Virus record (IMG/VR): IMGVR_UViG_3300025109_000030
Span: 1-36,698 of that record
Length of the DNA stretch: 36,698 bases
Direction: 5' to 3' (one strand)
Source of the DNA: a virus
Below are positions 1 to 36,698 of this stretch, piece after piece. How positions within the stretch are numbered: position 1 is the stretch's first letter; each line of letters starts with the position of its first letter. The translations under genes were made by a program, and so were the position numbers. A model generated the notes under the pieces. The model saw only the letters and a program-made list of their open reading frames with translations. It was not told where the DNA came from and ran no database searches.

Positions 1-761
1 TGCTCATACTTCTCATCCAAGAGCGTTAGATTTTCCAGGCAGATTACGTGGCGACCATCCGGGGCACCCTCAATACTAGGAAGGTGCCAAGCCTCGACTA
101 CTTGAACCATCTCGTTAACATTAGAACCGGCGTTATACTCCTCAGTCTCAAATGTGGACGATTCTTTGATTCGATCTGCATACTCCGGATAGGTGTATGT
201 CAGAACATCACGAGGAACCGCTTTGACCTGAAAAATACTTCTTGGCTTCTTATACTTGGCTTCCTCGATCGACACCATAATCTCTTCGGGGAAAACTCGC
301 TCACATAAAATATCCGAGTTGTGTTCGTACACTTTCAAGACGCCAGTCCCAAAAACGCACGAGTCCATAAAGACCTCTGGGGCGACTTCGTAGAGCTTGG
401 TCCGGTAAAATTGGCCATCGCAAAATTTCTCTAGGAGCTTGCCTTTTCTTTGCTGAGAAAAGTCTCCGCCCGAAGTGAGGAATGTGCAACGGGGCCTATT
501 CTTCGCAATCTTCGCCTGGACCGTATCGCACATCGACTTGATGACGTTGAACGTGACCGGTCTGTGAGATCCCGCTCCTTGTGGCCTTGAGACTCCAACC
601 AGATTCAGCGACGGAGTATTTTCGTCGTTGTAAGACCTATAGTGCTGTAGGTTGAGGCTCGATATGTGGCCATAATCTCTTTGCATCGCGTTCAGCAGAT
701 CAAAGACAAAATCATGAGAGTCCTTCTCTCTTGCCTGCCACCAAAAAATTCGTTCTTCCAT
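1..761 (-). CDS. Portal protein, N-terminal part (cut by window edge)
   Basis: This is the first 253 codons of the portal, the dodecameric ring through which DNA enters and leaves the capsid. It is almost identical in protein sequence to the N-terminus of the complete portal gene at 34106-35983, differing at only a few residues, for example CTFLT versus CAFLT. The ATG at 761 follows AAGGGGAAATAGAA, a usable ribosome binding site. It lies directly downstream of the PAPS-reductase gene, whereas in the right-hand copy the portal directly follows terminase. The reading frame is open to base 1 and is cut by the edge of the window; it is not a broken gene. About 31 of 761 bases differ between the two copies by my count. 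Confidence 0.93.
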   Translation of the reverse strand, partial: MEERIFWWQAREKDSHDFVFDLLNAMQRDYGHISSLNLQHYRSYNDENTPSLNLVGVSRPQGAGSHRPVTFNVIKSMCDTVQAKIAKNRPRCTFLTSGGDFSQQRKGKLLEKFCDGQFYRTKLYEVAPEVFMDSCVFGTGVLKVYEHNSDILCERVFPEEIMVSIEEAKYKKPRSIFQVKAVPRDVLTYTYPEYADRIKESSTFETEEYNAGSNVNEMVQVVEAWHLPSIEGAPDGRHVICLENLTLLDEKYE

Positions 762-765
762 TTCT

Positions 766-774
766 ATTTCCCCT
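766..774. repeat. 9-bp direct repeat, left boundary of the PAPS-reductase cassette
   Basis: ATTTCCCCT occurs here and at 1683-1691, exactly 917 bp apart, which is exactly the length missing from the right-hand copy. Read on the minus strand it is AGGGGAAAT and forms the ribosome-binding region of the portal gene. The right-hand copy has a single related site, ATCTCCACT, at 35988-35996. Confidence 0.9.
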
Positions 775-787
775 TAGTTAGATTTTC

Positions 788-1681
788 TCATGGGATGTAT
801 TCACCATTCTTATCGGGGAGATCACAAAGCCCCCAATAGGCGCATCCTTGCTGGCCGTCTTCCGGCAGAAACATCTCAATCTTTTTCCCTCCATGGGATG
901 TCTGAGACCATTTGAATGCTTCGTCTATAGTATACGGCTTCGTGGCGTTCTTCGTAGAGAAGAACGTCGGAACTCGTTCGTCGTCTGGGTTTTTCTGCCG
1001 GAATTTTTCCTTAAGGCCCTTCTCTAGCCCTCGGATGTCGTCTAGCCTCTCAGGGCGGATCGAGCGGATCTCTTTCTTTTTAGAGAAGATGCATGGGTCA
1101 CACCCTACACGAGAAAGCGGTAGCCTTTTTCGGTAGTAGAGCGGGCATGGTTTAATCCCGTGCCTTTTGTGAATCGCAATCACGTCACCCAATATCCAAT
1201 CAATGAGGGGGCGCCAGCAGTCAACTCCCAGCGGTCCACCGGGCTCAAACTCATCCATCTTCGAACGCCTATGACTCTCTTGGGCGCGGATGCCGACCAC
1301 GTTGATTGGGTTTTCAAGTGTGTCTAGGTAGGCTCTAATCGGGACTATCTTTAGCTCCGTGGTGCAAAAGCGCATCCTCCCTGACGGGAATGCTGACTTC
1401 GCCATGATGAGATCTCTCATCCCGTTTGGGTACTTGGTAGACTTCACCGTGTGAAAATCTGGTGCGAACATCGGCCTAACAACTTCATCGATATACTTGG
1501 TGAGGTCTGGATGCTCCCATCCTGTGTCCGCATAGACGTAGGACACGGGGTTGGTTTCATGGAGCCCGAGTTCTTTAACCCATAATGCCGTAGCCATGGA
1601 GTCCTTCCCTCCGCTAACCGAGACAGAGAGGGGGCGCTTTGAGTCTCGAATTTCTTCGAGCATATAAGGTTTCTCAACCAT
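788..1681 (-). CDS. PAPS reductase / DndC-like PP-loop protein
   Basis: A 297-residue member of the adenine-nucleotide alpha-hydrolase superfamily. The PP-loop SGGKDS is at residues 23-28 and binds the nucleotide pyrophosphate. Other family signatures are ADTGWEHP (51-58), RFCTTELK (104-111), GIRAQESHRRS (130-140) and two cysteine pairs, GCDPC (193-197) and GCAYWGLC near the C-terminus, which could hold an iron-sulfur cluster. Relatives reduce PAPS in sulfate assimilation or, as DndC, help put sulfur into DNA; sequence alone does not decide. No other sulfur or DNA-modification gene is visible, so an accessory metabolic or DNA-modifying role is open. ATG at 1681 follows AGGGGAAATC. It sits between terminase and portal only in this copy, flanked by a 9-bp direct repeat, and behaves as a moron. 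Confidence 0.88.
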   Translation of the reverse strand: MVEKPYMLEEIRDSKRPLSVSVSGGKDSMATALWVKELGLHETNPVSYVYADTGWEHPDLTKYIDEVVRPMFAPDFHTVKSTKYPNGMRDLIMAKSAFPSGRMRFCTTELKIVPIRAYLDTLENPINVVGIRAQESHRRSKMDEFEPGGPLGVDCWRPLIDWILGDVIAIHKRHGIKPCPLYYRKRLPLSRVGCDPCIFSKKKEIRSIRPERLDDIRGLEKGLKEKFRQKNPDDERVPTFFSTKNATKPYTIDEAFKWSQTSHGGKKIEMFLPEDGQQGCAYWGLCDLPDKNGEYIP

Positions 1682-1682
1682 G

Positions 1683-1691
1683 ATTTCCCCT
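1683..1691. repeat. 9-bp direct repeat, right boundary of the PAPS-reductase cassette
   Basis: Second copy of ATTTCCCCT. On the minus strand it overlaps the terminase stop codon (TAG at 1692-1690) and supplies the ribosome binding site AGGGGAAAT for the PAPS-reductase gene, so each gene at the junction has its own copy of the element. Confidence 0.9.
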
Positions 1692-3165
1692 AGTGATAAT
1701 TATCCTGTGCCTCAGCTAAGACACTCGCCATCCTACACGCCTCTGGTTGTCTATCACCAGTTAAGTCTTTCTCTAGTTGTCCGATGTATTGTTGCTCTAT
1801 CATTCCCCAGTACTCTGGCGTTCCATACTTCGGCCTTACGGTCGGAGCCTTGTAGGTGAAATGGCGGCATTCCCGCCAAGCATAGAGCGCGGCATCTGAA
1901 AGGTGGTTCTCGAATCTCCCATCTTCCTTCAGTCTGCTTTCGTCCCACTGCAAGACATCCCATTCATCGAGGATCGGACAGTTTGCCGGGACCATCACCC
2001 GGTTTGAGAAGAGATCATCATTCATCAGCTCGATAAACGTTGCCTTCTTACTTTTTTCGGCAGCTTGGACAGGGACTCCAAATCGTTGCCTGATTTCCTC
2101 TACGATGGACCGGCCTAGTCCGCCTGTATCGGCAACAACTGAGACGAAGTTGAAATGCTCAGTCAGCTCGACAATCTTATGGGCTATTTGGGTAGGGATC
2201 ATCTTAGATTCTTTGTGGGTCTCCACGATATAGCATTCCGGCATATCCCGACTAAATCCCAAGATAACAAAAGCAGTGGCGTCCGCATAACCCAAATCCA
2301 CTCCAAGCACATATTCCCAATCTGCTGAATCATCGGGTGCCTCCATATAAATGTTCTCATCTGTATATTTATATATTAGCGAGTCGAATGACTTCACCCA
2401 CTTGCCGCACCACTCACGCTGGAAGACCGGATTATCCTCGGTCCAATTGCGCTTCTGGAGTTTCTTCTCCAAGAATTCTGCGGCATGTGGAATGTAGGGG
2501 TTCTCTCTTACTGTCCACTTATGGACGGAGTATTCATATTTGGGGTTAGTAGTAGCATCGTAGAAATAACCAGAACACCTAGCGTTGGGAGTTCCGGTCA
2601 GCATTAGGGTTCCGTTGTAGTCAATTAGTGCCGGTTCTATAACCTCTTCAATAAGTCCAGTCAGGAAGGGTCCATAACTCGCGGCCTCATCGATGATAAC
2701 CAGCGGGTAGCCAGAGCCACGGAGCTTATCAACATCAGCCTCATCATTGGCTCCGTTCAGAATGATCTGAGATCCATTCTTCAATATAGCAATCAGCTCA
2801 ACGTTATTGAACTTCATCCCTATATGATACTGCCGGTTAGCCTGCTTAAGGAGATTCCACATAAGACGCTTGGCAACCTGCCGAGTTATGGCGATGTAAG
2901 CCACGATGGAGTTCGGATTCTTGAACGCCTCTTCGATCATATAGTAGCAGCAAGTATGAGTCTTACCTGCTCGACGGGAGCAAAGAGCTGCTTTGAACTT
3001 CGCCTTATCATCAACCAGTTCGAGTTGCTTGTTGAACAAATCTTTGCGCCAAGGATAGGTCCGGTCTCCCGCGACGGCATCCTCTGGTGGCTTTAGCCCA
3101 CCATGGCGCTTAATGAGTTCACCGAGTACGGCTCTCCCATCAAGTATTTGTTTCTTTTTAGCCAA
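1690..3165 (-). CDS. Terminase large subunit
   Basis: This 491-residue protein is the packaging motor: an ATPase that drives DNA into the prohead and a nuclease that cuts concatemers. Walker A is CSRRAGKT (62-69), and Walker B is VIIDEAA near residue 155. The RNase-H-like nuclease shows GVDLGYADAT, VVADTGGLG and HLSDAALYAW, which supply the usual acidic residues. Length is normal for the family. The start is TTG at 3165, preceded by GAGAGAGG; no ATG fits better. It follows the unknown protein by 34 bp and precedes the PAPS reductase. The C-terminal half is repeated in variant form at 35995-36698. The nuclease type suggests headful or cohesive-end packaging; the overlapping window ends favour circular permutation. 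Confidence 0.95.
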   Translation of the reverse strand: MAKKKQILDGRAVLGELIKRHGGLKPPEDAVAGDRTYPWRKDLFNKQLELVDDKAKFKAALCSRRAGKTHTCCYYMIEEAFKNPNSIVAYIAITRQVAKRLMWNLLKQANRQYHIGMKFNNVELIAILKNGSQIILNGANDEADVDKLRGSGYPLVIIDEAASYGPFLTGLIEEVIEPALIDYNGTLMLTGTPNARCSGYFYDATTNPKYEYSVHKWTVRENPYIPHAAEFLEKKLQKRNWTEDNPVFQREWCGKWVKSFDSLIYKYTDENIYMEAPDDSADWEYVLGVDLGYADATAFVILGFSRDMPECYIVETHKESKMIPTQIAHKIVELTEHFNFVSVVADTGGLGRSIVEEIRQRFGVPVQAAEKSKKATFIELMNDDLFSNRVMVPANCPILDEWDVLQWDESRLKEDGRFENHLSDAALYAWRECRHFTYKAPTVRPKYGTPEYWGMIEQQYIGQLEKDLTGDRQPEACRMASVLAEAQDNYH

Positions 3166-3199
3166 CCGCCTCTCTCACTTTGCGGAGATTCTGTGAATG

Positions 3200-3508
3200 T
3201 TAGACAACCGCCGTCTTCACCACAGTAGCCGCTCTTACTGGTTCTTGGGTAAGTGGACCCTTCTTCATAATCTTACTACGTTTTCTTCTATGCACAACTA
3301 GGCTTTTCACTTCCTCGTAGGCTTGCATATGGCTGATCGAGGTAAGAGGGATGATGAACTGTCCTTTGCCTGTATTCACTGTGACCATCCGCATCTCTTC
3401 ATTGTATTCAATCAAGAAATCTTCCTGGCCACGAATGTTGTTGCTGAACGAGGTATGACCACCGATGGACCGGGCGTCAGACGTCAATATCACCATTTTG
3501 AGTTTCAT
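3200..3508 (-). CDS. Unknown small protein of the packaging operon
   Basis: A 102-residue protein that I do not recognise. It begins MKLKMVILTSDARSIGG and has a mixed beta-rich middle followed by a lysine/arginine-rich stretch (HRRKRSKIMKK), suggesting possible nucleic-acid contact. I chose ATG at 3508 because GGAG lies seven bases upstream; the frame is open upstream, but those starts lack a ribosome binding site and would run further into the preceding gene. It overlaps the GNAT-like gene by 32 bases, so translation is probably coupled. It ends 34 bp before terminase. A small packaging accessory role is inference from position only. Confidence 0.7.
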   Translation of the reverse strand: MKLKMVILTSDARSIGGHTSFSNNIRGQEDFLIEYNEEMRMVTVNTGKGQFIIPLTSISHMQAYEEVKSLVVHRRKRSKIMKKGPLTQEPVRAATVVKTAVV

Positions 3509-3986
3509 ATAAATTCTCCAGGTCGACAAGACCGTTATGCATCTGCAGATGAGGCACATACATTATGTTGTGTTTGGGCTTAAGCTCTTTGATTATGTAG
3601 GACTTGTGGCTGGCAAGAACAGCTTCGCCTTGTTTGTATTCAAACACCTTCAGCAAAGAGTTGAGCAATCCCCACTTCCTGAACGGGGCTTTGGTATAAC
3701 AAAAATGGACCACCAAAAATTTTTGGGTCCTACGTGCTGTCAGCCAACTGTAAATATCGTTCTCTGTATCGGCGCTATCTCCGCAGGCGACAACCGTCGT
3801 GCTTTCGGCCAGTAATCTTTTGATCACTGTCTTGTGCATCCGAGATATGGCTTTCTTCGGGATGTCTTTGTTTTGCCCCTGGTAACTCTGGACCCAGCTC
3901 TTATAGATAAACGGGGCATCCGCCTCATACGCTTTCCGGATCCTGACCGGCAATTGCTCGACTACCTGATAAGCACTATCTTCCAC
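3477..3986 (-). CDS. GNAT-family acetyltransferase-like protein
   Basis: A 169-residue protein resembling GNAT N-acetyltransferases. It starts with a typical first strand and helix (VRIRKAYEADAPFIYKSW), and later has VVHFCYTKAPFRKWGLLNSL, where RKWGLL takes the place of the acetyl-CoA-binding Arg/Gln-x-x-Gly-x-Gly/Ala loop. Proteins of this kind occur near terminase genes in other phages as far as I recall; substrates are unknown. GTG at 3986 is the preferred start because GGAG lies six bases upstream; the alternative TTG at 3998 has no ribosome binding site. It overlaps the gene before it (stop at 3976) and the one after it, so the three are likely co-translated. The Gly-x-Gly part of the loop is imperfect, so acetyl-CoA binding is not certain. 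Confidence 0.72.
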   Translation of the reverse strand: MEDSAYQVVEQLPVRIRKAYEADAPFIYKSWVQSYQGQNKDIPKKAISRMHKTVIKRLLAESTTVVACGDSADTENDIYSWLTARRTQKFLVVHFCYTKAPFRKWGLLNSLLKVFEYKQGEAVLASHKSYIIKELKPKHNIMYVPHLQMHNGLVDLENLYETQNGDIDV

Positions 3987-4374
3987 CTTTGTCTCCAAGC
4001 TGCTTGGCTAGGACCTCGGCAGCCAAGGTATGAATCTTCTCGTCGTCGAGGGTTTCCAGCTCACTCTGCTCTCTTATATTCATTTCGAGGTTGGCAAGCT
4101 TGACCAGGGAATTGGTTAATAGCGCAAAATTCTTTCCGTCCGCAGCATCCAGTCCGCGAGTCTTGGCTTTGCCTTTCAAGCGGTGAAGCTCTTCGTCGAT
4201 AATCGAGTAGCCGCTACTCATCATGGAATGAAGGGATGGGAGGAGAGAGATCTCTACCCTGGAAAGCTCTTTATTGATCTCGACTTCCTTCGCCTCAACC
4301 TCTAAGGATTGCTCCTCTTCGAGACGAATGGTGTCGTAGTTAATCGAAAGTGGGGTCTTCGGTTTCTTACTCAA
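3976..4374 (-). CDS. Candidate small terminase subunit
   Basis: A 132-residue, mostly helical, charged protein at the head of the packaging operon. The middle (RLKGKAKTRGLDAADGKNFALL) followed by a heptad-like helix and an acidic LDDEKIHTLAAEVL tail resembles the oligomerisation region of small terminases, but I do not see a clear N-terminal helix-turn-helix. The call rests mainly on position upstream of the large terminase. The start is TTG at 4374 with GGGAGG four bases upstream; no ATG fits better. It is the first gene of the leftward late transcript next to the control region. It could instead be an unrelated accessory protein. Confidence 0.5.
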   Translation of the reverse strand: MSKKPKTPLSINYDTIRLEEEQSLEVEAKEVEINKELSRVEISLLPSLHSMMSSGYSIIDEELHRLKGKAKTRGLDAADGKNFALLTNSLVKLANLEMNIREQSELETLDDEKIHTLAAEVLAKQLGDKGGR

Positions 4375-4398
4375 CTTGCCTCCCGGCTGGCATTAGCC

Positions 4399-4440
4399 AA
4401 CCTTCCGGCTGACCGAAGCCAAAGCGGAGACCCGAAGGTT
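4399..4440. other. Structured leader just upstream of the packaging operon
   Basis: AACCTTC (4399-4405) can pair with GAAGGTT (4434-4440), enclosing a smaller GGCT...AGCC hairpin (4407-4420). The element is 25 bases upstream of the TTG start of the first packaging gene and would lie in its mRNA leader. No T-run follows, so it is not a simple terminator. A translational control role is inference. Confidence 0.4.
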
Positions 4441-4482
4441 CAGAACGAGTCCCCGCCACAACAACAAAAGGTACATCAAGGA

Positions 4483-4536
4483 ATGAAATACTTTCAACCA
4501 TTGTACTCCCAGCCAGAAGCTGGCGCAAGAAGCTAA
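4483..4536 (+). CDS. Possible 17-residue leader peptide
   Basis: ATG at 4483 opens a 17-codon frame ending in TAA. The reason to list it is the upstream sequence ACAACAACAAAAGGTACATC, which matches the AACAA-rich, AAGG-containing leaders of the early genes. It is the first such signal on the plus strand and lies alone in the control region. The peptide (MKYFQPLYSQPEAGARS) has no recognisable feature. It could be a remnant of a lost early gene or a coincidence. Confidence 0.25.
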   Translation: MKYFQPLYSQPEAGARS

Positions 4537-4623
4537 CCAAGGGAATCTAAAGATGAAGTTGTAATTTACATAGGGAGTTATGACGCAGTGTGTTAGTTGG
4601 TTCTGGGTCTAGTGGGGGTGTTG

Positions 4624-4685
4624 GTATTATATATACACGGGGGATACCCCGCGGGGGAGCACCCCCCCCTGCACTACATGTAGTG
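4624..4685. other. AT-rich run, two G/C hairpins and a 14-bp palindrome
   Basis: In order: an AT-rich run (4624-4635, TATTATATATA core); hairpin GGGG-ATA-CCCC (4640-4650); hairpin GGGGG-AGCA-CCCCC (4653-4666) inside a run of eight C; and the perfect palindrome CACTACATGTAGTG (4672-4685). It directly adjoins the TATGG array. Such a mix of an easily melted stretch, stable hairpins and repeated binding sites is typical of replication origins or complex regulatory regions; the assignment here is inference. Confidence 0.55.
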
Positions 4686-4943
4686 TATGGCAGGGTAACG
4701 TATGGTAGTGTATGGCAGTGCAGCGTATGGTAACGTAGTGTAATATATGGCAATGTATGGCAACATAGGGCGGGGTATGGTGATATATGGCAACGTATCG
4801 CAACGTATGGTGACGTATGGTAACCTAGTGCACCACTCATCTGGCGTATCGTATCGTATGGTAATGTATGGCAATGCCAACCGAGTGGGTGAGGTAGGGC
4901 TGCTAACCAGGGTAAAACCAACGTAATGTAGCGTAATGTATGG
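4686..4943. repeat. 10-bp-phased TATGG array (iteron-like)
   Basis: TATGG occurs at 4686, 4701, 4711, 4726, 4746, 4756, 4776, 4786, 4806, 4816, 4857, 4867 and 4939, always on the same strand and mostly 10 or 15 bases apart, with degenerate units such as TATCG (4796) and ATAGGG between. The unit consensus is about GTATGGYAAY. The spacing puts sites on one face of the helix. Because a 10-bp unit cycles through all frames without making a stop, long minus-strand frames rich in LPY, YHT and VTIR appear here; they are a by-product. A binding array for a replication initiator or regulator is the likely role. Confidence 0.75.
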
Positions 4944-5151
4944 CAGTTTTGGTTCAAACTTGAGTGTTTTCAGTTCAAACCAGCGTTTTTTGGAGGTTTT
5001 TGGGCTGATTAACGGGAAAATAGGGTTAGAATCGAGTTTTTGAGCGTGATCTTGTTTGCAACAAAACCTAGTAATTACTGTAACCCGCTCTAACCTTATC
5101 CGTGCGACGTCTCGCAATTTCATCTTGTTCTATAAGAGCTCTCGCTGTCAA
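4944..5151. other. Non-coding stretch of the control region
   Basis: No convincing gene. GTTCAAAC occurs at 4952-4959 and again at 4973-4980, 21 bases or two helical turns apart. T-runs follow at 4985-5005 and near 5035. A minus-strand frame passes through (ATG at 5123) but has no ribosome binding site and runs into the repeat array, so I do not call it. Confidence 0.5.
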
Positions 5152-5254
5152 TAGTATCGAGAGTGTCGAGGATCTTAGGAGCCGCCTTTAGTATCGAGAG
5201 TGTCGAGGATCTTAGTCTCGAGGATCCTAGCACCAATAGTCTCGAGGATCTCAA
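5152..5254. repeat. TCGAGGATC repeat cluster
   Basis: A perfect 27-bp direct repeat lies at 5152-5178 and 5189-5215 (37-bp period). Its 14-bp core GTCGAGGATCTTAG recurs as CTCGAGGATCCTAG (5217-5230) and CTCGAGGATCTCAA (5241-5254), giving four copies at intervals of 37, 15 and 24 bases. Each long copy also contains an extra ATCGAG. These look like binding sites for one protein, as operators or origin boxes. Confidence 0.75.
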
Positions 5255-5273
5255 CCAGCATGAAAATCCGGTT

Positions 5274-5545
5274 AGTTCAGTCTAGTTTTAGACCTACTAA
5301 CCTGCTCTATTCACGAGTCATTTCAAGTACTTAACCTAAAATCAGGCTAGTATGCTAGTTTTTGGCTCCCATACTTCTATATATAGGGGTTGCCATTATC
5401 ATACGAGTTTAAGACTTATAACTAGCCTACTTGCATCCTAGGGTACCTATCTTCCTATTTTTGTTCAGCTTTTCATTCAAAAAACTAGCATGAAAACTAG
5501 CAGGCTACTAGACTGAACTAGACTGATTTTCGGGGTAATTACCCT
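5274..5545. repeat. CTAG-rich inverted repeats and palindrome
   Basis: Two long-range inverted pairs are nested here: AGTTCAGTCTAGT (5274-5286) with ACTAGACTGAACT (5507-5519), and ATGCTAGTTTTT (5352-5363) with AAAAACTAGCAT (5480-5491). ACTAGACTGA is also tandemly doubled (5507-5526), AAACTAGCA occurs at 5482-5490 and 5494-5502, and GGGTAATTACCC (5533-5544) is a perfect palindrome. CTAG appears at least eight times in about 270 bases. No gene is present. This is the part of the control region nearest the early promoter. Confidence 0.65.
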
Positions 5546-5617
5546 GTTCAGCTGTCTCCATTGCAATAAGGGTTCTCGCCAAATGTTCTTTTTTCCCTTA
5601 AGGGGCAACATTTACTA

Positions 5618-5646
5618 TTGACGCCACCGTCAACTTCAGCTAGATT
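5618..5646 (+). promoter_or_regulatory. Early promoter with overlapping 16-bp dyad
   Basis: TTGACG (5618-5623), 17-bp spacer, TAGATT (5641-5646) fits a sigma-70 promoter. The -35 box is part of TTGACGCCACCGTCAA (5618-5633), whose ends TTGAC and GTCAA are inverted. The same motif recurs before the ardA gene, before the gene at 8522 and, more weakly, before the recombination genes. It is 74 bases upstream of the first early gene. Confidence 0.6.
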
Positions 5647-5691
5647 AAGAATATGAGCAATTGACGCTCTCAACAACAAGGAAGGTGCATC

Positions 5692-5943
5692 ATGATCGCG
5701 ATCATTCAGAAGGGTTATAACATTTACGGAACGGGTTCTGACATAGCTGCGGCTGTGGCGGATGCAAATGAGTGGCTCGGCCGGGACGATGGGACGGACG
5801 AAGACCTTCCAAGTCTCGTTGAAGCGGATGACGGCGAAATTTGCTGGGCGGATTGTACTGATCGTCTCGCAAGCGCAGTTCAAGAGAATGGCGACGTGAC
5901 TTACGAAGTCGACGGTAACGAAATAGATATCTCCGAGATCTAG
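5692..5943 (+). CDS. Unknown acidic early protein
   Basis: First clear early gene, 83 residues, not recognised. The first half carries alternating alanine and acidic residues (SDIAAAVADANEWLG) and the whole protein is strongly acidic, as DNA-mimic and other phage inhibitor proteins often are; that is only a hint. A central CWADC pair of cysteines is visible. ATG at 5692 follows AACAACAAGGAAGGTGCATC, the leader type shared by the early genes. A candidate promoter lies 46-74 bases upstream and an intrinsic terminator 25 bases after the stop, so it may form its own transcription unit. Confidence 0.75.
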   Translation: MIAIIQKGYNIYGTGSDIAAAVADANEWLGRDDGTDEDLPSLVEADDGEICWADCTDRLASAVQENGDVTYEVDGNEIDISEI

Positions 5944-5967
5944 ACGCAACACCATATCAACCAACCT

Positions 5968-5990
5968 AGCCCGCTTTACGCGGGTTTTTT
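5968..5990 (+). terminator. Intrinsic terminator after the first early gene
   Basis: CCCGC (5970-5974), loop TTTAC, GCGGG (5980-5984), extendable by G-T and A-T pairs, then six T (5985-5990). It sits 25 bases after the stop codon at 5943. It would separate the first early gene from those after 6036, perhaps partially. Confidence 0.85.
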
Positions 5991-6035
5991 GGGTAGTAGG
6001 CATTCAAGCCTACTCGACAACGAAAGGGTTAGATT

Positions 6036-6350
6036 ATGGTCGATGAAATACTTACAAGTGAAGCCCTCGAATCACTTGAAATCGAAAACTTTGAAAGCTT
6101 CGCCGAGCAATGCCAGGTTAAATATAGACTAGAACCAGATGAGCTGGAATGGTTGGAGTGGATTGGGGGGCGCTATTCAATATCAGAATATATCTCTGAT
6201 AACTTGGATGATGATGGGGTTGTCACCCTTAATTCTATGGATGTCAGTGATGCCCTCCATGAGGACGGCGTTGATAGGGCGCCATGTCTAAGCGAGAATA
6301 CACAGCTGCAAAGATTGTTGTGGTATTTCAGTTCGATTAACTCTGATTAA
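6036..6350 (+). CDS. Unknown acidic early protein
   Basis: A 104-residue protein, not recognised, very rich in Glu and Asp (for example LEPDELEWLEWIGG and SDNLDDDGVV). No membrane segment or metal motif is seen. ATG at 6036 follows CGACAACGAAAGGGTTAGATT, a variant of the shared early leader. It lies between the terminator at 5968-5990 and the next 16-bp dyad at 6371, immediately before ardA. Strong acidity and position next to an antirestriction gene make an anti-defence role possible, but nothing in the sequence proves it. Confidence 0.72.
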   Translation: MVDEILTSEALESLEIENFESFAEQCQVKYRLEPDELEWLEWIGGRYSISEYISDNLDDDGVVTLNSMDVSDALHEDGVDRAPCLSENTQLQRLLWYFSSINSD

Positions 6351-6370
6351 ACTTAAGCCAACCTATGGGG

Positions 6371-6397
6371 TTGACACAACCGCCAACTACACATAAT
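6371..6397 (+). promoter_or_regulatory. 16-bp dyad and probable promoter before ardA
   Basis: TTGACACAACCGCCAA (6371-6386) is one of the recurring early elements. It begins with a perfect -35 box TTGACA; CATAAT at 6392-6397 is a good -10 but only 15 bases away, and TAATCA at 17 bases is poorer. It lies 69 bases upstream of the ardA start. Confidence 0.55.
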
Positions 6398-6439
6398 CAA
6401 TGAATAGGCGCTAACGCCAAGCAACAAAGAAGGTTCAGC

Positions 6440-6949
6440 ATGCTCAATACTCAAGTTTACGTAGGGACATACCACAAGTACAACAATGGTTCTCTGAAAG
6501 GCATTCGCCTAGACCTGGGTGATTATGTCGACTCAGAGGACTTCTTCGAAGCTTGCCATAAATTCCATAGCGACGAAGACAGCCCCGAGTTTATGTTCCA
6601 AGACTACGAAGATATCGGCGGTTTAATATCCGAATCCCATATTGACCCAAAAATATGGGAAGTCCTAGAATTATCTCCCGACGATCAAGAAGTCATTTTT
6701 CTTTATGCTACGATTGAATCAATAACGAATCTTGAACTTGAAGACATCACCCAACGATTCCGTGGAACATATAGAACAGACATCGATTTTGCTGAGGAAC
6801 ATTGCTACGAGCATCATGGTGATTATGTCGAGGAAGCTGTCAAGCTGGGTATATGCATTGATTGGGAGGGGACTTGGAACTCATGGCTGCGCCATGACTT
6901 TATCAGTATCTCGCACAATTCGGAAAATTGGTATTTTTCCAACAAATGA
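6440..6949 (+). CDS. ardA: ArdA-family antirestriction protein
   Basis: A 169-residue protein with the ArdA layout: an N-terminal VYVGTYHKYNNGSLKGIRLDLGDY strand region, a central FMFQDYEDIGG motif (ArdA proteins typically have a Tyr/Phe-x-x-x-Asp-Tyr-Glu-Gly core), a helical middle, and a C-terminal FAEEHCYEHHGDYVEEA region. The length is standard. ArdA is a dimeric acidic mimic of bent B-DNA that occupies the DNA-binding groove of type I restriction-modification enzymes and blocks them in the cytoplasm. The protein is rich in Asp and Glu, as expected. ATG at 6440 follows GCAACAAAGAAGGTTCAGC. Early position next to the origin fits protection of incoming DNA. Confidence 0.88.
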   Translation: MLNTQVYVGTYHKYNNGSLKGIRLDLGDYVDSEDFFEACHKFHSDEDSPEFMFQDYEDIGGLISESHIDPKIWEVLELSPDDQEVIFLYATIESITNLELEDITQRFRGTYRTDIDFAEEHCYEHHGDYVEEAVKLGICIDWEGTWNSWLRHDFISISHNSENWYFSNK

Positions 6950-6980
6950 TTAACCCACCCCCCAACAAAAGGTTCACATC

Positions 6981-7247
6981 ATGAAACGACTATCAAAGCA
7001 AAGCATCAAGAAATATAGCGCCCATCAACTAGCGAAGCATATTGAGCGCTTCATGGATTATTACGGGATCGACGACTACCGGATTGACTTAGTGACCAGC
7101 CGCGTATTCAAGAAGCATTGGTCTTCAACACTGCCCGAATCATTAGGGCCACACTCTTACCGGTTCTATTTTGCATACTCTGCCCCACGCGGATTGCTGG
7201 GTATTCTAGATGAGGTCTACTCTAAAGCAGACAAAAAAAACCAATAA
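6981..7247 (+). CDS. Unknown small basic early protein
   Basis: An 88-residue protein, not recognised. Unlike its neighbours it is basic (KRLSKQSIKKYSAHQLAKHIERF at the start). The middle has several aromatics (FMDYYGIDDYRIDL, HSYRFYFAYSAP). No transmembrane segment or metal site is visible. ATG at 6981 follows CCAACAAAAGGTTCACATC, the purest form of the shared early leader. It directly follows ardA by 31 bases and is probably on the same transcript. Confidence 0.7.
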   Translation: MKRLSKQSIKKYSAHQLAKHIERFMDYYGIDDYRIDLVTSRVFKKHWSSTLPESLGPHSYRFYFAYSAPRGLLGILDEVYSKADKKNQ

Positions 7248-7267
7248 CAACACGAAAGGTTCACATC

Positions 7268-7459
7268 ATGAAAAGCAGCATAGCAAAAAACCTACTCAAG
7301 GGAGCAAAAGCAGAAGCCCCCCCGATAGGCCTACTTCACAGATACGAGTGTTACCTGAGTTGCGCCGATGACGGCGACGGCTTTGAATGCGGAGATAGTG
7401 ATCGGCCTGATTACCCTATTATGGCGCTTAAGACTTTTGACGAATGGCTTGGATCTTAA
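7268..7459 (+). CDS. Unknown small early protein
   Basis: A 63-residue protein, not recognised. It has a short basic N-terminus, then an acidic, cysteine-bearing half (YECYLSCADDGDGFECGDSD; three cysteines) and ends DEWLGS. ATG at 7268 follows CACGAAAGGTTCACATC, identical over the last ten bases to the leader of the preceding gene. The gap to the previous gene is only 20 bases, so these form one operon. Confidence 0.65.
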   Translation: MKSSIAKNLLKGAKAEAPPIGLLHRYECYLSCADDGDGFECGDSDRPDYPIMALKTFDEWLGS

Positions 7460-7489
7460 CCAAACCCCCAACACAAAAGGAAAAACAAC

Positions 7490-7843
7490 ATGGCAATGAT
7501 TTGGTCAGACAACGTAGGAACATCATCCCAAGTAACAATCAGCGTAGGCAAGCAAAGCAAGGATTTCTTGCTGCGCGATCTAGATACAGCCGGCGATTTT
7601 ATCTTATCCGAGACTAATTATGATGCCGATCTCGGATATAGGATAGCAGATCTAATAGACAAGGGGGACTTCGAAGGGGAGATCCTCGTCTATAACGACA
7701 ACGACGAGCCGATACATGTGGACGGTAAGCCGATTACATTAGGTCACTGGACACTCTCGGAAGTGGATGTTGACGAGTGCAATTGCTCTGACCCTCAGTG
7801 CGGATGTGACGGCCCTAAAAGACTAACGAGGGAGTTCATATGA
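7490..7843 (+). CDS. Unknown acidic early protein with C-terminal Cys cluster
   Basis: A 117-residue acidic protein, not recognised. It has a beta-rich body (SQVTISVGKQSKDFLLRDL; GEILVYNDNDEPIHVDGK) and a C-terminal CNCSDPQCGCDG in which four cysteines in a CxC-x4-CxC pattern could bind zinc. ATG at 7490 follows ACACAAAAGGAAAAACAAC. Its last four bases overlap the next start (ATGA at 7840-7843), so translation is coupled to the next gene. Confidence 0.72.
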   Translation: MAMIWSDNVGTSSQVTISVGKQSKDFLLRDLDTAGDFILSETNYDADLGYRIADLIDKGDFEGEILVYNDNDEPIHVDGKPITLGHWTLSEVDVDECNCSDPQCGCDGPKRLTREFI

Positions 7844-8136
7844 AAGTCACGCTATATTATGTTTCGAATTTAGTTTTGTCCATTAACGAACACTTGAAGA
7901 CCATAAAGGACACTGGGTTCATTGAAGATGAATTCTCAGTGCGCGTTGATAAAGAACCCCTTCAGTTTAGTGGCCCCATGAAATACCGGATATCTATTGA
8001 TGGCCCCGGTAGAACTGAAATCCTAGGGAAGGAAGCCAAGCTTCGGGATGTCTCGATCCGTTTAGAAGGAATGTGGGCCGGGTTGACACTGGCCCATAGA
8101 AGCAATCACCCCCAACAAAGAGGTCCCCGATGTTGA
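7840..8136 (+). CDS. Unknown small early protein
   Basis: A 98-residue protein, not recognised. It begins MKVTLYYVSNLVLSINEHL and has a compact mixed beta and helix pattern without membrane segments. ATG at 7840 overlaps the previous stop (ATGA). Its 3' end overlaps the start of the integrase-arm-like gene by seven bases and carries that gene's leader (CCAACAAAGAGGTCCCCG), which is why its own C-terminus reads HPQQRGPRC. Probably translated from the same early mRNA. Confidence 0.62.
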   Translation: MKVTLYYVSNLVLSINEHLKTIKDTGFIEDEFSVRVDKEPLQFSGPMKYRISIDGPGRTEILGKEAKLRDVSIRLEGMWAGLTLAHRSNHPQQRGPRC

Positions 8137-8444
8137 CGGATAATTACATGTCGATGCTCAAACGAGAGCGCAACAAATACAAAGTATACGATATGACGTG
8201 CGGCCCCGAGATAGAAGGTGAGCACGCAGTGCCCGGTCTTTTTGCCTTAGTCCCTACAGTAAAGAACCACCATAAATGGTGGCGAATTAAGTATATGTTT
8301 CAAGGGAAGGAAGGTCAGTTATCCCTAGGTGTTTGGCCCATAATCAATTGCACCGAGGCGAGGCGCCGAGCAATGGAAATTCGTACCATGGTTGCAATGG
8401 GCATTGATCCGAGCGCCGAAAGAAAACACAAGCAAGGAACTTGA
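8130..8444 (+). CDS. Stand-alone integrase arm-type DNA-binding domain (DUF4102-like)
   Basis: The 104-residue product matches the N-terminal arm-site-binding domain of P4-type tyrosine integrases from end to end: LTDN near the start, then a loop, KWWRIKYMFQGKEGQLSLGVWP in place of the usual W-R-x-R-Y-x-F-x-G-K-x-x-x-L-x-L-G-x-Y-P, followed by EARRRAMEIRTMVAMGIDPSAER, the typical A-R-x-x-x ... G-x-D-P helix end. In integrases a core-binding and a catalytic domain with Arg-His-Arg-Tyr follow; here the frame stops, and no such domain appears downstream. It could bind arm-like sites as a regulator, interfere with integrases, or be a relic. ATG at 8130 has the shared leader with GAGG. Confidence 0.8.
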   Translation: MLTDNYMSMLKRERNKYKVYDMTCGPEIEGEHAVPGLFALVPTVKNHHKWWRIKYMFQGKEGQLSLGVWPIINCTEARRRAMEIRTMVAMGIDPSAERKHKQGT

Positions 8445-8456
8445 CCCAACCGCCAA
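8441..8456 (+). promoter_or_regulatory. 16-bp early dyad before the gene at 8522
   Basis: TTGACCCAACCGCCAA differs by one base from the copy before ardA (6371-6386). It starts inside the stop region of the preceding gene and lies 81 bases upstream of the next start. The -35-like TTGACC has only a poor -10 (TAGCAA, 17 bases on), so here the element may be an operator or a weak promoter. Confidence 0.5.
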
Positions 8457-8521
8457 GCCTTGATAGCAATAAAATAACAACAACCCCCGTTCATACGGGG
8501 ATAACAAAAGGTTCACCCATT

Positions 8522-8743
8522 ATGTTTAACAGAGCACAAGACTCGTTCCCTCTAGAAACCGCCAAGCTCACCCTTCGGGAGGCACTATCAAACCTTGCGA
8601 CCCAAGGATTGACTGCTGCAGAGATTGAGGCCGAATTTGATTCGGCGATATCTGTGGAGTTTGGCTCCTCCCCTGTTGAGAGTTCAGATATCTTAAAGCG
8701 CCAGATCTTGAGCTCTTATCATGATCTCGGGGCTACACTCTGA
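8522..8743 (+). CDS. Unknown small early protein
   Basis: A 73-residue, largely helical acidic protein, not recognised (MFNRAQDSFPLETAKLTLRE at the start; LTAAEIEAEFDSAI in the middle). The frame is open further upstream to 8441, but I place the start at ATG 8522 because the shared early leader ATAACAAAAGGTTCACCCATT directly precedes it. It stands between the integrase-arm-like gene and the helicase, with a 73-base gap to the latter. Confidence 0.62.
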   Translation: MFNRAQDSFPLETAKLTLREALSNLATQGLTAAEIEAEFDSAISVEFGSSPVESSDILKRQILSSYHDLGATL

Positions 8744-8816
8744 GACTCAACTAACTAGAACTTGATTTCTTGTGGCGGTCGGGCTGATAATTGGTCTCGA
8801 CCGCAAAGGGGACACA

Positions 8817-10160
8817 ATGAAAATTCTGAAGAATACATCAGTGCATATAGCCAACGCGATAGTGGAATACTGGGCTGATCAAGGAATGCATCCGGTCTCG
8901 TGTGCTGATTCCGTTTACTTATACGAGTACGGGTTCTTTAATAAAATCACGAACTTGCACGGCTACATCATGAGCGAGTGCGAAGGACTTAGGATTGGTG
9001 ACGACAAATTCCTTGGACTTAGCTGGAACTCTGTCGTCCAGATTGCTCGAGCTATTTTGTCTCACCGGGAAATTTACAGCGAGGATTTTTTTGATTCCGC
9101 TCCTACCGGCATCGGAGTAAGCGATGGTTTCTGGAGGCCTGGCCCTGATAAGCCAACGCTTCGTGCTCATTCCCCGGGCAATCGGCTGCGGGTCTCTTAC
9201 GGAGAGGCACTAGATTTCGATGAACCCAAGGCTTTCTATGAGTTTCTCGATGAAGTCTTCGGTGGTGATGTCGATGCCCTTGATAAGCGCTCGGTCATAA
9301 TGGAGTTGCTCGGTTGTGCTTTGACGGGCGTGGAGATATCGAGGGCTGCCCTCCTTTTGGGCGCAGGGTCTAACGGGAAATCAACACTGCAGCTGCTGTT
9401 AACTGAAATAGTTGGTGCTCCCTATACTAGCCAGGTCGAGCCCAAGCACCTTGGTCAAGGCGGTACAAGTGCTTACTATTCGAGCGTGTTGGCTGAATCT
9501 AAATTGAATATCGCTGGCGAGCTAAACGAAAACGCATTCAAATACAGCAGTTCAGAAATTAAATCGATGATCTCACGAGACAGGGTTCAGGTTCGGTTGC
9601 CTTACGGTAAACCCTACTCAGCAAGACCAAGAGCTGTCCACATTTTCTCGAGCAACCACGCTCCAGAAATAACAGACCACACGACCGGATTTGCGCGGCG
9701 GCTGGTTATGCTGGAATTCAATAACTCGTTTGAAGGGCGGCGAAAAAGCTTCAATGATATTTGGGCTCCAATCAAAAGAGAGATCCCCTCTATCCTTGGC
9801 CAGGCTCTTCTGGCTGCCGGTCGCACAATGAGAATGAATGAGCTGTCAGTAATCCCCGCATCCAGCCACGAGAGATTTAGCCTTATTAGGTTAAGCTGTC
9901 CTGTTGCTGATTTCTATTCAACCGCATGTATTGGTGGCGAGGGTGAAACAAAAGCCAGCGATATTTTTGATGCGTTCGTAAAATTTATCGACAGAAGAAA
10001 GATTCACTGGGATGGAAATCCTACAAAATTCGGAAGAAAGTTTACTGAACTTTTAGCAAATGATGTGAACAACCCAAAGCGAAGGCGTGGTGGTTTTACT
10101 TACTACGCTTTGTCAATCCGACCTCACACGTCGTGGGGTTCGGCAGACCACTTAAACTAA
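8817..10160 (+). CDS. D5/P4-type superfamily 3 replicative helicase
   Basis: A 447-residue helicase that probably unwinds the phage origin. Walker A is GAGSNGKST (182-190), Walker B NIAGELNE (231-238), the sensor-1 motif FSSNHAPEI (277-285) and the arginine finger GFARRL (291-296). A C-terminal winged-helix-like part (about 345-435) follows, as in D5 proteins. The N-terminal 150 residues resemble the D5 N-terminal helicase-associated region; the fused primase domain present in P4 alpha protein is absent. ATG at 8817 follows AAAGGGGACACA; an upstream GTG at 8772 lacks a site. SSB follows immediately, its ribosome binding site overlapping the helicase stop. Confidence 0.92.
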   Translation: MKILKNTSVHIANAIVEYWADQGMHPVSCADSVYLYEYGFFNKITNLHGYIMSECEGLRIGDDKFLGLSWNSVVQIARAILSHREIYSEDFFDSAPTGIGVSDGFWRPGPDKPTLRAHSPGNRLRVSYGEALDFDEPKAFYEFLDEVFGGDVDALDKRSVIMELLGCALTGVEISRAALLLGAGSNGKSTLQLLLTEIVGAPYTSQVEPKHLGQGGTSAYYSSVLAESKLNIAGELNENAFKYSSSEIKSMISRDRVQVRLPYGKPYSARPRAVHIFSSNHAPEITDHTTGFARRLVMLEFNNSFEGRRKSFNDIWAPIKREIPSILGQALLAAGRTMRMNELSVIPASSHERFSLIRLSCPVADFYSTACIGGEGETKASDIFDAFVKFIDRRKIHWDGNPTKFGRKFTELLANDVNNPKRRRGGFTYYALSIRPHTSWGSADHLN

Positions 10161-10169
10161 GGAGACATG

Positions 10170-10535
10170 ATGTCTGGAGTAAACAAAGCAATTATCGTAG
10201 GCCGCTTAGGGGCTGATCCTGAATTAAAATACACACCAAACGGTAACGCAGTGTGTAATTTCAGTTTAGCTACAAGCGAGAAATTTAAAACCAAGAGCGG
10301 AGGCGAGAAAGAGGAAACCCAGTGGCACCGAATATGTTGCTGGGGGAAGACTGCCGAGATTGCGGCTGAGTACTTAGCCAAAGGCCGCGAGGTCTATATT
10401 GATGGCAAGATCAAGACCCGCTCATATGAGGATAAGAACGGCGTAAAGAAATACTCGACAGAGATAGAAGCGCAGACGGTTCAGTTTTTAGGCGGGAAGA
10501 ATGACAACAATAAATCTGGTGATGTTCCATTTTAA
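10170..10535 (+). CDS. ssb: Single-stranded DNA-binding protein
   Basis: A 121-residue bacterial-type SSB. The OB fold runs over residues 1-105 with the standard VNKAIIVGRLGADPELKYT start, FSLATSEKF, TQWHRICCWGKTAE and YIDGKIKTRSYEDKNG elements. A short linker ends in DVPF, the acidic tip that recruits repair and replication partners. ATG at 10170 is preferred over 10167 because AAGGAG then lies at five bases. It coats single strands made by the helicase and by the exonuclease encoded next. The linker is much shorter than in most host SSBs, usual for phage versions. Confidence 0.96.
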   Translation: MSGVNKAIIVGRLGADPELKYTPNGNAVCNFSLATSEKFKTKSGGEKEETQWHRICCWGKTAEIAAEYLAKGREVYIDGKIKTRSYEDKNGVKKYSTEIEAQTVQFLGGKNDNNKSGDVPF

Positions 10536-10548
10536 TTGCTTTATTTAG

Positions 10549-10576
10549 TTGACTGAAGAGCCAACTGTGTTATCAT
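10549..10576 (+). promoter_or_regulatory. Promoter of the recombination genes, with degenerate early dyad
   Basis: TTGACT (10549-10554), 16-base spacer, TATCAT (10571-10576): each box matches the sigma-70 consensus at five of six bases. TTGACTGAAGAGCCAA (10549-10564) fits the early 16-bp element at 13 of 16 positions, and AGTTG/CAACT form an inverted repeat around it. The start codon of the exonuclease is 28 bases after the -10 box. Confidence 0.7.
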
Positions 10577-10603
10577 GGAATTAACAACAAGGAGGTTTTA
10601 GGA

Positions 10604-11503
10604 ATGAATGACTTTTCAAAAAAATGGGACGCAGTTGGCCCCGACTACCCAAGACCTGGGAGCTTCTCTTCCACTCATTGGGTTCATGGTGTCGCAGGAG
10701 AGGCCCCGTTCTCAGAGCACGAAATGCTTTGTGATATGGAGGGGATCTCAAAATCAGAGAACCCCGCTATGTCATGGGGCTTGCTTTTGGAGCAGCTCAT
10801 GGGCGAGCGTGCTCTGAAGAAAATCTCGACAAAACTGGAGGTTGACTTCGAGCTTCGAGACTGCCCGACGAGGGCGACAAGTTTCCGGGGCGCTATGTTT
10901 CGAGACACCTGCGATTTCCTCCTTACAATGCCTGGCTGGACCCAACGCTATGGGCTGGAGATAAAGACCAGTGCCAGCTTCAACCAGCGCAGGCTGTGGG
11001 GCCAGGAGTGGACCGCTGAAGTGCCTGAGCATGTGGCGATGCAGTGTCAGTGTCATATGCTAGCCAACGGCTTAGATCAGTGCTTTGTAGGTTTGTGGAC
11101 CTACTCCCCTGCCGAGCCTGCAATCTACGTCGTCGATCGAGACGATGATCTAATAGCAAAGGCCATGAATGGCCTCGCCGATTGGTGGCAAAAACACATC
11201 GAGAGAAAAGAGGCTCTGGTTATTGATGGCAGTGATGGATGCACCCGGTTCTATCAGAGAATCGAGGCACTGGAGCCAGACATCATTGATGGATGCAACC
11301 AGGATGACCGCGATCTGATGCTCGGATATGCTGAGGCCAAACGAGATTACAAAGCCGCAGGCGAGAACCTAAGTAAGGTAAAGAATCTGCTTCGGGAGCG
11401 CATTGGTCCTTCTGGGGGGATCTCGTTTGGTGATGATGGTTCAATAAAATGGAGCACGGGCAAGACTCGCCGGTTCTCTGACACATTAAACTTGGAGGTA
11501 TAA
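10604..11503 (+). CDS. YqaJ/lambda-exonuclease-like recombination nuclease
   Basis: A 299-residue nuclease of the PD-(D/E)xK type. The core shows CDFLL with Asp104, YGLEIKTS with Glu119 and Lys121, and the helix PEHVAMQCQCHML with Gln147, matching the D...ExK...Q pattern of YqaJ-like phage nucleases. Such enzymes digest one strand from a double-strand end, leaving single strands for an annealing protein. The last 80 residues are helical and charged. ATG at 10604 follows AAGGAGG at eight bases, and the gene has its own promoter at 10549-10576. The next gene, the likely annealing partner, begins one base after its stop. Confidence 0.88.
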   Translation: MNDFSKKWDAVGPDYPRPGSFSSTHWVHGVAGEAPFSEHEMLCDMEGISKSENPAMSWGLLLEQLMGERALKKISTKLEVDFELRDCPTRATSFRGAMFRDTCDFLLTMPGWTQRYGLEIKTSASFNQRRLWGQEWTAEVPEHVAMQCQCHMLANGLDQCFVGLWTYSPAEPAIYVVDRDDDLIAKAMNGLADWWQKHIERKEALVIDGSDGCTRFYQRIEALEPDIIDGCNQDDRDLMLGYAEAKRDYKAAGENLSKVKNLLRERIGPSGGISFGDDGSIKWSTGKTRRFSDTLNLEV

Positions 11504-11504
11504 A

Positions 11505-12257
11505 ATGACAGACGTCATGAAAAAAGAAAGCAACTACGAGGCAATAGAGCAGGTCTTGACTGATGGCAATCTCCAGGCACTCACACCTCAACAGCGTGTC
11601 GAGTACGTCCAGAGGTTGTGCGAGTCTGTCGGTGTTAATCCAATGGTCCGGCCGTTTCAGTTCATCCGCTTTCAAGGGAAGGTTGTGCTCTATGCGACCA
11701 AATCCTGTACCGACCAGCTGAGGAAAATCCACGGAGTGTCGATTGAGATAACACGCAATGTAATTGAAGATGGCTGCATCATTGTCCACGCCAAAGCCAC
11801 CGACGCATCTGGCCGTGTGGATGAGGATATGGGGGTGATTGATTGCGAGCGTCTGCGTGGTGATGCGATGGTGAACGCTAGGATGAAGGCGTTAACAAAA
11901 GCAAAGCGACGAGTGACGCTTTCAATTTGTGGGTTGTCGGTTCTCGATGAAAGCGAGCTCCATTCAATGCCCCAACATGAGCGTGTTGCTACCCCGGCTC
12001 CGGTTGAGGAGAAGTGTACTGTCGACCCGAAAGAGGCGATCCAGGCTATCAAGGCGAAGATTGAGGAAGGCAGACCGAAGGTAAAACCTAATCCGGTTGC
12101 GGCTGCGCCCAGGAGGTCGGCACCCAAGAAGGTTGCACCCAAGAAAGCTGAGCCAAAGAAAGCTGAGCCAGAAGTGATCGAGGCGACTGCATCTTCTCTC
12201 TCTGCAGGTTCATTTGAGTATGAGCCGATCCCAGAACTTCCAGGAGGTGCGTCATGA
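11505..12257 (+). CDS. Candidate single-strand annealing protein
   Basis: A 250-residue protein next to the exonuclease. The core (about 20-155) has VQRLCESVGVNPMVRPFQFI, LYATKSCTDQLRKIHGVSI, then AMVNARMKALTKAKRRVTLSICGLSVLDE, a conserved layout I recall from phage proteins encoded with exonucleases and similar to the RecT/Bet helix that ends in a run of Arg/Lys. I therefore infer it anneals single strands. The tail (200-225) carries repeats of APKK and AEPKK, a lysine-proline DNA-binding type tail, and ends acidic. GGAGG lies six bases before ATG 11505, and it shares ATGA with the next gene. The family assignment is less sure than that of the exonuclease. Confidence 0.65.
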   Translation: MTDVMKKESNYEAIEQVLTDGNLQALTPQQRVEYVQRLCESVGVNPMVRPFQFIRFQGKVVLYATKSCTDQLRKIHGVSIEITRNVIEDGCIIVHAKATDASGRVDEDMGVIDCERLRGDAMVNARMKALTKAKRRVTLSICGLSVLDESELHSMPQHERVATPAPVEEKCTVDPKEAIQAIKAKIEEGRPKVKPNPVAAAPRRSAPKKVAPKKAEPKKAEPEVIEATASSLSAGSFEYEPIPELPGGAS

Positions 12258-13069
12258 GTATGAGCAAATGGTTTAAGCACCTTCAGGGTTTTGGACTTAA
12301 AACAATCCCATGGCATGGGGTTAGGCCTAATGGGTCATGCACATGCCTAATCAAGGGTTGCACCAACAAGGGGGATCACCCTCTTGAAGGCTTCTCCCTG
12401 GAGGCGTTTGAAGAAGACCGGTGGCCTTATGCAAACATTGCCATTGATGCGTGCGAAGGTGTCGCGGTGCTTGAGGTGACGAAAGATGGACGAGAGAATT
12501 GGTCTGAGCTGAAGGAGAAACACGGGATCAAAAAGACCTGGGTAGCCAAGGGATCAAACGGTAGCTGGCTTGTTTTCTTCAAGCGCCCCACTGATTTGTT
12601 GAGCGTTCGTCCATGGGGAAATGGAATGTCCATAAGGAAAGATCCCATACTGGCACCACCTTCTCTTCGTCCTGACGGCAAGCGACTTCAGTGGATTGTC
12701 GCACCTTGGGAATGCAAGCTTGGTTCTATCCCTGGCAGCCTTTTGGTTCTTGTCACGAATCAGTCTAGGCAGCCAAGGGGGGACCAGTCAGCGACTCAGG
12801 AATACATTAAGTTTGTCTACTGGGCGCAAGAAGGGAAGCATGACTCAGCAAAGGGGCGGATGGAGTGTGTTTTGAGGAAGACAATTAATTTTAATAAAGA
12901 CAATTGTCCATCGATCTCAGAGGGGGATCTTTATAATCTAGTTAAAGATACTATCCAGGGTATTCTAGACTCGAATCTTCCTCCAGTACCGCAGCAGGCC
13001 ATTGAGGCGGCTTCTTTTCTCGGGGGGGAGATTGTCGATCATCTTACATACAGGGAAGCGGGGAAATGA
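12254..13069 (+). CDS. Primase-polymerase (AEP) domain protein lacking catalytic residues
   Basis: A 271-residue protein that aligns over residues 5-150 with bifunctional primase-polymerase N-terminal domains: CTCLIKGCTNKGDHP (Cys29, Cys31, Cys36, His42; zinc module), ANIAIDACEGVAVLE, and ILAPPSLRPDGKRLQWI. The catalytic DxD is replaced by Glu74-Val-Thr76, the Ser-x-His motif by GSWLVFF, and the third acidic residue (usual DVRG) by Ser126 in MSIRK. It is therefore probably not an active primase. The C-terminal 110 residues are helical and may bind partners. ATG at 12254 overlaps the upstream stop and follows AGGAGG. Possible roles are DNA binding at the origin or helicase loading, both inference. 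Confidence 0.75.
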   Translation: MSMSKWFKHLQGFGLKTIPWHGVRPNGSCTCLIKGCTNKGDHPLEGFSLEAFEEDRWPYANIAIDACEGVAVLEVTKDGRENWSELKEKHGIKKTWVAKGSNGSWLVFFKRPTDLLSVRPWGNGMSIRKDPILAPPSLRPDGKRLQWIVAPWECKLGSIPGSLLVLVTNQSRQPRGDQSATQEYIKFVYWAQEGKHDSAKGRMECVLRKTINFNKDNCPSISEGDLYNLVKDTIQGILDSNLPPVPQQAIEAASFLGGEIVDHLTYREAGK

Positions 13070-13096
13070 CAACTTTACTATGGGGGGATTACTTAG

Positions 13097-13636
13097 ATGA
13101 CAAGCGGTGTCAAAGACGCAATGGCGAGGTTTTACACATCGAAGCGGGCACAGGAAATGCCCAAGATAAAAAAGAAGCAGCGTCCGAAGGGGGAGTTGAG
13201 CGAGGAGCAGATCCAAAACCGGGTTGTCGCTGCCTTGCGAAAATTAAAGTGCTTCGTGTTCAGTATACCGATGGGAGGGAAAAGGGACGCCATCGCAGCT
13301 TCACGATTAAAGAGGTCGGGAGCGCTGAGGGGGACGCCTGATTTATGCATCTTGAATTCTCCATGCGAGGGATTCAATGGCGTATTCTGGGAGCTGAAGG
13401 GGGATAAGGGGAGAGTTAGCGATGAACAGAAAACATTTTTAAATCGCTCAGCTGAGCTTGGGTTTCTATGTTTGGTAGTATCTGGGCTCAGCGCAAACCT
13501 TAAACTTGTAGAGGTGCTTTATGGCGCAGGAAAAAGAACAAAAGAAGAAATACTCAAGGGAATTCACCAGACCGACGGCGTACAACTGTTTACTGGAATT
13601 TCTAGAAGAAAAGCAAATGACAGTGAAGACATTTAG
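13097..13636 (+). CDS. VRR-NUC domain nuclease
   Basis: A 179-residue protein with a VRR-NUC (PD-(D/E)xK) core: SEEQIQNRVVAALRKL (Gln38 and Gln40), SGALRGTPDLCIL (Asp82), GVFWELKGDKG (Glu99, Lys101) and SDEQKTFLNRSAELGF (Gln111). Such nucleases act on Holliday junctions or other branched structures, useful for resolving concatemers before packaging. A basic N-terminus (KIKKKQRPKG) may contact DNA. ATG at 13097 follows GGGGGG at ten bases; an earlier frame at 13066 is out of phase and rejected. Its last 116 bases are shared with the next gene in another frame. Confidence 0.86.
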   Translation: MTSGVKDAMARFYTSKRAQEMPKIKKKQRPKGELSEEQIQNRVVAALRKLKCFVFSIPMGGKRDAIAASRLKRSGALRGTPDLCILNSPCEGFNGVFWELKGDKGRVSDEQKTFLNRSAELGFLCLVVSGLSANLKLVEVLYGAGKRTKEEILKGIHQTDGVQLFTGISRRKANDSEDI

Positions 13637-13769
13637 TGAGTTGTACGGGTTCAATCAATTCACAGTTAGCAAGTGGGCTAACAATCACCGAAGGCCAAGG
13701 CTAGACATGGCGCAAAGGCTAGAGAAGCTAACAGGAGGAAGGGTCAAGGCGATAGACTGGGATCAGTAG
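13521..13769 (+). CDS. Helix-turn-helix (Cro/YdaS-like) regulator
   Basis: An 82-residue protein. Residues 30-70 form a classic Cro/CI-type fold: MTVKTFSELYGFNQFTVSKW (helices 2-3), then NNHRRPRLDMAQRLEKLTGG, as in YdaS-like repressors. The lysine-rich first 20 residues precede it. ATG at 13521 follows GAGG at six bases and lies inside the nuclease gene, overlapping it by 116 bases in a different frame. As the only clear DNA-binding regulator in the window, it is the natural candidate to bind the recurring 16-bp dyads or the control-region repeats; that link is inference. Confidence 0.82.
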   Translation: MAQEKEQKKKYSREFTRPTAYNCLLEFLEEKQMTVKTFSELYGFNQFTVSKWANNHRRPRLDMAQRLEKLTGGRVKAIDWDQ

Positions 13770-13800
13770 TAATAACAACAACAACAATAAGGGGATAAGA

Positions 13801-14079
13801 ATGGATAACAGATTTTTGGCTGTGGCCGCACTGGTAATGGCCGCAGCGTTTGTGGGTGGGGTTTGCATAGGAAAGGGATCACTCAGTAATGGGGATATTA
13901 TCGGGATGAGTGAGAGTGAGTTTCGCCAGCATCAATCCAGGACAGCTGAGCAGGATATGGTTAGAAGCTTAATGCTGTCTGAGCAGAGGGCACAGGTTAG
14001 GCGTGATCGTAGGGTTGAGAATGAAATTTCAAGACAGGATAAGCTGGACTTAATCGATATCATCAAGGGGGTGAAGTGA
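13801..14079 (+). CDS. Small membrane-anchored helical protein
   Basis: A 92-residue protein with one N-terminal hydrophobic segment (residues 5-24, FLAVAALVMAAAFVGGVCIG), then a charged helical domain (ESEFRQHQSRTAEQDMVRSL and onward) and a basic end. No lipoprotein box is evident at the cysteine. ATG at 13801 follows AACAACAACAATAAGGGGATAAG, again an AAC-rich leader. The stop TGA overlaps the next ATG (TGATG), so translation is coupled. It is first in a row of three membrane proteins at the end of the early region. Function unknown. Confidence 0.72.
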   Translation: MDNRFLAVAALVMAAAFVGGVCIGKGSLSNGDIIGMSESEFRQHQSRTAEQDMVRSLMLSEQRAQVRRDRRVENEISRQDKLDLIDIIKGVK

Positions 14080-14438
14080 TGCAAGAAAGAAGACCATCTG
14101 AAAGATTGCTAGAGCTTGAGAATTCGATCAAACTCGCACTGGCTCACACGCTAGATGAGAAGGCTTGGTTTTATGGGTCCAGCGAGATGCATCCCGACAA
14201 GGAAGCGTCGCCGCACACGGGAAAACATCTGGCTATTGCTCAAGATCTGGGCGCAGTCGTTGACCTGCTAAAGGATGCCAGGGGCAAGCTGTACGATAGC
14301 CTTGCCTTTGGGCCTGAGATTGATCCACCCGCGCCAACTGCTCCCTGGGTGAAGGTGGCTGTGACCGTGGCAGTTTTAGCCGTCGGTGTGACTGGGTTTC
14401 TGATTGCAAACCCGGCAATAATAAAGGCTCTCCCATGA
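14079..14438 (+). CDS. Small protein with C-terminal membrane anchor
   Basis: A 119-residue protein, not recognised. The first 85 residues are soluble and helical with HPDKEASPHTGKHLAIAQDL in the middle; a proline patch (DPPAPTAPW) leads to one hydrophobic segment near the C-terminus (VAVTVAVLAVGVTGFLIA). A tail-anchored membrane protein is likely. ATG at 14079 overlaps the previous stop and follows GGGGG; a GTG at 14076 is directly before it. The stop overlaps the start of the next tiny frame (ATGA). Confidence 0.7.
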   Translation: MQERRPSERLLELENSIKLALAHTLDEKAWFYGSSEMHPDKEASPHTGKHLAIAQDLGAVVDLLKDARGKLYDSLAFGPEIDPPAPTAPWVKVAVTVAVLAVGVTGFLIANPAIIKALP

Positions 14439-14512
14439 GCGTGGCTCTAGCCATAGTCTGTATAACCTATACGATAATCTCCCTGATTGTCGGTCATTAT
14501 CCCACCCGCTAG
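14435..14512 (+). CDS. Possible 25-residue membrane peptide
   Basis: ATG at 14435 overlaps the stop of the preceding gene (ATGA) and follows AAAGG at seven bases. The 25-codon frame is almost wholly hydrophobic (SVALAIVCITYTIISLIVG) with a short HYPTR end and terminates in TAG. Length and composition fit one membrane-spanning helix. Coupled overlap and ribosome binding site argue for translation; short size keeps confidence moderate. Function unknown. Confidence 0.5.
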   Translation: MSVALAIVCITYTIISLIVGHYPTR

Positions 14513-14538
14513 ACTCCTGGCCTATCGTATCCTACAAT
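14510..14538 (+). promoter_or_regulatory. Possible promoter for a leaderless message
   Basis: TAGACT (14510-14515), 17-base spacer, TACAAT (14533-14538). A start about seven bases downstream would fall at 14545, exactly the A of the next ATG. That gene lacks a clear ribosome binding site, which fits a leaderless mRNA. The -35 box matches the consensus at only four of six bases. Confidence 0.35.
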
Positions 14539-14544
14539 CTGACT

Positions 14545-14787
14545 ATGAGCAGAGGTTTCACTTATAAGAAGGTGCGGTCAGTGAAGACCGCTAGCAGAGG
14601 CAGTAGGAATATGGACGACGATGAAGAGCTCTCCTATAAAGCTATCCCTGTATTACCAGAAAGAGATAAGGGTGGTCTGAACGCCATTGAGCTTATGAGT
14701 CTTTATGAGAAGCTGATCAAGGAGAATGCATTCTTGAGAGATCGTGTGCTCAGACTAGAGCAACGACTAATGGACGTTCTGAATTAA
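14545..14787 (+). CDS. Unknown coiled-coil protein at the end of the early region
   Basis: An 80-residue protein, not recognised. The N-terminal third is basic and serine-rich (SRGFTYKKVRSVKTASRGSR); the last 35 residues form a strong leucine-heptad helix (IELMSLYEKLIKENAFLRDR and onward), so it probably dimerises. ATG at 14545 has no obvious Shine-Dalgarno sequence, but a possible promoter places the mRNA start at that ATG. It ends 14787, overlapping by four bases the 3' end of a converging 51-codon gene on the minus strand. Confidence 0.62.
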   Translation: MSRGFTYKKVRSVKTASRGSRNMDDDEELSYKAIPVLPERDKGGLNAIELMSLYEKLIKENAFLRDRVLRLEQRLMDVLN

Positions 14788-14939
14788 CGCTTGGGCCGAT
14801 AGATTTTATCTACGTCACCCTTGTCTAGCCATTTTATTATCTCCCCTTTCCTCGGTGCGAAGTAAGTAACTTTGACGCGGCTGATTGTCTCTTTGATTAT
14901 CTTAGCACCTACCACCCCATTGAAATCGCAGACTAACAT
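14784..14939 (-). CDS. 51-residue protein, last gene of the late operon
   Basis: A short frame on the minus strand with ATG at 14939 preceded by AACAACAAAGGGGTTTAAA, a strong ribosome binding site at six bases. The product begins MLVCDFNGVVGAKIIKETI and is basic and compact (two strand-like parts, KGEIIKWLDKGDVDKIYRPK at the end), with codon use like that of a real gene. It follows the endolysin by 54 bases and converges on the early gene at 14545-14787, the 3' ends overlapping by four bases. Function unknown. Confidence 0.55.
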   Translation of the reverse strand: MLVCDFNGVVGAKIIKETISRVKVTYFAPRKGEIIKWLDKGDVDKIYRPKR

Positions 14940-14993
14940 TTTAAACCCCTTTGTTGTTAAGCAATTAAAGTCTAGGGCATGTTGTCACTAGGG

Positions 14994-15470
14994 TCAAGTT
15001 TGTGTGTGTGGGTATTTCGTTACAAGGCCCGATCCTATTCTAGGCCAGTTATATTTTCCCTGCGAAGATCTGTACCGAGGCTTTCCAAGGGCACCACGAA
15101 AATCGATATGAACCCACGTTGGGTAGAGAATGACACCACCCTCGTCTCCAATCTCTTCTGATGCCAGGATGTAGAGCCGAATAATGTTTATAGGTGTCTT
15201 GAGTGCTGCGCTTGAGAATGTGAAGTCCGCGGCATAGCCTCTCCCGTTCTCCTGGGGTTGATGGAAGCTATTGGGGGCGCCCCCGCATTTCTTATTATGA
15301 GACGGACAACGAACACCGGAAGAGATCCGAAGCGGCACCCCAACTGTTTTCCTTACCTCTTCGAGAACATGCACCACTCCCTTGTGTACTTCATTCTCAC
15401 CGCATCCGCAGTTGCACCTGAACTCAATAGCTTGGAAATGAGGGCCTACCCACACTGAGTCATTTATCAT
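14994..15470 (-). CDS. M15-family peptidase endolysin
   Basis: A 158-residue zinc peptidase of the D-Ala-D-Ala carboxypeptidase / L-Ala-D-Glu endopeptidase type that cuts peptide stems of peptidoglycan to release progeny. The layout is typical: FRCNCGCG (17-24), PLRISSGVRCPSHNKKCGGA (46-65), NSFH with His70, GYAADF with Asp82, and WVHIDFRG with His121; these three bind zinc. The stretch between His70 and Asp82 is about five residues longer than the usual S-x-H-x-x-G-x-A-x-D. No signal peptide is seen, so a holin is needed. ATG at 15470 follows GGAG at seven bases, and the gene starts directly after the stop of the frame before it. Confidence 0.9.
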   Translation of the reverse strand: MINDSVWVGPHFQAIEFRCNCGCGENEVHKGVVHVLEEVRKTVGVPLRISSGVRCPSHNKKCGGAPNSFHQPQENGRGYAADFTFSSAALKTPINIIRLYILASEEIGDEGGVILYPTWVHIDFRGALGKPRYRSSQGKYNWPRIGSGLVTKYPHTQT

Positions 15471-15719
15471 TTACCAGCTCCACTTTAATCCTGCGGTTGC
15501 CTGCCACTCATCAAGCCCTGCCGATGCCTCTGCAAATAGATTTATGTTCTCACCGAGGCCAGCATCTGCTTGAATGAACGCCTCGACTTCTGGGCTTTGC
15601 TGATTAATATCCCAGCCCCCAGCAGCGCGTAGACCAGCGAATAAACTATTACGCTCACCACCTGCCAGCGCACTCTTGATAATGTCTTTCGCACCATCGC
15701 CCACCGCTCCAATCAGTTC
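15471..15719 (-). CDS. -1 frame extension of the holin-like gene (probable frameshift product)
   Basis: An open stretch of 82 codons starting at the slippery site, beginning ELIGAVGDGAKDIIKSAL and ending ATAGLKWSW. It has no ATG downstream of the overlap, and the only in-frame ATG upstream (15827) has no ribosome binding site; a GTG at 15704 has GGAG only two bases before it. The end has alternating residues and a terminal Trp like an outer-membrane beta strand. The simplest reading is that ribosomes enter from the 15955 frame by a -1 shift at AAAAAAG, giving a 161-residue fusion with two membrane helices. Independent initiation at GTG 15704, or a single-base sequence error in the A run, are the alternatives. 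Confidence 0.6.
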   Translation of the reverse strand, partial: ELIGAVGDGAKDIIKSALAGGERNSLFAGLRAAGGWDINQQSPEVEAFIQADAGLGENINLFAEASAGLDEWQATAGLKWSW

Positions 15720-15955
15720 TTTTTTGCTGCACGCGCCACCGCCTCTGCTGCTTTCACACGACCCCTCGAGTGGCTGTACCCGGCGCTTGCTATGCCAGCT
15801 GATACTAATCCGGCCACCATAGCCCATGTGCCGTTGATAAGGCCCTGCCCTATAAGGTTGTCGATAAGCAGAGCGACTACGGGAAGGGCAGTGCTTAGTA
15901 TAATCACCAGCGTTGATTGTTTCTTCTCGCTTGTTTTCGATCCTTCTTTATCCAC
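15713..15955 (-). CDS. Holin-like two-helix membrane protein
   Basis: An 80-residue protein with a charged N-terminus (DKEGSKTSEKKQS), two hydrophobic segments (about 15-37, LVIILSTALPVVALLIDNLIG; and 44-60, WAMVAGLVSAGIASAGY) and a basic C-terminal tail (HSRGRVKAAEAVARAAKKN). This is the layout of class II holins, which open the inner membrane for endolysin. GTG at 15955 has AAGGAG seven bases upstream and overlaps the preceding stop by eight bases. One codon before its stop lies the heptamer A-AAA-AAG in the correct frame for -1 slippage. The endolysin is one frame downstream. Confidence 0.72.
   Translation of the reverse strand: MDKEGSKTSEKKQSTLVIILSTALPVVALLIDNLIGQGLINGTWAMVAGLVSAGIASAGYSHSRGRVKAAEAVARAAKKN
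15719..15725 (-). other. Slippery heptamer A-AAA-AAG for -1 frameshifting
   Basis: On the minus strand the sequence reads GCA GCA AAA AAG AAC TGA in the holin-like frame, so A-AAA-AAG is in register, as in E. coli dnaX. Slippage by -1 bypasses the TGA at 15713-15715 and enters an 82-codon open frame. AGAGG about 16 bases upstream might act as a weak stimulator; I see no strong downstream hairpin. Confidence 0.6.
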
Positions 15956-16253
15956 TTTTCATCTCCTTGAGTGTTTCGGTCCTAACTCTCTGCTCCGCGA
16001 TATTAACCCGGACCTCTTCTCTGAACTCGCAAAAGTCTCGATGAAAGAGAGAGAGCTTCCTTTGATGCTCCTTCATCGCCTCTTCCATGTCTTTTTGTGA
16101 TTCTTCGATAAGAGCTAGACGGGTGTAGGTAGTGCCGCCATTCTTCTTTGCTTTGATTTCTTTGACGTGGTTCTTGAAGAGATCGAGCAGAGCAAAACAG
16201 ACAGCAGCTAGAATTCCAGTCGCTCCGATTTGCTCCATATTCTCAAGCATCAT
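15948..16253 (-). CDS. Membrane-anchored helical protein of the lysis cassette, spanin-like
   Basis: A 101-residue protein with one N-terminal hydrophobic segment (residues 10-26, GATGILAAVCFALLDLF) and a long charged helix with coiled-coil character (EESQKDMEEAMKEHQRKLSL and onward). An anchored helical protein next to holin and endolysin recalls inner-membrane spanins or holin regulators; no outer-membrane lipoprotein partner is visible. The start is ATG at 16253 or the next codon, ATG at 16250, after GGGGTGA; both overlap the previous stop. It overlaps the holin-like gene by eight bases. Confidence 0.65.
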   Translation of the reverse strand: MMLENMEQIGATGILAAVCFALLDLFKNHVKEIKAKKNGGTTYTRLALIEESQKDMEEAMKEHQRKLSLFHRDFCEFREEVRVNIAEQRVRTETLKEMKSG

Positions 16254-16633
16254 TCACCCCAAGGCAATCCCGATTCTGTCGGTGGATCAATCTGATTAGC
16301 AATCTGCTTCTCGACGTGAGCTTCCGACTGCGCTTTTTGCTCGACCGTCATCACAGAGAAGAGCCAACCAAGGGCCATGTCCTTAGTCACTTCTGCGTAT
16401 GGTGTGAAGTCTTGGATGTCGCTGATGTTCAAGGCACACGTTCCGATGATGCTGCCGTATGCTGTCAGTGTCGGGGTCCATCCGCTTGTGACTGGCTCTA
16501 CCCCAGGCTCTGGCTCGGGGTTCGGGTACTCGCGAGAGTCTGTGCAATTCCAGTGCAAGTTGAAGATCACCTTTTCGTGACCGTCCCTGATCTTCCAGTC
16601 GTTGCAATTTGAGATATCCCACTTTGCTGCCAT
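16250..16633 (-). CDS. Unknown conserved-looking protein before the lysis genes
   Basis: A 127-residue protein. It starts with a strand-rich part (MAAKWDISNCNDW; KVIFNLHWNCTD), followed by a proline-glutamate patch (NPEPEPGVEP), then ALNISDIQDFTPYAEVTKDM and a helical end closing in GLPWGE. I recall short phage proteins near tail fibres with a similar DFTPY...GLPW pattern, without known function. ATG at 16633 follows AAGGAAACTAGAA. It begins two bases after the tail fibre stop, and its own stop overlaps the spanin-like gene. Confidence 0.65.
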   Translation of the reverse strand: MAAKWDISNCNDWKIRDGHEKVIFNLHWNCTDSREYPNPEPEPGVEPVTSGWTPTLTAYGSIIGTCALNISDIQDFTPYAEVTKDMALGWLFSVMTVEQKAQSEAHVEKQIANQIDPPTESGLPWGE

Positions 16634-16635
16634 TT

Positions 16636-18429
16636 CTAGTTTCCTTCGTTTAATCTTGATTCAAGAACTTCAATTCTCAAAATCGCCTCTTGAAGCGCCT
16701 TCATCCCTTTCATAAAAAGTATCGATTGCTTAACTGATTTAAGCCCTTCAATATCGACCCCTTGCGATTCTCTGATCCCCTCCGCCGTGCTCACAAGCCC
16801 AGGGCAAACGCTTTCAAGCTCTTGCGCTACGCAACCGATCATCGCCTTGTCATTATTGATTAAATTATACTTTCTAAATTGTATCGATTTGAGATCGTCC
16901 CACTGGCTTGGTGCGTCGGTGATGTTTTCCTTGATTCGTTCATCCGAGATCGTTCCATAAGCCCCTGTGGTGTTGTCTACATCACCATTATTCTCCATCC
17001 TCACAACGCCATTGGCTGTCCCATTTTCGAACATCGTGAATCGCAAAGCGCCATCGGGTTTGGCGTTGGAGACGCCATTTATACTTTCACATACGATCGT
17101 TGCGCAATAATCATCGCCCGCCGACGCATCCGAAGACGTAAAAGATATTGCGCCTAAATCCGTGGCGCCGGGATTGTCCCGATCGTCACGAATCTCAAGC
17201 ACTGGGGCTGCATCTCCTGTTATCATGACATTCCCGTCGGTATCGATAGACATTCTACTGTCAGACAACGACACTTCAGTCGTATTGTCGTCAGTATTAT
17301 TTAGACAGAAATGCAGATCGCTTTGACTGTAGCCGACATCAGATTTAGCAATTATCGCCGTCTTATTAACAGCACCCGGATCGTGCGGAGTGCCGAGATA
17401 GAAAACTGCATTGGTATCCTCGGCGTTACTCCTGAGCTCCAGCTGCACCTCTCCGTCAGGATTTACGATAGATAAATTTTTCGTCGGCGAATCGTTCCCA
17501 ATCCCGACCTTGCCCGCTGAAGTAATCCGCATCTGTTCATTGGAACCATTGGTGTAAAACTTCATGGCATCGCCATTGTTGCTGTAAGCGATCTTTCCCT
17601 GCAACGCGCTATCGCCAAAGCGAATACCAGTGTCCTGGGTGCTGCCGCCATAGATGCCTAGAAAACAAGCCCCATCGCTCTCGATGACTGCGTGTGTGCT
17701 GGCATCCGTTGCCGCAGAACAACTCCCATCGAAGACGTGTAGCAATTGCGTCGGCACAGTCGTCCCAATCCCGACATTGCCCGCGGTATCGATTGCAAGC
17801 GGAGCTGTGCTTCCAGTGTCGTCAGACACAACAAAAGCGCCCGCCGTGTTTATTCCAACTCCCCACTTCCTTGCAGTTGAACCCGTTCTTTCAAGGAATA
17901 GCGCCCCCCCTGCGGCCCCTTTGATTGTGAGCCACTCGTCTGAAGCTAGCCAGCCTGGGGTAAAAGACGGAGATGTATCGTTTATCCCGACTCTCCCATT
18001 TAGATCGATTCGCATCCGCTCGGAAGTATTAGTGCAGAACGACATAACTTCATTGTTCTGCTCGTATCTGATCTGTCCCTGGGTGCCTGAGCTCGGATCC
18101 CCAAAATAGATAGAACCATAATCACCAGCGCTTGATCCACAAACGATCGTAATCCCTTCGTTCCCTGTCCCGTCACCGACAACTAAGTTATCTGCGTCTG
18201 CATTAATACTGGTGTAGGGATCGTGCGTTCCGATAGAGACACGCCCAGTCCCGCTACTAACAAGCTGGACCGCTTCAGAACCGCTGGTTGTATTGATTTT
18301 GATGTAATCTTTATCATCCGTCGATTCGATAAGAACCGCTGATGATTGCTCATCAGCAATCAGGTTGGTCGCCCCGGAGAATGTTATTGGGGCTGGGTCG
18401 CCATATGATATAATAGTTCCGTCTGCCAT
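16636..18429 (-). CDS. Tail fibre with C-terminal S74 intramolecular chaperone
   Basis: A 597-residue trimeric-fibre-type protein for host recognition. Its body contains four GxVxIG/N...P turns (GRVSIGTHDP, GRVGINDTSP, GNVGIGTTVP, GKVGIGNDSP), common in phage fibres, and is rich in Asn, Asp, Gly and Ser. The last 110 residues form the S74 chaperone domain: ISDERIKENI with the Ser-Asp dyad, KYNLINNDKAMIGCVAQELE, and a C-terminal helix IEVLESRLN. This domain folds the trimer and then cuts itself off, usually before the SDER Ser. No enzymatic depolymerase signature is visible. ATG at 18429 follows GAGGTAAGTT. Start and end lie close to neighbours in the same operon. Confidence 0.88.
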   Translation of the reverse strand: MADGTIISYGDPAPITFSGATNLIADEQSSAVLIESTDDKDYIKINTTSGSEAVQLVSSGTGRVSIGTHDPYTSINADADNLVVGDGTGNEGITIVCGSSAGDYGSIYFGDPSSGTQGQIRYEQNNEVMSFCTNTSERMRIDLNGRVGINDTSPSFTPGWLASDEWLTIKGAAGGALFLERTGSTARKWGVGINTAGAFVVSDDTGSTAPLAIDTAGNVGIGTTVPTQLLHVFDGSCSAATDASTHAVIESDGACFLGIYGGSTQDTGIRFGDSALQGKIAYSNNGDAMKFYTNGSNEQMRITSAGKVGIGNDSPTKNLSIVNPDGEVQLELRSNAEDTNAVFYLGTPHDPGAVNKTAIIAKSDVGYSQSDLHFCLNNTDDNTTEVSLSDSRMSIDTDGNVMITGDAAPVLEIRDDRDNPGATDLGAISFTSSDASAGDDYCATIVCESINGVSNAKPDGALRFTMFENGTANGVVRMENNGDVDNTTGAYGTISDERIKENITDAPSQWDDLKSIQFRKYNLINNDKAMIGCVAQELESVCPGLVSTAEGIRESQGVDIEGLKSVKQSILFMKGMKALQEAILRIEVLESRLNEGN

Positions 18430-18437
18430 AACTTACC

Positions 18438-18794
18438 TCACTTTGCCGCTGTGGCTTTGATGTAGAGATCTCCCTGCATAGCGCCCACACCATCGCCACC
18501 ATAAGTGCATCGAACATGCCCTAGCTTCATGTTGAAATTGACGATGGTCAGAACGTCAGTCGTTAGGTCAATCGTCTGGATGTCACACCCAGCAGTAGCT
18601 CCGCTGCCAGAGCCAGCAACCTCGGTTCCATCGTCTGCCGTAATTACAGATTTGAGCCTTATCCTGACATTGGCGGCAGAGTCAGTTGCAAAGAACTCCC
18701 AGGTTTGCCTGCCCTGATCCTGGACTTTTAAGTCCATGGCAAATGTCTCGGTTGTTCCAGATAGGCCTGCAAATTTCTTGGTTATGGTACGCAT
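18438..18794 (-). CDS. Small structural protein upstream of the fibre
   Basis: A 118-residue protein, not recognised, mostly beta (TWEFFATDSAANVRIRLKSV; IVNFNMKLGHVRCTYGGDG). It has a Gly/Ser stretch in the middle (AGSGSGATAG). Such small proteins between ejection proteins and the fibre may connect the fibre to the tail; that is inference. ATG at 18794 has AGGAGG five bases upstream; a TTG at 18797 directly precedes it and is less likely. It ends eight bases before the fibre start. Confidence 0.65.
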   Translation of the reverse strand: MRTITKKFAGLSGTTETFAMDLKVQDQGRQTWEFFATDSAANVRIRLKSVITADDGTEVAGSGSGATAGCDIQTIDLTTDVLTIVNFNMKLGHVRCTYGGDGVGAMQGDLYIKATAAK

Positions 18795-18844
18795 CAAATC
18801 CTCCTAGGCACAGTGGCGGGACATATCTTCATCCCAAGTGGTCA

Positions 18845-21800
18845 TTATCCCATGGCCCTTTGCGAGGGGGTCATAGTGTTGTCAACTTGCGACTTCAGGG
18901 AGGCTAGGCCCCTCTGGGGTCTTGGTTCTGGTTGCTCCTCTTCTTGGTATGTTGACTGTAATGCCGACATAGCAGGAGCGGTCATCGATGCCTCCATTGG
19001 AATATTGAAGAGCGTCGATAACATCAGCCTATCACCGTATTTCACTTTATCGCTACCCTTTCTGCCCAGTAGGGACTCCTGGATTGATGAGACAAAGTTC
19101 GTATATGCTTGAGGATGCAGGGTTTTGAATGCAGCTGCCATTTCCCTCGTGAGCGTCTTTGACTCAGCCGCCGAGCTGATAACCTTCAGGGGGCTTTGGG
19201 CTACGGCCAAAAGCTGATTCATTTTATCGAATGCGTAGTCTGGGCCTGATATTGTTTTTGCACCTGTCAAAGGGTCTATCCTTGTTACAATTTCTTTTGG
19301 TTTGATCTGATTCAGTGACAGGATGACATCCGCAGATTGGCTCTTAATGGCATCTCTGATTTCCGGCGATCCCTCGATCTCCCCAATTGACTCTTCAAGC
19401 TTTTTATCCATAAGCGCCGGATTCTGAGACAGGGTCTCTATTGATGAAATTGCCTTCTCCTGGAGGGCTCTTTCCTTGTCTTCGCTGTAGGTGACATCGT
19501 CAATATCTGGCCCCATCGCCGTGGTCAGGTTGGCCGAGAAGACACGAGCCGCCTTGTTGGCGACCCTCAAGGAGTCCTCTACGAATTCCCCCTCCTTGCC
19601 GATACTAGAGATCACCTTCTTAACGCTGTTTCTGTGCTTCTTCTTGGCGAACTCATTAAGCTCCTCAATCCGCGCTGACCGACTGAGCTGCTTGTATGGC
19701 CTTCGAAATGACTTCGCCGCTGCCTGTCCAATAGCCGCTTTTGCATATGCCCCAAGACCGCCAACCATAGCTGCCCCAGGAGCAAGACCCCATGCTGACA
19801 AGAATGCCGCTGCTGCTGGCATCCCCATGGCCCTAAGGCTCGGTTTGCGTAAATCCTTAACACCCCTTACGACTTCTTTTACAAATGTGTTCTGTTTTGA
19901 CGGGGTGTATATATTTACAAGGTCTACAGCCTGAGACGCCCCCTCCAGGGAGTTAAACGCTTTAATGTTTTCCCCTATGGTGGACTCATAGGCTTTTTTG
20001 GGCTGATTGGTTAGCTTGAGAACATTGTTTGTGTATTCCTGTGTAGCCTTCACTACGCCCTGATAGGCTTTAATCTTGGACGCTGCCTCCTTGTCTCCTG
20101 CCATAAACTTCTTAAAGAGGTCTTTAGTCTCCTTGGCTGAGATCTTCTCCCCTACTATGCCTCTGGCCGCATTAAGCTTGCTCTTGTAGTCAGTATAAAC
20201 CTTGTTTGTCGCCTTGTAGGCCTCAGAGGTCTCACCAAAGAGACGTGGGTTTGTTAGGGCATTTTGGAAGTAGCTTCTAATAGGGGAGGTAACACCCTCG
20301 TTGCCCATTAGGTTTAAGCCATAAAGCTTCTTGCGTATTTCGTCGTGCGCCAGGATTAGGTTGTCAGCGAGATGCGATGGCAGTTCCTCTCCAGCGCTAG
20401 ACTTGAGAATGTCAGACGGGTCTAGTTCTGTTATGGGATCCAGGAACTTTTGTTGGCGCAATCCTTTTAGTGACGACCTGACAGAATCAGAGATACCGTC
20501 AACCATTTTATCGTATGCCGCCGTAGACACACCTGAGCTTTTCCTTATGGCTGATAGAGCCCTCCCTATGTCTGTAGATGGCTCAATCTTATCTATGGAT
20601 GCAGCATAGTAGGATTTGCGGTTTTGGATGATGTCAGCGAAATCGCCGTCATAGCTGATGTACTCCTTCTGAAAGAGATCTGCATCAAAGTCAGCTTTAA
20701 GGTTCCGGAGTCCTTTTGTCCCTTTTGTGATTTTGTCGACGGCCTGCTTCCGTGTGCCGTTGTTGATATCAAAAAAGAGGTCGTTAATGTCGTGAGGCCC
20801 TGTGGAGCTAATCCTTGTCAGGGATTTAGAAAGCTCGTCAGGGGACTGAATCGAAAATATGCTAGCATCATCGACGGCCTTTTTTACCTGACGTGCAGTA
20901 AACTTTTCGCCCTCGAATGCCTTCTTGATTGTTTTTGCTTCCGCAGTCCCAAGATCACCCGTTATCTTTTGAGCAAATTCACCAAGCTTCCTATTCGCGG
21001 CAACCCCCGCTTCCAGGGTCTTGGAGCCAAGTGCCCAGCTGAATCCCGCCGCGCCAGGAAGAAGGGCGAGTGACCCACTAATCCCCCCACCAAGAACGCC
21101 GCCCATTGCCGCAGCAAGCGTAACGGATGCAAAGTCTGTCGGATTAACGTCGGAGTTAAACTCAGAGGCAGCATCAACCCCGCCAATAATTGCGTCCTCT
21201 GTTACAGCCTGGGCTACCATCGGGGCAGCCCTAACCATCGCATTGGCTAGCTTGGGATTTTTCACCAGTCCAGCCATCCGCATATCTTTAGCCAGGACCT
21301 TAGCCGCCTTGTCTCCGATGTACCGCCCGGCGCGACCAGCCTGCCCAGCGGGAGTCATAGATACAGCCTTATGTGCCATACTGGTGGCACGAGCCATCTT
21401 CGATGCACCTGTGGCTGCCCTGGCCGTAGCCGCCACGCCTTTCGCGCCAAGGCCAAGTCCACCCCCAGCGAGCAGCCCAACGCCAGTCCCTAAAACATTC
21501 CCGACCATAGATTCAGTGGCGTTGAAGAACTCCCGGGCCTGACGATCTTGCTCATTCCTGAGTATCTCTTGGGGGTTATATAGTAGCTCAGACCTTCTTG
21601 CGGAGTCAGATAGACCGAGGGTTACGCCCTGCAACCCCGAGAGCCCAAGTGATGCCAACCTCTTTGACGGCTGGTCATAAACCTTGTCGGCGCGTAAATT
21701 ATCAAAAAGGTTTCGCCTTTCTTCGTTTGTGATGGGACGGCCCCCGGCCTTCGCGATGTCTTCATATTCTTCCGATTGGATCTTGATAACTTCCCCGCTA

Positions 21801-21925
21801 CCATTATCCATAAAGAGAGTTTGCCCCTCTTCAAGGGTCGCTGTGCCGGTATCAAGCAATTGGCCAAGAAGGTCTGAACTTGCCCACCTTCTCTTGCCTG
21901 TCACCTTGTCTATTACGTATGGCAT
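18845..21925 (-). CDS. Large candidate ejection (internal virion) protein
   Basis: A 1026-residue helical protein. It carries long Gly/Ala-rich hydrophobic stretches at about 145-175 (VGNVLGTGVGLLAGGGLGLG), 270-300 (AAAMGGVLGGGISGSLALL) and 720-750 (FLSAWGLAPGAAMVGGLGAY), and otherwise charged helices. No lytic transglycosylase motif is seen. Size, alternation of membrane-seeking and coiled regions and position in a row of internal-type proteins fit ejection proteins of podoviruses, which leave the virion and form a channel across the envelope. ATG at 21925 follows GGGGCGTGAT. Confidence 0.68.
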   Translation of the reverse strand: MPYVIDKVTGKRRWASSDLLGQLLDTGTATLEEGQTLFMDNGSGEVIKIQSEEYEDIAKAGGRPITNEERRNLFDNLRADKVYDQPSKRLASLGLSGLQGVTLGLSDSARRSELLYNPQEILRNEQDRQAREFFNATESMVGNVLGTGVGLLAGGGLGLGAKGVAATARAATGASKMARATSMAHKAVSMTPAGQAGRAGRYIGDKAAKVLAKDMRMAGLVKNPKLANAMVRAAPMVAQAVTEDAIIGGVDAASEFNSDVNPTDFASVTLAAAMGGVLGGGISGSLALLPGAAGFSWALGSKTLEAGVAANRKLGEFAQKITGDLGTAEAKTIKKAFEGEKFTARQVKKAVDDASIFSIQSPDELSKSLTRISSTGPHDINDLFFDINNGTRKQAVDKITKGTKGLRNLKADFDADLFQKEYISYDGDFADIIQNRKSYYAASIDKIEPSTDIGRALSAIRKSSGVSTAAYDKMVDGISDSVRSSLKGLRQQKFLDPITELDPSDILKSSAGEELPSHLADNLILAHDEIRKKLYGLNLMGNEGVTSPIRSYFQNALTNPRLFGETSEAYKATNKVYTDYKSKLNAARGIVGEKISAKETKDLFKKFMAGDKEAASKIKAYQGVVKATQEYTNNVLKLTNQPKKAYESTIGENIKAFNSLEGASQAVDLVNIYTPSKQNTFVKEVVRGVKDLRKPSLRAMGMPAAAAFLSAWGLAPGAAMVGGLGAYAKAAIGQAAAKSFRRPYKQLSRSARIEELNEFAKKKHRNSVKKVISSIGKEGEFVEDSLRVANKAARVFSANLTTAMGPDIDDVTYSEDKERALQEKAISSIETLSQNPALMDKKLEESIGEIEGSPEIRDAIKSQSADVILSLNQIKPKEIVTRIDPLTGAKTISGPDYAFDKMNQLLAVAQSPLKVISSAAESKTLTREMAAAFKTLHPQAYTNFVSSIQESLLGRKGSDKVKYGDRLMLSTLFNIPMEASMTAPAMSALQSTYQEEEQPEPRPQRGLASLKSQVDNTMTPSQRAMG

Positions 21926-21949
21926 ATCACGCCCCTTGCCGTTGACCTG

Positions 21950-23515
21950 TTAGTAACTAAACTGTCCCATTCCAGGGAAATCCTTAATGTCCGGACCCCC
22001 TTTAGGCACCATCGCCCTGGGCGCAGATTTCTCCGGGCTTCCGCCGCCTGTCAACTTCTCTATCTTGTCAATGGATTGCTTCAGCTTTGCGACCTTAGAT
22101 TTAACCAAGGATGCATGTTGTGGGTTGCTACTGTCGCGCAGCACTTCTTCCCCTAGGCCAAGTATGCCCATAAGGTCCGCCATTGCGATCCTTGACATCT
22201 CAATTGCCACCGCCTTGGTATCGGCGTCAAAGCCAGCCATAAGGCTCATGTCTGGGATGAGGAGCCTTATGGACTTTTCAAAAGTCTCCCTTTCATCATT
22301 ACCTATATTGCCGCTATCCCCGGCCGCTTTCATGATGGCAGTTGTTATGACAGGGACCTGACCCTTTGCACTTTTGTGCGACATCACAAGCTTCCGAGTG
22401 GCATCGTCTGCTTTACTTAATATGTAATTGCTACCGCTAAAAGCTGCGAAAACGGATGTTCCAACGCCGGTATCTGCTTGCTCATACGCATGCACAAAGT
22501 CATTAACCACACCAAAAGCGCCTGCCACTTTAGCCAGGTTCGCGTCCTTCTTACCCTTCGCTGACTTTGCCGACATTTCCATTTGGAGCTTGTCCTTGTT
22601 TGCCTGCGCCGTCGCATTGAACATGTCTATCGTGGCATTCAGGTTCACTGCCTCCTTTCGGTCCCCCCTTAAGGCATTAAGCCTTTGCTGCCATGCGCTG
22701 AGCCCGGCAAGCTTGGCCTGCTTTTCTGCCGCCTTGGCGTCACCAAGGACATTCATTGCCCTCCCGTAAACGTTATTCTGGACCTCTGACTTGTCCTTGA
22801 GGGCAGCGTATTGAGCTTTTTGAGCGTCAATATCCTTATTGATAGCATCATCTATCAATTTAAGGGCTGTATTGGGGACGCCTGTTAAGGACTGCGCCGC
22901 AGCCCCAATCGCTGCTGATAGTGCAGCAACCACGGCGAACATTGTGTTTTCATAAGCCCTGAAGGGTTGAATCCTAAAGGATGAAAGCTCCTCACCAATA
23001 TCCTTAGACAGCTTCTCTTCTTTTGCAACCTTTGCTGCTGCTGCTCTGGTTTCGGCCTCAATACCTGCTATCCCAAACCCCTTACGGATGTCCTCAAGTT
23101 CCCTCTCCTTGTCTGGCGCTGGAGGAACAGCACGAAATGGGACCTGACGAGCAGAAGGAAAACCATCGGGCATACCCGCGACGCCTGAACCTCCACCGCT
23201 AAAATCTATTTGATCTGGCACCGGGGCCACCGCGAGCCTCTGTAGTGATTCTGCCTCTCCTGGGGTGTATGCCCCTTCCTGCCGCCGGGACATTGATTCT
23301 TGAACCTCAACGAGTTCAGGAGACTGGAATTGAACAGGGCCCGACCGAGTTCGTGCCCGGACATATTCCTCAAGAACCAGGTTTCGTGCATTAAAATCGT
23401 CCGCAAATTTGTTGGCCTCTGCAATGACTTGTTCCTCAGTCGCGGCTGAGGTTCGATACTCATCTGGCATAACCTGCTCTTCTAAAAACTCATACTCAGC
23501 TACTCCCTCGGGCAT
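21950..23515 (-). CDS. Candidate ejection (internal virion) protein
   Basis: A 521-residue protein. The first 190 residues are polar and repetitive in Glu/Gln; a hydrophobic Ala-rich segment follows near 200 (FAVVAALSAAIGAAAQSL), then a long helical part with Lys/Ala (INKDIDAQKAQYAALKDKSE and onward). The end is Gly/Pro rich. No enzyme motif is seen. It lies between two other candidate internal proteins and its ATG (23515) overlaps the upstream stop (TAATG), with GGAG eight bases before. An internal virion role is inference from layout. Confidence 0.62.
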   Translation of the reverse strand: MPEGVAEYEFLEEQVMPDEYRTSAATEEQVIAEANKFADDFNARNLVLEEYVRARTRSGPVQFQSPELVEVQESMSRRQEGAYTPGEAESLQRLAVAPVPDQIDFSGGGSGVAGMPDGFPSARQVPFRAVPPAPDKERELEDIRKGFGIAGIEAETRAAAAKVAKEEKLSKDIGEELSSFRIQPFRAYENTMFAVVAALSAAIGAAAQSLTGVPNTALKLIDDAINKDIDAQKAQYAALKDKSEVQNNVYGRAMNVLGDAKAAEKQAKLAGLSAWQQRLNALRGDRKEAVNLNATIDMFNATAQANKDKLQMEMSAKSAKGKKDANLAKVAGAFGVVNDFVHAYEQADTGVGTSVFAAFSGSNYILSKADDATRKLVMSHKSAKGQVPVITTAIMKAAGDSGNIGNDERETFEKSIRLLIPDMSLMAGFDADTKAVAIEMSRIAMADLMGILGLGEEVLRDSSNPQHASLVKSKVAKLKQSIDKIEKLTGGGSPEKSAPRAMVPKGGPDIKDFPGMGQFSY

Positions 23516-24456
23516 TACTTCTTCTCCAGTCTTTTTATGCGATCATGCATTTCTTTTTGCGCGACGATTAGAGACTTAAACGCCTGTGGCACGTCCACAC
23601 TCTTAACGCCTTCAACCTCAGTTACTGCTTGCTGGCCAAGGGAGGATTTCTCCATGCTCTGTGCCATCACCCCCATCTCAGGAGTATTTGCTCCGGGCAT
23701 ATTGTATTGAGCAACATCCAGGTTTTCGAGAAAATCGTAAGCTGCGTTTTTGGTTTTCCCTCTGTCGATGTCTGACTTTACGCGCTCGTCGCTAATCAGG
23801 CCCAGCCCTGCAGCGCCAAGAGTAGCTACGCCGCTAAGAATGCTTCCCCATAGGCCAGCACTTCTGCTTGCTGCTGCTTGCTTCCTTTGGAGTTCAAGAT
23901 TCTGTTGCGAGATTAAGGCCTGAGACCCCTGTTCTCTGGCTGCTTGCACAAACGCACTGAGTTCCTCTTTCGCTGCAGCCGCATCATCAAGCCTCGCCTG
24001 CTTTATCTGTCGCTCAAACTCACGGTCTGTCTTCTGAAGGCCCTGATTTAATGCTTCCATTTGTGCGGGGGTAAGACCAAGAGCCCTTGCTCTACTCATG
24101 ATCATATCCCTTTGCTCTAGCGCGTTTCGCCTGGCCTCCCGTTCAAAATCTGTAGACCGCCTAGCAGCCGCCTCTTCCTCTGGCGTATCGTATATGCCCT
24201 TGGCCTTGGTCCTGCTCTCAAGCTCGGCCCTTTTTTCGCGCATCATTGGGTCTAGGAATGCTTCAGTCTCAGCCTGCTGACGCTGCTGAATCTTAAGGCC
24301 CTCTTTCCATGCGTCATGTTCCCCAACATCCGCTGTACGGTCCTTGGCGTGCTGAAGCGCATCGCCCTTGAGGGTAATATAGCCGCCTTCAAACAGAACC
24401 GTTTCAGATTCCTCGTCCTGTGTACTGGGCATCCCTTCAGCGTATGGGTCAGCCAT
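23515..24456 (-). CDS. Internal virion-type protein with an S74-like C-terminus
   Basis: A 313-residue protein. Residues 40-200 are a long charged helix (for example REKRAELESRTKAKGIYDTP), then a short Ala/Gly hydrophobic segment (WGSILSGVATLGAAGLGLI). The last 95 residues resemble the S74 intramolecular chaperone: LISDERVKSDI with the Ser-Asp dyad, TPEMGVMAQSMEKS, and SVDVPQAFKSLIVAQKEMHD followed by a coiled coil. In fibres this domain trimerises and cuts itself off; here it sits on a protein within the ejection-protein block. ATG at 24456 (GGGAG seven bases before, overlapping the upstream stop) is preferred over GTG 24459. Confidence 0.68.
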   Translation of the reverse strand: MADPYAEGMPSTQDEESETVLFEGGYITLKGDALQHAKDRTADVGEHDAWKEGLKIQQRQQAETEAFLDPMMREKRAELESRTKAKGIYDTPEEEAAARRSTDFEREARRNALEQRDMIMSRARALGLTPAQMEALNQGLQKTDREFERQIKQARLDDAAAAKEELSAFVQAAREQGSQALISQQNLELQRKQAAASRSAGLWGSILSGVATLGAAGLGLISDERVKSDIDRGKTKNAAYDFLENLDVAQYNMPGANTPEMGVMAQSMEKSSLGQQAVTEVEGVKSVDVPQAFKSLIVAQKEMHDRIKRLEKK

Positions 24457-25343
24457 CACGCAACTCCCATGTTATTGTTAATCAGTCGCCAAATCTTGTC
24501 ATCCATTGATCTATCGCTCCTCTGACCAGGAAGCGACGCCTGAGGAGACCGTTCCAATATGCCCCTGATCATCCGCATTGTTTCCTCTCCCCGTTGGTCA
24601 CTGATCACATCTAAGGCATCATCCAGTTGGTCAGCCTGCTCATTATAAGCATCAATTTCCTCAGTTTGTCTTGGAAGGCTGATGTCAGGCGAAATTGACT
24701 CAACCTCGCCAACCCCGCGAGGAGAAAGAGCCCTCATTGGTTCCCGATCCCGGATATTGCGTGGGGGCACACCCTGTAGGGCGCTACCAGACTTGTAAGA
24801 ATTAATCCCTAGGCCCTCCGTGCCCCTCTCAAGTATGCCTAAGTTCTTACTTACGTCACGCAAACCCTCTGCCTCCTTAATTTTCTCTGCCGCAAGATCC
24901 CTAGGGAGTCCTGAGGCTTCAGCCATCAGCCTCCCCTCTTTAGACATTAGAGATTCGGAGAGGGCTGACGCTTTGCTTGCTTGAGAGCTAATTCCCTCTG
25001 CAATCACCGGAATAGCAGAAGCGCCAAGAGTAGAGGCCACATTGAGAGCGAGTCCTATATTTCGGATCTTCTGGCCCTCCCGAAGCGCTTCTCTCGCCAA
25101 GGAGGCCCTTTGCGCTGCGTCTTTCGCCCTCATGGCGATTCTTCCTTCCCTCAAGGCCATCTCTGCCTCTCTCCCCCCCTTCTCAATCTCCTCCTGCTGT
25201 TTCCTGTACATGTACTCTAGTCCGCTCTGCATCATGGCGATACGGGACAGTCTTTCAGCCTCAACCGGGTTGTTCCCTGCCGCCTGCATTGCCTGATCGA
25301 AAAGCTGCTGCTGCCTGAGCACTGTTGCTCTATCTACTGCCAT
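24456..25343 (-). CDS. Candidate internal virion protein
   Basis: A 295-residue, mostly helical protein, not recognised. The N-terminal 120 residues are rich in Gln, Glu, Arg and Ala (RQQQLFDQAMQAAGNNPVEA; ALREGRIAMRAKDAAQRASL) and contain a weakly hydrophobic Ala patch (LALNVASTLGASAIPVIAEG). The rest is polar and disordered-looking. First of four consecutive candidate ejection proteins following the large nozzle-like gene, with ATG at 25343 after AGAGG. Its stop overlaps the next start (TGATG). Confidence 0.58.
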   Translation of the reverse strand: MAVDRATVLRQQQLFDQAMQAAGNNPVEAERLSRIAMMQSGLEYMYRKQQEEIEKGGREAEMALREGRIAMRAKDAAQRASLAREALREGQKIRNIGLALNVASTLGASAIPVIAEGISSQASKASALSESLMSKEGRLMAEASGLPRDLAAEKIKEAEGLRDVSKNLGILERGTEGLGINSYKSGSALQGVPPRNIRDREPMRALSPRGVGEVESISPDISLPRQTEEIDAYNEQADQLDDALDVISDQRGEETMRMIRGILERSPQASLPGQRSDRSMDDKIWRLINNNMGVA

Positions 25344-25357
25344 AATTAACCTCTATC

Positions 25358-28300
25358 CTATGTTGCGACCTGTGTTTTCTCTACGTTGTATACTGCTTTT
25401 GCCTGCCTTGGTGCTATGAGTAATCCGAGGCCATTAAGCGCCGGTGGCTGAGAAACGTCTGTCGTACCCCTACAAACAATATCCACATGGAACCGATCGA
25501 CCTTCTGCTGCTGTGGTTTGATCACCACCTCTCTTTCGCTGCTCGATGATTGAGTATACGAAAGAGTCTGAGAGGAAGAGTATGTGCCCAACTCCGAAGC
25601 GTATGAGATGCTAAATTCGCCATACGAAGCAGTGGTAAATGGTACCGCTAGCCTGTAAAGACGGCATCCCGATAAAAACTGAGGGAATTGTATCTTCCCT
25701 GTTTTTACATTCATCTGAACGCGGTAGTAGCCAGGTCCACCGTCCTTGCTTTGAGAGTAATCCGCATACCTGTAGGCTGAGGATGAACTTGAGTCGATCG
25801 TAGCGCGAAGCCAGACACCGCCCTTATTGTCAGTAAGAAACAGATCCCTCTTTCCGTCAGATCTCTTCACATAGCTACACCCGCTAAACTTCTGCCCCGT
25901 GGTGTCTACCGGTACTTTCCATGTGTACCACTGATTAACCTCATAGTTGTAAATGATGATACTCATCCCCAACGATGGCAAGTAGCTGTTCGGGTCTTTG
26001 GCCCAGCTCCCACTGGACCCCGTAACGAAAACGACTTCGTTCGTCTCATCCAAAACGGACACCCCGGAGATGTTCCCCATGTACGTGCTAGCGCCCCATT
26101 CCCCGTCAAGGGGAGCCCCGAGATAACTAAGATTTTTACCATTCAACAGATAGAGGCCGTGTGTGGATTGATACACAACCCCAGCCGGGATCCTCGCCGT
26201 AACGCCCCCGACCATAACCCCCTGATCTAGATAAATCGTCTCTGGAGGCGCAAACCCCCCAACATTAAGGTGGTCAGGACCATCGCCGCCCATGGCGTAA
26301 ACAGCATCCTTATTGAAGGCCATCAACAATTGGCCATCACTCTCGATGTTTGATGCTCCGACCCCGTTAGTTTCTTCTCCTATGTTTACAGTGTTTACCG
26401 CAGAGAACACAGGGCAGACAGATGACCCCTGAGTGCCTAAGGATGAAGAGAATGACTGAGATGGGTAGACATACCCATCAACAGTAGAGACGCAAACATG
26501 ATTCTTATGTATCGTTATGTCAGTGGGGCAGGACGGCTGGACAGGGAAATTAGAAACCAGGTCTGAGACACCTGTTGCATGGTCCTTCCACTGGGTTACC
26601 TTGTTCGGCGTATCAACCTCTACGACAACATTCCTCGCGTTAGAGTTAAGAGGTTGCATCGCCACTAGGCGGAAACGGATATTGGCCAATTCCTGAGTGT
26701 CCTCAATTGTCTCAGAAAGAATGACAGACATAAATACAGCCACAGATACGGATGAAGGCTCCATATCTGCAATATCTGTAATTTCCGGAGCAGTTCCACT
26801 ATAGCCTATGCTCTGGTGCGCGGCAGACCTTTTGTTGGTCAGCGACGTATTTTCTATCTGCACTAAAAGCTTTTTCCCGGAATCACTTACAGTGACCGTT
26901 CTGTTCGTAGACCCGTCACCAAAAAAATCCAAACCACTGTAGTGGGTGACGCCCATGTCGTCTTTCCAAAAATAGGCGGCTGCAATTTCGTAATCACCCT
27001 TGGTTATGCCGGCGACCGACGCCGTCCCGTTCGCAAAATCAGAGGCGTCCTGAGACACATATTTAATTAACGGCTTCTGTAGAAACCCATTTTCGACAAA
27101 TCTACCGCCGTTGAATGCCCATAATAGCCCTGATCCAACAAGCAGTGTTCCGTTTATGTTTGCGTTTGGATAAGTCCTTGCGGGGAAGAAGTCAGCAATG
27201 CCTATGCGCGGGTTAAATGGAGCCATGTATTGGTAGGATCTCTCTGCGTGCTCTATTACTGATATCCCAAATGCAGGCATGGGGTACTCAGCAAGGGATG
27301 GGGGGTTAGAGTATTTGTAGGGCTGAAGTATGGAGTCAGTCCGATGGTAGTTCAGCCTGGACCGAAGAGAAAACATCGGCGCATTACTGTATTTTGTTAC
27401 AGGGATGGACATCTGGCGCATTTCATATGGATGACAGAGGACCGCCTGCCCGGGGGCGTAGGTGCCGACGACTTCGCCATCCTCATTGAATAAGCATGTT
27501 CTGGCGGTTGAGGGGTCTGCAGCAAAAACCGAATGGCCGACAAAATAAGCCTTGCTGCCTGAGTAGGGGTACCATGCGTCCGACAGAATGTTTATGTTTC
27601 TACCTAGGACCTTTGTATCTGAACTATTCGCTAAGTTTTTCCTAATTATCCACCGCTGCTCAGAACCAATGTAGGCATTTGACCCAACAGCACTCGCCGC
27701 CTGCGTGTACCAGACAGCTCCGCCTGCCCCATTTGCCAAAGCGCACTCAACAAACACATAAACAGCGTCGCCTGAAACGCTTTTAACATTTGTAATGGCA
27801 GCATTAGCCACACGAAGGCCATTGGCGCCCCCACAGCTAAACTTGTTTGCGGCGCTATCGTAGGTGACCATCTGTCCGGCAACAGCGCCCGTTTCATCCC
27901 TGTAGACGGCCAAGTCATCAGGGATGTTCCATGTTGAGCTTGATGTTGCCCTGTCCAGGAGGGGCTTTATTAGCGATGCGGTCCAGGAAGCAATAGATCC
28001 GTCTGACAGTGCCGGAGCAGTGTACACATAGATATCATCGTCCTTGGTGGCGTCCGAAGAGAAGACAAACACAATCTTGTTGCTAGCGTGATTCTCAAGG
28101 TTTCCGGCATCTGTGTGGTTAATGCATTTTAGGACGAAGCGACTGGGGACTGCATATCGAAGCCAGTTATCTGGGTTATTTCCTCCGAATTGATCTTTAG
28201 CGCTACCCATGTTCGCTATCTGGATAAGCTGCGATGGATCACTGCCATTTGCCCTTGGGATATTTGACGTGACCGTTGGGGATGTTACGAGCGCTTTAGT

Positions 28301-29635
28301 TGAAGAGTCATATTTGTAATACTGCAGCTTAGTCGTGTTTGTTGAGTCATTCGTGTAGTAAACATACACAACACCATGATCGTCTTCTATGGTGTACGTC
28401 AAGTCTGCATCCCAAGCAGGATACTTGTAGTTTAAGTCCAAGTAGCCATCCTCGAAATTACTTATGGGAGTAGCGGCCCCTATGGCACTTACTGCGCTGC
28501 TAAAGTCAAACGTGGCCTGAAAAATAGACCACATACCCACCTCTCCGGTTCCCCCGTCCTTATCCTTTACTGCTGCCGACTGAGCAGCGAACGTTAAAAT
28601 AACCACATTGTCGGACATGCTAAAGAGCATAGGCTGTGTGGTGAAATACATGGCGTTCTGGCCTGTCTCGACATTGAGATAGATGTCAACGTTAGCCATC
28701 GCGGATGTCCCGGTTGGGTGAACTTTTGCTGTATTGTCAATGTCACTGTCAGAAAGTTTCCCTACTTGCACATAGCCAACGGCCTCAACCGCAAACTCGT
28801 CATCAGTGAAAAACATGGGGGCCTTCGCGCTGCCAGCGGTGCCTGTGTCAAATGGCCCATCAAGTATTAACTGATTTCCGTCCGCCACAACATCGGCCCA
28901 TTCTCTCCCTGTAATGGCTGCAGTGCTCCCATATCCTTCGATCCTAATCCTTCCGGCATCATCTGAGGCATGGTGGTATACGCCAAGCCCCGACGCCCCC
29001 CCTATTAGCAGATCCCTATCAACAAAGCTTTTGCTTATGCCGGAGGCGAACGGGACTGAGATGGGAACTGCATCGTAAAGAAGCACCCCGGATGCCTTGT
29101 GCTTGATAGAGTAGAGAAGCCTTGATGGCTTATTCCTATAATTGATTGTATCGTCCGTGTTGGCGTAAGACTTCGTGTCCCCTCTGACATCATCCTCACC
29201 GAACGGCCTAGACTCCCATACAAATATCTCATAAAGATCGTTGTCCGACCCAACCTTAATCGTAGAGTAGGCAGGAGCGCCATCTAGAGATGTTGAGTCG
29301 ACATTGACAGACTCTTGCCTTATTTGAACATTTGCACATGTGCCACGATCTTTAAATTTCCCACTGGTATACCTGGAGTATGCTTTTTCCCCATCAAAGA
29401 CCACCAACTCATCTTGATGATGAGCTGCGCCAAAAAGCTCACCAGGTTGGGCAGCACCACCAAGCTCCGCCCAATCCTCCTCATGGAATCCATTTCTTGG
29501 GTTTAGCTCTCCGGTCTTGGTTATTGAAACGTTCTCGGCTAGCCGAAGGTCTTCAACTGGCTGAGTCATTTCAGATGTTTTTGTGTTGACACCCCTCGCG
29601 AATGGGAACCCTACGTTTTTCTTCTCTAATGCCAT
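25358..29635 (-). CDS. Very large candidate tail nozzle (tubular B-type) protein
   Basis: A 1425-residue beta-rich protein. It opens with FPFARGVNTKTSEMTQPVED and LAENVSITKTGELNPRNGF, the kind of start (finding the genuine ends of a feature list, then NxxxTxxGxLxxRxG) seen in podovirus nozzle proteins such as T7 gp12 and P22 gp10. Later parts contain repeated beta motifs (GLYLLNGKNLSYLG; YEVNQWYTWKVPVD) typical of propeller-like nozzle domains. It is far longer than T7 gp12, suggesting added domains. It follows a head-tail adaptor and a small structural gene. The ATG at 29635 overlaps the upstream stop (TAATG). The nozzle assignment is inferred from start motif, size and position. Confidence 0.62.
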   Translation of the reverse strand: MALEKKNVGFPFARGVNTKTSEMTQPVEDLRLAENVSITKTGELNPRNGFHEEDWAELGGAAQPGELFGAAHHQDELVVFDGEKAYSRYTSGKFKDRGTCANVQIRQESVNVDSTSLDGAPAYSTIKVGSDNDLYEIFVWESRPFGEDDVRGDTKSYANTDDTINYRNKPSRLLYSIKHKASGVLLYDAVPISVPFASGISKSFVDRDLLIGGASGLGVYHHASDDAGRIRIEGYGSTAAITGREWADVVADGNQLILDGPFDTGTAGSAKAPMFFTDDEFAVEAVGYVQVGKLSDSDIDNTAKVHPTGTSAMANVDIYLNVETGQNAMYFTTQPMLFSMSDNVVILTFAAQSAAVKDKDGGTGEVGMWSIFQATFDFSSAVSAIGAATPISNFEDGYLDLNYKYPAWDADLTYTIEDDHGVVYVYYTNDSTNTTKLQYYKYDSSTKALVTSPTVTSNIPRANGSDPSQLIQIANMGSAKDQFGGNNPDNWLRYAVPSRFVLKCINHTDAGNLENHASNKIVFVFSSDATKDDDIYVYTAPALSDGSIASWTASLIKPLLDRATSSSTWNIPDDLAVYRDETGAVAGQMVTYDSAANKFSCGGANGLRVANAAITNVKSVSGDAVYVFVECALANGAGGAVWYTQAASAVGSNAYIGSEQRWIIRKNLANSSDTKVLGRNINILSDAWYPYSGSKAYFVGHSVFAADPSTARTCLFNEDGEVVGTYAPGQAVLCHPYEMRQMSIPVTKYSNAPMFSLRSRLNYHRTDSILQPYKYSNPPSLAEYPMPAFGISVIEHAERSYQYMAPFNPRIGIADFFPARTYPNANINGTLLVGSGLLWAFNGGRFVENGFLQKPLIKYVSQDASDFANGTASVAGITKGDYEIAAAYFWKDDMGVTHYSGLDFFGDGSTNRTVTVSDSGKKLLVQIENTSLTNKRSAAHQSIGYSGTAPEITDIADMEPSSVSVAVFMSVILSETIEDTQELANIRFRLVAMQPLNSNARNVVVEVDTPNKVTQWKDHATGVSDLVSNFPVQPSCPTDITIHKNHVCVSTVDGYVYPSQSFSSSLGTQGSSVCPVFSAVNTVNIGEETNGVGASNIESDGQLLMAFNKDAVYAMGGDGPDHLNVGGFAPPETIYLDQGVMVGGVTARIPAGVVYQSTHGLYLLNGKNLSYLGAPLDGEWGASTYMGNISGVSVLDETNEVVFVTGSSGSWAKDPNSYLPSLGMSIIIYNYEVNQWYTWKVPVDTTGQKFSGCSYVKRSDGKRDLFLTDNKGGVWLRATIDSSSSSAYRYADYSQSKDGGPGYYRVQMNVKTGKIQFPQFLSGCRLYRLAVPFTTASYGEFSISYASELGTYSSSQTLSYTQSSSSEREVVIKPQQQKVDRFHVDIVCRGTTDVSQPPALNGLGLLIAPRQAKAVYNVEKTQVAT

Positions 29636-30465
29636 TAAAACACCCACATATCGACTGTACAGTCATTGTCGCAAAACAGGCTTAGGGTACCTCCGCCTGC
29701 CCCACTCCATATATTAGAAGGACGGTCTTGATTTAGGATCATATACTTGGAGCCACTTCCAATGCCAGGAATTGGGTTCCTTAAAAGCTTATACGCATAC
29801 AGGCTCCCTCTCATAGTAGAAGGGAATCCATCCAGGATGACATGAGTAGCAAGGGTGTCATAGCTTTCTTCCTTAGACATAACCCGTGAGACGCCGGGGA
29901 GGAGATCAGAGGGTGCAGACAAGGATGCTGGACCAAAGCGGATCGGCTCGTTGATATTTAATGTTGCCGCTATTGCGTCCGATACGCGAAGGCATGGGTC
30001 AATTGTTCCGGTTGTGAATCCATTTCTGCTCGTATAGCTCACACTTTGGAGTACGGAATAGAGCCCCGTGGCAAACTCAACGACCGCACCACTTTCTGCG
30101 CAGGCTATGTACGACCCAGTGTCTTGATAGTGGTTTGCTATATTTGTGGCCGTAGTGTTGTTGCTGATTTCGGCGTCCCAGTCTGTGCCTTCTGTCCCTG
30201 CCCTGTATGCGTTTGACGTTATTACTAAAATAATAACACCCGAAGTAATGGCGCTATAATCATCAACTGTTAGCAGGTATCTGTTTACGCCATTTATCTG
30301 CGCCGACGAGCTTGATGCCGTTGATTTTAGCTTAACGCCAGACAGAAGGTTGCCGCCCAGGATTCTGCTGTTCTTTATCTGGTTAAAGGTGTTCTTAACC
30401 CTCGTTTCGAGATCGCTCAAAGCCCCGTCTTTGTGCTTTGCTTCTGTAAATCCCCGAAACGCCAT
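29635..30465 (-). CDS. Unknown structural protein between adaptor and nozzle
   Basis: A 276-residue protein, not recognised, mainly beta with many Ser, Thr and Asn. It opens with MAFRGFTEAKHKDGALSDLE and a short helix; the end is TLSLFCDNDCTVDMWVF. Position between head-tail adaptor and the nozzle-like protein suggests a tail or connector component. ATG at 30465 follows AGGATGAGAT; the previous stop is eight bases upstream. The stop overlaps the nozzle gene's ATG. Confidence 0.6.
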   Translation of the reverse strand: MAFRGFTEAKHKDGALSDLETRVKNTFNQIKNSRILGGNLLSGVKLKSTASSSSAQINGVNRYLLTVDDYSAITSGVIILVITSNAYRAGTEGTDWDAEISNNTTATNIANHYQDTGSYIACAESGAVVEFATGLYSVLQSVSYTSRNGFTTGTIDPCLRVSDAIAATLNINEPIRFGPASLSAPSDLLPGVSRVMSKEESYDTLATHVILDGFPSTMRGSLYAYKLLRNPIPGIGSGSKYMILNQDRPSNIWSGAGGGTLSLFCDNDCTVDMWVF

Positions 30466-30473
30466 ATCTCATC

Positions 30474-31181
30474 CTAGATCCAGTTTATGTAATCACGAAC
30501 GCCTGTCCCTACTTTAACATCTGCTATTGCTCGACTCTCGCCTGGTGTCCGGTCCTTGGCTGCCAGCATCAACCTATGTCTGACACCCTCTCTCTCTGCT
30601 ACCAAAATCTGAGTGTCTGATTCCTCTTTCTGGAGCATCTTAATGGCTGCATCCAGAATGATGAATCTCTCGAACCCATTGGCTAGAGCCCTATCGACTG
30701 AAAAGAGCTTGGCAGCCTCACCGGTCTCATCTCCGACAAACTTCTGGGGCTCTTCGATGTACCACAGAGTGACCGTTCCGCCTGGTGGTGACTCAGGGAT
30801 GAACCGAATATTATTCCCCTCGATGATGAAGAAGACATTCGCCATGTAGCCTTGCTTTAGCATCGGGCTCTCGTAGGCATTTCTTTCCTGGAACATGTAT
30901 CGGCGGATTCTTCGAGTCACACCGCCAGAAGCAAAGTCGCACCCAAGGGCTTTCCAGAAGGATGTTGGGAGTTCCTTAGGGTTGTCAGCGGGCAACGTGT
31001 AGCTGTACGAGCTGAGGTAGTAAATTTCATACTCGTTCACCATCATCTCGTGAAGTTCGGCTATTGCCTCGTTGATGTAATCAACAACCTCGGCGTCAGT
31101 ACAAAATTCGGAGTTTTCCTGGTCAGCCCTTCTGCGAGATCGCGTGATAAGCTGTGCTAGAGTCACCTCATTTGTTGCCAT
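30474..31181 (-). CDS. Head-tail adaptor-like protein
   Basis: A 235-residue protein resembling podovirus adaptors (P22 gp4 / T7 gp11 type) that bind beneath the portal ring. Signatures are LAQLITRSRRRADQENSEF, then TDAEVVDYINEAIAELHEMM, a helix common to these proteins, LWYIEEP in the middle, and a C-terminal helical part (AERE GVRHRLML region) with a flexible end. ATG at 31181 is preferred: GGAG lies six bases before; the frame is open a few codons further but without a site. A strong hairpin with T-rich tail precedes it (31217-31189 on this strand), its ribosome binding site lying just after. Confidence 0.72.
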   Translation of the reverse strand: MATNEVTLAQLITRSRRRADQENSEFCTDAEVVDYINEAIAELHEMMVNEYEIYYLSSYSYTLPADNPKELPTSFWKALGCDFASGGVTRRIRRYMFQERNAYESPMLKQGYMANVFFIIEGNNIRFIPESPPGGTVTLWYIEEPQKFVGDETGEAAKLFSVDRALANGFERFIILDAAIKMLQKEESDTQILVAEREGVRHRLMLAAKDRTPGESRAIADVKVGTGVRDYINWI

Positions 31182-31188
31182 TACATGC

Positions 31189-31217
31189 TCCAAAAATAGA
31201 AGGGGGCCGAAGCCCCC
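31189..31217 (-). terminator. UUCG-loop terminator inside the structural operon
   Basis: On the minus strand GGGGGC-TTCG-GCCCCC (31217-31202) is a six-pair stem with a cUUCGg tetraloop, followed by TTCTATTTTT (31201-31192). It lies between the capsid-cluster genes and the adaptor gene, whose ribosome binding site (GGAG) follows the T-run. Read-through is needed to express tail genes, so it probably lowers them relative to capsid genes, or protects the 3' end of a processed mRNA. Confidence 0.78.
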
Positions 31218-31223
31218 ATTCCA

Positions 31224-31451
31224 TTAGTAGTCCTCATCATCACTGTTTAAGGCTATTTGAACAAAGTCGAGCAAGGCCTCACAGGCGTCCTTTTCTTTGT
31301 CTTCTGATACCTCTATCCCAATGGAGCTAAGGAACTCACTGCAAGCGCCCAGTAGGGCCTCCTTGGGTTCCAGTGAGTCTTCTTCCTCTTCACCCTTGGA
31401 CTTCTTGTTCTTCTCAAGGATCATCAGAGCTACGCCATTCTTTTTGGGCAT
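31224..31451 (-). CDS. Small acidic protein of the capsid cluster
   Basis: A 75-residue protein, not recognised, with a basic first 18 residues followed by a very acidic stretch (KGEEEEDSLEPKEALLG) and end (LNSDDEDY). Mostly helical. ATG at 31451 follows AAGGAGG at five bases. It lies between the 31462-31809 gene and the intrinsic terminator. A head-associated or regulatory role is possible but not shown by any motif. Confidence 0.62.
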   Translation of the reverse strand: MPKKNGVALMILEKNKKSKGEEEEDSLEPKEALLGACSEFLSSIGIEVSEDKEKDACEALLDFVQIALNSDDEDY

Positions 31452-31461
31452 CTCACCCTCC

Positions 31462-31809
31462 TTATACGGTGTAGCTTGAGTTCCGAAGAAATAGGGTTAC
31501 ATGAAGCCTGTCATTTGCATCAGGGGTTCCTGTTGTATCAATAACGACAGTCTTCGCCCCATCAACGTCCTCACTCTTGACCTCTGCATTTGAAATCGCG
31601 CCAAGCGACCCAATGCCAACCTGTGCGCAAAGCAGCCCATTGTACTTGTCATCAAGGGTGATTGTGACGTCACCGGTAGATATACCGACTGATGCGACGC
31701 CAATAGATGGTGTTGCGACAGGAGATCCGTTGAGTGCACTAAGAGTAAAGGCAATGATTTTAATCTCATTCCCCAAGGCTTGAACGTCTTTAAATGACCG
31801 ATTAGCCAT
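31462..31809 (-). CDS. Small protein just downstream of the capsid gene (decoration candidate)
   Basis: A 115-residue protein, not recognised. It is beta-rich with many Gly, Ser, Thr and Val (NGSPVATPSIGVASVGISTG; VTITLDDKYNGLL; VVIDTTGTPDANDRLHVTLF). ATG at 31809 follows AAGGAGGTGAGTA, a very strong ribosome binding site, and the gene lies 11 bases after the capsid stop. A capsid decoration protein is a reasonable inference from size, beta content and position. Confidence 0.6.
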   Translation of the reverse strand: MANRSFKDVQALGNEIKIIAFTLSALNGSPVATPSIGVASVGISTGDVTITLDDKYNGLLCAQVGIGSLGAISNAEVKSEDVDGAKTVVIDTTGTPDANDRLHVTLFLRNSSYTV

Positions 31810-31820
31810 TACTCACCTCC

Positions 31821-33065
31821 TTAAAGTGCAATGCGAACATTAAATCCTGGGGCATTACATGCGAGGTTACCATAGAAGCCGATTCGGACTTCGTAAGCAT
31901 CATCGTCTGCTTTTCTCAGGATTCTGTTTCCGTCTAGGTCAAGAATGTGAGGTGCTCCGCCTAGAGAGTTCAAGGACCAAGTATTCATCTGGAGCATGAA
32001 TGCAATGTCTGGCTGACAGTTCTGGTCAGGGACAACATTGATAACTCCGTTTGGTCCTTGGACTGCGAGGCTTCTGAAGCCGACATCAACATCCCTTGCC
32101 TTAAGCTCGTCATAGACAACTCTTGATCCAAGAGACTTCTCTAGATTGATGTATGACTCATAACTCATGAGGCATGTATCTGGCCGCCCACCAGCTCTGG
32201 CTGCTTTTCCTGCTCCTGAGACCAAGGCCTCTTCAATTGGCATTGCGGAACCGTCAAACCGGATACCACCCAAGCGCTGGCTGTCTTTGTTTCTTGCCTG
32301 TCCGAAGAACTCTGTTGCGCCGGGTGCGGCAGATGGGAGCCATCCGTCTAGACCCATAACTGCTCTTGCGGTTGAAGAGGTAAGGCCTGCACCTGCCTCT
32401 GTCCCTCTTCTGAAGATGTAATCGTTCGCGGCTAAGGCACCGGATCCGGGAGCGGTGATAGTGAAGCTTCCAGCCTCTCGGTCGACCGTTAGGACATCGC
32501 ACCCTGTTCCGCCAGTTGCGCTACCTGAGCCGCCAGTATCATCAGCGAATAGAAGATTCATCCCTACTTCAAAGTTGGCGATTTCATCAGGGTTCGAAAG
32601 CTCAACCGTGGTTCCGGAGCTATAATCGCTTTTTACTCGGCCAAGATAGCCACCACCATCACGGAAGAGCTGGATAGAGATATCGCGGGCAAGCGAATGA
32701 ATCGCTCCGTCAATTTCCATTGTCAAATACCGAATAAAGGCATCAGCCTTACCTTCGGTTGCCTTAATAGCCTCACCTGAGACGGTTGCCACAGAGTAGT
32801 TCTTTACGCGAGTAAGAACAAACTGCCCAAGGCTTGTTGTTGATGTTGCCCCAGACCCGCTTGCCTGAGCTTTGTCGAATTGCGCCGAAACGTTTTGTGG
32901 GTTCCCATAAATCAAAGGAATCGGCATATTTAATCCGCCGAATCTCTCGTACTTGGGCACCAGGGCAAGGAATGGGTTGTTTTTGAAGACGAGATTCTTG
33001 ATCGTAAGGTCTTTGTAGTGTTCCTTTACGGCCTTTGATGTTGTTGTAATGTCCAATACTGGCAT
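31821..33065 (-). CDS. Major capsid protein (HK97-fold)
   Basis: A 414-residue capsid subunit. The N-terminal part (MPVLDITTTSKAVKEHYKDL) and the GLNMPIPLIYGNPQNVSAQF region resemble the N-arm and E-loop of HK97-type capsid proteins; ALARDISIQLFRDGGGYLG matches the long spine-helix region, and the C-terminal part ends in RKADDDAYEVRIGFYGNLAC, typical of the A/P-domain end. Length is in the usual range. ATG at 33065 follows AAGGAGAATAGA. It lies after portal and scaffold and is followed at once by a decoration candidate, the standard order. Expected to be the most abundant virion protein. Confidence 0.88.
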   Translation of the reverse strand: MPVLDITTTSKAVKEHYKDLTIKNLVFKNNPFLALVPKYERFGGLNMPIPLIYGNPQNVSAQFDKAQASGSGATSTTSLGQFVLTRVKNYSVATVSGEAIKATEGKADAFIRYLTMEIDGAIHSLARDISIQLFRDGGGYLGRVKSDYSSGTTVELSNPDEIANFEVGMNLLFADDTGGSGSATGGTGCDVLTVDREAGSFTITAPGSGALAANDYIFRRGTEAGAGLTSSTARAVMGLDGWLPSAAPGATEFFGQARNKDSQRLGGIRFDGSAMPIEEALVSGAGKAARAGGRPDTCLMSYESYINLEKSLGSRVVYDELKARDVDVGFRSLAVQGPNGVINVVPDQNCQPDIAFMLQMNTWSLNSLGGAPHILDLDGNRILRKADDDAYEVRIGFYGNLACNAPGFNVRIAL

Positions 33066-33115
33066 TCTATTCTCCTTGGTCGCGAATTACTAAGCGATAG
33101 GAGACAGTGCGCCGC

Positions 33116-34096
33116 CTATTCGCCGAAAAACTTATAGCTGCGGACAAGGTGGTCGAGATGCTCGTCTCTAGTCATTGGTTTAGAGTGAGCTTCGCCGTCC
33201 GTGGTCATTCCGACCGCCGCAACTGAATTTGATAATGTTTTCGGCCTTGAATCTGGCTGCCGAGGGGCTTCTGTTTTCGCTTCGTTCCCAAAGGAATCTT
33301 TATATTTTTTGGCTATTTTCTTGCTGCCAAAGTAACTGCGGGCTTCCTCTTCGAGGTGATCCTCGACTAGTTGCGCCGCCTGCTTATACTCCATGACTTG
33401 CCCGGATGAGTTATAATGCTCTTGCATTACTTCCGCGACTAACCCGTGCGCGTCTCTAGAATGTATAAGCTCAAAGTCTTCATTGTTAGTCTCGACGAAA
33501 TTGCGGATTTCGTCAATGAAATTATTGTACGCGGTTTCCTGTCTCGAAACAACCTCTTGTTCTTCACGACTACTTAACTTTGATTCAAGTTGGTCAATTC
33601 GGTTCAGAAGCTTATCAATGCTGGAGTCTCGCTTGTAGTCATCGGGCTTCTTGTTGCCACTAAGGATGTCTTCCGACAATTTCTGATAGTCGAGATCGAG
33701 CCGCGATAATAACTCCCTAGGGTTCTCGGCGGCAATCTTCCGCAGTTCTTCAAGCTCTCTGGCTGCATCATTAGGGTTGCCCTGCTGAGCCCTCAGTTCT
33801 TCAACTTCCTGTTGGAGCTTTTTGTAGTCTTCTTGGCTCCGCCTAACACCCTTCTCCCGCTTAGCCAGTTGCGCGAATCTTCGGCTAAAGTCCTTTGTGG
33901 TCTCTTCCGGCTCCTGTGTCGGGGCGATTTCCCCTGGTTCCGGCCCTTCCTCAAGGGCAACCTCCGCCGCCGCAATTGCGGTATCTGCTTCGGGTTCGGC
34001 TCCTGGTTCGGGATCCGAAGTTGCCTCTGCTTTCTCTGCCATTAGTCCGTTTACATAATCAATTGTCTCTTGAAGGTGGTCCTGGGCCATTTGCAT
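33116..34096 (-). CDS. Scaffold protein
   Basis: A 326-residue highly charged protein between portal and capsid genes. It has a Glu/Pro/Ala-rich disordered N-terminal region (EATSDPEPGAEPEADTAIAA), a long coiled coil (about 85-175: KGVRRSQEDYKKLQQEVEEL and onward; ESKLSSREEQEVVSRQETAY), and a C-terminal basic helix region before VRSYKFFGE, suited to capsid-protein binding. This is the usual form of phage scaffolds, which direct prohead assembly and leave before packaging. ATG at 34096 follows AAGGAG at five bases. It starts 10 bases after the portal stop. Confidence 0.82.
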   Translation of the reverse strand: MQMAQDHLQETIDYVNGLMAEKAEATSDPEPGAEPEADTAIAAAEVALEEGPEPGEIAPTQEPEETTKDFSRRFAQLAKREKGVRRSQEDYKKLQQEVEELRAQQGNPNDAARELEELRKIAAENPRELLSRLDLDYQKLSEDILSGNKKPDDYKRDSSIDKLLNRIDQLESKLSSREEQEVVSRQETAYNNFIDEIRNFVETNNEDFELIHSRDAHGLVAEVMQEHYNSSGQVMEYKQAAQLVEDHLEEEARSYFGSKKIAKKYKDSFGNEAKTEAPRQPDSRPKTLSNSVAAVGMTTDGEAHSKPMTRDEHLDHLVRSYKFFGE

Positions 34097-34105
34097 CCTG
34101 TCTCC

Positions 34106-35983
34106 TTACTGCAAGTCTTGAGGCGGGAGTGCCTCTGGTTCCGAAGGCATTACTGCCTCAATATCAGGGGGCAAAGCACCCCCTGCTTCAGGAGGTAATT
34201 CTCCTCCTGCTTCGGGTGGTAAAGCAGACCCAGCCCCTTCAGGGGTCATCTGAGGCTGGGCTGCCTGCGCCATGGAAGCCATGAGCGCCATACAGTCATC
34301 AATATAACGGCGTAAAAGAGCCAGGCGTCCATCGGGCGCATTGTTTATCTTTGCGCGGAGATAGGCCTGTTGCACCCGCTTCACCGATAAAGCCAAATTG
34401 CTATACGGTTCCGGCTGAACGTATTTCCCTTTGTCCACCATATTTTCAATCAGCATATCAATCTCATCTTGATCTGCAGTCATGTATTGAGTAACCGATT
34501 CTATGTCTGGGTAATCCAAGAGCTTCAAAATAGTCCCGGGGTCTTGGATAATCCCACTCTGAGCAAGCTCGATAACCTTCTGAAGCTTACCAGCAGGGCT
34601 TTGCGGTAATAGCGAAGTTGGCCATATCTTCATGACGTATTGTTCTTCGCGGAGATCGATATCTTTCCACTTAATCTGCTCGATATACTTATCGCCGCTA
34701 CTTACGACCTCGTAATCATCACCGCGCTCAGCAATCCTTCGAGCCAAGTCAATCATCTGTCTGGCGGCTTCCATGAACATGCTTTCGTAGTTTTGGGCCA
34801 CGATCATAAAGCGTTCTGTCTCAATATCGGAGAATTCTCGAAGAGCGACTGCTGATTCAAGCCCAGCGGGCTTTTTCGACATCGCAGCAAGCTCACTTAC
34901 TCCCGATATCTGATAGGCACGGTTAAAGAGCCTATCCAGGTGGGAGAAGACCTCTCCGGAGACTGTTTTTGGCACGTAGAAGACAGGAGGCTGACCAATG
35001 TAATCAACAATGCCCCATTCTTCGTTATTGATCTGGTGATCGGCTATTTGTGACCCAGTCTCAAGAAATACCTTCGGCTTCGCAAGATGCATCTGTTGCT
35101 GAATATTCTGAAGGAGCGTGTTAATCTCCAACTGTATCCCCATAAGCTGCTCAGCGAGTCCCTGACCCCAGAATCCGAGCAGACGATCAGACCAACGAAG
35201 AAAAACGAAAGGAAAATAATTATGCTCATAATTCTCGTCCAAGAGCGTTAGATTTTCCAAACAGATTACGTGGCGACCATCCGGGGCACCCTCAATACTA
35301 GGAAGGTGCCATGCCTCTACTACTTGGACCATCTCGTTAACATTAGAACCGGCGTTATACTCCTCAGTCTCAAATGTGGACGCCTCTTTGATTCGATCTG
35401 CATACTCCGGATAGGTGTATGTCAGAACATCACGCGGAACCGCTTTGACCTGAAAAATACTTCTTGGCTTCTTATACTTGGCTTCCTCGATCGACACCAT
35501 AATCTCTTCGGGGAAAACTCGCTCACATAAAATATCCGAGTTGTGTTCGTACACTTTTAGGACGCCAGTCCCAAAAACACACGAGTCCATAAAGACCTCT
35601 GGAGCGACTTCGTAGAGCTTGGTCCGGTAAAATTGGCCATCGCAAAATTTTTCTAGGAGCTTGCCCTTCCTCTGCTGAGAAAAGTCTCCGCCTGAAGTAA
35701 GGAATGCGCAGCGTGGCCGATTCTTCGCAATCTTCGCCTGGACCGTATCGCACATTGACTTGATGACGTTGAACGTGACCGGTCTGTGAGATCCCGCTCC
35801 TTGTGGTCTTGAGACCCCAACCAGGCTCAGCGACGGAGTATTTTCGTCGTTGTAAGACCTGTAGTGCTGTAGGTTGAGGCTCGATATGTGGCCATAATCT
35901 CTTTGCATCGCGTTCAGCAGATCAAAGACAAAATCATGAGAGTCCTTCTCTTTTGCCTGCCACCAAAAAATTCGTTCTTCCAT
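34106..35983 (-). CDS. Portal protein, complete copy
   Basis: A 625-residue portal. Recognisable parts are the N-terminal RSYNDENTPSLSLVG and RPVTFNVIKSMCDTVQAKIA region, KVYEHNSDILCERVFPEEIMV in the middle, and DRLFNRAYQISGVSELAAMS with the long helix EFSDIETERFMIVAQNYESM toward the clip and stem. The C-terminus ends in repeated LPPEAGG units (GSALPPEAGGELPPEAGGAL), an unusual flexible tail. ATG at 35983 follows GGAG at six bases; the frame extends to a GTG at 35995 overlapping the terminase stop (TAGTG), but that codon lacks a site. Here the portal directly follows terminase, without the PAPS-reductase gene. Confidence 0.93.
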   Translation of the reverse strand: MEERIFWWQAKEKDSHDFVFDLLNAMQRDYGHISSLNLQHYRSYNDENTPSLSLVGVSRPQGAGSHRPVTFNVIKSMCDTVQAKIAKNRPRCAFLTSGGDFSQQRKGKLLEKFCDGQFYRTKLYEVAPEVFMDSCVFGTGVLKVYEHNSDILCERVFPEEIMVSIEEAKYKKPRSIFQVKAVPRDVLTYTYPEYADRIKEASTFETEEYNAGSNVNEMVQVVEAWHLPSIEGAPDGRHVICLENLTLLDENYEHNYFPFVFLRWSDRLLGFWGQGLAEQLMGIQLEINTLLQNIQQQMHLAKPKVFLETGSQIADHQINNEEWGIVDYIGQPPVFYVPKTVSGEVFSHLDRLFNRAYQISGVSELAAMSKKPAGLESAVALREFSDIETERFMIVAQNYESMFMEAARQMIDLARRIAERGDDYEVVSSGDKYIEQIKWKDIDLREEQYVMKIWPTSLLPQSPAGKLQKVIELAQSGIIQDPGTILKLLDYPDIESVTQYMTADQDEIDMLIENMVDKGKYVQPEPYSNLALSVKRVQQAYLRAKINNAPDGRLALLRRYIDDCMALMASMAQAAQPQMTPEGAGSALPPEAGGELPPEAGGALPPDIEAVMPSEPEALPPQDLQ

Positions 35984-36698
35984 TTCTATCTCCACTAGTG
36001 ATAATTATCCTGTGCTTCAGCTAAGACACTCGCCATCCTACACGCCTCTGGCTGTCTATCACCAGTTAAGTCTTTCTCTAGTTGTCCGATGTATTGCTGC
36101 TCTATCATGCTCCAGTACTCTGGCGATCCATACTTCGGCTTTACGGTCGGAGCCTTGTAGGTGAAATGGCGGCATTCCCGCCAAGCATAGAGCGCGGCAT
36201 CTGAGAGGTGGTTCTCGAATCTGCCATCTTCCTTCAGTCTGCTTTCGTCCCACTGCAAGACATCCCATTCTTCGAGGATCGGGCAGTTGGCTGGGATCAT
36301 CACTCTATTGGAGAAGAGATCATCATTCATCAGCTCAATAAACGTTGCCTTCTTACTTTTTTCGGCAGCTTGGACAGGGACTCCAAATCGTTGTCTTATT
36401 TCCTCTACGATAGACCGTCCTAGTCCGCCGGCATCTGCGACGACTGAGACGAAGTTGAAGTGCTCATTCAGCTCGACAATCTTATGGGCTATTTGGGTAG
36501 GGATCATCTTAGATTCTTTGTGTGTCTCCACGACATAGCATTCCGGCATATCCCGACTAAATCCCAGGACCACAAAAGCAGTGGCGTCCGCATAACCCAA
36601 ATCCACTCCAAGCACATATTCCCAATCTGCTGAATCATCGGGTGCCTCCATATAAATGTTCTCATCTGTATATTTATATATTAGCGAGTCGAATGACT
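35223..36698. repeat. Right copy of the terminase-portal overlap, without the cassette
   Basis: Aligns with 1-761 (portal) and 1690-2393 (terminase) at about 96% identity. At the junction 11 bases (35984-35994) replace 928 bases of the left copy. All differences in the coding parts that I compared are substitutions, mostly silent, which shows both copies come from functional genes. Confidence 0.9.
35995..36698 (-). CDS. Terminase large subunit, C-terminal part (cut by window edge)
   Basis: The nuclease half of a second, slightly diverged terminase copy, open to the right edge of the window. It keeps GVDLGYADATAF, VVADAGGLG (Thr to Ala relative to the left copy) and HLSDAALYAW, so the active-site acids are intact. 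Some differences from the left copy are VKPKYGSPEYW instead of VRPKYGTPEYW and NRVMIPANCP instead of NRVMVPANCP. The frame continues past the first internal ATG (36651) upstream to the edge (SFDSLIYKYTDEN). The stop TAG is directly followed by the portal leader. Confidence 0.93.
   Translation of the reverse strand, partial: SFDSLIYKYTDENIYMEAPDDSADWEYVLGVDLGYADATAFVVLGFSRDMPECYVVETHKESKMIPTQIAHKIVELNEHFNFVSVVADAGGLGRSIVEEIRQRFGVPVQAAEKSKKATFIELMNDDLFSNRVMIPANCPILEEWDVLQWDESRLKEDGRFENHLSDAALYAWRECRHFTYKAPTVKPKYGSPEYWSMIEQQYIGQLEKDLTGDRQPEACRMASVLAEAQDNYH

Follow-up and report, generated by a model that had tools for sequence, protein, structure and literature searches.

To our knowledge, most of the known cases of frameshifting in phages concern tail chaperones and capsid genes. 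That two forms of one holin can have opposing roles is a principle established with lambda S, and it is typical of outer-membrane proteins that the last strand carries hydrophobic residues at alternate positions and that the C-terminus is aromatic. The heptamer A_AAA_AAG is the natural shift site of dnaX and is, in E. coli, more shift-prone than A_AAA_AAC or A_AAA_AAA (PMC5009743). The reading frame can also be changed at the level of transcription: slippage of the RNA polymerase on nine A is efficient and documented in bacteria (PMC5009743). In one survey, 91 of 677 phages had no recognisable spanin (PMC6139136). We found no case in the open-access papers searched of frameshifting in a holin or a spanin gene, nor of a holin-like gene joined to a beta-strand tail.

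Here we describe a lysis cassette in which both appear to occur. It lies in an IMG/VR virus record (IMGVR_UViG_3300025109_000030), whose whole stretch of 36,698 nt was analysed and is called the window below. A programmed -1 shift near the end of a holin-like gene is our best reading of the locus. Judged from the comparison of related contigs, the shift is probably real and used, and we put the explanation as a whole (a programmed shift, two proteins from one gene, and the roles proposed for them) at a probability of about 0.68. Slippage as a mechanism is already known; the novelty would lie in a holin-like lysis gene that employs it and in the beta-strand tail that it adds.

The lysis cassette and its probable slip site

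The features of the cassette are all on the minus strand, and are given here in the order of transcription.

16250-16633, minus strand: DUF7936 gene, which precedes the cassette in all relatives seen
15948-16253, minus strand: gene for a protein of 101 aa, which has a single TM segment at its N-terminus and a tail that is charged and coiled-coil-like; overlaps the start of the zero-frame gene
15713-15955, minus strand: zero-frame gene for an 80-aa, two-TM holin-like protein (the short form); GTG start at 15955, TGA at 15715-15713
15719-15725, minus strand: slippery heptamer A_AAA_AAG, in register and separated from the zero-frame TGA by one sense codon (AAC)
15471-15725, minus strand: C-terminal module in the -1 frame, 84 codons plus stop; second half of a predicted 161-aa fusion with C-terminal Trp
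14994-15470, minus strand: endolysin gene, peptidase M15 (Peptidase_M15_3, phrog_894), ATG at 15470

The GTG of the zero-frame gene is preceded by AAGGAG (15968-15963) at a distance of 7 nt. Its product has features of a class II holin (about 80 aa, two TM segments, charged ends and an adjoining endolysin), and matched no holin family in Pfam or PHROG. Remote homologues of DUF7936 are found inside lysozyme-annotated genes of Synechococcus phages (S-EIVl, DSL-LC07), a context hinting at a lysis link for DUF7936. On the other side of the endolysin lies a 51-aa ORF (14784-14939, minus strand; MLVCDFNGVVGAK...), and L005, L006 and L007 keep it in the corresponding place after their endolysin.

The preliminary description of this DNA had placed an in-register A_AAA_AAG near the stop of the holin-like gene, and it is indeed there (15725-15719): the 3′-end of the gene reads CGT GCA GCA AAA AAG AAC TGA. 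The -1 frame, said to fill all the space up to the endolysin, is open as far as the TAA at 15473-15471, which ends one base before the endolysin ATG (15470). Its length had been given as 82 codons, which is right for the part after the heptamer and becomes 84 when the two Lys codons of the heptamer are counted. The proposed product of 161 residues ending in Trp was also recovered: the fusion terminates in ...GLKWSW (the tail of the window ends EWQATAGLKWSW), and its trans-frame junction is predicted to span ...AARAAKKELIGAVGDG....

An in-register site of the X_XXY_YYZ type is present within the overlap of the zero and -1 frames in the window and in its relatives. The heptamer alone is weak evidence, since the window shows no enrichment of AAAAAA (26 copies against about 31 expected) and 6 of 9831 codons carry an in-register AAAAAAN. 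The weight of the evidence lies in the joint conservation of the heptamer and the -1 frame in five other contigs, and in the constraint on the -1 codons. Another A run deserves mention. The gene at 6981-7247 (plus strand) ends in A8, giving an in-register AAAAAAC 12 nt before the stop, and its -1 frame runs into an ORF at 7268-7459 (plus strand). This site (region 6981-7459) is probably a coincidence, because AAAGG and an ATG belonging to the downstream ORF itself would serve to start it.

Relatives carrying the layout

Six contigs, including the window, were compared, three of them close; the relatives came from IMG/VR. The viruses with this layout are uncultured marine-type viruses of bacteria. 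L002, L003 and L004 were found by a search with the fusion. Their zero-frame proteins are homologous to that of the window (76-96% identical, the same N-terminal family) and end KKN*, KKK* and KKN*, respectively, in runs of nine A (A9C, A9G and A9C), and their -1 frames continue for 83-84 codons into the same C-terminal module. The more distant cassettes of L064 and L066 were found by a scan with the endolysin alignment. In these, the upstream two-TM protein (MKKTGIKSTEFW... and MAKTGIKSTEFW..., respectively) is hard to align with that of the window, and the C-terminal module is the same. The two-TM genes end in an A8 run (TTA AAA AAA AGC TCC TAG in L064 and GCC AAA AAA AAC TCC TGA in L066), and their -1 frames continue into a tail that ends in NWGATAGLKFRW, where the window has EWQATAGLKWSW. 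Once its -1 frame has opened, L064 carries two in-register A8 runs in tandem. Runs of A8-A9 thus stand in register at the zero-frame end in all five relatives. Whether relatives keep both a heptamer-type run and the -1 frame had been named beforehand as a check, and each of the five other contigs does so.

Wider searches added nothing to this set. A tblastn of either of the two fusions, or of the tail alone, against 50,697 phage records gave no credible homologue; scans of viral contigs yielded six usable cassettes only, the window included; a degenerate DNA pattern search found no cassette beyond the six; scans of genome contigs gave no matches; the relatives found by way of the portal were too short to include a cassette; and the arrangement is absent from the DUF7936-bearing phages MW202825 and S-RIP1.

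Two further observations concern the history of the locus. L002 and L004 are nearly identical from the zero-frame end to about -1 codon 60 and have diverged on both flanks (pS 0.59 and 0.72), which suggests a recombination patch. On the L003/L006 contig, three genes, one phosphoesterase-like and two small, lie between the frameshift gene and the endolysin (L006 4500-5750).

Coding and start of the -1 frame

Selection on the -1 frame was gauged by Nei-Gojobori counts, the close pairs being window/L002, window/L004 and L002/L004. In the last 24 codons, pN/pS in these pairs is 0.10-0.15 in the -1 frame, and in the other frames is either above 2 or undefined, there being no synonymous change. Codons 27-60 of the -1 frame give 0.08-0.49 in the close pairs; the linker is looser, at about 0.6. 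For the module in L064/L066 the ratio is 0.33 in the -1 frame vs. 0.77 in the zero frame. By these counts, purifying selection acts on the last 24 codons of the -1 frame.

One alternative is a separate gene, translated without any shift by coupled reinitiation at a GTG or ATG after the holin stop. Candidate starts for it can be pointed to: a GTG at -1 codon 8 in the window, L002 and L004, and an ATG at 'ESM' in L064 and L066. Across all the contigs, however, these candidates are not homologous to one another, and none has a ribosome binding site at a suitable distance. In the window, the GTG at codon 8 is the only start after the heptamer, and its GGAG is just 2 nt away. Moreover, the -1 residues immediately past the slip are partly conserved, and they lie 5′ of the candidate starts. 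The case is clearest in L003, where a stop closes the -1 frame three codons ahead of the A run and no ATG, GTG or TTG follows until codon 28. A start further upstream fares no better. The window has an ATG in the -1 frame 34 codons before the heptamer, where relatives have TTG or a stop; stops in that frame lie 7, 9 and 13 codons before the A run in L004, L064 and L066, and together with that in L003 they confine the entry point to the A runs.

The position of the junction on a homopolymer run could also suggest a sequencing or assembly error, or a decaying gene. Against this stand six contigs with the same frame relation, run lengths of 6, 8 and 9, and purifying selection. Selection on the -1 frame and the absence of a start in L003 make both of these alternatives unlikely: we regard a separate gene as improbable, and an error or decay as barely credible. 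The preliminary description had found no well-supported start for the -1 frame, which is borne out here, and had held that relatives with a clear start and no heptamer would speak against a shift; what the relatives have favours frameshifting. By comparison, then, the six contigs keep an in-register A run and an open -1 frame, the -1 frame is coding, and in at least one contig it has no start of its own.

Ribosome or polymerase slippage

In the reading we prefer, ribosomes would reach A_AAA_AAG (15725-15719), where most would go on to stop at the TGA and release the 80-aa two-TM protein, while a minority would slip back by one base and make the 161-aa fusion. An equivalent change of frame would result if the RNA polymerase slipped on the A run, giving an extra A in part of the mRNA. 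The nine A of L002, L003 and L004 and the eight A of L064 and L066 fit this equally well, and because polymerase slippage on nine A is efficient, the relatives may use the ribosome, the polymerase or both. In the window, however, there are only six A followed by G, which is the classic ribosomal site and, measured against those nine A, a short run for the polymerase; for this reason we infer ribosomal slippage as the route in the phage of the window. As an account of the locus, polymerase slippage is thus rather unlikely.

Stimulators, if any, are not simple conserved stem-loops, since no consistent RNA structure was predicted downstream of the site in the six contigs (z-scores -1.4, 0.0, -2.3, +0.6, +0.6 and +0.2). 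A Shine-Dalgarno-like sequence is found upstream of the slip site, at about 16 nt, which is further than in known cases.

A possible third product

The zero frame opens again shortly after the holin stop.

15542-15697, minus strand: small ORF (51 aa, a single TM segment) whose ATG lies five codons past the holin stop; possible third product

In the window its ATG has GGAG upstream (15710-15707); neither this frame nor the A8-A9 runs of the relatives figure in the preliminary description. All six contigs have a zero-frame ATG a few codons past the stop, followed by an ORF of 50-58 aa with one hydrophobic segment, and GGAG or AAGG precedes the ATG in the window, L002 and L004. Hydropathy was compared with that of sequences in which the -1 protein was kept fixed and synonymous codons were drawn at random. 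The maximum in the window is 2.32, against a mean of 0.3 in the shuffles (P 0.0005 or less); P is below 0.001 in L002, L064 and L066, 0.008 in L004 and 0.039 in L003. Among 161 control windows of other genes, 1.2% reached a hydropathy of 2.2 or more, and 1.9% were beaten by none of 300 shuffles. It is plausible that a third product is made by termination-reinitiation.

The same observations, namely a hydropathy above that of the shuffles, seen in only some 1-2% of control windows and repeated in all six contigs, and an ATG with GGAG or AAGG in three of them, could be taken to mean that the principal gene downstream is the small ORF (15697-15542), with the -1 frame as a by-product. This is most improbable: apart from being hydrophobic, the residues of the small ORF show no conservation (pN/pS 0.6-1.3 in most comparisons), and it is past the end of the ORF that the -1 frame is most strongly conserved. 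It should be noted that the small ORF and the frameshift can coexist.

Predicted structure of the -1 tail

The tail had no sequence match in Pfam, PHROG or PDB. A model from AlphaFold2, built on the six-sequence alignment (mean pLDDT 69.6, strands mostly 70-83), predicts a helix at residues 10-21 and strands at 27-35, 46-56, 61-69 and 74-82; the module of L066 folded poorly (pLDDT 52.7). The preliminary description had spoken of two membrane helices with a beta-like C-terminus, and the prediction agrees, with two TM segments followed by a helix and four strands. Every second position of the last strand is hydrophobic or aromatic, and the C-terminal residue is W or F. When the fold was searched against predicted viral structures, several YadA-type anchors were among the top matches (probability 1.00, with borderline E-values from 1.3e-3 and no Foldseek match below 1e-3); a fold search of the PDB gave nothing of weight.

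On the strength of this moderate-confidence fold, the added module may be an oligomerising beta-strand anchor of the outer-membrane (YadA-anchor) type, and we treat its working like an outer-membrane anchor as a lead. A YadA anchor proper is not claimed: the tail does not match Pfam YadA_anchor (PF03895), nor does it match a real phage YadA anchor by profile comparison, whereas the positive control, phiEco32 gp119, matches PF03895 at 4.5e-19.

Proposed roles of the two forms

We propose, as a hypothesis, that the short form would act as the holin. The rarer long form would link the inner and outer membranes, or permeabilise the outer membrane, in place of a spanin; this role is proposed because no lipobox-bearing minus-strand ORF was found in or near the cassette. 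A spanin-like, membrane-bridging long form is the assignment we favour, though a tentative one. The combination of N-terminal lipobox and C-terminal TM segment was not found in the long form, which is therefore not filed as a unimolecular spanin.

The preliminary description had taken the locus for a timer, with two holin forms made by frameshifting. The frameshifting in that proposal is well supported by comparison; the timer is not established, and the tail is not holin-like. Still, the fusion could be real and serve timing, the long form being an antiholin-like regulator with a cytoplasmic beta domain, made at a fixed ratio. The positive ends of the two-TM half suggest an N-in, C-in topology, and the opposed forms of lambda S would be the precedent. 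In particular, the C-terminus of the two-TM half is strongly positive, by which the positive-inside rule places the tail in the cytoplasm. Since an outer-membrane anchor is at odds with such a placement, a role in timing or as an antiholin stays a serious rival, if itself a doubtful one. On the other hand, the known regulatory extensions of holins are much smaller and less structured than the tail, which ends in an aromatic residue with alternating hydrophobic residues and is the part that phages with dissimilar N-terminal halves have in common. Because the added domain (predicted as a helix and four strands with an outer-membrane-type C-terminus) is not holin-like, bridging is at least as plausible as timing. 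More speculative, and on balance unlikely, is a new lysis protein in the full sense: a ribosomal frameshift joining a two-helix inner-membrane holin to an oligomeric outer-membrane anchor of the beta-barrel type, one gene thereby providing at a fixed ratio both the holin and a bridge that disrupts the outer membrane, with a third, small zero-frame membrane protein in the same DNA.

If true, frameshifting in such a gene would provide a ratio-setting device for lysis proteins, and it may account for the breaching of the outer membrane by some of the phages in which no spanin is recognisable. Lysis cassettes may also hide up to three overlapping products missed by gene callers.

Comparison with known systems

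The short form resembles two-TM class II holins in size, TM segments, charged ends and endolysin neighbour, without belonging to a matched family. With dnaX of E. coli the window shares the heptamer A_AAA_AAG, in register. The shift in dnaX, however, leads to an early stop and is stimulated by a stem-loop and an SD-like sequence, whereas here it would extend the protein, and no conserved stimulator is seen. The tail assembly chaperones (lambda G/GT; phiCbK with AAAAAAC, PMC3556154) likewise involve a phage late gene, short and long forms, and -1 slippage near the stop; the gene, its position and its product differ, the present site being in a lysis cassette and not before the tape measure. In the MS2 lysis gene, as cited in PMC5009743 and PMC10885494, lysis expression is likewise tied to errors of frame made while an overlapping gene is read. 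A distinct L protein arises in that case through termination followed by reinitiation, in contrast to the fusion that we infer.

The YadA_anchor family (PF03895, e.g., phiEco32 gp119) is like the tail in its length of about 60 residues, four predicted strands and C-terminal aromatic residue and, by the borderline matches described above, may be like it in fold. It differs in sequence, and the tail sits behind two TM helices, with no passenger domain. The YadA-like gene of phiEco32 is outside its lysis cassette, and phage YadA anchors for that reason lend no independent support to a lysis role. The bridging of inner and outer membranes proposed for the long form is what the spanins Rz/Rz1 and T1 gp11 do (PMC6139136), and coding in overlapping frames is common among spanins. 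The long form would differ from them in having no lipobox, its outer anchor being beta-stranded, C-terminal and joined to the rest of the protein by a frameshift.
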